Assembly: GCF_900186975.1 (NCBI RefSeq)
Contig: NZ_LT906441.1
Coordinates: 248,001 to 312,000, forward strand
DNA: 64,000 bases
From: Cutibacterium granulosum
GTDB lineage: Bacteria; Actinomycetota; Actinomycetes; Propionibacteriales; Propionibacteriaceae
Direction: 5' to 3'
Part shown: positions 1 to 64,000 of the stretch, piece by piece
Numbering within the stretch: position 1 is the stretch's first letter
Layout of the letters: each line of letters starts with the position of its first letter
The notes under the pieces: generated by a model
Seen by the model: the letters and a program-made list of their open reading frames with translations, nothing else
Told to the model about the DNA's origin: nothing
The model's database searches: none
Program-made: the position numbers and the translations under genes

Positions 1-452
1 TTGCCGAATCCCATGACGCCACCGCGACCACCCATGCCCTGGGCAGCGTTGATCATCCAGATGAAGAGGGCAAGGATGATGAGGAACGGTACGACGTTGA
101 TGAGCAGTGACTTCCACACGCTCGGACCGGGATTCTCACCCTTCCACTCGTCGACCGTCTTGTCCGCGACGCGCTCGTCGAGCTTCTTGATGAGCTCCTG
201 GCTCTGATCACCGACCCAGTAGGAGCGATACTGCTTGTCGTTCTTGTCGGTGATCCTGATGATCTGGTCGCCGTCGGTCAGGGTGACCTGCTTGAGCTTG
301 GTGTTGCCGTTGATCATGCTCACGGCCTGCGAGGTCGGGATCTCCTCGTAACTGTGCTGGGACCCCACCAATTGCGACACGACGATGACCGCCACGATCG
401 TCAGCAGGACCCAGGGCACCGGGCTGCGCAGGAAACGATGCGAACTTTTCAT
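1..452 (-). CDS. ftsH: ATP-dependent zinc metalloprotease FtsH, N-terminal part (truncated by window edge)
   Basis: Only the first ~150 codons are present; the gene runs off the left edge. The protein begins with a short basic stretch and a membrane segment (about residues 13-28, PWVLLTIVAVIVVSQLV), an extracytoplasmic domain containing YEEIPTSQ and VTLTDGDQI, and a second membrane segment (about 122-136, VVPFLIILALFIWMI), ending in a glycine-rich MGGRGG linker. This is the standard FtsH N-terminal architecture that precedes the AAA+ and zinc-protease domains, which lie outside the window. The ATG at 452 is preceded by AGGTG. FtsH degrades membrane and unstable cytosolic proteins. hpt and tilS lie upstream on the same strand, a very common actinobacterial order (tilS-hpt-ftsH). 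Confidence 0.93.
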   Translation of the reverse strand, partial: MKSSHRFLRSPVPWVLLTIVAVIVVSQLVGSQHSYEEIPTSQAVSMINGNTKLKQVTLTDGDQIIRITDKNDKQYRSYWVGDQSQELIKKLDERVADKTVDEWKGENPGPSVWKSLLINVVPFLIILALFIWMINAAQGMGGRGGVMGFG

Positions 453-555
453 GAGCACCTACAGGTATCGGAGAGAATACGCCCGGCCACGATACCAGCG
501 CAGCCAAACCGGACCACAGTGTGAGTCCGCCGGCGGTCCAGAGGGTGACGCGGAA

Positions 556-1107
556 TCAGGAGTAGACGTGCGGGGCCAGGGTGGCGACGTCGGTGAGATT
601 GCGGTAGTGGCCGGCGTAGTCCAATCCGTACCCGACGACGAACTCGTTGGGAATGTCGAAGCCGACGTACTTGACGTCCACCGACGAGGTGAGGGCAGGC
701 GGCTTGCGGAACATCGCCATGACCTCAAGCGAATTGGGATCACGGGAGCTGAGGTTCTGCAGCAGATAGCTCAGCGTCAGTCCGGTGTCGATGATGTCCT
801 CGACGATGAGGACGTCCTTGCCCTCGATGGACCCGGAAAGATCCTTGAGGATACGCACGACACCGCTGGAGGTGGTGCCCACCCCGTAGGAGGACACTGC
901 CATCCAGTCCATCGTCATGTGACTGTTCATGGACCGGCACAGGTCTGCCAACGTCATGACGGCACCGTTGAGCACCCCGACGAGGACGACCTCGCGGTCC
1001 TGGTAGTCGGCATCGATCTGGGCGGCCAGTTCGACCACTCGCTGATGCACCTGCTCCTCGGTGTAGAGGACTTCCTTGATGTCTGAACCCAAGTCTGCTG
1101 CGCGCAC
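556..1107 (-). CDS. hpt: Hypoxanthine phosphoribosyltransferase
   Basis: 183-residue purine salvage enzyme that joins hypoxanthine (and guanine) to PRPP to give IMP (GMP). The PRPP-binding loop VEDIIDTGL is at residues 102-110, the base-binding C-terminal region FDIPNEFVVGYGLDYAGHYRNL is typical of type I phosphoribosyltransferases, and the length matches bacterial Hpt. A GTG start at 1107 is chosen because it is the first in-frame start and gives the family's N-terminus. It lies 29 bp downstream of tilS and 103 bp upstream of ftsH, as in most Actinobacteria and Firmicutes, so it is probably cotranscribed with tilS. Confidence 0.95.
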   Translation of the reverse strand: MRAADLGSDIKEVLYTEEQVHQRVVELAAQIDADYQDREVVLVGVLNGAVMTLADLCRSMNSHMTMDWMAVSSYGVGTTSSGVVRILKDLSGSIEGKDVLIVEDIIDTGLTLSYLLQNLSSRDPNSLEVMAMFRKPPALTSSVDVKYVGFDIPNEFVVGYGLDYAGHYRNLTDVATLAPHVYS

Positions 1108-1136
1108 GGGATCACCTTATCGTTCTCGCGGCGTCC

Positions 1137-2138
1137 TCACGAGCTCGCCAGCCAGACCAGCTCGCCATGTTCCTTGCGCACGGCTCCACCGGGAAGGTCC
1201 ACTCGCGCGCCTCCCGGGCCATCCACCAGGCCAAGCACTGCCTGCACGTGTACCCGCAACGGGTGCACGTCACGATGCTCCAACCACGCCTTGACGACGC
1301 GGCCTGCCAACCCATCTGGCAACGCGTGGAGCTTCGACACGGGAAGGTTCGCCTCAATGGATGCCCCCGGTGGGAACTGCTCCACGTGCGACTGCTGCTC
1401 GTGAGAGGTTCCGCCGCCGGCAAACCACCATGTCACCACGTTGTTCAGGGCCTCGTCGTCGGAGGCGAGCAGCTCGGCACTGCGAGCGAGATTGACGATC
1501 GCCCCCTCCCCCAGCACATGAGCGAGCTGCCCCATGAGTTCGGTGCGCACCCGGGAGCGCAGGAAGCTCGGGTCGGCATTCTGGGGGTCGTGCCAGGGCG
1601 CCACCTGCCACTCGCGGCAGGCCTGCACGGTCGTGGCACGACGCACCCCGAGCAGCGGATGCCAGAATCGGCCGGATCTGGGGCGCATTCCCGACAACGA
1701 CCTGGCCCCCGATCCTCTGGCCAGCCCGAGCAGCACTGTCTCGGCCTGGTCGTCAAGGGTGTGGCCAAGCAGCACGGGGCCACCACCGGCATGCTGCAGC
1801 AGGGCGGCTCGCCGGGCAGCACGGGCAGCAGCCTCCGGGCCGTTCGGATCACCGGGGTCGACGTGCACCTTCACGATGACGGCTGGCACGTCGTGACCGG
1901 CAAGTTGGGCGCGAGCCTGCTGGGAGACCTCGTGTGAGCCGTCCTGCAGCTGATGGTCGACGATCACCGCCCGCACCGAGGTGCCCGTACGTTGCCCGGC
2001 CCAGGCTGCGCCAAGTGCCAGCGCCAGGGAGTCCGGCCCACCCGAGCAGCCGACCGTGGCCTCCGGCACGCCGGTGAGAGCGTCCCGCAACGCCTGGGCC
2101 ACCTGCAGACTTGCCGGGCCGAGTGCCTTGCGTGCCAT
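1137..2138 (-). CDS. tilS: tRNA(Ile)-lysidine synthetase
   Basis: Modifies C34 of the CAU-anticodon tRNA-Ile to lysidine so that it reads AUA. The PP-loop ATPase motif SGGPDS is at residues 32-37 and is followed by VDHQLQDGS and GHTLDDQAETVLL, all family hallmarks; the C-terminal part is the variable substrate-binding region. The 333-residue length fits actinobacterial TilS, which lacks the longest C-terminal domain. ATG 2138 is chosen; an in-frame GTG six bases upstream (2144) overlaps the dacB stop as GTGA and is an equally possible start. The tight overlap with dacB indicates translational coupling. Confidence 0.93.
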   Translation of the reverse strand: MARKALGPASLQVAQALRDALTGVPEATVGCSGGPDSLALALGAAWAGQRTGTSVRAVIVDHQLQDGSHEVSQQARAQLAGHDVPAVIVKVHVDPGDPNGPEAAARAARRAALLQHAGGGPVLLGHTLDDQAETVLLGLARGSGARSLSGMRPRSGRFWHPLLGVRRATTVQACREWQVAPWHDPQNADPSFLRSRVRTELMGQLAHVLGEGAIVNLARSAELLASDDEALNNVVTWWFAGGGTSHEQQSHVEQFPPGASIEANLPVSKLHALPDGLAGRVVKAWLEHRDVHPLRVHVQAVLGLVDGPGGARVDLPGGAVRKEHGELVWLASS

Positions 2139-2140
2139 GC

Positions 2141-3589
2141 TCACCCGTGGGAGACGGCTGCCGAGGCATGGTCGACCCAGACCTGCCCCTGGTCGACGGG
2201 GGCATCGTTGACGATGAGCCCCTCCACCAGGACGCGACCATCGGGGGTACGCACCCAACCCGACAGGGACGCCACCCCGGTGAGTGTGCCGGTCTTGGCG
2301 TGCACGAGGCCACGGGCGGGTTTCGTCTCCGGCTGGTCGTAGCGGTACGACAGCCCACCGGTGACCCCGGAGATCGGCACACCGTCGAGCATGGGCTGCA
2401 TGGCTGGCGTGGCGAGCACCTTCGTCCACACCGTGGCCAGCATCCTGGGACTCACTCGGTTGGAGCGGCTCAGACCGCTGGCGTCGTCGATGACGGCACC
2501 GTGCTGCCAGGCACCGAATTCCTTGAGCTTGGCCTGTAGGGCCGCCCGCACCCCGGCAGGATCGGGTTTGCCACCCGTTGCCAGGGCCAACTGGCGGCCC
2601 ATGACCTCGGTGGCGGAGTTGTCGGAGTGCAGCAGGGCACGGTTGATGATCTCCTCCAGCGGGGCCGAGCGCACCTCGGCGATCTTCGCACCGCTGCCCT
2701 TGGTGCGAGCTGGTTTGCCGGTGACCTTGATGCCATTGGCCTTGAGTTGGTCGGCGAACGTCGTCGCAGCCTGGTCGGCCGGGTTGCCGACTCGCACACC
2801 GGTGGCCGGGTCCACTCCTTCGTCCACCCACAGTGACGTGATCGTCGTCACTTGGTCGGCGTAGTCCTTGGGCCAAGACGGGTGCCAGGTGGCTCCCCTG
2901 AACAGGGAGTCGTCGTAGGAGAGCGTCACCGACGTCGTCCCGGCCTTCCTCAGCGCCGCCGCGGTACGTTTGGCAAGCTGCTCGGTGGAGGCCCAAGAGC
3001 CGCCATCCTTACCCGGGGAGCGCTTGAGGTAGGGGTCTCCCCCACCCACCAGGACGATCTTTCCGGGGGCCGGGCTGACGACGGTGGTGGTGAATCGCGT
3101 GCCGGCGTCGCGCACGCTGAGCATGCTCGCCATGGTGACGACCTTGAGGTTGGAGGCCGGCATGAGCAGGGTGTCGTCGCCGGCGGCATAGAGCTCCTTG
3201 CCGCTGGCAGGGTCGACGACGGCTGCTGCCGTGTGCCCCGGCTTTCCCTTGATGGCGGTGAGTCGCTTGGCCAGGGCAGCAGTGTCGGTGTGCCCGTCAG
3301 CCTTCTCGACGGGGGCTGCGTCAATGACGCCGTGCTTCTGAGTGGTTCTGGGCTTCTGGGCGGTTCCGGTGGCCTCCTCCGAGTCTTTCGTCCCATCTGC
3401 CGGGACGGCATCGGCACCCGATGGGAGGTGCCGAGAGGCACCCCGTGTGTCCTCGGTGGGCAATTGATTCGGGACGGGCATAGAATGTGCGCAGGTAGCG
3501 GTTCCTGAGCCTGTCAGTGCTACGGCAACCAGCAACACCAACAACTTCAGGGGTTGGCCTGCGCGCCGTCGTTGACGTGTGTGTGTCAC
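2141..3589 (-). CDS. dacB: D-alanyl-D-alanine carboxypeptidase / endopeptidase (PBP4 type)
   Basis: 482-residue peptidase S13 family enzyme that trims or cleaves peptidoglycan cross-links outside the membrane. The penicillin-binding triad is visible: SNLK (Ser about residue 146, Lys 149), SDN (about 322) and KTG (about 432). A basic N-terminus followed by a hydrophobic stretch (LKLLVLLVAVALTG) serves as signal/anchor; residues ~40-105 are a low-complexity Pro/Thr/Glu linker. The GTG at 3589 is preceded by AGGAGG at good spacing, which fixes the start; a much longer open frame extends upstream only as a high-GC artefact. The stop overlaps the tilS start region. S13 enzymes next to tilS-hpt-ftsH are common in Actinobacteria. 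Confidence 0.93.
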   Translation of the reverse strand: MTHTRQRRRAGQPLKLLVLLVAVALTGSGTATCAHSMPVPNQLPTEDTRGASRHLPSGADAVPADGTKDSEEATGTAQKPRTTQKHGVIDAAPVEKADGHTDTAALAKRLTAIKGKPGHTAAAVVDPASGKELYAAGDDTLLMPASNLKVVTMASMLSVRDAGTRFTTTVVSPAPGKIVLVGGGDPYLKRSPGKDGGSWASTEQLAKRTAAALRKAGTTSVTLSYDDSLFRGATWHPSWPKDYADQVTTITSLWVDEGVDPATGVRVGNPADQAATTFADQLKANGIKVTGKPARTKGSGAKIAEVRSAPLEEIINRALLHSDNSATEVMGRQLALATGGKPDPAGVRAALQAKLKEFGAWQHGAVIDDASGLSRSNRVSPRMLATVWTKVLATPAMQPMLDGVPISGVTGGLSYRYDQPETKPARGLVHAKTGTLTGVASLSGWVRTPDGRVLVEGLIVNDAPVDQGQVWVDHASAAVSHG

Positions 3590-3658
3590 GTAGAGCCTCC
3601 TGAAAACTGCAATACAGTGTGCGCCAGTTCGCACGTCTGAGACAAGAGAGGGTCGACT

Positions 3659-4219
3659 GTGACCGACGATTTCATGAACATCTTCACGTCTGGCATGCCC
3701 GATGCCATGACCTTCGACGTGACGATCGAGATCCCCCGCGGCACCAAGAACAAGTACGAGATGGATCACGAAACCGGTCGGATCCGTTTGGATCGTACCT
3801 TGTTCACCTCCACCCAGTACCCCTACGACTATGGATTCATCGAGGGAACCCTGGGTGAGGACGGTGATCCGCTCGATGCCCTGGTGCTGCTGCCCGAGCC
3901 GACCTTCCCCGGCTGCCTCATCGAGTGCCGTGCCCTGGCAATGTTCCAGATGCAGGACGAGAATGGCGGTGACGACAAGGTGTTGTGCGTACCGGCCGCG
4001 GATCGTCGCCGGGACGGCCTCATCGACATCGACGACGTGTCGAACCTCACCCTCATGGAGATCGAGCACTTCTTCACCGTCTACAAGGATCTGGAACCCG
4101 GAAAATCGGTGGAGGGCGCCACGTGGACCGATCGGGCGGAGGCCGAGGCCGAGATCAAGGCATCGACCGAGCGTGCCAAGGGCACACCGTACGAGCATCA
4201 CAACGTGAACCTGGCCTGA
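3659..4219 (+). CDS. ppa: Inorganic pyrophosphatase
   Basis: Family I soluble pyrophosphatase that hydrolyses PPi to two phosphates and drives biosynthetic reactions. Recognised by [14 protein letters not shown], the YPYDYGFI substrate-binding segment and the metal-binding signature [10 protein letters not shown]. The typical actinobacterial protein starts near MTFDVTIEI, i.e. at ATG 3707 here; the GTG at 3659 gives a 16-residue extension and has an AGAGAGG ribosome site, so I prefer it (186 aa) with moderate certainty. It is divergent from dacB across a 69-bp spacer. Confidence 0.95.
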
Positions 4220-4596
4220 GTTCCCCCACGGCAGCCTGAGCCTAATACGGTGGCCTGTGACCTCATGCGGCACAGCTTGAGCCCCGTGCAGCAGCCTGAT
4301 CCCACGGGGCAATGAGGGGAGTTGGTGGCAGTCTCACCACCAGCTCTCCTGTCTGCATGTCCACTGCCCAGCACGCCTGCGCCAGACCTCATCGTGCACC
4401 GGCCACCCCATCGCTGTCGTTCCCGGCGACGCTCCGTGGAGCGGTGACGGCGGCGCTGGGCACCCTGACCAGAAGGTGACCACTGGCACCAGAACCTGGC
4501 TGGTGGGTCCACCGTGAGATGGGTGGGCACGGCCCAGGTGAGGTGACTCCCCCACGTACCACGCCTCGGAGGCTCACCTCAAGAGGGTGTACCCGC
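4220..4596. other. Non-coding stretch between ppa and crcB
   Basis: 377 bases between two convergent genes. Reading frames here are short and show no recognisable protein. The only structure I see is the hairpin at 4319-4346; the rest looks like featureless GC-rich sequence. Confidence 0.6.
4319..4346 (+). terminator. Hairpin downstream of ppa
   Basis: GAGTTGGTGG pairs with CCACCAGCTC (10 bp with one G-U) around an 8-base loop, 100 bases after the ppa stop. There is no clear U tract, so termination is possible but not certain. Confidence 0.35.
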
Positions 4597-4956
4597 TCAC
4601 CTGATGAGGGCGTACCCACCGGCGGCCACGGCGAGGCACGTCAGGGCCATGCCCACGGCATTGAGCAGTCCAGCCCACACATGACGTCCGGACAGCAACC
4701 GCACCGTCTCCACACTGGCAGTGGAGAACGTGGTGAATCCGCCGAGGAAACCAGTACCGAGAATCACCTTGAGATCGGGGTTCGCCCCGTTGACGACGCC
4801 CGCCGTCAACGCTCCCAGGACGACCGAGCCGAGCAGGTTGACCACCCACGTCGCCCACGGCATCAGCGTCCTGGCCAGGCCCCGAATCCAGCCGTCCAAG
4901 GCAAACCGGCACATGGCACCAAGACCACCCAGAACAGTCATGAGCACGATCGTCAC
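4597..4956 (-). CDS. crcB: Fluoride exporter CrcB/Fluc, short subunit
   Basis: 119-residue four-helix membrane protein of the Fluc fluoride channel family. Family marks are GGLGAMCRFALDGW near the N-terminus, VVNLLGS and the GTGFLGGFTTFSTA segment that lines the pore with phenylalanines and a central polar break. Its GTG start overlaps the stop of the other crcB as GTGA, so the two are translationally coupled. Gram-positive bacteria often carry two crcB genes whose products form an antiparallel heterodimer that lets toxic fluoride leak out. Confidence 0.93.
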   Translation of the reverse strand: MTIVLMTVLGGLGAMCRFALDGWIRGLARTLMPWATWVVNLLGSVVLGALTAGVVNGANPDLKVILGTGFLGGFTTFSTASVETVRLLSGRHVWAGLLNAVGMALTCLAVAAGGYALIR

Positions 4957-5594
4957 CGCTGACCCCCTCGCAGAGGATGCTGGTCACGAGCCCCGTTCGG
5001 ACCCTCATTCGACTCGTCCTGTGAGTGTCGGCTCGGCGTGGAGTGGGCAGGCAGGTGACTTGAGGACTCATCGGGGCGCGTCGAAGCGCGATGTCGTCCG
5101 CGAGCCGATGCCTCATGGCGGGACGCCGTCCCCACGGTCCGAGCCGCCATGTGGACGCCAACCCATGCCGCCAGCACACCTGCGACGACGCTCACGGCAA
5201 GGTAGCTCGCTGCCAGAACGGGACGGTCGCGTCCCAGCAGAACTGTCTCGGTCGCCAGACTGGAGTAGGTGGTGAAGGAACCGCAGAATCCGGTGCCCAG
5301 GCACAGTCGCACGAGCCGCCGCCATCCCTCATCGGGCCCGGACCGCGCAAGTCCTTCCAGCAGCCATCCCAGGGCCAGGCATCCCACGAGGTTGACCGTG
5401 AACGTGCCCATCGGCCAGTCCCCTGCGTCACCGATGGCAGCGCCGACCCCCCACCGGGCAAGCGTCCCCAGACATCCCCCGAGGAAGACGAGCAGCAGGT
5501 ACCGCCATTGCCGATGCATCTCGACGGTTCGGGGAGCGACGTGACCCGCAGCAACCTTCGCGACATCGCCTGCTGAATCGGCGGGGACGGTCAT
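4953..5594 (-). CDS. crcB: Fluoride exporter CrcB/Fluc, long subunit
   Basis: 213 residues; the conserved core (about residues 35-150) has GGCLGTLARWGVG, TVNLVGCLALG and GTGFCGSFTTYSS. ATG 5594 follows AGGAG at a seven-base gap, which is the reason to choose it. Unlike its partner it has a ~30-residue N-terminal extension and a ~60-residue hydrophilic, Arg/Ser/His-rich C-terminal tail (ASARGRHRASTRPDESSSHL...). The tail is probably cytoplasmic or disordered and is not part of the channel fold. Partner of the downstream crcB for fluoride efflux. Confidence 0.92.
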   Translation of the reverse strand: MTVPADSAGDVAKVAAGHVAPRTVEMHRQWRYLLLVFLGGCLGTLARWGVGAAIGDAGDWPMGTFTVNLVGCLALGWLLEGLARSGPDEGWRRLVRLCLGTGFCGSFTTYSSLATETVLLGRDRPVLAASYLAVSVVAGVLAAWVGVHMAARTVGTASRHEASARGRHRASTRPDESSSHLPAHSTPSRHSQDESNEGPNGARDQHPLRGGQR

Positions 5595-5723
5595 GACGCA
5601 GCTCCTGACACTGGACGTAGGACGGCGGGGGATGGCGTGGGACAATAGGGGGCCGGGAAGGCCCCGACCAGGACGAGGACCGGCACACTCGCAGTTGAAT
5701 GCTACTCGTGACACAATTCGTCC

Positions 5724-6836
5724 GTGCAATCCTGCTTGGTCCTGGTAGCCCCGTCCGCCAACCACGTCTACGCCAATCAGGCTCCGCGTCTGGCGGCAGC
5801 CGAGTTGGCACTGTGCTGTCCACAGGTCCGTGGCGCCGAGCCGATCGTGCTCGCTGGGGTGGAGTGCATCGCACTGGAGATCGACGATGCCGAGCAACCA
5901 CTGGCCCCGGCCGTCCTGCGGGCCGTCTCGCGGGCATCGGCCACCCTGGCGGCCTTCCAGCGGGAGGGCGAGCTGCTGCGTCCCATCGAGCTTCCCACCA
6001 CCCATGTGCTGGATGAGGATCTGGTGACGATCCCCAAGTACCGCGGCAAGACCAACGAGCAGTTCACCCGACTGCTGCTCAACGTCACCCTGGCCGGGCT
6101 CTCCGGGGCGGCCGCAGCACGGCGTGACCAGGGGGCGCGGCTGGCGATCCTCGATCCGATGGCCGGGCGCGGCACCACCCTGCAGGAGGCCTGGCTGGCC
6201 GGGCACAACGGTTACGGGGTGGAGCTGGACGTCAAGGCCGTCGAGGCACTGGCCGCCCACATGACGACGTGGCTGCGTCACAAGCGTCTCAAACACACCT
6301 CACGCACCCACCCCGTGCGTCGGGACGGTCGGGTGTTGGGAAAGAAGTACGAGGCCGAACTGCGCCTGCCCAGTTCCGAACCACTGGAGATGGGCGTGTT
6401 CACCGGGGACACCCGCGACAGCGCCAAGCTCTGGGGGCGCAAGAAGTTCGACGCCGTCGTCGTTGACGCCCCCTACGGAGTGGTGCACGCAGCGACGTCC
6501 CGTCCTGCCGCGAAGGGGCCGGACGCCAAGGGCGGTGGGAAGGGGACCACCGCCGACAAGCGGCACGGTGGCCGTGACGGACGTTCCTCGGGTCGGGACC
6601 GCTCACCCGCCCAGCTGCTCGGCGAGTCGATCAGTGTGTGGGCCAGCCAGCTGCGCTCCGGCGGGGCCATGGGGATCTCGTGGAACACGTTCGGCCTGGC
6701 TCGGGAGGATCTGCTCGCCATGATGGCCGACGCTGGGCTGCAGCCGCTGGACGACGATCTGCACCGCGGGCTGGACCACCGGGTCGACTCGTCGATTCAT
6801 CGCGACGTGGCAGTGGCCGTGAAGGCCACGGCCTGA
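5724..6836 (+). CDS. SAM-dependent RNA/DNA methyltransferase, TRM11/RlmL-like
   Basis: 370 residues. The catalytic half contains a Rossmann motif DPMAGRGTTLQEAWLAGHNGYGVELD (motif I at about residues 149-160, acidic end of beta-2 about 172) and VVVDAPYG at about 249-256, the position of the DPPY/NPPF motif of N6-adenine and N2-guanine methyltransferases. The N-terminal ~120 residues resemble the THUMP-less front part of actinobacterial TRM11-like proteins (KYRGKTNEQFTRLLLN). A Gly/Lys/Arg-rich insert follows the catalytic motif (residues ~262-295). The GTG at 5724 has no clear ribosome site, so leaderless initiation is likely. Target unknown; tRNA or rRNA guanine is the best guess. Confidence 0.7.
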   Translation: MQSCLVLVAPSANHVYANQAPRLAAAELALCCPQVRGAEPIVLAGVECIALEIDDAEQPLAPAVLRAVSRASATLAAFQREGELLRPIELPTTHVLDEDLVTIPKYRGKTNEQFTRLLLNVTLAGLSGAAAARRDQGARLAILDPMAGRGTTLQEAWLAGHNGYGVELDVKAVEALAAHMTTWLRHKRLKHTSRTHPVRRDGRVLGKKYEAELRLPSSEPLEMGVFTGDTRDSAKLWGRKKFDAVVVDAPYGVVHAATSRPAAKGPDAKGGGKGTTADKRHGGRDGRSSGRDRSPAQLLGESISVWASQLRSGGAMGISWNTFGLAREDLLAMMADAGLQPLDDDLHRGLDHRVDSSIHRDVAVAVKATA

Positions 6837-7042
6837 CGCCTCAGGATCCTGCCCCGCACGGACGATCCTGCCCCGAATGGTGCGGTGCTGCGCCACCGGG
6901 CACGTGCCGGCCCGACCGGCACAGCGACTGCTGGGAGGCACCCGCCACACGATCACTGACACCAGCCGGGTGAGTGCCGGTCCTTCGTGCCGTGTCTCGA
7001 ACAGCCCATGTGGCTGGTCGGCAGGGGTGCCACAATGATCTC

Positions 7043-7537
7043 ATGCACACCCTCTTGCTGATGCGCCATGCCCAGGCCGCTCCGATGGCAGCCACCGATC
7101 ACGACCGTCCCCTCACGGCCTATGGTCGGCGTCAGGCCCACGAGATGGGGCTCCAACTTGCCGATCGCAGGATCGATCTCGCCATGGTCTCCAGCGCCCG
7201 ACGCACCCAGCAGACCTTCGAGGAGCTGGAGGTGGACTGTCGCGTGGAGACCATGCGTGTGCTGTACGGTTGCACGGTGCCCACCATGCGGCAGCGAATC
7301 TCCGAGTCATTGGATGACGAGGTGAACACCTTGCTCGTCATCGCACACTCCCCGGCGATCCCGCAGTTGGCAGCACAGCTGTCCGCAGACCCGACGGACA
7401 GCCAGGGGCAGTCCATACTGTGTCACTACCCGCCGGCAACCCTCACCGAGATCGCGGTGGATGGGCCGTGGCGCGAGATCTCCGAGGAGTTCGCGACCAA
7501 CACGTCACTGCGCGGGGTGTGGGAACCGCCGATGTGA
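7043..7537 (+). CDS. sixA: Phosphohistidine phosphatase SixA-like (histidine phosphatase family)
   Basis: 164-residue member of the histidine phosphatase (phosphoglycerate mutase-like) superfamily. The N-terminal LLMRHAQA contains the RHG-type catalytic Arg-His, and the second active-site histidine is in VIAHSPAIP. The small size with no insert matches SixA, which removes phosphate from phosphohistidine proteins. ATG 7043 places RH at residues 8-9, as in the family; an open frame extends upstream without a better start. It faces the zinc-ribbon gene across a 40-bp gap. Confidence 0.82.
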   Translation: MHTLLLMRHAQAAPMAATDHDRPLTAYGRRQAHEMGLQLADRRIDLAMVSSARRTQQTFEELEVDCRVETMRVLYGCTVPTMRQRISESLDDEVNTLLVIAHSPAIPQLAAQLSADPTDSQGQSILCHYPPATLTEIAVDGPWREISEEFATNTSLRGVWEPPM

Positions 7538-7577
7538 GGCTCATCGCCTCACCCCGCCGATTCCAGATCCCGTTGGC

Positions 7578-8828
7578 TCAACGCTGCACGTAGACGGCGA
7601 TGGTGCGCCCACCTGTGCACGTGACGAGTTCGTCGCCGGTGCAGGTGAGGTCATAACTGCGGTTCGAGGCGGGGCTGAACACCGTCATGTGGATCGTCCC
7701 GTGCGAGTGCGGCGGGAGCTGGGAGGCAGCGGCACGAGCCAGCTGGCAGGAGGCGCTGCCATCGCCCCAGACCGAGTCATCGCACTGACGCGCCGTCTCG
7801 GGGACGCTGGAGCCGCTGGGAGTGGGGCTCGGGGTGGCCGATGTCGTGGGTGTGTTGGACTCCTGCGTGGGCGTCGGGGAGGGAGAACTGCTCGATTCCT
7901 CGGCGCTCGATTCCTCGGCACTGGGGCTTGCAGAGGCAGCGGAGCTCGCAGAAGCAGTGGCCGATGGGCTGGAGGTCGGTGCGGGCGAGGACGCGACAGC
8001 AGGCGCGTTCGAGGTCGGGGCGCCGATGTCCGGCCCGGAACGCAGCAAGGCCCACACGACGACGATGAGCAGCAGGACTGCACTCGCCAGAACAATGGCA
8101 GCGATGGCGGGGGCGGAGAGCCGGTGCTGTTCCTCGGCATCGTCAACCTGGTCCTGCGTCGTGGACTCGTCGGCGGGAGGGGTGAAGCGCACCGGATCGG
8201 ACTTCTGGGTGGCGAACACCGCGCTGTGTTCTGCCTCCGGGTCACGGAACCAGTCGTTGGGAAGATCCGGAATACGCTGCGTGGGGACATTGGGCGCCGA
8301 GGCGGGGGGTGTGGTGGGGGTGAGCACTCGGGTCTCGTCCCCGGGGGACACCGGCTCGCGAAGAACACGAGAGGTGGTCTCACTGAGATCAGGGGCAGGG
8401 TCGACGTCGTTCCTGGAGGCGGAGGATGCCGGTCGCGATCGATCATCGGAACCAGCTTGGCCAGCGGAGTCGCCCGAGGTGGGTCGTGTCTTGTCGTCCC
8501 CTTGGGCGGTGTCTGTCCGGGCAGCATCGTCGAACTGGGACGTGTCGCGCCTCGGGGAGCGACTGCCCAGCTGTGCGGACGTGTCGGAGTTTCCTCTCGC
8601 AGCTGCGGGGCGGTTGATGGCTCTGCGATCCATCTCGACCGTGGCGTCGGCGTCGAAGTGGGACGACTCGTCCTTGACCGGACGGACGCCGTCCGCACCG
8701 CCGTGCAGGGAACGCTCCAGGGATGGATCCGTCATACGTATTGCGCCGGGCAGACGAAGATCAAGGTTGCACCTTGGGCACGTCGTGTCCCGGGCCTGTA
8801 CTGCAGACCCGCACCGCGCACAGAACAT
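7578..8828 (-). CDS. Zinc-ribbon membrane protein with long disordered regions
   Basis: 416 residues. It opens with a four-cysteine zinc ribbon (FCARCGS...CPRCNLD, residues 2-22), followed by ~210 residues of acidic, Ser/Thr/Pro-rich, probably disordered sequence, one membrane helix (about 240-262, APAIAAIVLASAVLLLIVVVWALL), an extracytoplasmic Ser/Ala/Pro linker, and a small C-terminal domain with four cysteines (QCDDSVWG, SCQL, LTCTGD, VTCTGG) probably forming disulfides. The cytoplasmic part has a DETRVLTP motif also seen in the DoxX protein of this window. No specific function recognised; similar actinobacterial proteins are annotated hypothetical. A signalling or envelope-sensor role is inference. 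Confidence 0.75.
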   Translation of the reverse strand: MFCARCGSAVQARDTTCPRCNLDLRLPGAIRMTDPSLERSLHGGADGVRPVKDESSHFDADATVEMDRRAINRPAAARGNSDTSAQLGSRSPRRDTSQFDDAARTDTAQGDDKTRPTSGDSAGQAGSDDRSRPASSASRNDVDPAPDLSETTSRVLREPVSPGDETRVLTPTTPPASAPNVPTQRIPDLPNDWFRDPEAEHSAVFATQKSDPVRFTPPADESTTQDQVDDAEEQHRLSAPAIAAIVLASAVLLLIVVVWALLRSGPDIGAPTSNAPAVASSPAPTSSPSATASASSAASASPSAEESSAEESSSSPSPTPTQESNTPTTSATPSPTPSGSSVPETARQCDDSVWGDGSASCQLARAAASQLPPHSHGTIHMTVFSPASNRSYDLTCTGDELVTCTGGRTIAVYVQR

Positions 8829-8902
8829 TCACACCTCCGTAGCCTTCCCGGCGCTGACCCTTGCGTCGCCGGGCGTCACCAAGGATATGTGATACCGCAG
8901 AA

Positions 8903-10264
8903 TCAGTGTTCCGACGACTTGGCCACGTCGAGAATGGCTGATGTTGCAGCATCGGCACTGCGCACTGCACCTTCCATGTAGCCATTGAAGGTGGACGCGT
9001 ACTCGGCACCAGCGAAGTACATGGACCCCAGTGGTTGGCCAATGACAGGGCCTGCTGCAGTCCACAATCCGGGCGCGAAGTGGGCGGCATGGCAGCCCTG
9101 GGTGTACTTCTCGGCCAGCCAGTCCCGATCGACGTAGTCGACTGGCTTTCGCGGTGCTGGGCCGAAGGCCCTCTCGATGGCCTCCTCGAAGATCCGTTGC
9201 CGCAGCGACACCGACAATTTTCCGTATCCGGAGGCTTCCCCACCCTCGAAGAAGCCCAGCAGGATGCCGTGATGCTCATCGTCAGAGGTGTCGAAGGTGA
9301 TGCGCATGGCACCCTCGTTCCAACTCATCTGTCCAGAGAGCCCGCGATCCCGCCACCACGGCTCGTCGTAGACCAGAAACGCCTTGATGACGTTGCCGGC
9401 CGGGATCTTGTCGGCCATGTCGTAGCGTTCGGCCGGAAGGTCGGGCTCGAAGTCAATCGTCTTGAGCAACCGGGGCGGGGTGGTGAGGACGAGCGAGCTG
9501 CCCTCGAATCGGTCGCCCCCTTCGCAGGTGACGATGACATGCCCCTCGGCGTGTTCCACCCGCGTCACTGGAGTGGAGAGACGAATACGATCACCGAGGC
9601 CACGAGCCATCTCATCGGTCAGTTGCGCCAACCCACCCACGACTCGGGCCTGGCGTACCCCACCGCTGGTGACGACGTAGGACTCGAGATCGACGCCAGT
9701 ACTCACCCGCTGCAGGGCGTTCTCCAAGGTGGTGATCTCGGGGTGGATCCCCAAGGCCTTCTCGACCAGCCGGGCAAAGTACCTGCGGCCACCCTCGGTA
9801 CGCAGATTGACGTCCTGCCACTGCTGGAGACTCTGCCCGAGCCACCGATCATTCGCAGCAGCCCAGGTGGGATTGTCGGTCACCTTGCGAGCCAACCGGC
9901 GCAGTCGGAGCAACGCCTGACCTAGGTCGGAGAACTCGAATGGGCTGAGGTCGTCCTGGGCAGCAGGCTGTTCGACATGAATCTTCTTGGCCTTGCCCCC
10001 CAGACGCAGCACCATGTCCCCGTCGCCCGGTTCCACGGTTTGGAGCCCCTGGGCATCGATGAGGGCATGCATCTTCTCGTGCCCGGGTGAGACCCACTGG
10101 CCACCCATCTCGACGATGCGGCCATCCTTGAGGGCAATGTTCTCGACCCGGCCACCGACTCGGTCGCGAGCTTCCAGGACGACGATGTCCTTGCCCGCCG
10201 CGGACAAGGTGGTGGCGGCTTGCAGCCCGGCAAGGCCAGCTCCAACGATGATGGTGTCGTACAT
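8903..10264 (-). CDS. Flavin-dependent amine oxidase
   Basis: 453-residue FAD amine oxidase of the MAO/putrescine oxidase type; it oxidises a primary or polyamine amine to aldehyde, ammonia and H2O2. The dinucleotide-binding motif TIIVGAGLAGLQAA is at residues 4-17, followed by VLEARDRVGGRV and GGQWVSPGH; the C-terminal FAD contact region reads MYFAGAEYASTFNGYMEGAV. ATG 10264 is preceded by GAGGAGAG five bases upstream, so the longer frame starting at 10321 is not used. The substrate cannot be told from sequence. Length and motifs fit actinobacterial putrescine/tyramine oxidases, not the fatty acid isomerase known from C. acnes. Confidence 0.88.
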   Translation of the reverse strand: MYDTIIVGAGLAGLQAATTLSAAGKDIVVLEARDRVGGRVENIALKDGRIVEMGGQWVSPGHEKMHALIDAQGLQTVEPGDGDMVLRLGGKAKKIHVEQPAAQDDLSPFEFSDLGQALLRLRRLARKVTDNPTWAAANDRWLGQSLQQWQDVNLRTEGGRRYFARLVEKALGIHPEITTLENALQRVSTGVDLESYVVTSGGVRQARVVGGLAQLTDEMARGLGDRIRLSTPVTRVEHAEGHVIVTCEGGDRFEGSSLVLTTPPRLLKTIDFEPDLPAERYDMADKIPAGNVIKAFLVYDEPWWRDRGLSGQMSWNEGAMRITFDTSDDEHHGILLGFFEGGEASGYGKLSVSLRQRIFEEAIERAFGPAPRKPVDYVDRDWLAEKYTQGCHAAHFAPGLWTAAGPVIGQPLGSMYFAGAEYASTFNGYMEGAVRSADAATSAILDVAKSSEH

Positions 10265-10489
10265 GGCTCTCCTCATGACCCGAAGGTGTCGGACGCGCGT
10301 GGACGCGGACTCGGCTGTCACGCAAGTTTATCGATAGCCGCTGCGCACCGGAACCCTGGGATGGGTACCTCTCGAAAAAGCATCATGGAACGACCGCAGG
10401 ATCGAAGGACATTGAAGATGGAACTGTGCTGGCGACAGATCTGTGCACCCGACGACTCTGAGGTGGAACACGAGCGAGTAAAGGTATGG

Positions 10490-10562
10490 AGCCGTCGACG
10501 GGAATCGAACCCGTGACCTACGCTTTACGAGAGCGTCGCTCTACCATCTGAGCTACGACGGC
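10490..10562 (-). tRNA. tRNA-Thr, anticodon CGU
   Basis: A 73-base cloverleaf reads on the minus strand: acceptor GCCGTCG pairs CGACGGC, D arm GCTC/GAGC, anticodon stem ACGCT/AGCGT with loop CTCGTAA (anticodon CGT), T arm ACGGG-TTCGAAT-CCCGT. CCA is not encoded. It decodes ACG. Confidence 0.95.
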
Positions 10563-10804
10563 CTGCCCGAGACGAGTCGGACCGGTCAAACTATACCGAC
10601 GTTGGCGTCAAACGCGAAAACAACGGCGGCACAGGTCCGTGGCCCATGCAAACGAGAGTGCCACGGCAGCCCAGTACGTCCATTCCAAGATCGAACGCCG
10701 TGGCCCATGGAAGGGTGCCCCACCCCTCACAGCATCCCCACGATGGCAAAGCATCCAGCCCGCAAGCACCCCTACCCGGCAGTCCATCCCGGTATCGTCG
10801 GGGC

Positions 10805-12514
10805 ATGACCGTTGATTCAGCGCGGGACAGCGCCAACCACCCCAACTCCGAGGTCGACGTCGTCGCCAATCGCTACTGGGATCGACTGGTGGAGGCCAGC
10901 CCCACCCTGGCGACCGACCTGGGTGCCGACGTGCGCCAGGACGAGTACGACGACTTCTCCCCCGCCGGCCTGGAACACACCTGCCAGTTGGCGGCCGACG
11001 CCCTGGTCGAGCTGGACCGGGCGACCCCCACCGACGAGGTCGACCGCGTCACCATCGCTGCGATGCGCTCGCTGCTGGGGCTGGAGATCGAGACCCACGA
11101 CCACGGTTACGACCTGTTGAGCCTCAACGGCATCGAATCCGGTCTGCACGCAATTCGCCGTGTCTACGACGCCATGCCCACCGACACCCCGCAGCAGTGG
11201 CACACCATCGCTCGGCGTCTGCATGCGGTGCCCGATGCGGTGAACGGCTGGTTGGAGTCCCAGCGCGCCTCGGCTCGGGCCGGCGTGGCCCCAGCACGCC
11301 GTCAGGTGGATCTCCTGGTCGAACAGACCCGCTCCTGGGTAGCTGGCGGTGGGTTCTTCGACAACTACCTGGCCAACGCCACGACCGACCACGCAGAGCT
11401 GCCCACCGACATCAAGGATGAGCTGGCTGACGGCATCACAGTGGCCAAGGAAGCCTTCGGTGGGGCCAGCGAAATCCTGGCAGGCGAGATCGCCGAGCTT
11501 GCCACCGACCAGGACGCCGTGGGCATTGACCGGTATCAACTCGCCTCACGTGCCTTCCTGGGATCGGCGATCGACCTCGCCGAGACCTACGAATGGGGCA
11601 AGCAGGAGCTCGCTCGCATCGTCGAGCTGCAGCACCAGACGGCCGAGCGCATCAGGCCCGGGGCCAGCGTCGCCGAGGCCATGGCCGTTCTGGACGCCGA
11701 CCCCGCCTACCAGATCCACGGCACCGACGCCCTGCGCGAGTGGATGCAGTCCAAGGCCGACGAGGCCATGGCGAACCTCGGCGACACCCATGTCGACATT
11801 CCCGAACCAGCCCGTCGCGTGGAAGGCATGATCGCCCCCACCCATGACGGCGGCGTCTACTACACCGGACCGTCCGACGACTTCTCCCGTCCGGGCCGAA
11901 TGTGGTGGGCGGTGCCCGAGGGAGTCACCGATTTCACGACGTGGCGGGAGCTCACGACCGTGTACCACGAGGGGGTGCCGGGCCATCACCTGCAGATCTC
12001 CTCAGCCATCGCCCAGAAGGACACTCTCAACTCGTGGCGGCGGTTTGCCGGCCAGTCCGGTCCTATCGAGGGGTGGGCACTGTACGCCGAGTGGCTCATG
12101 GCCGATCTGGGGTACATGGACGATCCGGGCTACTTCATGGGGCTGCTGGACGGGCAGTCCCTGCGTGCAGCTCGCGTCGTGCTCGACATCGGCCTGCACT
12201 GCCAGTTCGAGGCCCCTGCCGAGGTCGGCGGTGGTGAATGGACCTGGGACAAGGCCTGGAGGTTCTTCAACAACCACGCCTCCATGGACGAGGCGACAGC
12301 ACGCTTCGAATTGAACCGGTACTTCGGTTGGCCCGGCCAGGCCCCGGCCTACAAGATCGGTGAGCGCACCTGGCTGCAGACGCGTGCGGACTGCCGCGCC
12401 AAGAATCCCGACGGCTTCAGCCTCAAGGACTTCCACACTCGCGCCCTGGCCCTGGGAAGCCTGCCACTGGACCTGCTGCACGACACCGTGGTCGACACCG
12501 AACCCATGCCCTGA
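10805..12514 (+). CDS. DUF885 family metallopeptidase-like protein
   Basis: 569 residues, the usual length of the DUF885 family. The zinc-binding signature YHEGVPGHHLQ is at about residues 384-394 (HE...HH), followed by a conserved EGWALYAEWL about 35 residues later that supplies the third metal ligand, as in other M32/M3-like helical peptidases. The front part is entirely helical. The ATG at 10805 begins the recognisable region; upstream frame is open but has no better start. Function is presumed peptidase; the substrate is not known. It is a single-gene unit after tRNA-Thr. Confidence 0.85.
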   Translation: MTVDSARDSANHPNSEVDVVANRYWDRLVEASPTLATDLGADVRQDEYDDFSPAGLEHTCQLAADALVELDRATPTDEVDRVTIAAMRSLLGLEIETHDHGYDLLSLNGIESGLHAIRRVYDAMPTDTPQQWHTIARRLHAVPDAVNGWLESQRASARAGVAPARRQVDLLVEQTRSWVAGGGFFDNYLANATTDHAELPTDIKDELADGITVAKEAFGGASEILAGEIAELATDQDAVGIDRYQLASRAFLGSAIDLAETYEWGKQELARIVELQHQTAERIRPGASVAEAMAVLDADPAYQIHGTDALREWMQSKADEAMANLGDTHVDIPEPARRVEGMIAPTHDGGVYYTGPSDDFSRPGRMWWAVPEGVTDFTTWRELTTVYHEGVPGHHLQISSAIAQKDTLNSWRRFAGQSGPIEGWALYAEWLMADLGYMDDPGYFMGLLDGQSLRAARVVLDIGLHCQFEAPAEVGGGEWTWDKAWRFFNNHASMDEATARFELNRYFGWPGQAPAYKIGERTWLQTRADCRAKNPDGFSLKDFHTRALALGSLPLDLLHDTVVDTEPMP

Positions 12515-12633
12515 TCGGCGATCATCTGGCTGCCGGTATCGCCAGTACCGTTGGGGAACCGCGCCCGGGTCTGCACGGCCCGGGCTGTCGGATCATTCCC
12601 ACCTGGTCACCGCGTGCCCTGCCTCGGGGATTC

Positions 12634-12948
12634 TCACCCGTGTTCCAGGCACAACGTACCGACGTAACCGGTGTCATGGCTGAGCTCGGTACGCACCCGA
12701 ACGCGTTCGGTGCCGTCGGGACAATCCCCGTTGGGTCCCACGACCGCCCGCACCGTACGGGCACCCTCCTCCTGACACGGCACGACTGGCACCCGTCCAT
12801 TGTTGACGGTCTCACCGACGACCACGCACTTGCCGTCCCGCTGTTCGAGGTCCTCGTACGTACGATGCCGCCACACCCACTCCAGGACCAGGATGGCAAG
12901 CGCCAGAGACAGCGCAATCGTCGCTCTGACAATCCGCACCCGTGTCAT
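12634..12948 (-). CDS. Small membrane-anchored protein of unknown function
   Basis: 104 residues: a basic N-terminus (MTRVRIVRA), one membrane helix (about residues 10-27, IALSLALAILVLEWVW) and an ~75-residue extracytoplasmic domain with four cysteines (GKCVVVG, VVPCQEE, NGDCPDG, TLCLEHG), suggesting two disulfides. Spacing of GKCV and VPC resembles the LppU/SCO3897-like small secreted domains of Actinobacteria. ATG 12948 follows GATGAGG; a longer frame to 13038 adds only implausible residues. Unknown role. Confidence 0.6.
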   Translation of the reverse strand: MTRVRIVRATIALSLALAILVLEWVWRHRTYEDLEQRDGKCVVVGETVNNGRVPVVPCQEEGARTVRAVVGPNGDCPDGTERVRVRTELSHDTGYVGTLCLEHG

Positions 12949-13233
12949 GGCCTCATCTCCGATCGCCAACCTGTGAGCCCGATGCATCGTGAGCTGGACC
13001 CTGACCCCCGTATCCGTGGGGCACACAATCCGGCTCACCGAGCTTCGAGCTGTCCTGACAGCCTCACGTGGCGGGCGCCACGCGCGTCTACCACGGTAGC
13101 CGGTACCACCAAAAGTGACGACAGCGGCACGGACCCAGTGACCCAGGCGAGGTCGCAGAACAGATCAGCACTCAGTGGCTTGACACGGCGCGGATCCAGT
13201 GGCCCAGGACTGATCGCAGCTCACACCCGGTCG

Positions 13234-14922
13234 TCAGCAGATCTTTCCGTCCTTGGGGACCGTGCCGTCATTGATGTACCTGGTGACTGAATCCTTGAGG
13301 CACTGGTTGCCCAGGCTCCACGCCGAGTGGCCCGATCCCTTCCACGTCACCAGGACGGCGGACTCCAGCTGCTGCGCCATCCACTGGGCCTGCTGGTAGG
13401 GAGTTGCCGGGTCCCCGGTGACCCCCAGGACGACGATCGGCGCCGCGGCATGGGCCGTCAGTTTGAGCTGGGGTACTGGAGTCGTGCTCCACACCGCGCA
13501 CACCGGATCGGCTCCCATCGCCTCACCCAGCAGCGGGGCCTTCCTCCTGGCCTCGTCCCAGTCCTGCCGTACCTCACTCATCCCGTCGTCACCGGTGTCC
13601 AGGCAGGAGATCGCCGGAAAGGCGTAGGCCGTTGGGTCATACTTGCCGCTCATGGGGTCTCGGCCGTACATGTAGCCTGCGGCTGCATACAGCTGGCTGC
13701 CGTCATGGTCGTTGAGGGCAGCGCTGAGCGCCCCGGCCAGCTGCTGGTAGCCCTGCCTGCCCAGGTAGAGGAACAGTGCGATGCCCGTTGCGGCGTCGGT
13801 CTCCGACAGCTTGGCCTGTTTGTTCACGGTACGCACCGTGAGACGCCTGCTTCCCAGGTGATCGAGAAAACCCTTGGTCTGGTCGACGATCTGGTCGGGA
13901 GTGCCCTTGAGCGGACAATGTGACCGCGGCTGAGCACACCACGTGGCGAACTCGTGGAACGACTTGTCGAAGACCTCCTGCTGACTCGGTGGTTCCTTGG
14001 TCGTGATGTTGACGGCCGAGTCGAGCACCATACGTCCGACTCGTTGCGGATACAGTTCGGCGTACATCGCTCCCAAGTACGTTCCGTAGGAGACGCCCAG
14101 ATAGGTGAGCTTCTCATCACCCACCAGGTATCGCAGGTAGTCGAGGTCACGGGCCGAGTCGATGGACGAGACGTGGTCGAGCAGGGCCCCGGAAGCCTGC
14201 CGGCACTGCTGGGCGAAGGTTTTGGCGCCCGAGGTGAGCGCATTCCACTCGGCCTGACTGTGTGGGGTGAAATCCAGGGCGTGGAAGGCGTCGGTCTGGG
14301 CGTCTGTGCCGCACCGCACCGGAGTGGACTCCCCCGTGCCACGAGGGTCCCATCCGATGACGTCGTAGTCGGCGAACTGGTCAGTCTCGAAGGTGTCGAG
14401 CATCTCCTGGCCCGATCCACCGGGGCCGCCAGGGTTGAGGAAGAGCGTGGCCCCCTGTCCTTTGCCAGACCGATGCCCCTTGCCAGAGCCGTGTGCCTTG
14501 TCGGCTGCATGTTTCTTGAGTGCCAGGGTGATCGTCGGCCCCTCGGGATGGTCCCAGTCCAGTGGCACCTCGACCTTCGCACAGTACTTGTCGCCACACG
14601 GGTTCCAGGTGATGCGCTGTGTGAGGAACGAGTGCATCGTCCGACCGCTGGCAGGTTTCATGCCCTGGGGCATGGAACTCGGCACATTCAGCTTCCGACG
14701 ATCGGGATTGCCGTGGTGATCAATGACCTTGTGCTGATTCGGGTCGAAGGACGCGACTGGTGGATCCGGCTGGCCCAGCGTCGGGGACGGGGCCACCGAT
14801 GGCGTGCGTGCAGCATCCGTGGTGTACGGCTGCGAGTTGTTCGACGAACCACCGCAGGCAGTCAGTCCCAGGCACAGGCACGCACAGATCACTGTGATGA
14901 TTCGACGGGCGTCACGTCTCAT
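13234..14922 (-). CDS. Lipoprotein alpha/beta-hydrolase peptidase (tripeptidyl aminopeptidase family)
   Basis: 562 residues. A lipobox LGLTAC (Cys about residue 20) marks a lipoprotein; a Ser/Pro-rich linker follows. The hydrolase region has FLNPGGPGGSG (oxyanion region), the nucleophile motif GVSYGTYLG, an acid near VTGDPATPYQQA and the histidine in GSGHSAW, matching the SlpD/SlpE and mycobacterial Hip1-like S33 exopeptidases that cut N-terminal peptides from secreted proteins. WNPCGDKYCAKVEVPLDW is the typical entry to the domain. ATG 14922 is selected because it precedes the signal peptide. It probably supplies peptides outside the cell, which could be taken up by the opp system. Confidence 0.85.
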   Translation of the reverse strand: MRRDARRIITVICACLCLGLTACGGSSNNSQPYTTDAARTPSVAPSPTLGQPDPPVASFDPNQHKVIDHHGNPDRRKLNVPSSMPQGMKPASGRTMHSFLTQRITWNPCGDKYCAKVEVPLDWDHPEGPTITLALKKHAADKAHGSGKGHRSGKGQGATLFLNPGGPGGSGQEMLDTFETDQFADYDVIGWDPRGTGESTPVRCGTDAQTDAFHALDFTPHSQAEWNALTSGAKTFAQQCRQASGALLDHVSSIDSARDLDYLRYLVGDEKLTYLGVSYGTYLGAMYAELYPQRVGRMVLDSAVNITTKEPPSQQEVFDKSFHEFATWCAQPRSHCPLKGTPDQIVDQTKGFLDHLGSRRLTVRTVNKQAKLSETDAATGIALFLYLGRQGYQQLAGALSAALNDHDGSQLYAAAGYMYGRDPMSGKYDPTAYAFPAISCLDTGDDGMSEVRQDWDEARRKAPLLGEAMGADPVCAVWSTTPVPQLKLTAHAAAPIVVLGVTGDPATPYQQAQWMAQQLESAVLVTWKGSGHSAWSLGNQCLKDSVTRYINDGTVPKDGKIC

Positions 14923-14924
14923 CG

Positions 14925-15668
14925 TCAAGGTCTCCCGGCAGCTTTCCCGCAGACCGGCCTCAGCGGACAACCCAGCTGGTCTGCGGAGCGGTCCTGCTCC
15001 TGTTGGGCGATCTGTTCGGCCGTCGCGGTGAAGTCGTCGTAGTAGGGGCTCTCGTAACGCAGGCAGCACATGAGGTGCCCGCACAGCCCGGTGACGGCCA
15101 TGGGGTTGGAGCCGTGTCCCTGCTGGTTCGCCAGCCGGATCGAGATCGGCTCCACCTCGTTGAGGAACGTGCTGCAGCACAGCTGGTGGCCACACAGCCC
15201 GACTCCTCCGACGAGACGTGCAGGGTCGCGGCCGGTGACCTGCCGCAGATCCACTCGACTCGCCAGGGCGCGGGCCAGGTCCGGTACCAGCGCACGGAAA
15301 TCCACCCGGTGAGCAGTGCGGTAGTACACCGCCACATGGGGAGCGTCACCCTCGACGAGATCGACGGCCAGCACCTGCATGTCAAGACCGTGTGCGGCAA
15401 TGCGCTTCTTGACGAGCTCGGTCACCTCACTGCGACGCTGTCGGGCAGCGGCTGCGGCATCGAGCTGGGTGGGGCTGGCAAGCCCGGGGCACGTGGGCAG
15501 TGGCTCGTCGAGACGGACGTCCTGGGGACCCCACACGCATCGGGCCACCTCGTCGCCGTCGTCGGTGGGGTACAGCACCCAGTCGCCCAGGTGGACGTCC
15601 ACCCCATCGACGGCCAGATGGTGCAGCTGGCCATGCTCGTGGAAGGCGACCGCGATGACTCGTGTCAT
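14925..15668 (-). CDS. ricT: PSP1-domain protein, RicT (YaaT)-like
   Basis: 247 residues with the PSP1 C-terminal fold and the cysteine-rich signature GLCGHQLCCSTFL and GLCGHLMCCLRYE (about residues 158-205), plus CPLRPVC near the C-terminus. In Bacillus RicT joins RicA/RicF in a complex carrying Fe-S clusters that acts on RNA maturation; no RicA/RicF partner is seen here. Lies downstream of holB and tmk with only the DoxX gene between, echoing the tmk...holB-yaaT order of Bacillus. Starts 8 bp after the DoxX stop and ends 2 bp before the lipoprotein peptidase start. Confidence 0.85.
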   Translation of the reverse strand: MTRVIAVAFHEHGQLHHLAVDGVDVHLGDWVLYPTDDGDEVARCVWGPQDVRLDEPLPTCPGLASPTQLDAAAAARQRRSEVTELVKKRIAAHGLDMQVLAVDLVEGDAPHVAVYYRTAHRVDFRALVPDLARALASRVDLRQVTGRDPARLVGGVGLCGHQLCCSTFLNEVEPISIRLANQQGHGSNPMAVTGLCGHLMCCLRYESPYYDDFTATAEQIAQQEQDRSADQLGCPLRPVCGKAAGRP

Positions 15669-15676
15669 GGTGGCCG

Positions 15677-16633
15677 TCAGCCCTTGAGGGCCTTCCTACG
15701 ATCCCGTACCTTGCGTCGACCGGCGTCAATGGCCCAACCGCCACTGCCCAGGCAGAACAGCAGCAGACCGCAGGTGGTGAGGAGCAGCTCGAGCTCACCA
15801 CGGAATCCCATGTCGTAGAAGAGGTTGAACCGCCCCCAATGGACGTAGATCAGGGACAGGGCGCCGATGGCTGCCAACGCCAGACCGGTGAATCGGGTGA
15901 ACCAGCCCAGCAGCAGGGCCACGGCGATGAGGACCTCACCAATGCCGAGCACCCACACCAAGGAGCTGGCATGTGGCAGATTCGCTGCCTCGATGAGGTC
16001 GATCGTCGCACCACGATTCGTCAGGTGCTGATAGGCATGCACGCCCATGATGACTGCGAGCACCAGTCGGAACAGGAACAGGCCGATGGAGGCGAACGCC
16101 TTGTCCGTGGTGCGCTTGGGCAGCGGTTCGATGACGGGATCCGGCTCCTCGGTAGCCGGTACGGCGCCCAGGGCACGTTCTCGGTCGGCACGCTCACTGG
16201 CCCGACGCTCGGCCTCGGCACGGCGCCGAGCCCGCTGCTCGGCGTAGGAGGCGGTTTCGGGATCGGTCCTGGTGTAGGAGCCCAGGGTCTCGGTGCGATC
16301 GTGGTCGGCGTCGTCTTGCTGGTAGTCGCCAGCACCACGTGGACGCACGAGGGTGCGTTCCATGTCACCCGCGTCTCCTGCAGGAGAGATCACCCGCGTC
16401 TCCTCGGAGTTCGGGTCATCGCGGTACAGATCGTAGGTCGGGGCATCGGATGTGGCCACGGTCTGCTCGGCGTCACCTCGCAGACCCGATTCGGCCTCAC
16501 GGGTGTCGGGCAGGGCGATGGTCTCGTTGAAATCGTCGACATCAGGCTCGTTGCGGCCACCGGGAAGAACGCGGGTCTCCTCGGCGCCTGGGTCAAAGGA
16601 GTCACCAGACGGCCTCTTGACTGCCTTGCTCAC
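15677..16633 (-). CDS. DoxX-family membrane protein with disordered N-terminal half
   Basis: 318 residues. Residues ~1-165 are acidic and low-complexity, with repeated E-T-R-V type motifs (EETRVLPG, EETRVISP, ERTLVRP) and a charged helix EQRARRRAEAERRASERADRE. Residues ~175-300 form four membrane helices of the DoxX/DoxD type (LFRLVLAVIMGVHAYQHLTN, LVWVLGIGEVLIAVALLLGW). DoxX proteins act in redox membrane complexes in some bacteria; the role here is unknown. GTG 16633 follows GAGGTG at a six-base gap. Sits between holB and ricT on the same strand. Confidence 0.8.
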   Translation of the reverse strand: MSKAVKRPSGDSFDPGAEETRVLPGGRNEPDVDDFNETIALPDTREAESGLRGDAEQTVATSDAPTYDLYRDDPNSEETRVISPAGDAGDMERTLVRPRGAGDYQQDDADHDRTETLGSYTRTDPETASYAEQRARRRAEAERRASERADRERALGAVPATEEPDPVIEPLPKRTTDKAFASIGLFLFRLVLAVIMGVHAYQHLTNRGATIDLIEAANLPHASSLVWVLGIGEVLIAVALLLGWFTRFTGLALAAIGALSLIYVHWGRFNLFYDMGFRGELELLLTTCGLLLFCLGSGGWAIDAGRRKVRDRRKALKG

Positions 16634-16824
16634 GTCAACACCTCACAATTCGTCGGTGGACCGGGGCATCACGTCCCAGTTCCCAATGCACAATCTGACT
16701 CATGCACATCCAGCTCGCGCACATCTGGCACATGTACAGTCGAGCACTGTGCCACTGTGCCACGGTGAGACCACCGCAAACGACAGTGACACGCGAACGG
16801 GGCGACAGATGAACTTCCTGCAGA

Positions 16825-18186
16825 TCATTGCGGACCTGCAGATCGGTGTGGGGCAGATCGGTGCGGGTGAGCCCGCCAGCTGTGGGCAGGTCCAGCGCTG
16901 CTGGGACGAGTGACACCACCCCCCAGCGTCTTGTCCACACCGCTGATGGCGATGAGCATCGTCTCCATGGCCAGCAGGGGGGCCACATTGGACTCCAGCG
17001 ACTTCCGGGTGCCCAGGATCGCGTCGATCCGGTGCACGGTCTGCGCCGGGCTGCTCGACTCGGCCATCTGATGGATCTGCCGACTGAACTCGGCGTTGAC
17101 GAGCCTGGGACCCGACAGCGCAGCCTCGTCCTCGACAGGCACCGCTGCGGTCTGGACGGCAAGAACATCCCGATAGAACGTGGTCAGCTCGGTGAGGACG
17201 CGGTCCAGGGCGTCACGTCGCATTCGTTTCGTGCGCGCCTTCTGCTCACTCTCAAGATCCCTGATGGCTGCCTGGGCGTTGCGGGCCCGTGCCCCCTTGG
17301 TGTCAAGTCCCAGGGCACGTTCCAGCTTGGCACGTTCCCTGGCGTCGAGCTCGGCAGTGACAGTGCTGACCTCGGCATCGGCATCCTCGTCCAACCGTCG
17401 TGCTGCCTCCAAGCAGTCACCCAGCGTGTGCAGTTCGGTGGGCAGACTGAGGATCCAGACACGTCGGTTGCGAGCCTCCTCGTTGCGGGCCAGGGCTCGT
17501 GCACGTCCGATGTGCCCCTGCGCGGCACGGGCTGCCGAGGCAGCCAGGGTTGGATCGGCACCGTCGCGGCGCACCAGCAGGTCGGCAACCGCCGCATCGC
17601 GGGGGGTGGCCAGATGCAGCCGCCGGCACCGCGAACGAATTGTGATGATGACGTCCTCGGCGGTGGGTGCGCACAGGATCCACACCGTGCGCGGGGCAGG
17701 CTCCTCGATGGCCTTGAGCAGGGCGTCGGCTCCACGCTCGGTGACGCGGTCGGCGTCCTCGACGACGATGACCTGACGTCTGCCACGGCTGGGGCTCATC
17801 GTTGCCTTGACGACGAGGTCGCGTACCTCCTTGACCGTGATCGACAAGGTCTCGGTACGCACCATCGTCACGTCGGGGTGCGACCCGGCCAGAACGGTAC
17901 GGCAGGAATTGCACTGCCCACAGCCGCCGTCGTCACACTCCAGGGCGGCGGCAAAGGCCCGGGCGGCGTTGGAACGTCCAGATCCCGGCGGTCCGGTGAG
18001 CAGCCAGGCATGGCTCATGGCGTGCGGCTGGGCAGTCACGGCCCGGCGCAACACCCGCACCGCGTTCTCCTGACCGACGAGGTCGGCCCACACCCCGGTG
18101 AGCAGCTCACTCGACTGGTTGGCAGGATTCGACTGGCTGGCAGGAGCCGATTCGGCGTCGGGACTCATCTGATTGGTCACAGTCAT
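16825..18186 (-). CDS. holB: DNA polymerase III subunit delta'
   Basis: 453-residue clamp-loader subunit. It carries LVGQENAVRVLRRAV, a Walker A-like GPPGSGRSN in which the usual Lys is Arg (so ATP binding is unlikely, as known for delta'), the zinc module CDDGGCGQCNSC, VVEDADRVTERGADALLKAIEEP and the SRC motif in ITIRSRCRR. ATG 18186 overlaps the tmk stop as ATGA. The C-terminal ~150 residues after the AAA+ domains are poorly conserved. Works with DnaX and HolA to load the beta clamp. Confidence 0.93.
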   Translation of the reverse strand: MTVTNQMSPDAESAPASQSNPANQSSELLTGVWADLVGQENAVRVLRRAVTAQPHAMSHAWLLTGPPGSGRSNAARAFAAALECDDGGCGQCNSCRTVLAGSHPDVTMVRTETLSITVKEVRDLVVKATMSPSRGRRQVIVVEDADRVTERGADALLKAIEEPAPRTVWILCAPTAEDVIITIRSRCRRLHLATPRDAAVADLLVRRDGADPTLAASAARAAQGHIGRARALARNEEARNRRVWILSLPTELHTLGDCLEAARRLDEDADAEVSTVTAELDARERAKLERALGLDTKGARARNAQAAIRDLESEQKARTKRMRRDALDRVLTELTTFYRDVLAVQTAAVPVEDEAALSGPRLVNAEFSRQIHQMAESSSPAQTVHRIDAILGTRKSLESNVAPLLAMETMLIAISGVDKTLGGGVTRPSSAGPAHSWRAHPHRSAPHRSAGPQ

Positions 18187-18974
18187 GACTCACCTGCCTT
18201 GCACGGCCCGGTTGTCTCCTGCTGGAAGGGGTCCACCCCGCCATGATCCATCGTACCGGGGGCCTCGATATCCCTGCCAGCCAGCAGTGACACCCGCTGG
18301 AGCACCTGGGCGGCGATCTGTTCAGCCGTCAGCTGTGCGGGGACGACCAGGTACCGGCCGCCGCCACGACGGGCCAACTCCAGGAAGTTGTCCCGTACTC
18401 GTCGGTGGAACTCATCGCCGGCAGACTCCATACGGTCCCGGTTGTCCATACGTTCGGCTGCGGTGACCGGATCGACGTCGAGCAGCACTGTGAGATCGGG
18501 GACCAGACCATCGGTCGCCCATCCAGCCAGCCGCGCCACCTCGTCGACGCTCAGGGCACGACCCGCTCCCTGGTAGGCAATGGTGGAATCGACATATCGA
18601 TCACTGACGACGATCCTGCCCTGTTCGAGGGCCGGTCGAACCACCTCGGCAAGATGCTGTGCCTTGTCAGCGTTGTAGAGCAGGGCCTCTGCCTTGGGGC
18701 TGATCTCACCGGAGTCAGGGCTGAGCACGAGGTGACGAATCTGCCCGCCCAACCAGGTGTCTCCCGGTTCACGAGTGGTGAGGACGTCGTGGCCGCACTG
18801 CTGCAACGCAGTGCACAGCAGATTGACCTGGGTGGTCTTGCCGGCTCCGTCACCACCCTCGAAGACGATGAACAGACCTCGGGCGGGGCCAGCACCGCGC
18901 CGAACCTCCTGACCGCCATCGGCGTCGCTGCGAGAGACGGCACCGGGATCGGTGCGCTCGTGCGAGGGGATCAT
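18183..18974 (-). CDS. tmk: Thymidylate kinase
   Basis: 263 residues. P-loop EGGDGAGKTTQ at about 39-49, the DR(Y/H) motif SDRYVDSTIAYQG, and the TMP-binding region TREPGDT identify dTMP kinase (dTMP to dTDP). About 30 extra residues precede the P-loop and ~25 follow the kinase fold. ATG 18974 overlaps the stop of the upstream CYTH/CHAD-like gene (ATGA) and its stop overlaps holB, so topA - CYTH/CHAD - tmk - holB are probably one transcript. Confidence 0.94.
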   Translation of the reverse strand: MIPSHERTDPGAVSRSDADGGQEVRRGAGPARGLFIVFEGGDGAGKTTQVNLLCTALQQCGHDVLTTREPGDTWLGGQIRHLVLSPDSGEISPKAEALLYNADKAQHLAEVVRPALEQGRIVVSDRYVDSTIAYQGAGRALSVDEVARLAGWATDGLVPDLTVLLDVDPVTAAERMDNRDRMESAGDEFHRRVRDNFLELARRGGGRYLVVPAQLTAEQIAAQVLQRVSLLAGRDIEAPGTMDHGGVDPFQQETTGPCKAGES

Positions 18975-20467
18975 GCCTTCACCACCTTGCGCAGTTTGGA
19001 TCGGAGTTTGGGCCAGTCATCGGCGAATCCAGCTCGCAGCCGCCGTTGCACGACGATTCTGCGTTCCGTCTCTCGTCCTGCCTCGTAGGCAGCCATGGGG
19101 GTCATGTGGGAGATGTCACTGGGGGTGGGGGAATCGATGACCGATCCGGTTCCCGCCATGGCATCGGCGATTCGCCCCAGACGACGCTTGATGCGATGCG
19201 CACGTCTGCTGTGCGGCACCACCTGGGCCACGTTCATGGCATGATGCACGACGCGTCGGGCCCGCTGCCAAGTGCAGTCGTCGTCAATCGTCAACTGGGA
19301 GCAGCGTTGCATGACGGCTTCCACTGCCTTGTCGAGTTGGGCGTCGAGCAGCTCCTGGACCGGTTGGGCAGGATCGACGACCAGGCGCGGGCCGCGGGCA
19401 GCCACCACCAGGAAGTCCAGCATCCGGAAATAACTCTCTGGCAGGAGGTGGACGCTCACCTCGTCAGGGTTGAGCTGCAGCAAGGGCTCCACCCTCGTCT
19501 CCAGCTCCTCGGCCCACTGCGGGTCGAGGATTCCCGACAGGCCGTCAACGGTCTGCTGCAGATTGACGATCTGGGAGAGCAGGCCGTCGATGGGGCCGTG
19601 CAGTTCGTCATGGATCCCCGCGCCATCAGCGGTGTCGACCGGATCGGATCCCAGGCCGAGCAATTCGTCATCCCGGCGAGCGCCCAACGCCGTGGCAGCC
19701 TCGCCATGATGCGTCGGATGATCGCCGAAATCCATCCCCTGACTACGCGCAGACAGGTCTGACTCGACGATCCGTCGCAGACAGGTGTGCAACTCGTCGG
19801 AGACGAAGGCGTCGATCTTGGTGGCGATGTGGCGTGGTGGCAAGGGGTAGTCCGACAGCACCCCGGCCCCAGCCCCGAGATGTTCGATGACCGAAGGGTG
19901 GGACTGCACCGGAGTGCCTCCCAGGGCAAGGATCCGGTTGGTCACCCACTCGTGCTGGGCAGCTGTCGGATCGACCTGAGGGGTGATGGTGATCTCCCGT
20001 ACCCGGCTGGTCGTCACCCCGGACTGTGTGACGGTGATGCGGTCATCGCGAATGATCGCCGTCGTCTCGTCGTGGTCGTCCTTCATGGCCAGTTCGACAC
20101 GCTGGCAGGTGAGTGCGGCCACCGGGGCCAGTGGCACTCCCCGGAGGAAGGGTTTGATGAGGCAGATGTAGTCCCGCGGCAGGTCGCCGACCATCCCCAG
20201 GGCGACGGAGTGGTCGACAGGTAGCCACGGCTGCCAGATCGGGGCATCCATGTACCACTCGCCAATTCCCTCGATGACTCGATGGGCGAGCACGACACCG
20301 GCTCGCAGCAGACGGCGATCGGTGGAGTCGAGCAGGGTGATGTCCGAGGTGAAGGAGTAGCTGGTTCCCCGGTCCACCAGAACGTCCAGGCCCAACTCAG
20401 GATTGGTCAGAACGGGCCGGTCCGCGGCCCAGGCCAATTCGTAGCGAAACGGTTCGATGGACCCCAT
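18971..20467 (-). CDS. Putative CYTH/CHAD-like protein
   Basis: 498 residues, not confidently assigned. The front third (to ~residue 200) shows strand-rich sequence with alternating charge and TSRVREITITPQVD followed by a helix with ILALGGTPVQ and HPSVIEHLGAG, which looks like the second half of a CYTH (triphosphate tunnel) domain. The back half is helical with basic pairs (CTWQRARRVVHHAMNV, HSRRAHRIKRRLGRIADAM) reminiscent of CHAD, a polyphosphate-binding fold, but the His/Arg pattern is degenerate. ATG 20467 follows AGGGGAG; a GTG at 20497 overlapping the topA stop is an alternative. A polyphosphate-related role is only a suggestion. Confidence 0.5.
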   Translation of the reverse strand: MGSIEPFRYELAWAADRPVLTNPELGLDVLVDRGTSYSFTSDITLLDSTDRRLLRAGVVLAHRVIEGIGEWYMDAPIWQPWLPVDHSVALGMVGDLPRDYICLIKPFLRGVPLAPVAALTCQRVELAMKDDHDETTAIIRDDRITVTQSGVTTSRVREITITPQVDPTAAQHEWVTNRILALGGTPVQSHPSVIEHLGAGAGVLSDYPLPPRHIATKIDAFVSDELHTCLRRIVESDLSARSQGMDFGDHPTHHGEAATALGARRDDELLGLGSDPVDTADGAGIHDELHGPIDGLLSQIVNLQQTVDGLSGILDPQWAEELETRVEPLLQLNPDEVSVHLLPESYFRMLDFLVVAARGPRLVVDPAQPVQELLDAQLDKAVEAVMQRCSQLTIDDDCTWQRARRVVHHAMNVAQVVPHSRRAHRIKRRLGRIADAMAGTGSVIDSPTPSDISHMTPMAAYEAGRETERRIVVQRRLRAGFADDWPKLRSKLRKVVKA

Positions 20468-20493
20468 GTCACTCCCCTGATCCACTCGATCTG

Positions 20494-23337
20494 TCACTGA
20501 CCGGACGCGCCGGAGGCCGCCGCAGATGTCGTCCTGCCCGTGGCAGGGGCCTTCTTCGACGACGTGGATCCGGCGGGGCTGGCGGCCGACTTCTGCGCAG
20601 AAGATGTCTTACTCTTCGACGACGCGCTGGAGCCGGTCTTCTTGGTGCTGGTCGAGGTCTTCCTCTTCGTGGTCGTCCTGCGCTTCGTGGTCGTCCTGCG
20701 CCGGGCGCTGGGACCCTTGGCGCGTTTCTCGGCCAACAACTCCTGTGCCCGCTCGGGAGTGATCTGGTCGACCGAGTCCTCCTTGCGCAGGGTGGCGTTG
20801 GTCTTGCCATCGGTGACGTAGGGGCCGAATCGGCCGTCCTTGACGACGATGGGCAATTTCGAGTTGGGATCCTCACCGAGTTCCCGGAGCGGCGGTTTGG
20901 CGGCAGCTCGACCACGCTTCTTGGGCTGGGCGTAGATGGCCAGTGCCTCATCGGTGGTGATGGTGAAGATCTGCTCCTCACTGGTGAGGGAGCGGGAATC
21001 CGTACCCTTCTTGAGGTAGGGGCCGTAACGTCCGTTCTGTGCGGTGATCTCCACACCCTCGGGGTCGGTGCCGACCACCCGTGGCAGTGACAGCAGCTTG
21101 AGTGCCTGCTCCAGGGTGACGGTCTGTAGGTCCATCGACTTGAACAGCGAAGCGGTGCGCGGCTTGACCTTGCCCTTGCCGGACCTTCCCTTGCCAGCCT
21201 GGGCGTCGTCGAGCACCTCGGTGACGTAGGGACCGAACCGACCACTCTTGGCGACGATCGGACGGTGCGTCGTCGGGTCCAGGCCCAGCTCGCGCTCCGC
21301 ACCGTTGGGGGTGGCCAGCAGCTCGGTGGCCACCTCGACGGTGAGCTCGTCGGGGGGAAGGTCGTCGGGCACATTGGCCCGTTTCTCGTCGGTGGTCTCG
21401 ACGTAGGTGCCGTATCGACCGACGCGCACGACGATCCCGGAGTCGTCGGGCCCCACCGGGAAGGTGCTGAGCTCGCGGGCATTGATGTCACCCAGCTCGG
21501 TGACGAGGTCGTGCAGACCTTCGTGCCCGTCGGTGGGGTTGAGGGTGTCGTCCTCGGCCGAACCGAAGTAGAACTGCGAGAGGATCGTGACTCGATCAGC
21601 GTCACCACGGGCGATCTCGTCGAGGGTGCCCTCCATCTCGGCGGTGAACTCGTAGTCGACGAGGTTGCCGAAGTGATCCTCCAGCAGCCGTGTGACGGCG
21701 AACGCCAACCAGGTGGGCACCAGCGCCTGCCCCTTCTTGAAGACGTAGTCCCGGCTGGTGATGGTACGGATGATCGACGCGTAGGTCGACGGACGGCCGA
21801 TCTCCAACTCCTCGAGTTTGGCGACCAGACTGGGCTCGGTGTACCGAACTGGCGGACGGGTGTCGTGACCAGCGGGTTCCACGGCGCGGCAGGTGAGATC
21901 CTGGCCCTCCGTGAGCTGCGGCAGTCGCTTCTGGGCATCGTCGGAGGCACCCTCGTCGACCGACTCGACGTAGGCGCGCAGGAACCCCCGGAAGGTGATG
22001 GTGCGTCCCGAGGCGGTGAAGGTCGCCTGCGACACGTCCTCGGCTCCCGGCACCGATATGGGGGAGCTGGGGGTGGCGTCGATGGTGACGCTCAGGGTCT
22101 CGCCCTTGGCATCGGCCATCTGGGAGGCCAGGGTACGCATCCAGATGAGCTCGTAGAGACGGAACTGATCGCCTGACAGCCCGGTCTGGGCCGGGGTGCG
22201 AAAGTGCTCACCGGCAGGACGGATCGCCTCGTGAGCCTCTTGGGCGTTCTTCATCTTTGAGGTGTAGACCCTCGGCTTGTCAGGCACGTTCTGCTTGCCG
22301 TAGAGCTCGATCGCCTGGTTGCGGGCAGCGCTGATCGCCTCATTGGACAGGGCGACCGAGTCGGTACGCATGTAGGTGATGAAGCCACCCTCGTAGAGCT
22401 GCTGGGCGACGCGCATCGTCCGGTCCGCGGTGAAACCGAGTTTGCGGCCAGCTTCCTGCTGCATCGTCGTGGTGCGGAACGGGGCATAGGGACGGCGGGT
22501 GTACGGCTTGGCCTCGACGTCGGTGACGGCATATCCGGCCTTCTCCAGCCCGGCGGCGATGGTTCTGGCACTGGACTCGTCAAGATGGCGCAGGTCGGTT
22601 GCGGCGAGTTCACCGTGGGAGGTGAAGTCACGTCCTACGGCAATCCGAACGCCGTCCAGACGCACCAGCCGGGCCGTGAAGTCTTGGCTGTCCTCGGCTG
22701 CCAAGGTGGCCGCCATGTTCCAGTAGTTGGCGCTGGTGAAGGCGATACGTTCCCGCTCCCGGTCCACCACGAGCCTGGTGGCGACCGACTGGACGCGTCC
22801 GGCCGACAGTTTCGGCTTGACCTTCTTCCACAGCACCGGGGAGACCTCGTAGCCGTAGAGCCGATCGAGAATACGTCTGGTCTCCTGGGCGTTGACAAGG
22901 TCGTCGTCGAGTTCCCGAGTGTCCTCGACGGCCTCGAGGATGGCTTTCTCGGTGATCTCGTTGAAGACCATCCGCTTCACCGGCACCTTGGGTTTGAGCT
23001 CGTCGAGCAGGTGCCAGGCGATTGCCTCTCCCTCGCGGTCACCATCGGTGGCGAGGTAGAGCTCGTCGGCCTCCTTGAGCAGCCCCTTGAGCTCTCGAAT
23101 CGTCGACTTCTTCTCCGTGGGCACGACGTAGATCGGTGCGAACTCGTGATCGATGTCCACACCGGTGCGCGCCCACGGCTGCCCCTTGTACTTCGCCGGG
23201 ACCTGGGACGAGCTCGTCGGGAGGTCACGGATGTGCCCCTGGCTGGCCCGCACGACGTACTTGGGTCCCAGATATCCGCCAATCATCGTCGCCTTGTGGG
23301 GAGACTCGACGATGACAAGACTCTTGGTGGCTGCCAT
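20494..23337 (-). CDS. topA: DNA topoisomerase I
   Basis: 947-residue type IA topoisomerase that relaxes negative supercoils. It begins with the Toprim domain (SLVIVESPHKATMIGGYLG, later TDGDREGEAIAW); the active-site tyrosine is in GFITYMRTDSV at about residue 322. Four C-terminal repeats of the actinobacterial type follow (GRYGTYVE, GRFGPYVT, GRYGPYLK, GRFGPYVT), and the last ~75 residues are a Lys/Thr/Ser/Ala-rich tail typical of high-GC TopA that binds DNA non-specifically. ATG 23337 gives the family N-terminus; an upstream open frame to 23484 is not used. Confidence 0.96.
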   Translation of the reverse strand: MAATKSLVIVESPHKATMIGGYLGPKYVVRASQGHIRDLPTSSSQVPAKYKGQPWARTGVDIDHEFAPIYVVPTEKKSTIRELKGLLKEADELYLATDGDREGEAIAWHLLDELKPKVPVKRMVFNEITEKAILEAVEDTRELDDDLVNAQETRRILDRLYGYEVSPVLWKKVKPKLSAGRVQSVATRLVVDRERERIAFTSANYWNMAATLAAEDSQDFTARLVRLDGVRIAVGRDFTSHGELAATDLRHLDESSARTIAAGLEKAGYAVTDVEAKPYTRRPYAPFRTTTMQQEAGRKLGFTADRTMRVAQQLYEGGFITYMRTDSVALSNEAISAARNQAIELYGKQNVPDKPRVYTSKMKNAQEAHEAIRPAGEHFRTPAQTGLSGDQFRLYELIWMRTLASQMADAKGETLSVTIDATPSSPISVPGAEDVSQATFTASGRTITFRGFLRAYVESVDEGASDDAQKRLPQLTEGQDLTCRAVEPAGHDTRPPVRYTEPSLVAKLEELEIGRPSTYASIIRTITSRDYVFKKGQALVPTWLAFAVTRLLEDHFGNLVDYEFTAEMEGTLDEIARGDADRVTILSQFYFGSAEDDTLNPTDGHEGLHDLVTELGDINARELSTFPVGPDDSGIVVRVGRYGTYVETTDEKRANVPDDLPPDELTVEVATELLATPNGAERELGLDPTTHRPIVAKSGRFGPYVTEVLDDAQAGKGRSGKGKVKPRTASLFKSMDLQTVTLEQALKLLSLPRVVGTDPEGVEITAQNGRYGPYLKKGTDSRSLTSEEQIFTITTDEALAIYAQPKKRGRAAAKPPLRELGEDPNSKLPIVVKDGRFGPYVTDGKTNATLRKEDSVDQITPERAQELLAEKRAKGPSARRRTTTKRRTTTKRKTSTSTKKTGSSASSKSKTSSAQKSAASPAGSTSSKKAPATGRTTSAAASGASGQ

Positions 23338-23640
23338 ACCTGACTTCCATCTCCTAGCTCGACAACTGCAAGGCACCGAGCACCCCGCCCGGCTCTCGCA
23401 ATACCCTGTGGTGACCATACCTGCTGGCTCGGAAAACTGTGTCACACGACACGTCGGTGACATCTGCGGGAGCCGTGCCCACACAGCCCACGAGGTGGGA
23501 GTTCGCTGCCCCCGTCCAGCGACATGTCGTCATCTGCCACTGCGGGCCACGCGCACCATGGTGAGTCGTGGGTGTGGACAGTGAATCGTGGGTGTGGGCG
23601 AGGGCCAATTGCCGACGATCCGTGCGGCAACGGGCCTTCG
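23338..23640. other. Non-coding stretch between topA and the methyltransferase gene
   Basis: 303 bases upstream of topA, expected to hold its promoter. I see no gene; the only distinctive item is a short direct repeat at 23561-23597. Confidence 0.5.
23561..23597 (+). repeat. Direct repeat, two 17-bp copies
   Basis: GTGAGTCGTGGGTGTGG (23561-23577) and GTGAATCGTGGGTGTGG (23581-23597) differ at one base and are spaced 20 bp apart, about two helical turns. Located upstream of topA, downstream of the methyltransferase gene. Could be a regulator site or chance. Confidence 0.5.
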
Positions 23641-25122
23641 TCATGAGAGAAAACCCTCCCGCAGACATTGCCGTACCAGTGGCAGGGTCTGCTCGCGCAC
23701 CTGCTGTGGGGAGTCGCCGAGGATGCTCGCCACGGTGTCGATGAGTACCCCCAACGGCAGTTGCCCGTCGCAGGCTCCCAGCACCCCACCGGAGGCCGTC
23801 GCCACCTCCACGGCGCGGCACATCCCCTCCCGCTGACGCAGGACGACGTGCTGCGGATCAGCCGATCCTGGTTGGCCGGTCTGTTCCTGGACCACGTCGT
23901 CACGCAGGGTCCATGCGCTGGCGAGCAACTTTTCATCAGGTAGCAGAGCGGCTGACACACCGGGCTGATGGGCTGTGACGGCATCGGCAACGGGCTGGTT
24001 GACCTGCCAGGGCCACTGCTCAAAGGACAGGTCCGGGGTGGATCGTCCTGCCATGGTGAGGGTGATCCACCCCATGGACACCCCGGTGATGTGCTGCTGG
24101 GCGAAGTAGTCCAACCATGCGTCGTACTTGGGGCGCCACTGCGGCGTTCCATCCAACCCAGCATCGGTGAGCCAGGTCTCGATGTACTGGTGGACGTCGA
24201 GATGGTCACGTTCGACGACCCACAGATCGGCGCCCGTGCCCTCGACCCAGGTGGCGAGCCTGTCCTGCCAGGGTTGACCGTCCACCTGTGCCCAGTTGGC
24301 GAGCACCTGCAGAGCGCCTCCCTCGTTGAGGCGGGCTGGTGCACCGCGAACCACCGATTCGACGAGCGCGTCACCCTCGAGTCCACCGTCACGGTAGACC
24401 AGTCGAGCACCATGTTCCTCTGGCGGACTCATGACGTAGGGCGGGTTGGAGACGATGAGATCGAAGCGAGTGTCCATGGGCTCGTAGAGCGACCCGGATC
24501 GCAGATCGACCTGATCCTCCACACCGCTGAGTTGCGTTGCGAGTGCGGCCATCTGCAGGGCTCGGGGATTGACGTCCGTGGCCACGACGCGGTTCGCATG
24601 GCCAGCCAGCAGCAGGGACTGCACACCACATCCGCAGCCCAGATCCAGGGCAGTGTCCACCGGGGTGCGCATCGTCATCTGCGCCAAACTCATCGAGGCT
24701 GGGCTGGCGCCCAGGACGTGGTCGGGGCGTGTTGGACGTATGTCGTGGTTCAGTCCGGGGGCATGATCGCAGACAACCCAGCCGGTGGCACCGTCCAGCA
24801 GGTCAATGGGTCGCACACTCACCAAGGCCCGGGCCCGGCTCGCCTCGACGCCGAGGATGCCCACCCGGCACAGCTCGTCAACAGGCACCTCGGTCAGCTG
24901 ACGGATCGGCACGGGCAGGTGCAAATACCACAACCTGATGAACTGGGCCAGCAGATCGTCCCGGGAGCCAAGGGTGTGTTCCGCAGCCACACCGACGCCG
25001 CGCTCCAAGCCTTTGCGGCCAGCCTCCCCCACTGCCGAGGCGACTCCCGCGCGGGTGTAGTCGTTGTCGATGAACAGGTGACGCAGTGCTGCCGCCTGGT
25101 TCTCCTCAAGCATCATCGTCAT
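23641..25122 (-). CDS. PrmC-like N5-glutamine / adenine methyltransferase
   Basis: 493 residues. A central methyltransferase fold has motif I DLGCGCGVQSLLLA, ATDVNPRAL and the catalytic SNPPYVMSPPEEHG, the signature of HemK/PrmC-type enzymes that methylate a glutamine amide or an adenine. An N-terminal helical domain (~120 residues) and a C-terminal ~170-residue extension are typical of the actinobacterial DUF7059-containing subgroup, not of PrmC itself, so the substrate is uncertain. ATG 25122 is preceded by AGGA at eight bases. It is divergent from the helicase gene across 293 bp, in the usual actinobacterial neighbourhood of topA. Confidence 0.8.
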   Translation of the reverse strand: MTMMLEENQAAALRHLFIDNDYTRAGVASAVGEAGRKGLERGVGVAAEHTLGSRDDLLAQFIRLWYLHLPVPIRQLTEVPVDELCRVGILGVEASRARALVSVRPIDLLDGATGWVVCDHAPGLNHDIRPTRPDHVLGASPASMSLAQMTMRTPVDTALDLGCGCGVQSLLLAGHANRVVATDVNPRALQMAALATQLSGVEDQVDLRSGSLYEPMDTRFDLIVSNPPYVMSPPEEHGARLVYRDGGLEGDALVESVVRGAPARLNEGGALQVLANWAQVDGQPWQDRLATWVEGTGADLWVVERDHLDVHQYIETWLTDAGLDGTPQWRPKYDAWLDYFAQQHITGVSMGWITLTMAGRSTPDLSFEQWPWQVNQPVADAVTAHQPGVSAALLPDEKLLASAWTLRDDVVQEQTGQPGSADPQHVVLRQREGMCRAVEVATASGGVLGACDGQLPLGVLIDTVASILGDSPQQVREQTLPLVRQCLREGFLS

Positions 25123-25415
25123 GGTCACATCCTGCCCTTTCCGCTCGCACACTCCCCGCGTCACCTCGTACCTTCTCCAGCAGGTGTCCCCTGCCGCCGC
25201 GCAGGTTTCCTCTGGCCACCTGCCGTCCTTCCCTCGCCGCTGGTTTCGCCCCAACTCGTCGTTTCTTCCCATCGTGCACGCCCCATGGCTTCGCAGAATT
25301 GGCTCTGCCGTCAGCGCCCTGTCGTCAGCACTTATGGTTCGGCCCCACCCGGTCCCGACGACCACGACCCAGGCGTCTGTCCCCTCATCGTTCACCACGT
25401 GGCATGCTTGCAGGG

Positions 25416-27794
25416 ATGACTGGCTCACCCATCCCTGATCCTGCTCGTAGCGGAGGTGGCTCCTGCGACGCCGTCAATCCGCTGGTGGCCCAGGCACCCC
25501 AGACCGTCCACGTCGACCATCGTCAGGAGCGCAGTGCGGTACTGGCTCCCTGGCCTGCCTGGTTTCCCCACCAGTACCGAGAAAAACTCCAGGAACACGG
25601 TATCTCCACTCCTTGGCTCCACCAGGTGAAGCTTGCCTGCCTGGCCCAGGCAGGCAAGGACTGCGCCATCTGCACCTCGACGGCCTCCGGCAAGACGCTT
25701 GCCTATCTCATGGCCGTCATGGCAGCCACTGCCTGTGATCCGCCGGTGTGTCCGGATCGTCCCCACCCGCGACCGGCTCGGCTCCCGGAGTCCCTGAGGA
25801 GCAGATCCACCGAGCTTGCCACGTCCCTGCGCACCAGGCAGCGGCACAGCGCCTTGTACCTGGCACCGACGAAAGCCCTGGCCCATGACCAGTTGCGGGT
25901 GTGCCGGGAGCTGGGCCCGCAGGACTGGGCGGTGACCACACTGGACGGCGACTCCGAACGAGCCGAACGCAGGTTTGCCCGGGAAACTGCACACTACGTC
26001 CTCACCAACCCTGACATGCTGCACAAGGCCGTCCTGCCCAACCACTCCTGGTGGTCTGGGCTGCTTGGTTCGTTGGAGTACGTCGTCATCGACGAGGCAC
26101 ACCGCTATCGCGGGGTCTTCGGCGCCCATGTGGCCCAGGTGCTGCGTCGTCTGCGTCGACTGTGCCGCATGTACGGATCCGACCCGGTCTTCATCCTCTC
26201 CAGTGCCACCTCGACGAACACTGCTCAGGCCGGTGCCGCACTCATCGGCGTGGAGCACGTCGAAGTCGTCGACGAGGATTCCTCTCCCCAGCCAGCCAGG
26301 GACGTCGTGCTGTGGCAACCCGAACAGTCCTTGAGCGAGGATGCGGCTGCCTTGGTGGCACGGTTGGTGGACCAGGGTTGTCAGACGATCTGCTTCGTGC
26401 AGTCCCGCACCGTGGCCGAGGTGGTCGCGGTGCACGCCCAGGATCAGGTGACCACCGGCGGCGTCGTCGCCGCGTACCGCTCGGGATACCTGCCCCAGGA
26501 ACGTCGCGATCTTGAGGCCGGGCTGCAGTCGGGCCGGGTCAACGCCGTGATCGCGACGAACGCCCTGGAGTTGGGGGTGGACATCTCTGGAATGGATGCC
26601 GTGGTCATTGCCGGGTACCCGGGACGTCTGTCGGCGTTCTGGCAACAGGCCGGACGCGCTGGGCGGTCGGGGCGCCGATCCACCGTCGTCCTCATGGCCA
26701 GGGAAAACCCGCTGGATCAGTACTTGGTGCAACACCCTGAGCTCATCTTCTCCTCCAGTGTCGAGACGACGGTGCTGCACCCGGACAACCCTTACGTCAT
26801 GGGCCCACATCTGGCTGCTGCGGCCCAGGAGGCATTCCTGCAGCCAGCCGACGAGGCGGTTTACGGCCCGTCCCTGGCCCAGGTGGAGTCGATGTTGGTG
26901 CGGCAGAAGGTGCTGCGGCAACGCGGTGAACGGCTGTACTGGACACGTCTGGATCGAGCTGTGGACGCGATTGACCTGCGTTCGATGGGCGGCCACGGCG
27001 TTGACGTCATCGATTCGCTCACCGGACGGGTGGTCGGTGTCGTGGATCAGGCTGCGGCTGATCGCACCGTCCATCCGGGAGCGGTGTACCTGCACCAGGG
27101 AGATCAGTGGCTCGTCGACGAGTACCGCCCGCAAGAGCACTGTGCCCTGGTGCACCGTGACCTTCCCGGCTTCTGGACCATGCCGCAGTCGGCCTCCAGC
27201 GTACGGATCGTCCGTGAGGATGCTCGTCAACCGTTCGGGCCGGGATATGTCGCCACCGGGCAGGTGGAGCTCACCAGCCAGGTGTTGGGGTACCTGCGTC
27301 GTGACGAGGTCACCAATGAGGTGTGGGACTCCATCGCCCTCACCATGGACAGTCACACCATGACGACGAGTGGAACGTGGTGGGTGATTCCCGATGGCGT
27401 GGTGGACGAGCTCGGACTCGACGCCGTGAAACTGGCTGGAGCCGCACACGGGGTGGAGCATGCGGCCATTGGGATGTTGCCGATGCTCGTGCCCTGTGAC
27501 CGATGGGACGTCGGTGGGGTTTCCACGACGTCGCTGCCTGACACCGGGGCATGCACGATCGCCATCCATGACGGTCAGAGCGGTGGCGCAGGTTTTGCCG
27601 CAGCCGGCTACGACCGGGCTGAGCAGTGGTGGCACACCACTGCGTCGAGGTTGGCTGAGTGCCGTTGCGAGGCTGGATGCCCCTCGTGCATCGTCTCGCC
27701 CAAGTGCGGCAACTCCAACCAGCAGCTGGACAAGGAATCGGCTCGGCTGCTCGCCTCTCGGATGGATCCGTTGGGCACCCGCAGCACACGCTGA
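25416..27794 (+). CDS. DEAH-box helicase with C-terminal Cys4 (MrfA/SftH type, DUF1998)
   Basis: 792-residue superfamily 2 helicase. Motif I is degenerate-looking STASGKTLAYL, motif Ia APTKALAHDQ, motif II VIDEAHRY, motif III LSSAT, motif V-VI ATNALELGVDISGMD and QQAGRAGRSGR. The C-terminus has CRCEAGCPSCIVSPKCGN, the four-cysteine metal-binding cluster of the DUF1998/MrfA group, which acts in DNA repair (mitomycin resistance in Bacillus). M. tuberculosis has the same gene (Rv3649) between topA and the tad-like cluster. ATG 25416 is chosen; ATG 25404 is an alternative. Confidence 0.9.
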   Translation: MTGSPIPDPARSGGGSCDAVNPLVAQAPQTVHVDHRQERSAVLAPWPAWFPHQYREKLQEHGISTPWLHQVKLACLAQAGKDCAICTSTASGKTLAYLMAVMAATACDPPVCPDRPHPRPARLPESLRSRSTELATSLRTRQRHSALYLAPTKALAHDQLRVCRELGPQDWAVTTLDGDSERAERRFARETAHYVLTNPDMLHKAVLPNHSWWSGLLGSLEYVVIDEAHRYRGVFGAHVAQVLRRLRRLCRMYGSDPVFILSSATSTNTAQAGAALIGVEHVEVVDEDSSPQPARDVVLWQPEQSLSEDAAALVARLVDQGCQTICFVQSRTVAEVVAVHAQDQVTTGGVVAAYRSGYLPQERRDLEAGLQSGRVNAVIATNALELGVDISGMDAVVIAGYPGRLSAFWQQAGRAGRSGRRSTVVLMARENPLDQYLVQHPELIFSSSVETTVLHPDNPYVMGPHLAAAAQEAFLQPADEAVYGPSLAQVESMLVRQKVLRQRGERLYWTRLDRAVDAIDLRSMGGHGVDVIDSLTGRVVGVVDQAAADRTVHPGAVYLHQGDQWLVDEYRPQEHCALVHRDLPGFWTMPQSASSVRIVREDARQPFGPGYVATGQVELTSQVLGYLRRDEVTNEVWDSIALTMDSHTMTTSGTWWVIPDGVVDELGLDAVKLAGAAHGVEHAAIGMLPMLVPCDRWDVGGVSTTSLPDTGACTIAIHDGQSGGAGFAAAGYDRAEQWWHTTASRLAECRCEAGCPSCIVSPKCGNSNQQLDKESARLLASRMDPLGTRSTR

Positions 27795-27997
27795 ATGCAG
27801 CAGAGCATTTTTCCCCAGACATGCCTGGGGCAGTATCCGGTCCAGCCATACCATACGGGTGGAGCTTGGATGCAACGCGAACGCAGGATCGCGTCTGCGC
27901 TGCCGCGCCTTTCGCCGGACAGCGGCAACCCCCATACGCTCCCGCAGATGTGCGGCGACCCCCGGATTCCTGCCGCGAAAACACCTTCCAGGACTGA

Positions 27998-28558
27998 TCA
28001 TTTCTGTGGTCCCGCCAGCGATGTCACGGTGATCGTCCGGGGAGCGCGTGGGATGTGCAGCATGGGTCGCAGCTGCGCGGTGACGCTCACCGTCACGACG
28101 TAGTCGACGCTGCTGGCATCCACGGTGCACGATGACAGGGTGGTCTCATTGGCCTGGGCAGCCTTGCGGGCAACCGAACATGGCTCAATCCCCTTCTCGC
28201 GGGCCTGGGCGGCGGCCAGGGCAGCAATGTCTGCGCTGTGATGGGCAAGTCGTGAGGTGGAGTACCACCCGGAGATGATCATGGCGCCCCAGACCGCCAC
28301 CACGACTCCCAGTGCCATCGAGGCCAACAGCACGGTCCCCGATCCTCGCTGAGCAGTGCAGCTGACACGTCGACGGTTGCCCACGTGCAACCTGTGGTCC
28401 TTGCGAGATCTGCTGGCACCAAATCCTCTGGCACCAGGCAGTGACCTGCTCCTCGAGACAATCGTGAACCGCAGCCTCTGAGATGGAACCACGCATCTGG
28501 CGTATGTGGATCCCTCAGCGTGTCTCATGGCCCGTGTCGATGTTGCGTCGATGATCAT
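27998..28558 (-). CDS. TadE/TadG-like Flp pilus-associated protein
   Basis: 186 residues. The C-terminal ~115 residues match the Rv3654c/Rv3655c-like family next to tad genes: RGSGTVLLASMALGVVVAVWGAMII (membrane helix with a pilin-like Gly-Ser-Gly start), then HHSADIAALAAAQA and a small extracellular domain with two cysteines (EPCSVAR, SSCTVD). The first ~65 residues are basic and atypical; translation starting later is possible, but the ATG overlaps the upstream stop as ATGA, which favours coupling. Last gene of the tad operon. Confidence 0.72.
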   Translation of the reverse strand: MIIDATSTRAMRHAEGSTYARCVVPSQRLRFTIVSRSRSLPGARGFGASRSRKDHRLHVGNRRRVSCTAQRGSGTVLLASMALGVVVAVWGAMIISGWYSTSRLAHHSADIAALAAAQAREKGIEPCSVARKAAQANETTLSSCTVDASSVDYVVTVSVTAQLRPMLHIPRAPRTITVTSLAGPQK

Positions 28559-28905
28559 TTGAGTTCACCGGGTTCCTGAGGTGCTGCAGCGCTGGCCTGC
28601 AGGTGAACTGGTCCGATCTTGCCCAGGGATCGATCCGTTGACACCGTCACACGTATCCACCCGTCCCGGGAAGCGGTGGTGATCCTGGCACCTTCCGGAG
28701 CCTTCCGCTGTGCCTGTTCAGCAGATTTGAGATCTCCTCGGGCACGTTGTTGAGCAATCTGGGAAGCGGTGACCCGGCAGGCGTCATGGACGATGACGAG
28801 GCTCACCGCCCACACCCCGGCAATGACTGCCATGGTTGCCGTGATGAGTGACACGGCCATCTCGGCTGTGACCATTCCGCGGCTCGCGTGTCGTGACCTG
28901 TTCAT
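28555..28905 (-). CDS. TadE-like pilin
   Basis: 116 residues. The N-terminus RGMVTAEMAVSLITATMAVIAGVWAVSLV is a class of prepilin/TadE sequence: short basic leader, Gly-Met-Val-Thr-Ala-Glu, then a 20-residue hydrophobic helix. The rest is a small domain with VHDACRVTASQIAQQRARGD and a basic C-terminus. ATG 28905 follows GAGGGG. TadE-like pseudopilins are minor components of Flp pili. Confidence 0.78.
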   Translation of the reverse strand: MNRSRHASRGMVTAEMAVSLITATMAVIAGVWAVSLVIVHDACRVTASQIAQQRARGDLKSAEQAQRKAPEGARITTASRDGWIRVTVSTDRSLGKIGPVHLQASAAAPQEPGELK

Positions 28906-29090
28906 ACATCCCCTCAGAGCTTTCCGAGACTTCCTGTGTGCCGAATCCTGATGCTGTTCCACTTGGTGTTTCCCGTGGGCCGCACCCTTACGTATTGATC
29001 GATTCCGGTGGGCCGACGGCCCGTTCGCCAGCCCACCGGGAATCTGCTTGGGGGATCACCGAGCCCCCACCGGACTGGGAGTTCAGGACG

Positions 29091-29327
29091 TCACTTGATC
29101 ATGCCGGTGACGAAGGACACGGCCTTGAGGACGAGTCCCAGGAATGCCTTGAAGAACTTGGCATCCTGGAACACCTTGAAGAGCACCAGAGCGAGAGTCA
29201 CCGCGGCCAGGATTCCAACGGCGTACTCCGCAGTGGCCATGCCACGCTGGGCCAGACGCCGCGACCTGCGCGGGATTTTGGTCGTGATGACAGGATCCAT
29301 GCCGACGAGGTTGAGGGAGTGATTCAT
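29091..29327 (-). CDS. DUF4244 family Flp-like pilin
   Basis: 78 residues: a basic leader (about 30 residues) then QRGMATAEYAVGILAAVTLALVLFKVF, the prepilin-type hydrophobic segment with Glu at +5 after Gly-Met-Ala-Thr-Ala. Such short genes occur beside actinobacterial tad loci (M. tuberculosis Rv3656c). AAGGAG precedes ATG 29327 at seven bases. Probable major pilin of a Flp pilus or pseudopilus. Confidence 0.82.
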   Translation of the reverse strand: MNHSLNLVGMDPVITTKIPRRSRRLAQRGMATAEYAVGILAAVTLALVLFKVFQDAKFFKAFLGLVLKAVSFVTGMIK

Positions 29328-29584
29328 GAGTGTTCTCCTTCCGATACGGGCCAGGTGTCTCCTGACCACGCCATGCAGCAGCACTTGCCCGCTGCACCCT
29401 CAGTTGTCGTGACGCCGACATGGAATCGGACAAGGATTTTCCGTCCTGTGGATGGGCGCCTGCGACGTGGTTCTCGTTGTCCACAGGTCGGCTCGTACAC
29501 AGCCGACCTGCGCATGCTCGATGAGACATGCCGAGACAGCCCCGTGCCTTGATGTTGGGGCTGACGTCACCTTGAGAGGGGGGT

Positions 29585-30316
29585 TCACGTCACCTTGAGA
29601 ATGGTGCCGGCAATGATCGGCACCACGCCGACGAGGATGAACGCCGGTAGATGGCACACCGCAAGCGGGATGATGGCGTCCACCCCTGCCTTTCGCGCCT
29701 TCTTCTCGACCTGCTCACAGGCGTGCCGACGCATCTGCTCGGCATGGACTCGCAACATCTGCGCCACCCCCTCACCGGAGTTCACGGCTCGTGAGACATC
29801 GGTGGCGATCTCATGCCATCCCGGCTCGTCGGCCAACTCGGCCCATGCCCGGGCGTCACTCACCCCTACGGCAACCCTGGAACTGACGAGGGTGAGGTCT
29901 GCAGCGCACACGCCGGTGATGGCATCGGCGACCTCGGCAGTCGCACGTCGCAGTGGCACTCCCGCCTCCAACGCCCCGGCGAGCAGGGTGAGGACGTCGG
30001 GCAGTGTGGCGATGCGTTGCTCGATGCGGCGCCGATACGACGTCGTCTCAAGCTTCCCGGCACCGATCATTGCACCTGCACCAACCACCACTGCCACCAC
30101 GCTGCTGATCCACATCGGGAGCTCGGCGACGAGGAACACGAGTGCCCCCGTGAGCACGCCGACCCCCACACGCACCGATCTGGCAGGGGCCCCGCGCACC
30201 GGTTCGGCCCAGTGCGGCACTGAGCGCCTGGCAGCGCGTTGCACACGTCTGGACGGGCTCGGCGCAATACCCACGTAGACAGCGACGGCACTGAGCACTG
30301 CCAGAATCGTGTTCAT
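29585..30316 (-). CDS. tadC: Type II secretion F-domain protein TadC
   Basis: 243 residues. Membrane segments near the N-terminus, a GspF/TadC cytoplasmic domain (RIEQRIATLPDVLTLLAGALEAGVPLRRA) and two C-terminal helices (VDAIIPLAVCHLPAFILVGVVPIIAGTIL). Together with TadB it forms the inner-membrane platform of the Flp pilus machine. The start overlaps the tadB stop as ATGA. Confidence 0.85.
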   Translation of the reverse strand: MNTILAVLSAVAVYVGIAPSPSRRVQRAARRSVPHWAEPVRGAPARSVRVGVGVLTGALVFLVAELPMWISSVVAVVVGAGAMIGAGKLETTSYRRRIEQRIATLPDVLTLLAGALEAGVPLRRATAEVADAITGVCAADLTLVSSRVAVGVSDARAWAELADEPGWHEIATDVSRAVNSGEGVAQMLRVHAEQMRRHACEQVEKKARKAGVDAIIPLAVCHLPAFILVGVVPIIAGTILKVT

Positions 30317-31095
30317 CCCAGAGCCTGCTTCTGCACGTGATTGGCCATGGCCTCACTCCACAGCACCCCGGCGCAGGACAGGGCGACAGCTGTGACCAGG
30401 CACACCTGCCCTGCGAGAGTACGAGTGAGGAAATGAGTGGGCCCCGATCCCACCGACTGCCCCAGGACAATGCCTACAGCAGGGAGAAAACCCATGAGTC
30501 GCCCACTTGCACGCGGTCCGGCGAGCTCGGATTCAAGGGTGGCAGACAGTCTGGCACGTCTGCTCGTTCCCTGCGCCACAGCATTGGCTGAAGCCGACAA
30601 CGGGGCTCCCGTCGTCACGGCCAGCTTCCACGCATGGGCCAGCGGCGCCAACCCGCCACATCCAGGCTCGGCAGCAATGCCCACCAACGCCGTGGAAACG
30701 TCAGCGCCCACCTGCTGGGCCTGCAGCGCAGGGACCAGGATCGAGGTGTCGTGGGCAACCTGTTCCAGGGCCACCGCAGGAATCTCGCCGACGGACAACC
30801 GTCCTGCCAGTGCTCGGCAGGCCCGGGCGACCTCACGCTCCGTCCTCATGCACCGTCGACGTACCAGGTGATCGGCCCCCACCTTCCACACCGTGGCTGC
30901 CACGAGGACGGCCAACAGGGCCCACAATCCACCGGACACGCCAGCCACCATCACTGCCATCAGCAGTACCGCTGGCACCCAGGCCCATTTCAACCAGGTT
31001 GGGGCAGTCGTGGTCGTGGTGTCTGCACTGAGCTGGGTACGCTTCGGACCCATTGCGAACCACACTGCCGTTGCCATGAGAATCGCCGTGATCAT
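30313..31095 (-). CDS. tadB: Type II secretion F-domain protein TadB
   Basis: 260 residues; two N-terminal membrane segments (WLKWAWVPAVLLMAVMVAGV), a cytoplasmic F domain with CRALAGRLSVGEIPAVALEQVA, and a C-terminal pair of helices (LVTAVALSCAGVLW). It is a paralogue of TadC and part of the platform. Overlaps tadA (ATGA) and tadC; cotranscribed. Confidence 0.83.
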   Translation of the reverse strand: MITAILMATAVWFAMGPKRTQLSADTTTTTAPTWLKWAWVPAVLLMAVMVAGVSGGLWALLAVLVAATVWKVGADHLVRRRCMRTEREVARACRALAGRLSVGEIPAVALEQVAHDTSILVPALQAQQVGADVSTALVGIAAEPGCGGLAPLAHAWKLAVTTGAPLSASANAVAQGTSRRARLSATLESELAGPRASGRLMGFLPAVGIVLGQSVGSGPTHFLTRTLAGQVCLVTAVALSCAGVLWSEAMANHVQKQALG

Positions 31096-32306
31096 GCTGC
31101 CCTCCGTGCCCTACGCGGTCTGCCCTGCCCCTGTACGACCCTGGACACCGTTTGTTCGCCGACGAGATCACCGAGCCGCTCCGCGCCCGGCCCTGGAGTG
31201 CACACCAGGTCTTCGTCGAAGACGAGCGCTTGAGTGACGACGGCACACCCGTCAACGTGCTCGAAGACGCCAATCTGAGCCAGTCTGCGGCCCTTGGGTC
31301 CTCTCACCAGGTGCAGCACCAGATGGAATGCTGCTGCCACCTGGGCATGTGCAGCCGGACGGTTCATGCCACTGAGTGCCGCCAACGCCTCCAAACGGGC
31401 CGGGACCTCCTGGACACCATTGGCATGCACCGTGCCGCAACCGCCCTCGTGGCCCGTGTTGAGGGCCATGAGCATGTCACGCAACTCGGCGCCACGCACC
31501 TCACCGAGCACCACACGATCCGGACGCATGCGCAGTGACTGACGCACCAGGTCGGTGAGACTCACCTGCCCACGACCCTCCGCATTGGCTGCCCGAGCCT
31601 CCAGGGACACCACGTGCTCATGGTCGGGGCTGAGCTCCCGGGAGTCCTCGACGATGACGATTCGTTCATGAGCTGGCACGCAGCCCAGCAGACTTGCGAG
31701 CAGGGTCGTCTTTCCCGAACCAGTGCCCCCAGTGACGAGGAATGCGAGTTTGCGGACGACAACCTGCTCGAGCAGGTGTGCCGTCTCGGCGGTCATGGAC
31801 GAAGCCATCACCCAGTCGTCCAGACTCATCCGGTGGCGAGCGGGCACGCGCAGCGACAGGCAGGTGCCCGGTTTTGCCAGAACGTCGAGGATGGCGTGCA
31901 CGCGCGTGCCGTCTGCCAGGCGGGCGTCCACCCACGGGCAGCCATCGTCGAGACGTCTACCGACTCCGGCTGCCAGCCGAACCGCCAGGGAACGCAACTC
32001 GTCGGGGCTGGTGAACGTGGTGTCGGTGAGCTCCAGACCTCGTCCTCGATCGATGTAGACCTGATCGGGTCCATTGACCAGCACATCGGTCACGCCGTCC
32101 AGGGCCAGCAATGGCTCGAGGCGGCCAGCCCCAGAGCTGGTACGTCTCAACTCCTCAACCACCGTGAGCACCGTGGAGTCCGACGCCACCCTCCCGATGG
32201 ATGTCAGCGCCTGGGCAACATCCATCGGCGTCCAGACACGTCCCAGTCCAGCAACCACCCCGCGGACCTTGTCCACGTCCTCGCTGCTGATCACCTCGTC
32301 ACCCAC
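31092..32306 (-). CDS. tadA: Secretion/pilus assembly ATPase TadA (CpaF family)
   Basis: 404 residues. Walker A GGTGSGKTTLL (about residues 195-205), Asp box IVIVEDSREL, Walker B VVLGEVRGAEL and the His box LNTGHEGGCGTVHAN, the full CpaF/GspE set. The N-terminal region with LLALDGVTDVLVNGPDQVYID is typical. Powers Flp pilus polymerisation. GTG 32306 overlaps the end of ssd by 8 bp. Confidence 0.93.
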   Translation of the reverse strand: MGDEVISSEDVDKVRGVVAGLGRVWTPMDVAQALTSIGRVASDSTVLTVVEELRRTSSGAGRLEPLLALDGVTDVLVNGPDQVYIDRGRGLELTDTTFTSPDELRSLAVRLAAGVGRRLDDGCPWVDARLADGTRVHAILDVLAKPGTCLSLRVPARHRMSLDDWVMASSMTAETAHLLEQVVVRKLAFLVTGGTGSGKTTLLASLLGCVPAHERIVIVEDSRELSPDHEHVVSLEARAANAEGRGQVSLTDLVRQSLRMRPDRVVLGEVRGAELRDMLMALNTGHEGGCGTVHANGVQEVPARLEALAALSGMNRPAAHAQVAAAFHLVLHLVRGPKGRRLAQIGVFEHVDGCAVVTQALVFDEDLVCTPGPGAERLGDLVGEQTVSRVVQGQGRPRRARRAA

Positions 32307-33456
32307 GACTCATCACCTTCTTGACGACGCGGCGACAGGTGGCCTGCCACACCCGGGAGGCCAACACCCAGGGCGCCTCACCCTGCTCCGCGGCTCGAGC
32401 CAGGCGCTCGTCCTGCCGCACCGTGAGCAGCGGATCCCGGTCGAGCACCGCAGCAACGTCATGACTGGACATCCTGCGCCCCGGCCCACGCCGCAGCAGC
32501 ACCTCATCAGCCTCGGCACTACGCGCCCGAGCTGCGAGCAGGCCGCGCAGTTCCGCCGAGACGATGTCGTAGCGGCAGTCGATCGGCACACCGACGAGGT
32601 CGTCATCGCCAAGCTGGCCTCGGTCCAGCACCACCAGGTTCGTCTCAGCGGCCAGGGACTCCACGACCGACGACCGAGCTCGCGCCCCCACCTGACACGG
32701 ATGCCGTCCTGCCGAGACGCACAGCACCGAATCCATCACGGGCAGGTGGTCAGTCAGGCCGCTCACGACCCCGCGAGCCGAGGCCAGTTCTGGCCACCGC
32801 CATCCCTCAAGTCTTTCTGCCCCCAGGAGAACGTCCAGACCCCCACCGCCGGGATCCAGCTCGACGACGGCACTCGACCAGCCCATCTGGACCGCAGCTC
32901 CGGCCACCCCTGCAGCCAGGGTGGACGCTCCGAGCCCTCCGGTGGCACCCCCGATGAGGACGACCCTCGCCCGGGTGGTCTGGCTCGTGCCGTCGCGCAA
33001 CAGCTCGGCCAGTGTCGCATTGGCCTGCGGCACGACGATGACGCTGGCTCCCAACAGGGGAGACCACCGCACCACCTCCTGTGGGCTGTGCCCCACCACG
33101 TACACCTGATCGCGGGCTCCCAGCCCCCACGCGATGGCCGCAGCAGCGCTGTCCTGCCCCACCAGGACGAGCTGTGCGTCGGACCATTCACGCTCAGCGG
33201 AACTGCGATCGGAGACGACGCTCACCACCACCCCGACGCTGGCTGCCACCGAACCAATGATCTCTGCCAGTCTCTCATCGGAACTGATGAGCGTGACGCC
33301 GGGCGTCTCGTTGTTCTGCGGTGCCGACGTGACCTGTGTCTTTCCTGCTCTCACACCACTGGTTGTCGTGGTCGCACCGATCGACCGGCCAAGAGAATTG
33401 CTGCCTGTGGACAACGCCGCCACGGCATGACGAGAGGCTGTGGACAACTTTTTCAT
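32299..33456 (-). CDS. ssd: Septum-site determining protein Ssd / TadZ-CpaE-like
   Basis: 385 residues. A MinD-like P-loop region with a deviant Walker A (GGATGGLGASTLA) follows an N-terminal receiver-like domain (VTLISSDERLAEIIGSVAA). This is the actinobacterial Ssd protein (M. tuberculosis Rv3660c), first gene of the tad cluster, thought to place the pilus machine and to affect septation. An ATG at 33456 is chosen from the frame's N-terminus; the first ~45 residues are low complexity. Diverges from the methyltransferase gene. Confidence 0.82.
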   Translation of the reverse strand: MKKLSTASRHAVAALSTGSNSLGRSIGATTTTSGVRAGKTQVTSAPQNNETPGVTLISSDERLAEIIGSVAASVGVVVSVVSDRSSAEREWSDAQLVLVGQDSAAAAIAWGLGARDQVYVVGHSPQEVVRWSPLLGASVIVVPQANATLAELLRDGTSQTTRARVVLIGGATGGLGASTLAAGVAGAAVQMGWSSAVVELDPGGGGLDVLLGAERLEGWRWPELASARGVVSGLTDHLPVMDSVLCVSAGRHPCQVGARARSSVVESLAAETNLVVLDRGQLGDDDLVGVPIDCRYDIVSAELRGLLAARARSAEADEVLLRRGPGRRMSSHDVAAVLDRDPLLTVRQDERLARAAEQGEAPWVLASRVWQATCRRVVKKVMSRG

Positions 33457-33480
33457 CCCTCGGATCTGCCGCGTATTTCT

Positions 33481-33567
33481 GCCAGTTCCTCACAATGCGG
33501 CCATGCCTGATGCCGGGCGTGGCCCGCTGTCTGTCGACCAGCCGGTTCCCTACAATGTGGCCATGCC
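33481..33567 (+). repeat. Duplicated 27-bp promoter/start region
   Basis: Two segments exactly 60 bp apart (33481-33507 and 33541-33567) agree at 23 of 27 bases; each contains a CACAAT or TACAAT box followed by a six-base gap and CC-ATG-CC. The second box and its ATG form the leaderless start of the methyltransferase gene; the first is in the same frame upstream. Confidence 0.7.
33551..33565 (+). promoter_or_regulatory. Leaderless -10 box for methyltransferase gene
   Basis: TACAAT (33551-33556) lies six bases before ATG 33563, so transcription would start at or next to the A of the start codon; there is no Shine-Dalgarno sequence. No convincing -35 box. Confidence 0.6.
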
Positions 33568-34324
33568 ATCTGCCACATCCATGCGCTTCCCCAGCGGGTC
33601 CCTGCAGTGGCTGTGCGGCGATCAGCTGCGCACCAACCGCCGACTTCTCGCCATCGAGACCGGTACTGGGCTGTGTCGCACCCTGGCCCAGTACGATGCA
33701 GACATCGTCGCCGTCAGCTCCGATCCGGCAACAGCGACCGTCACTCACCGCGTCGACGGGGTCAATGCCGTCTGCGCGACCGCCGACTCATTGCCGTTCA
33801 GTTCGGAGTCCTTCGACTCGGTGATCATCCATCAACGGTTCCATGAACTGGCGCCGGGGCTCGTGCTACCGCAGATCGCTCGAGTGCTGCGTCCCGGAGG
33901 AAGCCTCGGACTGTCGTGGCTGGTACGCGACGACACCGTGCCCTGGGTACGTCGACTGGCTGCCCTGCTACGCACCGTCGACCCCACTGCCATGACCGGT
34001 GAGTACGGCACCGAATCCATCAGCACACTCACGCAATCGCCGTACTTCCCGGACGTCGAGACCCGTAACCATCGCATCTGGATACCAGTGACCAAGGGCC
34101 AGCTCATCTCGATGTCGCTGTCCCGCCATGCCGTGGCCAGGCTCGACGACCAGTCCAAGAACGGTCTCACCCACCGGATCGAGGACCTCTACGACGACTC
34201 CAGCGGCCCGGTGGGCGAGCTGAGACTGCCCTACGAGCTGCAGTGCTGGCGCGGATGGGTGGACCACTCGAAACTCAGCGCACCTGCCAGGACCGAATCC
34301 CCGGGATTCGTCATCAAGATCTAG
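33563..34324 (+). CDS. SAM-dependent methyltransferase (class I, UbiE/ArsM-like)
   Basis: 253 residues. LAIETGTGLCRTLAQYDADIVAVSSDP is motif I, ATADSLPFSSESFDSVIIHQRFHEL is the post-II region, and RVLRPGGSLGLSWL is motif III, so this is a small-molecule type class I methyltransferase. Substrate unknown. The ATG at 33563 is taken because of its leaderless promoter; an ATG at 33503 in the same frame belongs to the duplicate promoter copy. Diverges from the tad operon and precedes nhaA. Confidence 0.82.
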   Translation: MPSATSMRFPSGSLQWLCGDQLRTNRRLLAIETGTGLCRTLAQYDADIVAVSSDPATATVTHRVDGVNAVCATADSLPFSSESFDSVIIHQRFHELAPGLVLPQIARVLRPGGSLGLSWLVRDDTVPWVRRLAALLRTVDPTAMTGEYGTESISTLTQSPYFPDVETRNHRIWIPVTKGQLISMSLSRHAVARLDDQSKNGLTHRIEDLYDDSSGPVGELRLPYELQCWRGWVDHSKLSAPARTESPGFVIKI

Positions 34325-34416
34325 ACCACTTGGATCATTCGGTAGAATTGCTCAACGGAGCGCCGGGAAGTCTGGTCGGCAGTCACTGTTCATCCACATG
34401 ATCTGGAGGCCGGCCA

Positions 34417-35673
34417 TTGGCTCACCGACGTCGCGAAACACTCTTCGGCCCAGTGTCGGGCCCCGATGCACTTCACCTTTCCGATGTCCTGCGCAACGAA
34501 ACCACCGGGGGGCTTCTCATGCTCCTCGCCACGGTTGCCGCGTTGTTGTGGGCGAATCTTTCACATGAGTCGTACGAAGCATTTCGCGGCGTCACCATCG
34601 GGCCACTGTCCATCGAGAGCTGGGCAGCCGATGGGTTGCTGACGGTGTTCTTCTTCATCGCTGGCCTCGAGCTCAAACGAGAGTTCACCGAGGGATCACT
34701 GTCCCGCCCAACAGATGCGATGGTGCCGATCATCGCTGCAGTGTGCGGAATGCTCTTCCCGGCCGGGATCTACACCCTCATCAATGCCCTGACCCCGGGC
34801 GGGCACCCGGGAGGCTGGGCGATCCCGATGGCCACCGACATCGCCTTCGCCCTGGCGGTCCTGGCCATCGTCGGATCGGGAATGCCACAGTCGGTCCGAG
34901 CATTTCTGCTCACCCTGGCCATCGCCGACGACCTTGGATCCATCATCGTCATCGCCGTGTTCTTCTCCCATGGGCTGAACCTCGCATGGTTGGGTGGCGC
35001 GCTTGCATGCATGGCCCTGTGGGGCGTCCTCCAGCATCGGCAGCTCCTCGACAGCGGTTGGTGGTACGTTCCGATCTTCATCATCGGGTGGTGGTGCATG
35101 TTCAACAGCGGCATCCACTCAACGATCGCCGGTGTGATCTTCGGACTGCTCACCCGGTGCTCCGAGGACGAACTCAACGATCCCATCGACCGCTGGCAGC
35201 ACAAGGTCGAGCCCTGGTCGGCCGGCGTCGTCGTACCGTTCTTCGCACTCATGAGCGCCGGAGTGCAGCTCACCAAGGACGCGCTGCGGGCCCTCGTCAC
35301 CAACCCCGTACCACTGGGAATCATCGTCGGGCTCATCGTCGGCAAGAGCATCGGCATCTTCCTGGGGTCCTTCCTCACCGCCCGCCTCACGTCGGCGACC
35401 CTGGGTCGCGGTGTCGTGTGGGCGGACATCGCAGCCGTCGGAGTGCTGTCCGGGATCGGGTTCACGGTCTCGATGCTGCTGTCCGACCTCTCTTTCCCCA
35501 GCGACGGCTTCTACGCCGATGAGGCCAAGGCGGCCGTGCTCGTGGGATCGACGTTGGCAGCCCTGTTCGGCGCACTGTTGCTCACCTACCGCACCAAGCG
35601 TCACGACAAATGGCGCAAGGCCCATCCCGGGCAGATTCCACAAGCGGGAAAATTGCGCCGCTCACACGTCTGA
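34417..35673 (+). CDS. nhaA: Na+/H+ antiporter NhaA
   Basis: 418 residues, twelve hydrophobic segments. Family marks are FFIAGLELKREF, the ion-binding aspartates in MATDIAFALAVLAI and LAIADDLGSIIVIAVF (two adjacent Asp), and a HSTIAGVIFGLL segment. It exports Na+ (or Li+) for protons and regulates pH. The TTG start at 34417 is supported by GGAGG seven bases upstream. Only -10-like TAGAAT (34343-34348) is seen before it. Confidence 0.93.
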   Translation: MAHRRRETLFGPVSGPDALHLSDVLRNETTGGLLMLLATVAALLWANLSHESYEAFRGVTIGPLSIESWAADGLLTVFFFIAGLELKREFTEGSLSRPTDAMVPIIAAVCGMLFPAGIYTLINALTPGGHPGGWAIPMATDIAFALAVLAIVGSGMPQSVRAFLLTLAIADDLGSIIVIAVFFSHGLNLAWLGGALACMALWGVLQHRQLLDSGWWYVPIFIIGWWCMFNSGIHSTIAGVIFGLLTRCSEDELNDPIDRWQHKVEPWSAGVVVPFFALMSAGVQLTKDALRALVTNPVPLGIIVGLIVGKSIGIFLGSFLTARLTSATLGRGVVWADIAAVGVLSGIGFTVSMLLSDLSFPSDGFYADEAKAAVLVGSTLAALFGALLLTYRTKRHDKWRKAHPGQIPQAGKLRRSHV

Positions 35674-35761
35674 GAGCTTATTTTGTGCACCTCGTGGGCA
35701 GTATCGGTCTGCTGGCATTAGGCTATGTCCCATACCGACCACGACAGACTCGGAGGCATCC

Positions 35762-36211
35762 ATGGCAGAAAAGCGTCCTGTCAGCGAGATCATGGCAACT
35801 CTCAAGACCGATGGGCCAGCGCTGATCAAGGAGAATGTCGCCCTCGCCAAGGCCGAAATCAAGCCTGCCGTCAAGCACGCCGGCATCGGCGGTGGCATGT
35901 TCGCTGGTGCTGGCTACTTCGCCGTCATCGGCGCCAACATGATGTGGCTGTGTGGAGCCTTTGCACTGACCCTGGCCTGGCACGCAGCCGTCTCCAGCAT
36001 CCTTCTGGCACTGGTGCTCGGCTTCGCCTCCGCCGCTGTCGCCCTGTTCCTCATCGCCGGCGTGGTTGCGCTCATCGGCAAGGCTCAGGTGTCCAAGGTC
36101 CAGCCGCCCCGGCAGTCCGTCGAGGAGGCCAAGCGCACCGTCGGCACCTTGAAGTCGGCCGTCTCCCGCGGGGTTGACAATGCCGGCGCAACCAACGAGA
36201 TCAGCGCCTGA
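35762..36211 (+). CDS. Actinobacterial holin-X / phage holin superfamily III-like protein
   Basis: 149 residues: a cytoplasmic N-terminus (KRPVSEIMATLKTDGPALIKENVALAKAEIKPA), two membrane helices (GGGMFAGAGYFAVIGANMMWL and about 75-105) and a basic C-terminal tail. This matches the Holin-X family found in single copies in many Actinobacteria; it is not evidence of a prophage, as no phage genes are near. Role unknown, perhaps membrane-related. ATG 35762 has GGAGGCATCC... upstream. Confidence 0.78.
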   Translation: MAEKRPVSEIMATLKTDGPALIKENVALAKAEIKPAVKHAGIGGGMFAGAGYFAVIGANMMWLCGAFALTLAWHAAVSSILLALVLGFASAAVALFLIAGVVALIGKAQVSKVQPPRQSVEEAKRTVGTLKSAVSRGVDNAGATNEISA

Positions 36212-36576
36212 CCACTGACGCCGAACCGTCTACCCAGCGAAGTGCTCGGCAGACGGTTTCGTGCTGCCTCCACGAGGCATGATCCTCCAGCCGATCCCAC
36301 AGCCCCCAACAGCTCACCCGCCGCAGGTCCCGTCCCTCACCACGGGGACGCCCACCTGGGCAGACCGCTGAGCCGCGGATCCCATCCACCCTGCGCCGAA
36401 AGGCGGGCTCATCTGCCCCTGCGCCGAAAGGCGGGCTCATCTGCCCCTGCGCCGAAAGGCGGTCTCATCCACCCAGCGCCGAAAGAGGGCCGTCAGACTT
36501 CCGAGCGCACCGCTGCCAGCCTCAGCCGGGACATCCCGGAGAGGTCGTGTCAGCCCTAGGAATGCCGCTCCCAGGA
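36212..36576. other. Non-coding stretch after holin-X
   Basis: 365 bases between convergent genes; contains the 28-bp tandem repeats (36391-36496). No gene seen. The repeats may serve as a transcription stop for both genes. Confidence 0.6.
36391..36496 (+). repeat. 28-bp tandem repeat, three full copies plus a decayed fourth
   Basis: Copies start at 36391, 36419 and 36447; the first two are identical and the third differs at three bases. A fourth, decayed copy follows at 36475. Each contains GCGCCGAAAGGCG, a GC stem closed by a GAAA tetraloop. There are no spacers, so it is not a CRISPR array. Confidence 0.85.
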
Positions 36577-37230
36577 TCATCCATCCTCCGGTGTCGGTGC
36601 ATCCTCACCACGAAATGGCGTCGGGATCTCGACGATTCTCCGCGTGTCCCACGGGCGCTCCCATCCGCCCAGCGACAGGACGGCGTCGAGGATGTGCCCG
36701 GTGAATCCCCAGATGAACAGCTCCGGCAGGTCGAATGCTGCTCCTCGTCCTCCGTTGGGGTGATGTGCACTGACACGTGTCCGCGGATCGGCCAGGGTGC
36801 TCAGCGCAATGCGATGGACCTGGGACACCTCTGCTGGGTCGACGACCCGCAGTCCCCCACCGGACTTGGAGCCACCACCGTCCCACATTCCCACGACCGT
36901 CGTCACCGTCGAGCGGCTCACGGGGACCGTGACGCGTGCCGGTAGGGTTCCGAGCACCTTCACCTGCGAGGCAGCCACACCAACCTCCTCTTGGGTCTCT
37001 CGCAGCGCCGTGACGATGAGATCGGGGTCGCCAGGCTCGTAGTGCCCACCCGGCAGACAGACCTGCCCTCGATGCCGGTGCACCGTTGACGACCGTGTGG
37101 TGAGGACGACGTCGGGGTCGGCACAGTCGCTGAGCAACACCAGCACCGCCGAGGAGAAATTTCTGTCAGCTGGCGGCGGTACCGGGACCTCTGGTGACAG
37201 GACTGCGCGTAGCTTGTCAAAAATGTTCAT
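36577..37230 (-). CDS. Nudix hydrolase, CoA pyrophosphatase-like (NudL)
   Basis: 217 residues. Nudix box GGHYEPGDPDLIVTALRETQEEVGV (about residues 61-85) with RETQEEVG; the region HRGQVCLPGGHYE just before it matches the CoA pyrophosphatase subfamily. It hydrolyses CoA or related pyrophosphates. ATG 37230 lies 6 bp after the nth stop; GAGGTG is inside the nth end. M. tuberculosis has the same pair (Rv3672c-nth). Confidence 0.85.
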   Translation of the reverse strand: MNIFDKLRAVLSPEVPVPPPADRNFSSAVLVLLSDCADPDVVLTTRSSTVHRHRGQVCLPGGHYEPGDPDLIVTALRETQEEVGVAASQVKVLGTLPARVTVPVSRSTVTTVVGMWDGGGSKSGGGLRVVDPAEVSQVHRIALSTLADPRTRVSAHHPNGGRGAAFDLPELFIWGFTGHILDAVLSLGGWERPWDTRRIVEIPTPFRGEDAPTPEDG

Positions 37231-37236
37231 CGCACC

Positions 37237-37944
37237 TCACTTGATGGGCCCTTGGGACTGCGGGGGATCCGTCGGCCCCACCCCGAACGAGGGGCACGCC
37301 CGCGCCACTGGACAGGTTCCGCAGGCCGGACGACGTGCTCTGCAGCAGCGTCGGCCGTGCCAGATGAGACGATGACACAGCAGCACCCACTGCGAGGGGT
37401 CGAACAGTTCCGCCAGTTGGTTCTCGACACCACGGGCCGTCGTGGCGCTCGTCCAACCCATGCGACGCGTCACCCGCTGCACATGCGTGTCTGGGGTGAT
37501 CCCCGGGATGCCGAAGGCATTGCCCAGCACGACATTGGCAGTTTTCCTCCCCACCCCGGGCAGCCTCGTCAAGGCGTGGAGATCGGCTGGCACCTCACCG
37601 TCCCATTCCTCGACGAGGATGGCGGACAGGTTCACCACTGCTGCGGACTTGGTGTGCCAGAAGCCCAGCGGTCTCAACACCTGTTCCACCTGGTCGATCG
37701 GAGCGGCAGCAAGGTGTCGGGCATCCGGCCACCGTCGAAACAATTCCTCAGTGACCGAATTCACTCGTTGATCGGTGGTCTGTGCCGAAAGAACGGTGGC
37801 CACGAGCAATTCGAATGGATTGCGATGATTCAGTTCACAGTGCGCATCGGGATAGCACTCGCTCAGCTGCTCATACATCTTGTGAACCTGGCTCTGCGAC
37901 GCACGAGCAACCGATGCTGGGGTCTCCTGACGATCTGCGGGCAT
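37237..37944 (-). CDS. nth: Endonuclease III
   Basis: 235 residues. The helix-hairpin-helix LTRLPGVGRKTANVVLG is followed by the catalytic Asp in ITPDTHVQRV and the Fe-S cysteines CCRARRPACGTCPVARAC. Removes oxidised pyrimidines and nicks abasic sites. ATG 37944 gives the family N-terminus with a short extension. Convergent in layout with crp to the right, as in M. tuberculosis nth/crp. Confidence 0.95.
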   Translation of the reverse strand: MPADRQETPASVARASQSQVHKMYEQLSECYPDAHCELNHRNPFELLVATVLSAQTTDQRVNSVTEELFRRWPDARHLAAAPIDQVEQVLRPLGFWHTKSAAVVNLSAILVEEWDGEVPADLHALTRLPGVGRKTANVVLGNAFGIPGITPDTHVQRVTRRMGWTSATTARGVENQLAELFDPSQWVLLCHRLIWHGRRCCRARRPACGTCPVARACPSFGVGPTDPPQSQGPIK

Positions 37945-38214
37945 GGGTGCAGTCTATGGGGCCAACTACTCTCATATCAGTGTCGTCGCACATTCCTTGA
38001 ACCGCTTCACTACGTGAGATAAATCATGGGGTGACTGAGCATTGGCATGTGACGACTGCCACAATACATGCAAGGATTCCCGCACTGGACTGGATCGTCG
38101 CCCAGCATTCACAGACTTGCATTCAGTCCAGACCCCACAACGCCGCAAGGTGCGAGGTCACATGTGCAGCCCCTCTGTGGAACCCGGGCCCCCGAGGAAA
38201 GGAATTTGTCATCG

Positions 38215-38919
38215 ATGACGAATGTCGTGACCACAGCCGTCGCCCAGCCATTCCTGTCAGCGTTGGGCGCCACGTCAGCGAGCAAGCTCCTGGCATTCAG
38301 CGAAGCCATCGTGTGCTCGCGAGGTACGAGGCTCTTCGAGGTGGGAGACCCGGCGACTGACATGTACCTCGTCGTCGAGGGAAAGGTGAAGCTCACCCGG
38401 CAGACTCCCGGAGACCAGCGGAGCATGAGTCGACAGTCATTGTTGTGGCTCATGGGGCCCGGCGACGCCTTCGGTGAGCTCTCCCTGGTCGATGGCGGCA
38501 CACGTTCCACGACCGCCACGACCCTCACCCGAGCGAGCCTGCTGCGCATCCCGGGGGCTGACCTGCACGGTCTGGTGCACAGCCGTCACGACGTGGCACT
38601 GGCCCTGTTGGGGCGGTTGTCGGAGCGTCTGCGCAGAACCGATGACAACACTGCCCATTTCGTCACCGGTGACGTCCCGAGCCGGCTGGCATGGATCCTC
38701 CTCGATCTCACCGACCGATTCGGTGAGATGGACGGCACCACGGGCGACATCGTCGTGCGGCACGACCTCACCCAGAATGAGATGGCTCAGGCGGTGGGAT
38801 CCTCACGTGAGACCCTCAACAAGGCTCTGACGGATTTCTCGAACCGCGGTTGGATCACAGCTCGCCCCAAGATCGTGACGGTCCTGGACCGGGAACGACT
38901 GGAGGCTCGAGCAGGCTGA
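38215..38919 (+). CDS. crp: CRP/FNR family transcriptional regulator
   Basis: 234 residues. A cyclic-nucleotide-binding barrel (RLFEVGDPATDMYLVVEGKVKL, GDAFGELSLVDGG, RSTTATTLT) with the phosphate-binding GELSL and Arg-Ser-Thr motif, then a winged HTH (DLTQNEMAQAVGSSRETLNKALTDF). It is the orthologue in position of mycobacterial CRP (Rv3676) beside nth. Likely a global regulator responding to cAMP. ATG 38215 follows GAGGAAAGGA. Confidence 0.9.
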   Translation: MTNVVTTAVAQPFLSALGATSASKLLAFSEAIVCSRGTRLFEVGDPATDMYLVVEGKVKLTRQTPGDQRSMSRQSLLWLMGPGDAFGELSLVDGGTRSTTATTLTRASLLRIPGADLHGLVHSRHDVALALLGRLSERLRRTDDNTAHFVTGDVPSRLAWILLDLTDRFGEMDGTTGDIVVRHDLTQNEMAQAVGSSRETLNKALTDFSNRGWITARPKIVTVLDRERLEARAG

Positions 38920-39117
38920 GACACGAGTGGGCCCCGGCCCACCAAGCACCGAGCCGCACCAGCCATCAGCACACCGTTGTCCCATCACCACACCGTTGTC
39001 TCTGTGCTGACCAGCTTGCGTCGGGTGTTTCCCATCCTGGGAACAGGTTCAGACGCGAACAACCCTGGCCACCGACCCCACGATCCAGATCCAGCTGCCG
39101 GAGGGGTGACTGGGCGC

Positions 39118-39573
39118 TCAGACCTGCACCGTGAGCTCGACCTTGACAGGTGCCCCCAGCGGCAGACTGGCAACACCGATGGCGCTGCGAATGTGTCGCC
39201 CGGCGTCACCGAAAATCTCTCCGAACAACTCGGAGGCACCATTGGCCACCGCTGGCTGAGCGGTGAAGTCGGCAGTGCTGGCAACGTAGACGACAACTCT
39301 GACGACCCGGCGAATGTTGTTGACTCCACCGGCGACGTCGGCTGCAGCAGCCAAGGCATTGAGGGCAGCCACCCGGGCCTGCCCCGCAGCGTCCCCCTGA
39401 CTGATCTGGTCCCCCACCAGGCCCGTCATGGGCAGTGAGCCCGAGACCAACGGCAACTGTCCGGAGGTGCTGATCTGATCGCCCACCTGGATGGCGGGAA
39501 CATATGCTGCAACGGGTTTGGCAACTGGCGGTAGGTCAATACCGAGATCTGCGAGACGATCCTCGATGCTCAT
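39118..39573 (-). CDS. ridA: RidA family protein
   Basis: 151 residues with the YjgF/RidA fold; GDQISTSGQLPLVSGSLPMTG near the start and SLPLGAPVKVELTVQV at the end are family marks. Members deaminate reactive enamines/imines. Its start overlaps the stop of the DUF4177 gene (ATGA), so the two are coupled. The same neighbours occur in M. tuberculosis (Rv3678c). Confidence 0.88.
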   Translation of the reverse strand: MSIEDRLADLGIDLPPVAKPVAAYVPAIQVGDQISTSGQLPLVSGSLPMTGLVGDQISQGDAAGQARVAALNALAAAADVAGGVNNIRRVVRVVVYVASTADFTAQPAVANGASELFGEIFGDAGRHIRSAIGVASLPLGAPVKVELTVQV

Positions 39574-39737
39574 GCGTCCTCCTCAGTAATGGGACGTTTG
39601 AAGTATCCCACCAGGCTCTCTGGATTGGGGCCGGGAACCACTTGGACGAGCTCCCACCCCTCAGCCCCGAAATTGTTGAGGATCTGCTGCGACATGTGCG
39701 TCAGAATCGGCGCCGTGAAGTACTCCCAACGTGTCAT
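39570..39737 (-). CDS. DUF4177-like small protein
   Basis: 55 residues (too short for many ORF callers): MTRWEYFTAPILTHMSQQIL then NNFGAEGWELVQVVPGP, FKRPITEEDA. The core WEY...LN.FGAEGWELV is the hallmark of DUF4177. The ATG at 39737 and overlap with ridA support it. Function unknown; it always travels with ridA in Actinobacteria. Confidence 0.8.
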   Translation of the reverse strand: MTRWEYFTAPILTHMSQQILNNFGAEGWELVQVVPGPNPESLVGYFKRPITEEDA

Positions 39738-39823
39738 GTCGCAAGCCTATCCTGACGAATGGGAACAGGTGGTCGGTGTCGCTCAGATGTCAGATGAGAG
39801 AGCGGCCCCCACCCTGCCAGACA

Positions 39824-40126
39824 TCACTGTCGGGCTGTGGAGGTCCTGCTCCTCGTCGTGTGGGAGTCGGCCGCAAGGACGTCCCGCCAACTGGTGACAT
39901 CTGGACGCTCGCGCAGCAGCTTGCGACGTTCACGCTCGGTCATACCGCCCCAGACACCCCATTCGATGCGATTGTCAAGGGCTTCGGCAAGGCAGCGGGA
40001 ACGTACCGCACAATCCGTGCAGATCCTGCGCGCGCGTCGCTGCTCCTTGCCGTCGGGGAACAATGCGTCTGCCATTCCGCGACAGTTCGCAAGAAGGGTC
40101 CAGTCATCAGCCTCGTTGCCTGTCAC
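39824..40126 (-). CDS. WhiB-family Fe-S transcriptional regulator (WhiB4-like)
   Basis: 100 residues. Four cysteines at about residues 15, 36, 39 and 45 (NCRG, ICTDC, RCL) hold the Fe-S cluster, followed by the turn GVWGGMTERERRKLL and a basic C-terminus. Position beside ponA, ridA and crp matches whiB4 of M. tuberculosis, hence the tentative class. GTG 40126 is taken because a TACTGT box lies seven bases upstream (leaderless); a TTG at 40153 would add nine residues. It senses redox. Confidence 0.9.
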   Translation of the reverse strand: MTGNEADDWTLLANCRGMADALFPDGKEQRRARRICTDCAVRSRCLAEALDNRIEWGVWGGMTERERRKLLRERPDVTSWRDVLAADSHTTRSRTSTARQ

Positions 40127-40133
40127 GATTCGT

Positions 40134-40139
40134 ACAGTA
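40134..40139 (-). promoter_or_regulatory. Leaderless -10 box for whiB
   Basis: TACTGT on the minus strand (40139 to 40134) ends seven bases before the GTG at 40126; no ribosome site. Confidence 0.5.
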
Positions 40140-40243
40140 CGCTCACCTGGCAAGCCAGGACAAGCATCGTTTGCCAGGAGATTAAGGATGATCTTTACCG
40201 GTGCCTCGCGGTTCAGGTTTCTGGGATTGTCTCACCGGTGACG

Positions 40244-40249
40244 TACTCT
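40244..40249 (+). promoter_or_regulatory. Leaderless -10 box for ponA
   Basis: TACTCT ends seven bases before ATG 40257, again with no Shine-Dalgarno, the same geometry as whiB on the other strand. Confidence 0.5.
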
Positions 40250-40256
40250 GGTTGCC

Positions 40257-42758
40257 ATGCCGTCCACGCACCACAGGCCCGCCTCGTCGAACCGTTCCAG
40301 GGCGAGGATTGACCGACTGGAAGCTCAGACCCAGAGTTCCAGTCGGTTCTCCGCGTTCCTCAAGTTCTGCCTGGCAAGCATCCTCGCCGGTCTGTTGACA
40401 GCAGGGTTCGTCGTCCCGTTCGCTGCCCTGGCGAGCACGACGGCACGGGTGAGCGCAGACTCCCTGCAACACCTGCCGGCCGAGTTCGGTTCCAACCCAC
40501 AGCCCCAGCGCTCTCAGATCTTCATGGCCGACGGCAGCGTCATGGCGACGTTCTTCGACGAGAACCGCGAGTACGTGCCGCTGGACAAGATCTCACCGGT
40601 GATGCGACAGGCGCAGATCGCCATCGAGGACAACCGTTTCTACTCCCACGGTGCCATCGACCTGCGCGGCACCATGCGCGCCCTGGTCTCCAACATGGGT
40701 GGGGCATCGACCCAGGGGGGTTCCACTCTCACCCAGCAGTACGTCAAACAGGCCCGAATCGAGATGGCGGTGTCGGCTGGCGACGAGGAGGGGGTGCGTT
40801 CTGCGCAGGAGCAGACGGTCTCCCGCAAGTTGCAGGAATTGCGCTACGCCATTGCCCTGGAGCACGACCTGTCCAAGGACCAGATCCTCGAGCGCTATCT
40901 CAACATCGCCTATTACGGCGATGGCGCCTACGGCGTCGAGGCAGCAGCGAAACACTATTTCGGGGTGACGGCCGACAAGCTCGACCTTGGTCAGGCTGCC
41001 ATGCTCGCCGGCCTGGTGCAGAACCCGGTCTCCTACGATCCGGTGAACAACCCTGAGGCCGCGATCACTCGCCGCAATGTCGTGCTCACCAGGATGAAGA
41101 GCTTGGGGCTGGTCAGCGAGAAGGACGTCCAGGCGGCCATGAAGCAGGGGTTCAACCGCTCGCGGGTCACCTATCCCAAGACTGGCTGCATCAGCTCGAA
41201 GTACCCGTTCGTGTGCAATTACGTGTACCAGTCGCTACTGAGTTCGCCGAACCTGGGCAAGACGCGGGCCGAGCGTGAGAAGCTCGTGAAGCGCGGCGGC
41301 CTGGAGATTCACACCCTCATCGATCCCAAGGCACAGGATTCCGCCCAGCAAGCCGTCTCCAACTGGGTGGGGCCCACCGATCCCGTGCTGGGCGGGGTGG
41401 CGACGATCCAGCCGGGCACCGGACTCATCATGGCAATGGCCCAGTCTCGTCCCGAGATGGGCACCAAGTCCGGGCAGACCTATTACAACTACCTCGCCCC
41501 GTTGGGGTTGGGCGGTTTCGGAGGTTTCCAGGCTGGGTCGACGTTCAAGGCGTACACTTTGGCTGCTGCCCTGGAGAATGGCATCCCCATCTCCAAGCAC
41601 TACTACGCAGGCTCCCCCATGGACTTCACCGGGGAGACCTTCCAAGGGTGCAAGGGGAAGGTTCGATCTGGCCCCTTCTCGGTGTCCAACTCGACCGGAC
41701 ATTCCGGGACCATGGGGCTTCGTACGGCTGCCGCGTACTCGGTCAACACGTACTTCGTCCAGCTGGAGCGTGACGCCGGTCTGTGCAATGTGACGAAGAT
41801 GGCCAAGAAGACCGGCGTGGAACTGGCCAGTGGCAAGGACATCGTCAAGGAGTACGGTGCGATCCCCTCATTCACCCTGGGTACCGCGTACGTGACACCG
41901 CTGTCGATGGCCAGCTCGTACGCCACCTTCGCAGCACGCGGTGTGCACTGCGACCCGGTCATCGTCAAGTCGATCAAGAACAAGGACGGCCAGAACCTCA
42001 AGGTTCCCGACGCCAACTGCAAGCGCGTCATGAGCACCCAGGTTGCCGACGGTGTCAACGAGGTGCTCAAGGGAGTCATGAATGGCACCGGCGCCCCAGC
42101 CCGCATCCCGGGCGGGTACCCGCAGGCTGGAAAGACTGGTACCACGGACTCCAACGAGGCCGTGTGGTTCACCGGGTACACCCCTGCCGTTGCCGGTGCT
42201 GCCTTCATCGCCGCCGACTCCTCCAGCGAGCATTTCCGGGGCCGCGAGGTACGCTCCATCCGCGGGCTGCACATGAGTACCGGAAAGTACCTCAAGGGTT
42301 CCGGCGGTGGTGACGCCGGCCAGATCTACCGCAAGGCGATGGCTGCCACGCTGATGGGCAAGCCCAGAACGAGTTTCTCCGAGGCCACGGACGAGATTCA
42401 ACACGGCAAGAAGGTGCCAGTGCCCTCCACCTCGGGAATGAACTACGACGAGGCGAAGAAGGCTCTGAGGGATGCCGGTTTCGACACCCGCACCAAACGA
42501 GTCCACTCCGAGAAGCCCGAGGGGACATTCTTGGGCGCCGATCCGGATGGCGGCAAGGCCCCTCAGGGATCGACGATCGACCTCCGAGTCTCATCCGGAC
42601 CACGACCGACCTATCAGCGTCGTGCTCCCCAGAGGGACCGCTGGCAGCAGTGGCGACAGCAACAACAACCGGAACAACAACAGCAGGACCCGTGGCAGCA
42701 ACAGCAACAGCAGCCAGCCCCCGCAGAACCGCCCCGCTACACTCAGCAGCCGCGTTGA
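40257..42758 (+). CDS. Bifunctional penicillin-binding protein (PonA type) with PASTA domain
   Basis: 833 residues. A membrane anchor near residues 34-58 is followed by the GT51 glycosyltransferase (IEDNRFYSHGAIDLRGTMRA about 122-141, QGGSTLTQQYVKQ, RKLQELRYAIALE) and a transpeptidase with SxxK STFK (Ser about 428), SVN, and KTG (about 626). A PASTA domain follows (VPVPSTSGMNYDEAKKALRDAGF) and the last ~45 residues are Gln/Pro-rich. It polymerises and cross-links peptidoglycan. Position next to whiB and metallophosphatase matches ponA2 of mycobacteria. Confidence 0.94.
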   Translation: MPSTHHRPASSNRSRARIDRLEAQTQSSSRFSAFLKFCLASILAGLLTAGFVVPFAALASTTARVSADSLQHLPAEFGSNPQPQRSQIFMADGSVMATFFDENREYVPLDKISPVMRQAQIAIEDNRFYSHGAIDLRGTMRALVSNMGGASTQGGSTLTQQYVKQARIEMAVSAGDEEGVRSAQEQTVSRKLQELRYAIALEHDLSKDQILERYLNIAYYGDGAYGVEAAAKHYFGVTADKLDLGQAAMLAGLVQNPVSYDPVNNPEAAITRRNVVLTRMKSLGLVSEKDVQAAMKQGFNRSRVTYPKTGCISSKYPFVCNYVYQSLLSSPNLGKTRAEREKLVKRGGLEIHTLIDPKAQDSAQQAVSNWVGPTDPVLGGVATIQPGTGLIMAMAQSRPEMGTKSGQTYYNYLAPLGLGGFGGFQAGSTFKAYTLAAALENGIPISKHYYAGSPMDFTGETFQGCKGKVRSGPFSVSNSTGHSGTMGLRTAAAYSVNTYFVQLERDAGLCNVTKMAKKTGVELASGKDIVKEYGAIPSFTLGTAYVTPLSMASSYATFAARGVHCDPVIVKSIKNKDGQNLKVPDANCKRVMSTQVADGVNEVLKGVMNGTGAPARIPGGYPQAGKTGTTDSNEAVWFTGYTPAVAGAAFIAADSSSEHFRGREVRSIRGLHMSTGKYLKGSGGGDAGQIYRKAMAATLMGKPRTSFSEATDEIQHGKKVPVPSTSGMNYDEAKKALRDAGFDTRTKRVHSEKPEGTFLGADPDGGKAPQGSTIDLRVSSGPRPTYQRRAPQRDRWQQWRQQQQPEQQQQDPWQQQQQQPAPAEPPRYTQQPR

Positions 42759-43690
42759 TGACGACGAGACACACTGCGGTCCGCATGGGGGCAGGCCTGG
42801 CTGTCCTCCCCGTTCTGGCAATGGGATGGGCAGTGGCAGAGGCGCACAGCTTCGTGGTGCGCAAGCAACAGGCCATGGTGCTGCCGCCGGGATCTGAACC
42901 GATTCGGGTGCTGCACATCTCGGATCTTCATCTGTTGGCCCGCCAGACGAGCAAGATCGAGTTCGTCCGTGGGCTGGCTCGTCTGCACCCGGATCTGGTC
43001 GTCAACACGGGCGACAATTTCTGCTCGGCCACGGCGCTCGAACCTCTGCTGGACGCGTTGGCCGGACTGCTGGAGCTGCCCGGGGTGTTCGTCTTCGGGT
43101 CGAACGACTATGCCGCCCCAGCATTTCGCCATCCCCTGGGCTACGTCGTGCATGGTCGCTCACCGGTCGACCACGGGACCAGCCAGCAGCTGCCCACTGA
43201 GCACCTGCGCTCCGCCCTGACCGAGGCTGGGTGGCTGGACCTCAACGACGCCTCGGGGGATCTGAGCGTGGCAGGCCGCAGACTCTCGTTCCGAGGCACG
43301 GACGACGCGCACCTTGATCGTGACCACTACGCCAAGGTCGCTGGCCCCGCCAACCGCGGCGCAGACCTCAACGTCGGGGTGACCCATGCGCCGTACCAGC
43401 GGGTGCTGGACGCCATGACGACCGACGGCATGGACATCATCTTCGCCGGCCACACGCACGGCGGCCAGGTGTGCCTGCCCTGGTACGGGGCCCTGGTCAC
43501 CAACTGTGACATCGAACCTGGCCGGGTCAAGGGGTTGTCCACCCACAGTTGTGCAGGGCACACGGCAGCACTGCACGTCTCGGCAGGGCTGGGGACCTCA
43601 CCGTTCGCCCCGTACCGCACCTTCTGCCGTCCCGAAGTGACGCTACTCACCCTGGTTGCTCGTGATGCCGAACGGAATGTCGACCACTGA
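42758..43690 (+). CDS. Metallophosphoesterase, membrane-anchored
   Basis: 310 residues. An N-terminal hydrophobic segment (GLAVLPVLAMGWAVAE) then the calcineurin-like motifs LHISDLHLLA, VNTGDNF, FGSNDY (in place of GNHD) and FAGHTHGGQVCLP. Close to YkuE/Rv3683-type phosphodiesterases. Its ATG shares one base with the ponA stop (TGATG), so the two are coupled; the same pair occurs in mycobacteria (ponA2-Rv3683). Possibly acts on lipid or cell-wall phosphates. Confidence 0.88.
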   Translation: MTTRHTAVRMGAGLAVLPVLAMGWAVAEAHSFVVRKQQAMVLPPGSEPIRVLHISDLHLLARQTSKIEFVRGLARLHPDLVVNTGDNFCSATALEPLLDALAGLLELPGVFVFGSNDYAAPAFRHPLGYVVHGRSPVDHGTSQQLPTEHLRSALTEAGWLDLNDASGDLSVAGRRLSFRGTDDAHLDRDHYAKVAGPANRGADLNVGVTHAPYQRVLDAMTTDGMDIIFAGHTHGGQVCLPWYGALVTNCDIEPGRVKGLSTHSCAGHTAALHVSAGLGTSPFAPYRTFCRPEVTLLTLVARDAERNVDH

Positions 43691-43754
43691 TCGTACGTTC
43701 AGCCGTTCCCAACCTGCTCGACACCAGCCCAGCCTCCTCGTCACGAATCCCAAT

Positions 43755-43784
43755 TTGCTCTTCCGAAAGCACCTACGATAAACT
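43755..43784 (+). promoter_or_regulatory. Probable promoter upstream of tRNA-Pro
   Basis: TTGCTC (43755-43760) and TAAACT (43779-43784) are separated by 18 bases; the tRNA starts 125 bases downstream. Confidence 0.4.
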
Positions 43785-43909
43785 AATCGCCGGTTCACGG
43801 AACCGAGCGGCGAGCGTGACACGTGCGGTCACGCTGTCCATCGGAATCGTGGGGCACTGCTGCAGGGTTTGCCCTTCCAGCAGATGGCGGTTGACGCCGT
43901 CCAGACCTT

Positions 43910-43986
<77 letters not shown>

Positions 43987-43995
43987 TTCGGTTCT

Positions 43996-44193
43996 TCACA
44001 TAGCGGTTGTCGCCAGTGTCACAGCACACACCAGGCTGATCTGATGTGCATGGGGCCATGCCCACCGCGACGACGGTGCGGTGTCAGGTGCGGCAGTCCA
44101 CAGCCCCACGAACAGTGTCATCACCGTGACCCCCACCACCGTCACGATCCACGGCAACGGGCCGGAACCAGCGATGCCGCCGGATCCGTGCAC
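43996..44193 (-). CDS. Possible small two-helix membrane protein
   Basis: 65 residues with two hydrophobic stretches (LPWIVTVVGVTVMTLFVGLW and the C-terminal ISLVCAVTLATTAM) separated by TAAPDTAPSSRWAWPHAHQ. GTG start, weak ribosome site. The hydrophobic pattern is not what a random frame gives, but there is no family match; treat as doubtful. Confidence 0.3.
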   Translation of the reverse strand: MHGSGGIAGSGPLPWIVTVVGVTVMTLFVGLWTAAPDTAPSSRWAWPHAHQISLVCAVTLATTAM

Positions 44194-44270
44194 CCCAGGT
44201 GCCGCATGTCCGGAATACCTCGACCGTGGATGCCGTTACACCACCGGACCCCACCGAAGGAGGAATCATC

Positions 44271-44807
44271 ATGGCACGCGCGCTCATCGCCGCCACGGAC
44301 TTCGGAGTTGAGGAGGCCGAGATCGTCGAGCCCATCAACTCCCTCAAGAAGGCTGGTATCGAGGTAACCGTCGCCTCCAACAGCGGCGAAGCCATCCAGA
44401 CCGTCACCGGTGACAAGGACTGGGCGTCCAAGATCGACGCCGACTCCACGCTGGCTGACGTCAAGGCCGACAACTACGACCTGCTCGTCATCCCTGGTGG
44501 CACCGTCAACGCGGACACCCTGCGTGTCGACGAGGACGGTCGTCGTCTGGTCAAGGAGTTCTCATCCGCGGGCAAGCCACTGGGAGCAATCTGCCACGGG
44601 CCGTGGGTTCTCATCGACGCCGGCGTGGCCAAGGGCAAGAAGATGACCTCCTACATCTCACTCCGTCCAGATCTTGAGAATGCCGGGGCCACTTGGGTGG
44701 ACGAGGAGCTCGTCCGCTGCCCGGGTCATGACTGGGTGCTCATCACCTCGCGCAATCCCAACGACCTCCCGGCCTTCACCAAGGCCTTGGTCGACGAGGT
44801 CGCCTGA
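44271..44807 (+). CDS. DJ-1/PfpI family protein
   Basis: 178 residues. The nucleophile elbow AICHGPW contains the conserved cysteine; IPGGTVNADTLR and the FGVEEAEI start are family marks. PfpI/YhbO-like proteins act as stress proteins (glyoxalase/deglycase or chaperone activity is debated). AAGGAGGAATCATC precedes ATG 44271. A strong hairpin follows. Confidence 0.9.
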   Translation: MARALIAATDFGVEEAEIVEPINSLKKAGIEVTVASNSGEAIQTVTGDKDWASKIDADSTLADVKADNYDLLVIPGGTVNADTLRVDEDGRRLVKEFSSAGKPLGAICHGPWVLIDAGVAKGKKMTSYISLRPDLENAGATWVDEELVRCPGHDWVLITSRNPNDLPAFTKALVDEVA

Positions 44808-44827
44808 CCACCGCATCAGCGTCATGA

Positions 44828-44859
44828 CAAGGGCTCTCACCCTCGGGTGGGAGCCCTTG
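44828..44859 (+). terminator. Terminator hairpin after the PfpI gene
   Basis: CAAGGGCTCTCACCC pairs with GGGTGGGAGCCCTTG (15 bp, one G-U) across a two-base gap, 20 bases after the stop. No long U tract, as usual in high-GC bacteria. Confidence 0.8.
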
Positions 44860-45096
44860 CCGTGTTCATTCCGAGATCACCGCGACGCCCCGAAACCGCG
44901 TCAGGATGGGCCGCACACCCAGGCATCCCCACATCATGAGATGTCCACCCACGATGACGGCTTTACATTGCAGTTTGGTCACAATGTCGTCCCAACCCCC
45001 TGAGACGAGTGCCGAAGGCTTCCGAGCAGTGGCATGGTGTCCCGAACAACCTGGGATCGTCGGGTACCTGCCGACGTGACGTGAGAAGGAGACACC

Positions 45097-46758
45097 ATGC
45101 GTCGAATGAGGCCACTCATTGCGCTGTCCCTCGCGGGCTTGATGGCATTGTCAGCTTGCGGCGAGGACGTTGCGGCCAAGGATGAATCGGCCGCTGGTTC
45201 GTCGGGGAACGGAGCCAACAACAGCGCCCCCGCCAAGGACGGCGGTGCCATCACGGTCCGCGGATGCACACCCCAGAACCCACTCATCCCGGCCAACACC
45301 AACGAGACCTGCGGCGGCAACATCATGGACGCCGTCACCGCGCGACTCGTCCACTACAACCCCGACAGCGCCAAGCCCGAGCTCGACATCGCCAAGTCCA
45401 TCGAGACCAAGGACAACCAGAACTTCACCGTCAAGATCAAGCCCGGCCTCAAGTTCTCCGACGGAACCGAGGTCAAGGCGCACAACTTCGTCGACGGCTG
45501 GAACTGGGGTGCCTATGGCCCCAACGCCCAGCAGAACTCGTACTTCTTCGAGCCGATCGAGGGCTACGACGCCCTGCAGTGCTCCGATGACAGCTGCTCC
45601 GCCAAACCCAAGGCCGACAAGATGACCGGCCTCAAGGCCGTCGACGACCAGACCTTCACCATCAGGACCACCGAGAAGGTCGCCAACCTGAAGGTCCGTC
45701 TGGGCTACACCGCCTTCGCCCCACTGCCGGACGCCTTCCTCAAGGACGCCAGGAACGACAAATGGGCCAAGACGTCATTCGGCGCCGGGCCGTTCAAGAT
45801 CGTCGACAACACGGCAACCCAGATCGTCCTGGAGCGCAACGAGAACTACGCGGGCAGCTACAAGCCCCATGTCGACAAGGTGACCTTCAAGATCTACAAC
45901 GACGCCGCCCCCGCCTACAACGACACCGTGGCCAACCAGCTCGACGTCACCGACCTCATCCCGACCGACCAGCTCACCAACGACCAGTGGAAGCAGGACC
46001 TGCCGGATCGTTGGGGTCTGCGCCCCTCCGGCATCTTCCAGTCGGTGACGGCGTCCAGCAAGGACACCCAGCTCAAGAACTCAGACCTCATCAAGGCCCT
46101 CTCGATGGACATCGACCGCGAGACCATCACCAAGCAGATCTTCGCCGGCTCCCGTGAGCCCGCCGACGGCTGGGCCACCCCGGTCGTCGAGGGCTACCAG
46201 AAGGGCAACTGTGGCGATCTGTGCAGCTACGACAAGGCCAAGGCCAAGGAGCTCTACGACAAGGCTGGTGGCTACAAGGGCACCCTCACCATCGCCGTCA
46301 ACGGCGACGGTGACCACAAGTCGTGGTCCCAGGCCGTGTGCAACGGCTGGAAGAACGATCTCGGTGTCAACTGCCAGCTCAAGGTGACCCCGGACTTCAA
46401 GACCCTGCGTGACCAGATCACCAAGCGTGAGATCCAGGGCTTCTTCCGCACCGGATGGCAGATGGACTACCCGTCGCTGGAGAACTTCCTCACCCCGCTG
46501 TACGCCACTGGCGGCTCCAGCAATGACGGTGAGTACTCCAATCCAGCCTTCGACAAGAAGCTCAAGGAGGCGGCCGCAGCGACCAACACCGCGCAGTCCA
46601 ACAAGCTCTACAACGAGGCCGAGAGGATGCTCGCCACCGACGTTCCCGCCATCCCGCTGTGGACCAGCTCGACGGCATATGGCTGGTCCGACAAGGTGGC
46701 CAACGTCAAGTTGACGCCGTTCGGCACCATCGACCTGACCTCCATCAGCGTGAAGTGA
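45097..46758 (+). CDS. oppA: Oligopeptide ABC transporter substrate-binding lipoprotein
   Basis: 553 residues. Lipobox LMALSAC (Cys 21) then a Ser/Asn-rich linker. It is an SBP_bac_5 protein: GLKFSDGTEVKAHNFVDGW, LKNSDLIKALSMDIDRETI, and GWQMDYPSLENFLTPLYATGGSSN. Captures peptides outside the membrane for the OppBC channel. AAGGAGA precedes ATG 45097. First gene of an operon; a hairpin separates it from oppB, which would keep its product in excess. Confidence 0.92.
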   Translation: MRRMRPLIALSLAGLMALSACGEDVAAKDESAAGSSGNGANNSAPAKDGGAITVRGCTPQNPLIPANTNETCGGNIMDAVTARLVHYNPDSAKPELDIAKSIETKDNQNFTVKIKPGLKFSDGTEVKAHNFVDGWNWGAYGPNAQQNSYFFEPIEGYDALQCSDDSCSAKPKADKMTGLKAVDDQTFTIRTTEKVANLKVRLGYTAFAPLPDAFLKDARNDKWAKTSFGAGPFKIVDNTATQIVLERNENYAGSYKPHVDKVTFKIYNDAAPAYNDTVANQLDVTDLIPTDQLTNDQWKQDLPDRWGLRPSGIFQSVTASSKDTQLKNSDLIKALSMDIDRETITKQIFAGSREPADGWATPVVEGYQKGNCGDLCSYDKAKAKELYDKAGGYKGTLTIAVNGDGDHKSWSQAVCNGWKNDLGVNCQLKVTPDFKTLRDQITKREIQGFFRTGWQMDYPSLENFLTPLYATGGSSNDGEYSNPAFDKKLKEAAAATNTAQSNKLYNEAERMLATDVPAIPLWTSSTAYGWSDKVANVKLTPFGTIDLTSISVK

Positions 46759-46770
46759 ACCACTGACTCA

Positions 46771-46803
46771 CAGGCGGCCCACCGTTTCGTGGTGGACCGC
46801 CTG
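46771..46803 (+). terminator. Intra-operon hairpin between oppA and oppB
   Basis: CAGGCGG-C-CCACC pairs with GGTGG-A-CCGCCTG around a seven-base loop. Likely a partial terminator or mRNA-end protector that lets more oppA than oppBCDF mRNA accumulate. Confidence 0.6.
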
Positions 46804-46823
46804 TGCCCGCAAGGAAGACAACC

Positions 46824-47747
46824 ATGGGTAAATACGTCGTCAGACGTCTGCTCCAGATGATTCCGGTGGTCATCGGAGCGACGTTCATCCTCTTCGCCCT
46901 CGTGTTCGCACTACCGGGTGACCCGACTGCCGGACGCTGCGGTGAGCGCCCCTGTCCACCGTCCTACGTGGCGGCGTTCCGCGCCGAGTACCACCTGGAC
47001 GATCCACTGCTCACCCAGTACGGCATCTACCTGGGCAAACTGGTGCGCGGCGACCTGGGCACGAACTTCTACGGCAACTCCGTCACCGCGGAGCTGTCGG
47101 TGCGCTACCCGGTGACGATCAAGCTGGCCCTCATCGCCATCCTGGTCGAGATCATCATCGGCATCGGCGCGGGCGTGTGGGCCGGCGTGCGTCGTGGCAG
47201 GTTCATCGACTACCTCATCCTCATCTCATCCCTGGTCGTCATCTCGATCCCCTCGTTCGTCATCGGCTCCCTGGCCCAGCTCCTCTTCGGCCTCAAGCTC
47301 AACTGGGCGCCCGTGACCGCCTCCGACGGCACCTGGAGACAGCTGATCCTGCCCGGATTCGTCCTCGGGGCGTTGTCGGTGGCCTACGTGGCCCGTCTGA
47401 CGCGCAGCAACCTCATCGAGAACCAACGTGCCGACTATGTGCGCACCGCCAGGGCCAAGGGCCTGTCGGGATTTCGCACCGTGACCGTCCACATCCTGCG
47501 CAACTCGCTGGTGCCGGTCATCACCTACATCGGCTACGACTTCGGTGCCCTCATGGGTGGTGCGATCGTCACCGAACGCATCTTCAACATCAATGGCATC
47601 GGCAACTTCATCTTCCGTTCCATCAGCCAGCGTGACGGCGTCTCGGTGGTGGGTGCCGTCACCTGCCTGGTGCTGGTGTACCTGCTCGCGAACCTCATCA
47701 TCGACCTGCTGTACGGGGTTCTGGACCCGAGGATCAGCCATGACTGA
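46824..47747 (+). CDS. oppB: Oligopeptide ABC transporter permease OppB
   Basis: 307 residues with six predicted helices. N-terminal YVVRRLLQMIPVVIGATFILF and the EAA loop (RTARAKGLSGFRTVTVHILRNSLVPVIT) are typical. Forms the peptide channel with OppC. AAGGAAGAC precedes ATG 46824. Confidence 0.93.
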   Translation: MGKYVVRRLLQMIPVVIGATFILFALVFALPGDPTAGRCGERPCPPSYVAAFRAEYHLDDPLLTQYGIYLGKLVRGDLGTNFYGNSVTAELSVRYPVTIKLALIAILVEIIIGIGAGVWAGVRRGRFIDYLILISSLVVISIPSFVIGSLAQLLFGLKLNWAPVTASDGTWRQLILPGFVLGALSVAYVARLTRSNLIENQRADYVRTARAKGLSGFRTVTVHILRNSLVPVITYIGYDFGALMGGAIVTERIFNINGIGNFIFRSISQRDGVSVVGAVTCLVLVYLLANLIIDLLYGVLDPRISHD

Positions 47748-48702
47748 ACACACCATTCCCGATTCGACCCTTGACACGACTGTCACCGCCGATCCGCAGG
47801 TGGGCCCCGAGCAGCATTCTGGGGAGAGGAAACCCCGCTCCCTCTGGAACGACGCGTGGGACGATCTCAAGCACAATCCGCTGTTCTGGGTCTCGGCGGT
47901 GCTCATCGTCATCCTCGTGCTCATGGCTGCCGCCCCCGGACTGTTCACCCGCACGAATCCACGGGCCTGCAATCTGTCCGCAGCACGTCACCTGCCCTCG
48001 GCGGTGCACTGGTTCGGTACCGACGTGCAGGGGTGCGACGTCTACGCACGCACCATCTACGGTGCCCGCTCCTCCATGCTCGTCGGAGTGCTCGCCACCC
48101 TGGGCACGGCGATCCTGGGCTCGGTCATCGGCCTCATCGCCGGATTCCGCGGCGGCTGGTTGGACAGTCTGCTCTCGCGACTGGGTGACGTCTTCTACGC
48201 GATCCCACTCCTGCTGGGCGGCATCATCATCCTGTACACCTTCCCCAACAGGATCGGCACCCCGTACATCGTCATCGTCCTCAAGGTGGTGGGGGCCGTC
48301 GTCATCCTGGGATGGCCCTCCATCGCCCGGCTCATGCGATCCTCGGTGCTGCAGGTGATGCCCAACGACTACATCCAGGCCGCACGTGCCCTGGGAGCCA
48401 GTCCGTGGCGCATCATCACCCACCACATCCTGCCCAACGCGATGGCCCCGGTCATGGTGGTCGCGACGATCAACCTGGGGGCCTACATCGCCATCGAGGC
48501 GACGCTGAGCTACCTGGGCATCGGCCTGCAGGAACCTGCGATCAGCTGGGGAGTGTCCGTCTCCGACGCCTCCGGCCTGGGATACGTTCGCTCCGCCCCG
48601 CACATGCTGCTGTTCCCCTCGCTGTTCCTGTCGCTGGCAGTTCTGGCGTTCATCTTCCTGGGCGAGGCGGCACAGAGCGCCTTCGACCCGAAACGACACT
48701 GA
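47740..48702 (+). CDS. oppC: Oligopeptide ABC transporter permease OppC
   Basis: 320 residues. Cytoplasmic N-terminus, TM1 (WVSAVLIVILVLMAAAPGLF), HWFGTDVQGCDVYARTIYG and the EAA loop (QAARALGASPWRIITHHILPN). ATG 47740 overlaps the oppB stop by 8 bp. Partner of OppB. Confidence 0.93.
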   Translation: MTEHTIPDSTLDTTVTADPQVGPEQHSGERKPRSLWNDAWDDLKHNPLFWVSAVLIVILVLMAAAPGLFTRTNPRACNLSAARHLPSAVHWFGTDVQGCDVYARTIYGARSSMLVGVLATLGTAILGSVIGLIAGFRGGWLDSLLSRLGDVFYAIPLLLGGIIILYTFPNRIGTPYIVIVLKVVGAVVILGWPSIARLMRSSVLQVMPNDYIQAARALGASPWRIITHHILPNAMAPVMVVATINLGAYIAIEATLSYLGIGLQEPAISWGVSVSDASGLGYVRSAPHMLLFPSLFLSLAVLAFIFLGEAAQSAFDPKRH

Positions 48703-48714
48703 GAGGAGCACGAC

Positions 48715-49743
48715 ATGGCACTGTCCAAGGCACGTCTGCAACTTGACCCGGTGGACGGAAAACTTCTCGAGGTCGACGACCTGCACGTCGAGTTCCGCAC
48801 CCGCGACGGCATCGCCAAGGCCATCAACGGCGTGAACTTCTCACTGCGCGAGCGCGAGACCCTGGCCATCCTCGGTGAGTCCGGCTCCGGGAAATCGGTG
48901 ACGGCCCAGGCGATCATGGGCATTCTCGACACTCCCCCGGCCCACATCACCGGCGGATCGATCACGTACTGCGGCATGGAGCTGCTCACTGCGCCTGCCA
49001 GGACGATGCAGGACATTCGCGGTGAACACATCGCGATGATCTTCCAGGACGCCCTGTCCGCCCTCAACCCGGTGTTCCCGGTGGGCTGGCAGATCGCCGA
49101 GATGTTCCGTCAGCACCGCAGGATGAACAGGTCCGACTCGCTGGAGCAGGCGGTACGGCTCATGGAGCGGGTGCGCATCCCGGCCGCCAGGCAGCGTGCC
49201 GGCAACTACCCGCACCAGTTCTCCGGCGGTATGCGTCAGCGCATCATGATCGCCATGGCGATCGCCCTCAACCCGCGAGTGCTCATCGCCGACGAGCCCA
49301 CCACCGCCCTCGACGTGACGGTGCAGGCCCAGATCATGACCCTGCTCAAGGAGTTGCAGGACGAGGACGACATGGGCCTCATCCTCATCACCCACGACCT
49401 GGGCGTCGTCGCCGACGTGGCCGACGACATCGCCGTCATGTACTGCGGACGGCTGGTCGAGCACTCCGACGTCCACCGGCTGTACTCGAATCCGGCGCAC
49501 CCGTACACCGTCGGACTCATCGACTCGATCCCGCGGCTGGACCAGCACGGCGACAAACTCTTCGCCATCGGCGGGCTGCCGCCGTCCCTGACGGATCTGC
49601 CCGCCGGGTGCTCGTTCCACCCGCGGTGCCGGTTCGCCACCGACGAGTGCCGGGTGGGAGCCGCCCCCGAGTTCCACGAGGTGGCCCCCGGCCGTCTCAG
49701 CGCCTGCCACCACACCGAGGAGGTGCTCCATGAGCGAGCCTGA
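48715..49743 (+). CDS. oppD: Oligopeptide ABC transporter ATPase OppD
   Basis: 342 residues. Walker A GESGSGKSV, signature FSGGMRQR, Walker B VLIADEPTTALDVT, and the C-terminal oligopeptide/dipeptide domain with a cysteine-rich GCSFHPRCRFATDEC (Fe-S type). Hydrolyses ATP with OppF to drive import. Its stop overlaps the oppF start by 14 bp. Confidence 0.94.
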   Translation: MALSKARLQLDPVDGKLLEVDDLHVEFRTRDGIAKAINGVNFSLRERETLAILGESGSGKSVTAQAIMGILDTPPAHITGGSITYCGMELLTAPARTMQDIRGEHIAMIFQDALSALNPVFPVGWQIAEMFRQHRRMNRSDSLEQAVRLMERVRIPAARQRAGNYPHQFSGGMRQRIMIAMAIALNPRVLIADEPTTALDVTVQAQIMTLLKELQDEDDMGLILITHDLGVVADVADDIAVMYCGRLVEHSDVHRLYSNPAHPYTVGLIDSIPRLDQHGDKLFAIGGLPPSLTDLPAGCSFHPRCRFATDECRVGAAPEFHEVAPGRLSACHHTEEVLHERA

Positions 49744-50800
49744 ATTCCGCAAACCCACCCAGTCGGCCCGCGAGCCCATCCTGTCGGTTCGTGACCTCAA
49801 GAAGCACTACCCGCTCAAGTCCGGCATCATCAAGCACACGGTCGGCAGCGTCAAGGCGGTGGACGGGGTGAGCTTCGACCTCTACCCCGGTGAAACCCTG
49901 GGTGTGGTCGGTGAGTCCGGATGCGGAAAGTCCACCCTGGGACGGCTGCTCGTCGCCCTGGAGCAACCCACCGAGGGAAGCATCGTCTTCGACGGCCAGG
50001 ACGTCACCCACGCCAGGGGTGCGCAGATGCGCAAGCTGCGCCGCAACATCCAGATAGTCTTCCAGGACCCGTACACCTCGCTGGATCCACGCAAGACGGT
50101 CGGGGACATCATCGGTGAGCCGTTCCTCATCCACCCAGACGTCGTCCCCCGCAACAAGCGCCGCGAGCGGGTCAAGGAGCTGCTCGACCTGGTGGGGCTC
50201 AACCCCGAGCACATCAATCGTTACCCCCACCAGTTCTCCGGTGGCCAGCGTCAACGCATCGGGATTGCCCGCGGCATCGCGCTCAACCCCAAGGTCATCG
50301 TGTGTGACGAGCCCGTCTCGGCCCTGGACGTCTCGGTGCAGGCCCAAGTGGTCAACCTGTTGCAGGACCTGCAGAAGGACCTCGGACTGTCGTACATCTT
50401 CATCGCCCACGACCTGTCGGTGGTGCGCCACATCTCCGATCGGGTGGCCGTGATGTACCTGGGGCGGATCATGGAGATGGGCGACGAGCACCAGATCTAC
50501 GAGCGCACGATCCATCCGTACACCCAGGCGCTCATGTCTGCGGTGCCGGTGCCCGATCCCGAGATGCGCGGCACGCGTCAGCAGATCATCCTGCACGGCG
50601 ACGTGCCCTCCCCGGCCAATCCGCCGGCCGGCTGCCGATTCCACACCAGGTGTTGGCGGGCCCAGGACAAATGTGCCACCGACGACACCGAGTTGCTGCC
50701 GCGCAGTGACGGGGCCGGGGAGCACCTGTGCCGGTGCCATTTCTCCGCCCTCTTCGACAAGGCGTCGCTGGACATCACCTCCGACGATCTCAAGGGGTGA
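49730..50800 (+). CDS. oppF: Oligopeptide ABC transporter ATPase OppF
   Basis: 356 residues. Walker A GESGCGKSTLG, signature FSGGQRQRIG, Walker B VIVCDEPVSALDVS, and the C-terminal CRFHTRCWRAQDKC. Second ATPase. ATG 49730 sits inside the oppD end. Part of this gene is copied in decayed form at 51006-51153. Confidence 0.94.
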   Translation: MSEPEFRKPTQSAREPILSVRDLKKHYPLKSGIIKHTVGSVKAVDGVSFDLYPGETLGVVGESGCGKSTLGRLLVALEQPTEGSIVFDGQDVTHARGAQMRKLRRNIQIVFQDPYTSLDPRKTVGDIIGEPFLIHPDVVPRNKRRERVKELLDLVGLNPEHINRYPHQFSGGQRQRIGIARGIALNPKVIVCDEPVSALDVSVQAQVVNLLQDLQKDLGLSYIFIAHDLSVVRHISDRVAVMYLGRIMEMGDEHQIYERTIHPYTQALMSAVPVPDPEMRGTRQQIILHGDVPSPANPPAGCRFHTRCWRAQDKCATDDTELLPRSDGAGEHLCRCHFSALFDKASLDITSDDLKG

Positions 50801-51005
50801 TGCTGGGGCGGATCAGTCCCAGAGGAACGTTGAGCGGCCCCTGAGGCCGGGGAACCGAGTCGCTCACCCCACCGCACCCCAGCGACGTTCGTGGGACGCG
50901 GGTGAATGTGGGACTGTCGAGCCCCAAGACTCCCGGGCTCAGGAGCTGTCGCTTCACGGAGCTGCGGAATCAGGAGGAACAGGTAGCCGAATCTCCAGAA
51001 CCCTC

Positions 51006-51153
51006 ACCTCCACCAGCTCTGCGGTGGCCAGCGTCAACACATCGGGGTACCCGCAGTATCACCCCAAGGTCGTCGTGTGTGACAAGCCCCAGCCCTGGAC
51101 ATCTCGGTGCAGGCCCAGGTGGTCATTACGGCGAGACCTGCAGAAGGACCTCA
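51006..51153 (+). pseudogene. Decayed fragment of oppF (signature-motif to helical region)
   Basis: About 150 bases align with oppF 50225-50388: the run GGTGGCCAGCGTCAACACAT and later CAGGCCCAGGTGGTCA and GACCTGCAGAAGGACCTC are nearly the oppF sequence, with deletions between. The reading frame is broken. It ends at 51153, exactly at the last codon of bioF, whose stop (51151-51153) uses its bases. Remnant of a local duplication, probably formed with the arrangement of bioF next to opp. Confidence 0.8.
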
Positions 51154-52317
51154 GGTGCGCGGCAGGCCCAGACGGGCAAGGGCGTCAGCGAGCCCGTCGA
51201 TCTGATCGTCGGTGTGGGTGGCCATGACGGTGACGCGCAGGATCGCCCGGCTCCTGGGCACCGTCGGCCACCGCATCGCAGGGACGAACCAACCTTGTTC
51301 CCCCAGCTCATGAGCCGCCTGGACGGAAGCCGTCTCGTCACCGACCGCCACCGGGACGATGGGGGTGGGCCAGCTGTTGAGTCCCAGCCGGGTGGCCATC
51401 CGGCTGACATTGCGGTGCAGATCTGGAACCGGGCTGTTCGGACCGTCGAGCACGTCCAGAGCAGCCGTCAGAGCGGCACAGACTGCAGGGCTCGGGGCGG
51501 TGGAGTACACGTAGGGCCGGGCACGCTGACGCAACATGGCAATCACCGACTCACTGGCGAGTACCGCCCCACCCTCGGCACCGAGCGCCTTCGACCCAGT
51601 GACGACGAGGACGTCGGGCGGATCCTGCTGCATGCCGAAATGCTCGACGATTCCTCGCCCAGTGGCACCGACGGTGCCCAGACCGTGGGCGTCGTCAACC
51701 ATGAGTGCAGCCCCGAAGCGGCGGCACAGCTCCGTGAGTTCCGGCAGTGGTGCAAGGGTGCCGTCCATCGAGAACACTCCGTCGGTGACGACGAGACACC
51801 GTTGCCCGTTCGCCTCGACCAGCATGGCCTGCAACGCAGCGAGATCGCCGTGCGGGAAAACCGTCACCTCGGCGCCGTGTGACCTCGCCAACCGGCATCC
51901 GTCGATGAGGCTGGCGTGGTTGCTGGCGTCGGAGAAGATTCGCACCCCGGGCTCGGCCAGAGCGTGGAGCACGCCGGTGTTCGCGGCGAATCCAGAACCG
52001 AACAGGATCGCATCTGGGTAGTCCAGGAAGGCCGCGAGGGTACTCTCGACCAGCTCATGTGCGGTGCTCGTCCCGGTGGCCAGCCGCGATCCGCCCGACC
52101 CGACACCGAAGGTCCGAATGGCCTGACGCGCTGCCCCGATGACTTCGCTGCGTTCGGCAAGACCAAGATAGTTCGAGGAACTGAACAGGATCCTGGGCTC
52201 ACCGTCAACGATGGCACGGGGAGTCTGGGGTGAGGAGAACGTCGCCGGGTGACGCTCCAACCCACGTCGCTGCCAGTCCAGCACCGTGTGCGTGGCTGCG
52301 TCCTCGATCCACGTCAT
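51151..52317 (-). CDS. bioF: 8-amino-7-oxononanoate synthase (KAPA synthase)
   Basis: 388 residues, PLP-dependent alpha-oxoamine synthase. Family marks: SSNYLGLA near the N-terminus, GSGGSRLATGT, SDASNHASLIDG, DDAHGLGTVG, and the PLP lysine in TGSKALGAEGG. Condenses pimeloyl-CoA with alanine to give KAPA in biotin synthesis. ATG 52317 has AAGGGAAG upstream; the longer frame to 52434 is not used. The substrate-making bioW lies upstream on the same strand, which favours bioF over 2-amino-3-ketobutyrate CoA ligase. Confidence 0.85.
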   Translation of the reverse strand: MTWIEDAATHTVLDWQRRGLERHPATFSSPQTPRAIVDGEPRILFSSSNYLGLAERSEVIGAARQAIRTFGVGSGGSRLATGTSTAHELVESTLAAFLDYPDAILFGSGFAANTGVLHALAEPGVRIFSDASNHASLIDGCRLARSHGAEVTVFPHGDLAALQAMLVEANGQRCLVVTDGVFSMDGTLAPLPELTELCRRFGAALMVDDAHGLGTVGATGRGIVEHFGMQQDPPDVLVVTGSKALGAEGGAVLASESVIAMLRQRARPYVYSTAPSPAVCAALTAALDVLDGPNSPVPDLHRNVSRMATRLGLNSWPTPIVPVAVGDETASVQAAHELGEQGWFVPAMRWPTVPRSRAILRVTVMATHTDDQIDGLADALARLGLPRT

Positions 52318-52885
52318 GCGATTCTTCCCTTCTGCGCTCCAACTCACTGCCTGCTCCACCTCTGCGTACCTGCTGCCGATGCTTCTCGTCCCGCTGCCGG
52401 GACGGGTGCCACGGATACCATCCGTCAGCCTCAACGATTCAGGCTCATCATCCGAGGGAACTCAGGCTCACCGCCCTGAGGATGGGGGCCAGAAGCCCTT
52501 CATGATGATGGCACCGATGTTTCTGCCGCACTGCCCCGAGGATGAAGACCAGCCCCTGCCCGACATCCCAGCACCCTGACCGGCAACTGAACGGTCCACT
52601 CCCCCCCCCATTGCCCCGGATGGATCCAAACGATCGGGTCCTAGACAGGCTCGACGCTGCACTCACCACTGCCCCACGGATGGATCCCCGGCGCGTGGGG
52701 AATCGTTGCAGTGCGTCAGGAATTGCTGGCATGACAAAAATTGTCACCTGCCCGAGGACATGATCACCAGAATGACTCACGTCACGTCTGCCAGCTGCAT
52801 TTGTTCACTGTCTCGCTGCAGTTGCCCGCTCAAGGGGCGGGACACGACTTCGCCTACTCGCTCGAAAATGATGCGTAGCCTCACC
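52318..52885. other. Non-coding stretch between bioF and bioW
   Basis: 568 bases. Contains a C9 run (52601-52609), a short repeat of GGATGGATCC-type sequence (about 52617 and 52678), and a TGAC palindrome at 52732-52746. No gene recognised; several open frames are not protein-like. Promoter of bioF expected here. Confidence 0.6.
52732..52746 (+). promoter_or_regulatory. TGAC palindrome copy 1
   Basis: TGACAAAAATTGTCA: perfect 6-bp inverted arms with a three-base centre. First member of the repeated 15-bp motif of this region; 415 bp upstream of bioF. Confidence 0.6.
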
Positions 52886-53614
52886 TCACGTTGTCGAAAC
52901 CCCACCATCAACTCCGTCACCCTCGACGACCACCGGGGTGTGTTCCAGGTACTCGATGAGTCCTGCCACGTCGTCTCCCCGGACGAGGAAGACGCGCCCG
53001 CCCCGGGCGGACCCGGGCTCCTTGATGTGGGGGATGCGCTGGTAACCGTGTTGTGCGGTGGCGAGGTAGCCCGTCGTGTAGTCCGGGTCGTCGGAGATGC
53101 AGATCTCGGCGAGCACGTCGGGGCGGTGGGCAACCTTCGCAGCAAGCACCTGCGCCTCGAGCACCCGGTGCTTTCCGCCGATCGGGTTGGACCTCGCCGC
53201 GTCCATGCTCGTCACCCGCACCCCGCGTTGCTGGTCAGGCTCCAGCCGCTGGCCGGTGGCGGCGTCCAGAAGTATTGCGCCACGCATGTCCCGGGCTTCG
53301 GTGAGCAGCATCCACGCCCGTTGCGCGTGCTCGGTCAGCGGAGCCAGAGCCGTCACGACGGTGTCCCTGGCATCCTGGGGTGAGGCGGTGGGCAGCACGG
53401 TCGTGGGCAGAAAAGGCACTCGCACGAGTTCACTCATGTCGATCCGTCTTACGGTGAGGTGGATCTCATCCGGGGTCGCCTTGGGGTGAGCGAGTGCCCG
53501 ATGCCCCATGTCGGCGCACAGCTGGGCCACCTCGTTCTCGTCCACGATCCGCTCGGCTCCAGAAACATGTCGGTCAGCCGCGCTGGCGCGCATTTTCACA
53601 CTGTAGAGAGGCAC
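52886..53614 (-). CDS. bioW: 6-carboxyhexanoate-CoA ligase (pimeloyl-CoA synthetase)
   Basis: 242 residues matching BioW along its length: YSVKMRAS near the start, HVSGAERIV, DMRGAILLDAATGQR, QRGVRVTSMD, AEICISDDPDYTTGYLA, and GYQRIPHIKEPG with GRVFLVRGDD. BioW activates pimelate with ATP and CoA, feeding bioF. GTG 53614 is the first in-frame start and gives the family N-terminus. Divergent from the IclR gene. It implies biotin synthesis from pimelate, not the BioC/BioH route. Confidence 0.9.
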   Translation of the reverse strand: MPLYSVKMRASAADRHVSGAERIVDENEVAQLCADMGHRALAHPKATPDEIHLTVRRIDMSELVRVPFLPTTVLPTASPQDARDTVVTALAPLTEHAQRAWMLLTEARDMRGAILLDAATGQRLEPDQQRGVRVTSMDAARSNPIGGKHRVLEAQVLAAKVAHRPDVLAEICISDDPDYTTGYLATAQHGYQRIPHIKEPGSARGGRVFLVRGDDVAGLIEYLEHTPVVVEGDGVDGGVSTT

Positions 53615-53796
53615 GGCGTCATGATACGAGAGGCAACTTAACAGCGTTCAGCTGGGGTGGTGCATGATCCGCCTGTGCTGCCCGTCCCATGGTGGACATG
53701 GTTGCCAGCCAGGCCGGGAGCCGCGGTTCTCACCTACCGCTTTACCCACCTGACACTCCCCACTCCCCCTCGGCTGCCCCCTTCACCTGACACACC

Positions 53797-53811
53797 TGAC
53801 AATTTTCATCA
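53797..53811 (+). promoter_or_regulatory. TGAC palindrome copy 2
   Basis: TGACAATTTTCATCA; first of three copies at exact 61-bp steps, 183 bp upstream of bioW. Confidence 0.55.
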
Positions 53812-53857
53812 GACCGACCGACCACACATCATGTGACTGCCTCCAGCACCCGGCAGG

Positions 53858-53872
53858 TGACGATTTTCGTCA
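53858..53872 (+). promoter_or_regulatory. TGAC palindrome copy 3
   Basis: TGACGATTTTCGTCA: perfect palindrome with TTT centre, 61 bp after copy 2. Confidence 0.6.
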
Positions 53873-53918
53873 GGTGGGTGAAGCCGCGCCGCTCCCCAGA
53901 CTCACAACGGGGATCAGC

Positions 53919-53933
53919 TGACAAAAATGTTCA
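53919..53933 (+). promoter_or_regulatory. TGAC palindrome copy 4
   Basis: TGACAAAAATGTTCA, 61 bp after copy 3. Confidence 0.55.
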
Positions 53934-54103
53934 CTCCCCATGACAGCATCACCGTGCCGCGCCCCACTCGCCGAAGCGGACCCCATCTCGCCGCAGTTTC
54001 CCGGACCGGTCTTCCCTGCCAGCAGCTTTGGCTCATGGCCCTCACGCTTCGTGACACTTTCGACCAGACAGAGCCCAGGACCGCATCGCCATGCCGGACA
54101 ATT

Positions 54104-54174
54104 CTTGCCACCAGAGCAATCTCGCCCCTCATGTCTTGCCACCAGACCGATCTCACACCATGCCTTGCCACCAG
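54104..54174 (+). repeat. Three imperfect repeats beginning CTTGCCACCAG
   Basis: Starts at 54104, 54135 and 54164 (steps 31 and 29). All begin CTTGCCACCAG and continue with related ATCTC...CATG sequence. Could be regulator sites or remnants of a small duplication. Confidence 0.6.
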
Positions 54175-54216
54175 GCCAGACTGATCTCCCCTCTCATGAT
54201 CGTTCTGCCTCGGGAG

Positions 54217-54231
54217 CGTCAATTTTTGTCA
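54217..54231 (+). promoter_or_regulatory. TGAC palindrome copy 5
   Basis: CGTCAATTTTTGTCA, 160 bp upstream of the IclR gene start. Confidence 0.5.
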
Positions 54232-54376
54232 GCTGCGACCCGCCTTCGTCACTGTGGTGACCGAACGGGGCCTGAAACGTCAGAAATGTGCATCACGGAC
54301 AGGAATCCGACACCTTTCCACACTGTGGGAGATAGATTCGGCATATTGGCAAAGTCGCCTCACAGTTGGAGTACCA

Positions 54377-55159
54377 GTGACCACCACATCAACCACGCCA
54401 ACCATTCGGTCGGTGGACCGTGCGCTCGACCTGCTCACCGCCGTATGTGATCATCCGGGTATCACACTCAGTGAAGCTGCCCGCTCTGCAGGACTGGCAC
54501 CGTCAAGCGCCCTGCGGCTGCTGCGCACACTCACGGAAAGTGGCTACCTCTCACGTACCCCCGACGGCTTGTACGACGTGGGCCCCGAGCTCATCCGCGT
54601 ATCCGGTCGGGTGCTTGCCGACAACTCGCTACGTCGCTTGTGCCGCCCAACGATGACCCAGCTGGCTGCCGAGACTGGCGAGTCGGTGTATCTCTCGGTG
54701 CGACATCATGACCGGGCCATCTATCTGGCCCTCGTACCGGGCATTCGCGCCATCCAGCATCGATCCTGGGAGGGCCAGTCCATCTCGTTGGAGACGAGCG
54801 CCGCCGGAGCTGTACTCACCGGACGCATCGGGCAGGCACGCTATGCCGTCATCACCTCAGGCGTGGAGAAGGACGTCGTCGGCATCGCAGCCCCCATCAC
54901 CTTGCACGATGAGGTCATCGCTGCACTGAGCATGGTCATCCCCTCCTGCCACCTCAACCACGAACTCACCACCCGATACGGCACGATGGTGGCATCCTGC
55001 GCAGCGTCTCTGTCCAAGCTCATTGGCGACAATCCACCCCACCGGCGCCGGCGACAGAGAACACACCGACCGTCCGCCCGGGCCGAGGCAGCTCAACCCA
55101 CCACTGACCATGCGTCCCCCACCAACAGCCATCCCAAGCCGTTGGCATCATCCCTGTGA
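54377..55159 (+). CDS. IclR family transcriptional regulator
   Basis: 260 residues. N-terminal winged HTH (LSEAARSAGLAPSSALRLLRTL, about 28-50), then the IclR effector-binding domain with GESVYLSVRHHDRAIYLALV and GIAAPITLHDEVIAALSM. A ~40-residue Arg/Pro-rich tail ends the protein. GTG 54377 has GGAG upstream. Divergent from bioW; the palindromes between them make autoregulation or bioW control possible, but the effector and targets are not known. Confidence 0.85.
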   Translation: MTTTSTTPTIRSVDRALDLLTAVCDHPGITLSEAARSAGLAPSSALRLLRTLTESGYLSRTPDGLYDVGPELIRVSGRVLADNSLRRLCRPTMTQLAAETGESVYLSVRHHDRAIYLALVPGIRAIQHRSWEGQSISLETSAAGAVLTGRIGQARYAVITSGVEKDVVGIAAPITLHDEVIAALSMVIPSCHLNHELTTRYGTMVASCAASLSKLIGDNPPHRRRRQRTHRPSARAEAAQPTTDHASPTNSHPKPLASSL

Positions 55160-55183
55160 AACCACACCACTGGACCAGGCCCA

Positions 55184-55948
55184 ATGCTCACCCTCATCTC
55201 TCCTGCCAAGTCACTGGACCTACGAAGCCCAACCCCTGGCCACCAGACGACTGAGCCCCGCATGCTCGACGACGCAACCAGTCTGGCCACGATCATGGCG
55301 GGGAAGACGTCCGCGGATCTGCGCATGCTCATGGGCGTCTCCGAGGAGATCGCCACCCTCAACGTGGAGCGCTACCGCAACTTCCAGCCCGGCACCCCCG
55401 ATGAAGCCCGGCCGGCCGCCACCACCTTCAACGGAGCCGTTTACCGCGGTATGGAGCCGCACCTCTTCACCACTCGGGACTGGACCGAGGCACAGAAGGT
55501 ACTGCGTATCCTCTCCGGTCTGTACGGCGTGCTTCGCCCGCTCGACCGCATCCAGCCATATCGTCTGGAGATGGGAACTGCTCTGCACACCGATCGCGGG
55601 TCGACCTTGGTGGACTGGTGGGGCGAACGCATTCGCATGTTGCTCGAAGCCGACCTTGCCGAGTCACCTGGCGCAAAGGTCATCGTCAATCTGGCCTCCG
55701 CTGAGTACTTCCGTCCGGTCAGGGGCATCGACGCCACCGTCATCTCGCCGCGTTTTGAGTCCCGGGATCGGCAGGGCCGTTGGAAGGTCATCTCCTTCAC
55801 CGCCAAGACGGCTCGAGGACTCATGGCCGGATGGTTGGTACGCAACCGGGTACGCACCCCCGGCGCCCTCAAGAACTTCGACGTCGGCTGGCGATACCAC
55901 GTGGAAGGCTCCACACCAGAAGTTCCAGTGTTCCGCAAGGGGGAATGA
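55184..55948 (+). CDS. yaaA: YaaA family protein (peroxide stress, DUF328)
   Basis: 254 residues. MLTLISPAKSLDL at the start, YRGMEPHLFTTRDW, LRILSGLYGVLRPLDRIQPYRLEMGT and VINLASAEYF are family marks. In E. coli YaaA limits intracellular Fe and protects DNA from peroxide. Lies 24 bp after the IclR gene, so the two are probably one transcript. Confidence 0.92.
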   Translation: MLTLISPAKSLDLRSPTPGHQTTEPRMLDDATSLATIMAGKTSADLRMLMGVSEEIATLNVERYRNFQPGTPDEARPAATTFNGAVYRGMEPHLFTTRDWTEAQKVLRILSGLYGVLRPLDRIQPYRLEMGTALHTDRGSTLVDWWGERIRMLLEADLAESPGAKVIVNLASAEYFRPVRGIDATVISPRFESRDRQGRWKVISFTAKTARGLMAGWLVRNRVRTPGALKNFDVGWRYHVEGSTPEVPVFRKGE

Positions 55949-56496
55949 CTCCCGGAATGCAAGGTCGACCTCACCAGCTGAGGTACATGACATGGCCCTC
56001 ACGGGGACCCGATCCCCAAATTGAGCGCATGCCGAGGTGGGGCCCAGCCTTTCTGACCCTATTGCACAACTGAGCGAGCTCCCCCACTGGACGAGGCTCA
56101 TGTGCTCGCTGGCAGATCCATCCATGATTTCGCCAGTGGCACGGCCTGTGAATGCTGCGAGTGTTCACACCTCGGCAGAGTGCCCCTGAGCGCCGGTGAA
56201 CAAAAATGTCAGCCCGGCACTCCTCACCGCACAATACTGACGCACTGTCCGGGAGCGAGGGGATTCTGACGGATCATTCGAGCTGGTGGGTCCTGCCGCT
56301 CTGCGAATCCAACGTCAGTGGCGACCCCCAGCTCACGAAGACCCGTCCAGGTCAAGCGCCCGGGACAGCATTCGGCGGAATTCCCGGCCCAGCACATTGC
56401 TGTGAGGCACCCCTGGAGGAACAGGTTGACGGATCCTCCTCGTCTTGGAGAGCCAGATCCTTCTCCCATGCCTCAGGAGAACAGGTCCAACCTCGC
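55949..56496. other. Non-coding stretch between yaaA and rpmE2 (convergent)
   Basis: 548 bases with no gene recognised. Only the TGAC motif copy at 56197 stands out; it cannot be a promoter operator for either convergent neighbour. Confidence 0.55.
56197..56211 (+). repeat. TGAC motif copy 6
   Basis: TGAACAAAAATGTCA, inside GGTGAACAAAAATGTCAGC, a 19-base string repeated exactly at 57807-57825. Confidence 0.6.
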
Positions 56497-56742
56497 TCAT
56501 GTGTTCCTGCCGTAGCGTCGGTTGAATCTCTCCACCTGACCAGAGGTGTCGATGATCTTGGCTCGCCCGGTGTAGAAGGGGTGGCTGGCTGAGGTGATGT
56601 CGACATCGATGAGGGGGTAGGTGTTGCCGTCCTCCCCGATGTGTTTGGAACTGGTGGCAGTCGATCTCGTGAGAAAGGTCATGCCCGCTGAGATGTCTCG
56701 AAAGACCACCGAGTGGTAGCCGGGATGGATGCCCTGTTTCAT
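56497..56742 (-). CDS. rpmE2: 50S ribosomal protein L31 type B (zinc-independent)
   Basis: 81 residues: [53 protein letters not shown]. Type B L31 has no cysteines, unlike the zinc form. In many bacteria it is made under zinc limitation through loss of Zur repression. A Zur-like box lies 42 bp upstream. It may also help keep L31 function while the zinc form is degraded. Confidence 0.94.
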
Positions 56743-56783
56743 CGTCGTCCTTCCAGCATGAGTTGTGTCTCGCCACCAGTACT

Positions 56784-56804
56784 ATATGATAATGATTCTC
56801 ATAT
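56784..56804 (+). promoter_or_regulatory. Zur-type operator between L31 and L28
   Basis: A near palindrome ATATGATAATGATTCTCATA centred on AATGATT; close to the actinobacterial Zur consensus TGAAAATGATTTTCA. Lies between divergent starts of L31 and L28, so one box could control both directions. Confidence 0.85.
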
Positions 56805-56814
56805 GTAAGATACT

Positions 56815-57065
56815 GTGACAGGAGCTCCCCTGTCCCGACGCTGTCAGGTCCGCGGCACCAGACCTGGATTCGGCAACAACGTCTCACATTCCCAACGCCG
56901 CACCAGACGCCGTTGGAACCCCAACATCCAGCGGAAGTGCTACTGGGTTCCGTCGCTGGGTAGGCGAATCACCCTCACCCTGACCCCAAGGCGATGAAGG
57001 AAATCGATCGGCGCGGCATCGACGTCGTCGTTGCCGAAATGCTCACTCGAGGAGAGAGGATCTGA
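56815..57065 (+). pseudogene. rpmB: 50S ribosomal protein L28, cysteine-poor paralogue, with a frameshift
   Basis: Residues [51 protein letters not shown] match L28. The frame then hits TGA at 56995. One base earlier the C-terminal part continues intact: [23 protein letters not shown] to a TGA at 57063-57065 that overlaps rpmG's ATG. One C missing in the run at ctgaccccaagg explains the break. Start: GTG 56815, or a CTG at 56830 that follows AGGAG at a five-base gap and gives the usual SRRCQV beginning. Either a real mutation, a sequencing slip in the C run, or weak -1 frameshifting. Confidence 0.85.
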
Positions 57066-57235
57066 TGGCCAAGAAATCCACACAGCTGCGATCCATCATC
57101 AAGCTGCGCTCGGCTGCCGGAACTGGCTACACCTACGTCACCCGCAAGAATCGTCGCAACACACCAAATCGCCTCGTCCTGCGAAAATTCGACCCCATCG
57201 CGCGCCGCCACGTCGAGTTCAAGGAGACCCGCTGA
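57065..57235 (+). CDS. rpmG: 50S ribosomal protein L33 (zinc-independent form)
   Basis: 56 residues: [56 protein letters not shown]. The CxxC pairs of the zinc form are absent. Start overlaps the rpmB stop (TGATG) and its stop overlaps rpsN (TGATG), a tightly coupled Zur operon. Confidence 0.94.
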
Positions 57236-57540
57236 TGGCCAAGAAGTCCAAGATCGCCGCACAGGCAAGACGCAAGAAGATGGTGGCCAAGTATGCCGAC
57301 CGGCGTGCCGAGCTCAAGGCCATCATCAAATCGTCAACAGCCACACTGGACGAGCGGATGGAGGCGTCCCGCGCATTGTCCGCCCTGCCGCGAGACTCGT
57401 CACCGGTGCGGCTGCGCAACCGCGACCAGATCGACGGACGCCCCCGTGGCTACGTCGGTAAGGCAGGAGTGTCTCGTATCCGGTTCCGCGAGATGGCACA
57501 CCGCGGCGAACTTCCCGGAATCACGAAGTCAAGTTGGTGA
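57235..57540 (+). CDS. rpsN: 30S ribosomal protein S14 (zinc-independent, long form)
   Basis: 101 residues, the long S14 form lacking the CxxC...CxxC zinc motif of the short form. [55 protein letters not shown]. Long S14 is used under zinc shortage. Confidence 0.95.
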
Positions 57541-57544
57541 GAAC

Positions 57545-57715
57545 ATGGCAGTACCCAAGCGCAAGAAATCCCGTTCAACCACCCGCCACCGGCGGGCACA
57601 GTGGAAGGCCTCAGCCCCCAGACTGGTGGAGATTCACATCGGCGGCAGAAGCATGCGGGTGCCACAACACTTGGCCAAGGCCTACCGCTGCGGACTGATC
57701 TCTCCCGACGACTGA
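57545..57715 (+). CDS. rpmF: 50S ribosomal protein L32 (zinc-independent form)
   Basis: 56 residues: MAVPKRKKSRSTTRHRRAQW, KASAPRLVEIHIGGRSMR, VPQHLAKAYRCGLI. The MAVPKRK start is L32; the CxxC of zinc L32 is missing (a single Cys is left). Actinobacterial Zur loci usually carry S18 here; L32 is the occupant in this genome. Last gene of the Zur operon. Confidence 0.93.
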   Translation: MAVPKRKKSRSTTRHRRAQWKASAPRLVEIHIGGRSMRVPQHLAKAYRCGLISPDD

Positions 57716-57808
57716 TCGGATCGGTTGGTTCAGCACCGATCCTGCAGTTCCTCATGGCAGGCCTCCAGGTGGCGAGACCTCGCTGCGGGGCCGTGCTCTG
57801 AGGGTTGG

Positions 57809-57823
57809 TGAACAAAAATGTCA
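57809..57823 (+). repeat. TGAC motif copy 7
   Basis: TGAACAAAAATGTCA, same 19-base context as copy 6, 85 bp upstream of the FKBP gene. Confidence 0.6.
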
Positions 57824-57893
57824 GCACCAGCCCGGTCGCGACAGAATTGTTGATTAACCGGCGTGTGACCGGGAATCCTCTAGGGTTGTCGTC

Positions 57894-58259
57894 ATGAGCA
57901 AGCCTGAAGTCACCCTGCCCGATTCCGCCCCCGACGAGCTCGTCCTCGACGACATCACTGTCGGTGACGGCCCCGAGGCCTCTGCCGGCAACCTCGTTGA
58001 GGTGCACTACGTCGGAGTGGCCCTGAGTACCGGTCGCGAATTCGATTCGTCGTGGGACCGCGGAGAGCCGTTGACCTTCCAACTGGGAGCCGGTCAGGTG
58101 ATTCCCGGGTGGGATGACGGTGTGCAGGGCATGAAGGTGGGCGGACGACGCCGACTCGTCATCCCCCAAGATCTGGCATACGGCCCGCAGGGCATTCCCG
58201 GTGTCATCGCCGGCGGTGAGACGCTGATTTTCGTCTGCGACCTCGTCAACGTCATCTGA
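57894..58259 (+). CDS. FKBP-type peptidyl-prolyl isomerase
   Basis: 121 residues. FKBP marks: VEVHYVGVALSTGREFDSSW, LGAGQVIPGWDDGVQGMKVG, GRRRLVIPQDLAYG, LIFVCDLVNV. Cytoplasmic cis-trans proline isomerase/chaperone. The start at 57894 has no obvious ribosome site. A 20-bp hairpin follows. Confidence 0.94.
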   Translation: MSKPEVTLPDSAPDELVLDDITVGDGPEASAGNLVEVHYVGVALSTGREFDSSWDRGEPLTFQLGAGQVIPGWDDGVQGMKVGGRRRLVIPQDLAYGPQGIPGVIAGGETLIFVCDLVNVI

Positions 58260-58296
58260 GTCCAGAACACTGAATCTGCGGCCTCACGTCGCGAAC

Positions 58297-58339
58297 CACG
58301 GCAGCGTCCGTACCCATCGTGGGTACGGACGCTGCCGTG
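58297..58339 (+). terminator. Strong hairpin terminator after FKBP
   Basis: CACGGCAGCGTCCGTACCCA pairs perfectly (20 bp) with its complement across a three-base loop, 38 bases after the stop. Confidence 0.85.
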
Positions 58340-58465
58340 TAAGGCGTTGTCACCAGTCACCGTGTTGGCCCCGCCATCCTCGACATGGTCGTCCGAAAAA
58401 CACCGAAACCTGCAGAGCCGCCCGCTACCGTGCCCAGGACGCCCACCATCGAGCTCAGAAGTTCG

Positions 58466-58480
58466 TGTTCAAAAATGTCA
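58466..58480 (+). repeat. TGAC motif copy 8
   Basis: TGTTCAAAAATGTCA, followed by GCACG as in copy 7's GCACC. 640 bp upstream of hutU. Confidence 0.5.
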
Positions 58481-58991
58481 GCACGCCGATCGACCCGGCA
58501 CACAAGAGACCTCACCACCCCCGAGGTATCAAAAATCGCCCACTCGACACCACCCCACCCGCCTCACCACAGGCTCTTGGTGGGAAACCCCAGCGGACAA
58601 GGCCCTCCACTGGTCGATTGGTCGACCTGCTCATTCCGCGTGGTGGCAGGGGAAACCCCAACGAGCAAGCTCCCCAGCGCCCCGGAGCCGGGCTTCCCGA
58701 TCCCGACAGGGCCTCGGCGATGAACGCCGCCAAGCGTCCAGCCCAGCACATCGCCTGGCACCGTGACCTCTGCCTGCAGGGGTCCACGCCAACAAGAACA
58801 CCCGGCATCGGTTGACCGTCGGGCCCCGTGGCCCCGCAGGGACCCACGAGCATCCGAGACTCTCTCCTGCTCCAGGATCTGCTGCCCCGAGGTCTGCAGG
58901 AACAGCACGCACCGCCACATCCGGTCACCAGCGTCAAAAAGCATCGGGTCACATCGTCGCCATGCACAACAGTGACGCCATCCCGGTGGTA

Positions 58992-59006
58992 CCGTCAAAA
59001 ATGTCT
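58992..59006 (+). repeat. TGAC motif copy 9 (weak)
   Basis: CCGTCAAAAATGTCT, sharing GTCAAAAATGTC with the family; 114 bp upstream of hutU. Confidence 0.4.
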
Positions 59007-59105
59007 CAACGTGGAGACGACACCGGTCGGGCATCCCACCGTGGCCCACCACCGGCACATCTCACACGCGACCCCACGACCTGACAACATCTGAGGGAGC
59101 TGACC

Positions 59106-61115
59106 ATGTATGACAACAGCAGCGCCGCCGAGGCCATGACCATCCGCCTCGACGCCGAATACCCGCCGGACCCCGTCTTCGAGCCGGGCATCCGTCGTGC
59201 CCCCTCACGTGGATTCCGGCTCACCGACGAGCAGACCCGCACCGCGCTGCGCAATGCCCTGCGCTATCTGCCTTCAGAACTGCATGAAAAGGCTGCTCCG
59301 GAGTTCCTCGAGGAGCTGCGCACCTACGGCCGCATCTACGCCTATCGGTGGCGCCCAGCCGGTCACATCAAGGGCCGTCCCATCGACGAGTACGAAGGCC
59401 GGTGCACCGAGGGCAAGGCCTTCCAGGTGCAGATCGACAACAACCTCGACTTCGACGTCGCGCTGTATCCCTACGAACTCGTCACCTATGGCGAAACCGG
59501 CAGCGTCTGCCAGAACTGGCTGCAGTACCGACTCATCAAGAAATACCTCGAGCAGCTCACCGAGGACACCACCCTGGTCGTCATGAGCGGTCACCCGCTG
59601 GGCCTGTTCCCGTCGCGCCCGGAGGCCCCACGCGTCATCATCACCAATGGGCTCATGGTCGGCCGCTTCGACAACCAGAGGGACTGGGAGATCTGTGAGG
59701 AGATGGGAGTCGCCAACTACGGCCAGATGACCGCCGGCGGATGGATGTACATCGGCCCGCAGGGCATCGTCCACGGCACCTTCAACACCATCCTCAACGC
59801 CGGGCGCATCCGTCTCGGGATCCCCGCTGACGGTGACCTCTCAGGAGTGCTCTTCGTGTCGTCGGGACTGGGCGGAATGTCCGGGGCCCAACCCAAGGCT
59901 GCCGAGATCGCCCACGCCGTCGGAATCATCGCCGAGGTCGACATGTCGCGCATCCAGACCCGTCTCGACCAGGGCTGGGTGGGGCACGTCTCCGAGGACC
60001 TCGACGAGGTCTTCGCCCTGGCGCAGAAACACATCGCCGAGCGCACCCCGATCTCCATCGCCTACCACGGCAACATCGTCGACCTGCTGCAGTACGCCGT
60101 CGACCACGACATCGACATCCCGCTACTGTCCGACCAGACAAGCTGCCATGCAGCCTATGACGGCGGCTACTGCCCCCAGGGGCTGAGTTTCGAACAACGC
60201 ACCGAGCTGCTGGCCACCGACCGTGACGAGTACCGCCGCCGGGTCGACGCCACCCTGCGCAAGCACTTCGAGCTGGTGCGCACCCTCACCGAGCGCGGCA
60301 CGTACTTCTTCGACTACGGCAACGCCTTCATGAACGCCATCTACGAGTCCGGTGTCACCGAGATCGCCAAGGACGGCGACAACCGCAACGGGTTCATCTG
60401 GCCCTCCTACGTCGAGGACATCATGGGCCCCGAGCTCTTCGACTACGGCTACGGCCCCTTCCGCTGGGTGTGCCTGTCGGGCCGTCACGAGGACCTCGTC
60501 GCCACCGACCAGGCTGCAATGAGCTGCATCGACCCGAATCGCCGCGGTCAGGATCGCGACAACTACATCTGGATTCGGGACGCCGAGGCCAACGACCTCG
60601 TCGTCGGCACCCAGGCCCGAATCCTCTACCAGGACGCCAAGGGCCGTAGGGACATCGCGTTGCGGTTCAACGAGATGGTGCGCAACGGCGAGATCGGCCC
60701 GGTCATGCTGGGCCGCGACCACCACGACGTGTCCGGCACCGACTCCCCCTTCCGCGAGACCGCGAACATCAAGGACGGTTCCAACGTCATGGCGGACATG
60801 GCCACCCAGTGCTTCGCCGGCAATGCAGCACGTGGCATGAGCCTGGTGACCCTGCACAATGGCGGCGGCACGGGAATCGGCAATGCCATCAATGGTGGTT
60901 TCGGGCTGGTGCTCGACGGGTCGGAGCGAGTGGACGCCGTCATCCGCAGTGGGTTGCTGTGGGACGTCATGTGCGGGGTGGCGCGACGCGGTTGGGCACG
61001 CAACGAGCACTCCGTCGAGACGGCGAGGGCCTTCAACCAGGAGAATCCGCAAGGCCACATCACCCTGCCCTATCTCGTCGACGAGGAGGTCATCGACAAG
61101 GTGGTGCCACAGTGA
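59106..61115 (+). CDS. hutU: Urocanate hydratase
   Basis: 669 residues. Converts urocanate to imidazolonepropionate using tightly bound NAD. Visible marks: ALRYLPSELHEKAAPEFLEE, MSGHPLGLFPS, TAGGWMYIGPQGIVHGTFNT, SSGLGGMSGAQPKA (NAD region), GGGTGIGNAINGG. It is longer than the common ~550-residue bacterial HutU and resembles the long form seen in eukaryotes and Actinobacteria. ATG 59106 follows GAGGGAG. Overlaps the next gene by four bases (GTGA). Confidence 0.93.
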   Translation: MYDNSSAAEAMTIRLDAEYPPDPVFEPGIRRAPSRGFRLTDEQTRTALRNALRYLPSELHEKAAPEFLEELRTYGRIYAYRWRPAGHIKGRPIDEYEGRCTEGKAFQVQIDNNLDFDVALYPYELVTYGETGSVCQNWLQYRLIKKYLEQLTEDTTLVVMSGHPLGLFPSRPEAPRVIITNGLMVGRFDNQRDWEICEEMGVANYGQMTAGGWMYIGPQGIVHGTFNTILNAGRIRLGIPADGDLSGVLFVSSGLGGMSGAQPKAAEIAHAVGIIAEVDMSRIQTRLDQGWVGHVSEDLDEVFALAQKHIAERTPISIAYHGNIVDLLQYAVDHDIDIPLLSDQTSCHAAYDGGYCPQGLSFEQRTELLATDRDEYRRRVDATLRKHFELVRTLTERGTYFFDYGNAFMNAIYESGVTEIAKDGDNRNGFIWPSYVEDIMGPELFDYGYGPFRWVCLSGRHEDLVATDQAAMSCIDPNRRGQDRDNYIWIRDAEANDLVVGTQARILYQDAKGRRDIALRFNEMVRNGEIGPVMLGRDHHDVSGTDSPFRETANIKDGSNVMADMATQCFAGNAARGMSLVTLHNGGGTGIGNAINGGFGLVLDGSERVDAVIRSGLLWDVMCGVARRGWARNEHSVETARAFNQENPQGHITLPYLVDEEVIDKVVPQ

Positions 61116-62386
61116 GCCTGGACGTGGTGGAGCTCCTAGCGCAGATTCACGATCTGGGCCGGGCCGAGGACGGTTCCTACTGGCGATTCTCGCTCACCGA
61201 GGTCGACACCAGGCTGCGTTCCTGGTTCACCACCACGGCACGCTCGCTGGGGCTCACCCTCACCCGCGACGCCAACGCCAATCTCGTCGCCTGGTGGGGC
61301 GAGCCCGGACCGGGAGCGATCCTCACCGGGTCGCACCTGGACTCGGTGCCCGGCGGCGGCGAGTTGGACGGGCCGCTGGGGGTGGCGAGCGCCCTGGCAG
61401 CAGTGAACATGCTGCAGGAGACAGGTGTCGAGCCGCGAGTACCTGTGGGTGTCGTCGTGTGGACCGACGAGGAGGGCGGCCGGTTCGACATGCCCTGCCT
61501 GGGGTCTCGGTTGGCCAGCGGGCAGTTGGAACCGACTCGGGCCCGAGAGCTGCCGTGTCGTGACGGTGGCACCCTGGCTGAGGCATGGCGTGCGGCCGGC
61601 CTGGACCCCGACGAGCTCGGCACCAGCGACTGGGCTCAGCAGGCCGGAGCCATGATCGAACTGCACGTCGAACAGGGTCGGGCGCTGGTGGACATGGGAC
61701 ATCCGTTGGCCGTGGCCAGCGCGGTACGCCCCCACACCCGGCGTCGGGCGACATTCACCGGCGTCAGCGATCATGCTGGCACCACCTTGCTGCCGTTTCG
61801 TCACGACCCGACGATCCCCCTGGCGCAGACCATCGTCGCGGCCCGTCGAACGGTGGCCAAGTCCGGTGATCCGCATGCCGTCGCCACCATCGGCCGTACC
61901 CAGCTGGAGCCCGGCGGCACCAACGTCATCGCCGGACGCGCCACCTGCTGGCTGGACTGTCGCACCGAGACCGACGAGATGCTCACTTGCGTCGTCGACG
62001 CCATCACTGCTGCCTCCCAGCAAGCCGCCGAGGCGGAGGGGTGCCAGGTGAGTTGGCAGCGAGAGTCCCTCACCCCACGCACCGAGTTTGACGCGAGTCT
62101 CACCGCACGTGTGCAGAAGGTGCTCGAGGAGACGATCGGGAAGACGCCGATACTGTCCACCGGGGCGGGCCACGACGCCGCCGTGCTGGCCGCCGAGGTG
62201 CCCACAGCGATGGTTTTCGTGCGCAATCCCACCGGGTCCTCGCACACCCCCACCGAGTGCGCCACCGACGAGGACTGCCGCGCCGGGGCACGAGGGCTGG
62301 CGGCCGTGCTCAAGGACGTGATGCTCAACGGTGTGGCAGCAGGGAATTCCTGTCGAACCGAGGGGCTGGGCACCAACCACGGGTGA
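61112..62386 (+). CDS. M20 family amidohydrolase, candidate N-formylglutamate hydrolase
   Basis: 424 residues of the HyuC/AllC (N-carbamoyl amino acid/allantoate amidohydrolase) family. Metal ligands: GSHLDSVPGGGELDGPLGV, TDEEGGRFDMP, ELHVEQGRAL; dimer domain with FTGVSDHAGTT; GAGHDAAVL at the C-terminus. It lies between hutU and hutF and overlaps hutU, and no purine-degradation genes are near, so hydrolysis of N-formylglutamate (the product of HutF) is a better guess than allantoate. SEED-style schemes name such genes an alternative formylglutamate deformylase. Experiment needed. Confidence 0.75.
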   Translation: MSLDVVELLAQIHDLGRAEDGSYWRFSLTEVDTRLRSWFTTTARSLGLTLTRDANANLVAWWGEPGPGAILTGSHLDSVPGGGELDGPLGVASALAAVNMLQETGVEPRVPVGVVVWTDEEGGRFDMPCLGSRLASGQLEPTRARELPCRDGGTLAEAWRAAGLDPDELGTSDWAQQAGAMIELHVEQGRALVDMGHPLAVASAVRPHTRRRATFTGVSDHAGTTLLPFRHDPTIPLAQTIVAARRTVAKSGDPHAVATIGRTQLEPGGTNVIAGRATCWLDCRTETDEMLTCVVDAITAASQQAAEAEGCQVSWQRESLTPRTEFDASLTARVQKVLEETIGKTPILSTGAGHDAAVLAAEVPTAMVFVRNPTGSSHTPTECATDEDCRAGARGLAAVLKDVMLNGVAAGNSCRTEGLGTNHG

Positions 62387-62742
62387 GGCGTGTCGAGGAT
62401 GCCCAGCCGTGGGAGCGCTGCCGGCTGGGCATCAAGCCGGAAGGCAGTCGAGGCGTCATGCAGCATCAAAGCACACCCCTACTCCACATGCTGGGCACCA
62501 GGCCAGGACTGACCGATCGAGCCCGGGGTGAGCATGCGTGGACGCAAAACACACCAGCAGGTTCTACTGGGAGAAGACCGGATCACACGGGACCCGGACC
62601 CCAAGCAGGAACTCGGTGACGCCACCCGTCATGAATGTTGGGAGCACGGGCACGCATGACGTCCGAATCGCACGTAACGTATTCGTCGTCCTCTCGGAGG
62701 GGACGGCCACACGAGGACTGGATCCGTGAAGGAGCTGATCGC
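62387..62742. other. Non-coding stretch between the M20 gene and hutF
   Basis: 356 bases with a hairpin at 62398-62433 and no gene. Suggests a separate promoter for hutF. Confidence 0.5.
62398..62433 (+). terminator. Hairpin after the M20 gene
   Basis: GATGCCCAGCCG pairs perfectly with CGGCTGGGCATC (12 bp) around a 12-base loop, 12 bases after the stop; no U tract. Confidence 0.6.
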
Positions 62743-64000
62743 ATGATCACGTGCCGCAGTGCACTGGTTGATGGCACGTTCCGCCGTGACGTCGCCATCG
62801 AGGTCACCGACGGGGTCGTCACGAAAATTTCATCCGCCGAGCAGCCGACGAGCCCGCCTGATGTCGACGGGGTCGTCGTGCCGGGATTCGTCAACACCCA
62901 TTCCCACCTGTTCCACCGCGCGCTGCGTGGCGGAGCCCACGGCGAGGACTTCTGGAACTGGCGCACGACGATGTACCAGGTCGCCGAACGGCTGGATCCC
63001 GACCGCTACCATGAGCTCGCACTCGGGGTGTTCGGTGAGATGTTGGACGCCGGCTACACCAGCGTCGGCGAGTTTCACTACCTGCACCATCGCCCGGCCG
63101 GGTCGCGCTACCCACATCACGAGATGGAGCTCGCAGTGGCCGAGGCCGCCCGGCAGGCCGGGATCCGGCTCACCCTGTTGGACACCTGCTACCTGCACGG
63201 TGGCTTCGGGCAGCCTCTGGAGGCTGGCCAGAAGCGGTTCGGGGACGGTTCGGTGGAGGCCTGGTTGCAGCGGTGGCACGAGCTGGCCGACGCCCTGCCT
63301 GCCGATCCGCGAGTGCGACTGGGGGCGGCCCTGCACTCGGTGCGTGCCGTGGCCCCCGACGAGCTGCACCACGCCATTGCAGGCCTGCCCGCCGATGTGC
63401 CGGTGCACGTGCACGTCTCGGAACAGCCAGCCGAGAACCGGGCCTGCCAGGAGGCGACCGGGCTCACGCCGACCACCGTACTGGAGCGGGCCGGGGTGCT
63501 CTCGGCTCGCACCACCGTCGTCCACGCCACTCACCTGTCCGACGAAGATCTCGCCATGATCGCCCGCACCGGCACCACGGTGTCGCTGTGCCCCACCACC
63601 GAGGCCGATCTGGCCGACGGCATCCCCCGCACCGCCGATCTCGTGGCCGCCGGGGTGCCGTTGGCGATTGGTTCGGATGAGAACGTCGTCACTGATCCAT
63701 TCGCCGAGTTGTGCATGATCGAGTCTGGGGTCCGACTGAGCAGCGGTCGGCGTGGCGTGGTGAGCAATGAGCGGTTGTGGGGCAGCGGCGCACAGGTGCA
63801 CAGTGTGCTGCCCGAGCTGGCAGCAGTCGACCCACAACGCCCCGGGCTACGGGTGGGCGATCCGGCCGACATGGTGGCGATCTCCCCCGACTCGGCTCGA
63901 CTGGCCGGGGTGGACCCGCTGCGTTGGCCACTCACCGCGTCCGAGGCTGACGTCACTGCGACGATCGTCGCCGGGCAGCGGGTGCCCTCGCACTCCCCCG
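62743..64000 (+). CDS. hutF: Formimidoylglutamate deiminase (truncated by window edge)
   Basis: First ~419 residues. Amidohydrolase fold: VVPGFVNTHSHLFHRALRGG (metal His pair), GEFHYLHHRP, VHVHVSEQPAENRA, TTVVHATHLSDEDL, AIGSDENVVTDPF (catalytic Asp). Converts N-formimidoylglutamate to N-formylglutamate plus ammonia. AAGGAG at eight bases precedes ATG 62743. The stop lies outside the window; hutI/hutH are likely to follow. Confidence 0.9.
   Translation, partial: MITCRSALVDGTFRRDVAIEVTDGVVTKISSAEQPTSPPDVDGVVVPGFVNTHSHLFHRALRGGAHGEDFWNWRTTMYQVAERLDPDRYHELALGVFGEMLDAGYTSVGEFHYLHHRPAGSRYPHHEMELAVAEAARQAGIRLTLLDTCYLHGGFGQPLEAGQKRFGDGSVEAWLQRWHELADALPADPRVRLGAALHSVRAVAPDELHHAIAGLPADVPVHVHVSEQPAENRACQEATGLTPTTVLERAGVLSARTTVVHATHLSDEDLAMIARTGTTVSLCPTTEADLADGIPRTADLVAAGVPLAIGSDENVVTDPFAELCMIESGVRLSSGRRGVVSNERLWGSGAQVHSVLPELAAVDPQRPGLRVGDPADMVAISPDSARLAGVDPLRWPLTASEADVTATIVAGQRVPSHSP

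Follow-up and report, generated by a model that had tools for sequence, protein, structure and literature searches.

To our knowledge, few sequence-defined chromosome domains exist among bacteria. The sites of the Noc system are not known to be restricted to a single flank of the origin or to form a phased lattice. For the other known systems, our comparisons draw on parts of four papers (PMC2995911, PMC4046817, PMC6593407 and PMC3116907). The matS motif, GTGAC(A/G)N(T/C)GTCAC, is 13 bp long and occurs as 23 repeats in the terminus region, and no effect on gene expression in that domain was detected (PMC3116907). SlmA sites are not described in the portion consulted as limited to one origin flank or as forming a phased lattice (PMC3116907). 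Lrp binds a 15-bp AT-centred palindrome (PMC4046817), and its sites are spaced by two or three helical turns, with wrapping of the DNA (PMC2995911). In Bacillus subtilis, the ram sites of RacA are dense near the origin and are also found elsewhere along the chromosome; neither a one-sided domain nor a lattice is mentioned in the passages that treat them. In the text covered, none of matS, SlmA sites, ram or parS is said to be confined to a single side of the origin.

Cutibacterium species are abundant human skin bacteria. Among the matches listed in the Cutibacterium literature (titles and abstract openings), sites such as those reported here are not described, and a literature text search with six forms of the core, written as letters, gave no match. 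We analyzed a 64-kb stretch (the window) of a 2.175-Mb Cutibacterium chromosome (G000, coordinates C1). The sites are of two kinds. The A node is a 15-bp element, TGWCRAAAAWYGWCA, in which two TGWCA half-sites lie one helical turn apart, and it is found mostly in long intergenic gaps. About three turns (30.5 bp) from an A node there is a weaker element, the B node, GNCAN6TGNC. G000 often has another A node as well, at a distance of 61 bp or about six turns. The features in the window are as follows (window positions; strand given where assigned; B nodes graded by letters matched of six; scores from a position weight matrix, PWM).

37215..37229 (C1:285215), + strand, A node, outlier at the left of the domain, score 19.0
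52732..52746 (C1:300732), + strand, A node TGACAAAAATTGTCA, exact consensus, from the TGACAAAAATTGTCA mismatch search, the exact-pattern search and the PWM score
52763..52776, B node GNCAN6TGNC, 5/6, 30.5 bp from the 52732 site
53797..53811, - strand, A node, score 21.4
53828..53841, B node, 5/6, halfway between 53797 and 53858
53858..53872, - strand, A node TGACGATTTTCGTCA, 61 bp after the 53797 node, score 22.8
53919..53933, + strand, A node, 61 bp after the 53858 node, score 20.5
54104..54178, 31-bp tandem unit with TTGCCACCAG, 2.5 copies, lattice-like spacing, in the same gap as the 53797-54217 nodes
54217..54231, - strand, A node, score 21.1
54248..54261, B node GTCACTGTGGTGAC, 6/6, 30.5 bp from the 54217 site
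54377..55159, + strand, IclR-family regulator gene (Pfam IclR_C, HTH_IclR)
56197..56211, + strand, A node TGAACAAAAATGTCA, score 18.5
56228..56241, B node, 5/6, 30.5 bp from the 56197 site
57809..57823, + strand, A node TGAACAAAAATGTCA, score 18.5
58466..58480, + strand, A node TGTTCAAAAATGTCA, score 16.5
58497..58510, B node, 5/6, 30.5 bp from the 58466 site
58527..58541, + strand, weak A-like node TATCAAAAATCGCCC, at a distance of exactly 61 bp from 58466; the first PWM scores it at 10.4 and the symmetrized PWM at below 8

Allowing up to 3 mismatches, TGACAAAAATTGTCA has 10 matches in the window, a count in which 52732 is scored on both strands and 54096 is a weak match, compared to 0.36 expected from shuffles and a shuffle maximum of 2. 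The bare dyad TGAC-N7-GTCA, with up to one mismatch, is not enriched (49 matches against 41.6 expected, with 49 reached in 16 of 100 shuffles), and the distinctive part is therefore the AT core within the dyad. That the site family is real is virtually certain. A preliminary description of this DNA had listed nine sites, eight of which (52732, 53797, 53858, 53919, 54217, 56197, 57809 and 58466) are upheld with PWM scores of 16.5-26.2, while the ninth, at 58992, scores -4.2 and is dropped; the 19-base identity that it reported between 56195-56213 and 57807-57825 is exact. It had overlooked the member at 37215 and had not remarked on the two successive 61-bp spacings of 53797-53858-53919. Its claim that the sites are confined to 52.7-59 kb holds within the window apart from 37215. 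However, the sites continue for some 175 kb past the window, which takes in only the left edge of a larger domain; this is the sole reason for the apparent confinement.

This domain spans approximately 200 kb (C1:285-484 kb) and stops just short of parB/parS and dnaA. It contains 67 strong sites, 62 of them in intergenic gaps. Strong sites occur at 1.08 per kb of gap left of the origin (62 in 57.2 kb) compared to 0.05 on the right (2 in 38.8 kb), at a gap G+C of 0.61 and 0.63, respectively. In G000, we counted 39 copies of the exact pattern YGWCRAAAAWYGWCR, 35 of them at C1:285-485 kb, and none of its reversed control. The other exact sites lie at 150 kb (three) and 796 kb (one); the 796-kb site has the best score of all with the composite model described below. 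Even distribution across the genome, which the preliminary description had held would count against its reading, is thus not what we found: the sites are domain-limited and mostly intergenic. The motif does not simply track long gaps, since long gaps right of the origin contain 2 sites in 21.2 kb. There is very little doubt that the domain is one-sided.

The phasing of the sites was assessed by counting distances. In G000, outside six duplicated blocks, 12 pairs of A nodes are spaced by 61 bp, compared to 0.11 per other distance. B nodes at 30.5 bp number 35 against 1.41 expected (sd 1.43), and in relatives that were not used for discovery they number 29 against 3.4 (sd 2.5). The 61-bp spacing is weaker in the relatives, where exactly 61 was counted only twice and the autocorrelation peaks at 60, 63 and 61 and also at 126 and 168, which may reflect codon periodicity. 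In the stretches from G003 and G001, 61 is absent from the top six distances. Taken as a whole, the A and B nodes probably form a cooperative lattice.

Exact copies of YGWCRAAAAWYGWCR are present at 5-12 per genome in seven of eight relatives from the genus, G008 being the one without them. In G001, G002 and G004-G007, exact matches were counted by hand around dnaA: 36 of 51 lie on the contig that carries dnaA, no more than 225 kb left of the gene, and the 225 kb to the right of it contain none. The 108 genomes from other genera of the family each have 0-2 exact matches, and the reversed control gives 0-2 in them as well. A composite 77-bp model, built from an alignment of 48 sequences that excluded C1:352144 (within a called gene) and the sites of four locally duplicated stretches, was run on 57 genomes, of which only G000, G003, G004 and G008 belong to the genus. 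It gave 72, 15, 16 and 0 matches in these four, respectively, and 0-2 in each of the 53 others. The domain is genus-specific and origin-adjacent.

Conservation of the sites, the other point on which the preliminary description had staked its reading, is clear among near relatives but not seen between G000 and G2 or G4. In comparisons of near relatives, core identity is 0.87-0.94 compared to 0.77-0.86 in the flanks (P ≤1e-4 in three species), and non-coding sites alone give P values of 0.015, 5e-5 and 0.0055. In comparisons with G000, few sites can be aligned, and these match no better than their flanks in either G2 (14 of 72 sites, 0.74 versus 0.75) or G4 (11 of 52, 0.72 versus 0.73), and orthologous gaps share sites only weakly (7 of 36 for G2, 3 of 31 for G4). 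Gene calls were home-made, and the G2 conservation test used a self-trained model because the one trained on G000 appeared to under-call G2 (coding 0.61); 16 of 31 G2 sites overlap called genes. On sequence evidence, it is highly probable that the strong sites are selected, candidate protein-binding sites.

The sites could instead be intergenic repeats, old or selfish, of a REP/MITE-like kind or forming a 61-bp satellite, which have built up in this arm's long gaps. The coding share is indeed 0.70 in the arm compared to 0.83 right of the origin, and part of the G000 arrays is the product of local tandem or segmental duplication (C1:329.2/329.4, 331.9/332.1, 409.0/411.6 and 411.5/411.9 kb). However, a gap-to-gap comparison with the cores masked returned local duplications and hairpins but no flanks common to distant sites, which disfavors a dispersed REP/MITE element and the mobile-like repeat of the preliminary description. 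Within the 61-bp units, little stands out apart from the lattice positions, core conservation between near relatives exceeds that of AT-matched controls, and the long gaps right of the origin are almost empty. We consider the repeat explanation improbable.

The preliminary description had also proposed that the sites are operators of the local IclR protein, whose gene adjoins a gap with four strong sites. Site presence does not track this gene. A close orthologue is restricted to G000 and G008 (72% identity), the latter lacking exact sites, whereas five of the seven site-bearing relatives have only weak, distant matches (24-31% identity class) and two have none. The sites also extend some 180 kb past iclR, beside unrelated genes. 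Since site-bearing relatives lack a close orthologue, IclR is not the binder, and this reading is effectively refuted by distribution. Another candidate is an AsnC/Lrp double-HTH protein encoded within the domain (C1:434587-435600). G000 and seven of the eight relatives have its gene to the left of dnaA, a weak node directly precedes its start (435612, score 11.4), and the Lrp/AsnC family, in the part of the source used, is known for such phased sites (PMC2995911). However, the gene is intact in G008, without exact sites, and its frame is disrupted in site-bearing G002 and G005; its absence from G003 is uninformative because a contig break falls at the expected position. The distribution of AsnC-domain genes thus speaks mostly against this protein, and it is very unlikely to be the binder.

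A global transcription regulator whose targets are concentrated by chance left of the origin, with the lattice serving cooperative repression or activation, would account for 15-bp dyads that resemble dimer operators, with half-sites one turn apart. It would also fit the higher density in divergent gaps (1.52 per kb) than in tandem (1.13) or convergent (0.79) gaps. Nonetheless, sites are present in all gap classes and in either orientation, nine lie in convergent gaps, and no strand preference was seen (-5 of 67 sites). Only 8 of 53 sites fall within 150 bp of gene starts, compared to 12.7 expected, which disfavors promoter-proximal operators. Pfam revealed no common theme among neighboring genes (40 of the 45 genes flanking 26 chosen gaps, plus 10 further genes of the arm), and a regulon of related genes is rejected for those scanned. 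Site density, moreover, is roughly 20-fold lower across the origin. We regard a global regulator as unlikely, though worth keeping in mind. An Rfam search at the gathering threshold for RNA elements in the window and in the 20-kb stretches L037, L040 and L041 returned five matches, all tRNA. With this result and the lack of strand preference, an RNA element is rejected for the sequences scanned.

The present sites resemble matS or ram sites but are a member of neither group. Like the MatP/matS system of the E. coli Ter macrodomain, as presented in part of PMC3116907, they are many short dyads with TGAC/GTCA arms in a single chromosome domain. In contrast to the 13-bp matS sites of the terminus, they are 15 bp long with an AT core, have 67 strong copies and a 30.5/61-bp lattice, and lie on one side of the origin, the final strong site being some 12 kb left of dnaA. 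With ram they share a high density near the origin, here on one side only; 4 of 39 exact sites fall outside the domain. Two exact copies of what we take to be the parS consensus, TGTTTCACGTGAAACA, lie at the domain edge (C1:487092 and 488585) together with the ParB gene. These are likewise origin-proximal dyads, but the present sites are unlike that consensus, far more numerous, one-sided and separate from parS. Going by the parts of the sources used, Lrp/AsnC arrays such as that of Ss-LrpB are matched in the 15-bp AT-centered dyad (PMC4046817) and in sites two or three turns apart on one helix face, here 30.5 bp from A to B and 61 bp from A to A (PMC2995911). The half-site, however, is TGWCA rather than TTGCA, and the sites fill an origin-proximal arm.

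Altogether, the site pattern points to a system of protein binding, so far undescribed, by which one side of the origin would be marked or packed. We give an even chance to the sites being strong nodes of a putative protein-binding lattice that marks an arm of some 200 kb on one side of parS/oriC. Both binder and function are inferred here. A cooperative DNA-binding protein would place dimers on successive nodes along one helix face, and the DNA could be bent or wrapped by the bound dimers, much as happens when Lrp/AsnC proteins occupy sites spaced by two or three turns. A binder of the Lrp/AsnC type is possible but doubtful. Complexes across the left origin flank might then act on the arm as a whole, compacting, anchoring or insulating it for segregation instead of switching individual genes, and we lean slightly towards a role at the level of the chromosome rather than the promoter. 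The chromosome-organizing option of the preliminary description is the one that survives, since the sites concentrate in one domain next to the origin, in relatives as well. We tentatively propose, at somewhat less than even confidence, an undescribed Cutibacterium chromosome-organizing system in which a DNA-wrapping protein occupies the A/B lattice and builds a one-armed domain beside parS/oriC, which would give the two flanks of the origin different packing or positions. The motif offers a direct bait for finding the binding protein. A conserved domain on a single flank would imply that, starting at the centromere, the cell handles the two chromosome arms in different ways.

Nine sites at 52.7-59 kb of the window had been described as one family. 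Eight of them are indeed members, whereas the site at 58992 (score -4.2) is not, and a further member at 37215 was absent from the original list. Allowing up to three mismatches, TGACAAAAATTGTCA gave 10 matches in the window, compared to 0.36 expected. The bare TGAC-N7-GTCA form has a frequency in the window no higher than chance. The core of the family is 15 bp, TGWCR-AAAAW-YGWCA (A node), in which a pair of TGWCA half-sites, spaced by one helical turn, flanks an A-tract.

Within the single contig C1 (2,175,244 bases, of which the window is positions 248001-312000), the search with up to three mismatches gave 88 matches, certain sites being counted once per strand, versus 6 with the pattern reversed. 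Exact copies of YGWCRAAAAWYGWCR number 39 in the genome, and the reversed control has none; 35 of the 39 fall at C1:285-485 kb, with three more at 150 kb and a single one at 796 kb. The confinement to 52.7-59 kb reported initially therefore needs widening, as the window contains the left edge of a domain of about 200 kb (left domain). The following landmarks lie to its right.

C1:485168-486121, ParB gene
C1:487092 and C1:488585, two exact copies of the parS consensus
C1:496053, dnaA

The cumulative GC skew, scanned over C1:228-732 kb in 10-kb bins, reaches its minimum at 498 kb. Together with the span of the sites, these positions place the domain immediately left of the centromere and origin. 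A CAMP factor gene (PF07373) is found near its right edge, at C1:481150-481971 (L044:9150-9971, minus strand). The single best match to a 77-bp composite model of core plus flanks is at C1:796239-796307, outside the domain and about 300 kb right of dnaA.

Gap and coding classes rest on our own gene calls. By these, the left domain has 67 strong sites (A nodes with a high position-weight score), 62 of them in gaps, a gap density of 1.08 per kb. In the right flank (497-732 kb) there are four, of which two lie in its 38.8 kb of gap (0.05 per kb). The gaps of the two regions have a G+C of 0.61 and 0.63, respectively. Gaps at 40-220 kb carry 0.17 strong sites per kb, those at 228-285 kb none, and four 20-kb stretches elsewhere, pooled, one site in 14.5 kb of gap. 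The coding share of the left domain is only 0.70 by the same calls, versus 0.83 right of the origin and 0.80 at 40-220 kb, and 42 gaps of at least 500 bp lie at C1:285-485 kb. Long gaps are commoner in the left domain, yet they do not explain the sites: in gaps of at least 500 bp only, the density is 1.36 per kb on the left versus 0.09 on the right.

Around strong sites of C. granulosum, the core score shows further maxima at +61 bp (z 15.9) and -61 bp (z 11.8), and with six locally duplicated blocks left out, 12 pairs are exactly 61 bp apart, compared to 0.11 per other distance. Halfway along this interval, 30.5 bp from the core, is a weaker palindrome, G.CA......TG.C (B node), found at exactly this offset 35 times versus 1.41 (sd 1.43) at far offsets; the count at 10.5 bp was not used, as it overlaps the core. 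At least one side carries a B node in 33 of the 67 strong sites, where chance predicts about one (frequency 0.0094 per position). Stretches of six relatives that had no part in the discovery of the B node gave 29 at 30.5 bp and 17 at 31.5 bp, versus 3.4 (sd 2.5). The 61-bp spacing between A nodes is weaker in the relatives, with two counts at exactly 61 bp; the autocorrelation has maxima at 60, 63 and 61, together with others at 126 and 168. The six leading distances in the stretches of G003 and G001 do not include 61. B nodes in the window are as follows.

beside 52732, B node
between 53797 and 53858, B node
beside 54217, B node, 6 of 6 letters
beside 56197, B node
beside 58466, B node

A 31-bp tandem repeat is also present in the gap before iclR.

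Conservation was measured at 31 strong sites picked in the relative G2 alone, of which 21, 27 and 25 could be aligned in G4, G6 and G7. Core identity was 0.87, 0.93 and 0.94, versus 0.77, 0.82 and 0.86 in the flanks; AT-matched windows showed no such difference (P 5e-5, 5e-5 and 1e-4). Overlap of 16 of the 31 sites with called genes (own gene calls) counts against constraint. With the 15 non-coding sites only (6, 12 and 10 aligned), P was 0.015, 5e-5 and 0.0055. Also against it, in comparisons of G2 or G4 with C. granulosum the sites that could be aligned were few (14 of 72 and 11 of 52) and showed no excess identity, and only 7 of 36 and 3 of 31 orthologous gaps had sites in both species. Site-by-site turnover is considerable at this distance.

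Operators of a single regulon are disfavoured by the placement of sites in gaps and the mixture of neighbouring genes. Density is 1.52 per kb in divergent, 1.13 in tandem and 0.79 in convergent gaps, site-bearing gaps have a median of 840 bp, and the 150 bp before gene starts hold 8 of 53 sites, fewer than the 12.7 expected. The sites have no strand preference. Neighbours named by Pfam include histidine-degradation and biotin enzymes, citrate synthase, phosphofructokinase, permeases and tRNA nucleotidyltransferase; in the window itself, small ribosomal-protein and FKBP-like genes were recognised by eye from translations. Just past the FKBP-like gene is a strong, terminator-like inverted repeat (58297-58339), and a Zur-like dyad at 56787-56801 (TGATAATGATTCTCA) lies upstream of an L31-like gene and a small ribosomal-protein gene cluster, likewise named by eye. 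The preliminary description had suggested the IclR protein as a candidate binder; its gene adjoins four sites, but the only close orthologue is in G008, which has none. A mobile-like repeat, also suggested, does not fit a gap-versus-gap comparison with masked cores, where no distant pair of sites had flanking sequence in common. This comparison revealed hairpins and local duplications, the latter having enlarged some arrays, e.g. a 61-bp tandem at C1:332 kb.

In an exact-pattern search of 117 genomes of the family, each of seven of the eight genus relatives gave 5-12 matches (none with the reversed control, apart from one in G006), G008 gave none, and 108 genomes of other genera gave 0-2 each, similar to their reversed controls. 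By the location of its IclR gene, G008 corresponds to the record Acidipropionibacterium timonense NZ_LR027558.1. With 57 genomes searched at an E-value limit of 0.1, the 77-bp model matched 72 times in C. granulosum, 15 in G003, 16 in G004, never in G008 and 0-2 times in each of 53 others. Counted by hand on the dnaA contig, 225 kb to each side (the single contigs of G002 and G004 were treated as circles), exact matches left of dnaA number 6 of 9 in G001, 10 of 12 in G002, 6 of 8 in G004, 4 of 5 in G005, 4 of 7 in G006 and 6 of 10 in G007. To the right, these six have zero; their remaining 15 matches are farther away or on other contigs. G003 was left out because its contigs are broken and its origin segment is reversed relative to left-arm genes. 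At C9:41-80 kb of that genome, dnaA and flanking genes are opposite in orientation to left-arm genes on the same contig, owing either to inversion of the origin region or to the assembly.

A letter search for six forms of the core sequence in published papers gave no match, and titles and abstract listings on the genus mention no such sites; most subscription papers and all preprints are outside the coverage of both searches.

In the A/B lattice, half-sites would lie on one helix face at approximately 0, 1, 3, 4, 6 and 7 turns, a phasing that cooperative dimers bending or wrapping DNA would require. The lattice resembles the phased, AT-centred 15-bp dyads of Lrp/AsnC proteins, which have two- or three-turn spacing and wrap DNA (PMC2995911, PMC4046817). 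An AsnC-type double-HTH protein encoded inside the domain might be the binder, and seven of the eight relatives likewise carry its gene to the left of dnaA. This is unlikely, however, as the gene is intact in G008, which lacks the sites, while in site-bearing G002 and G005 the reading frame diverges roughly past the first HTH and ligand domain. The disrupted genes leave ORFs of 208 aa in G002 (L117) and 277 aa in G005 (L111); in G004, as in G008, the gene is full length. Whatever the binder, complexes across one origin flank, in non-promoter DNA, would most plausibly compact or anchor that arm, a role like that of MatP in the terminus region (PMC3116907) or of RacA close to the origin (PMC6593407).
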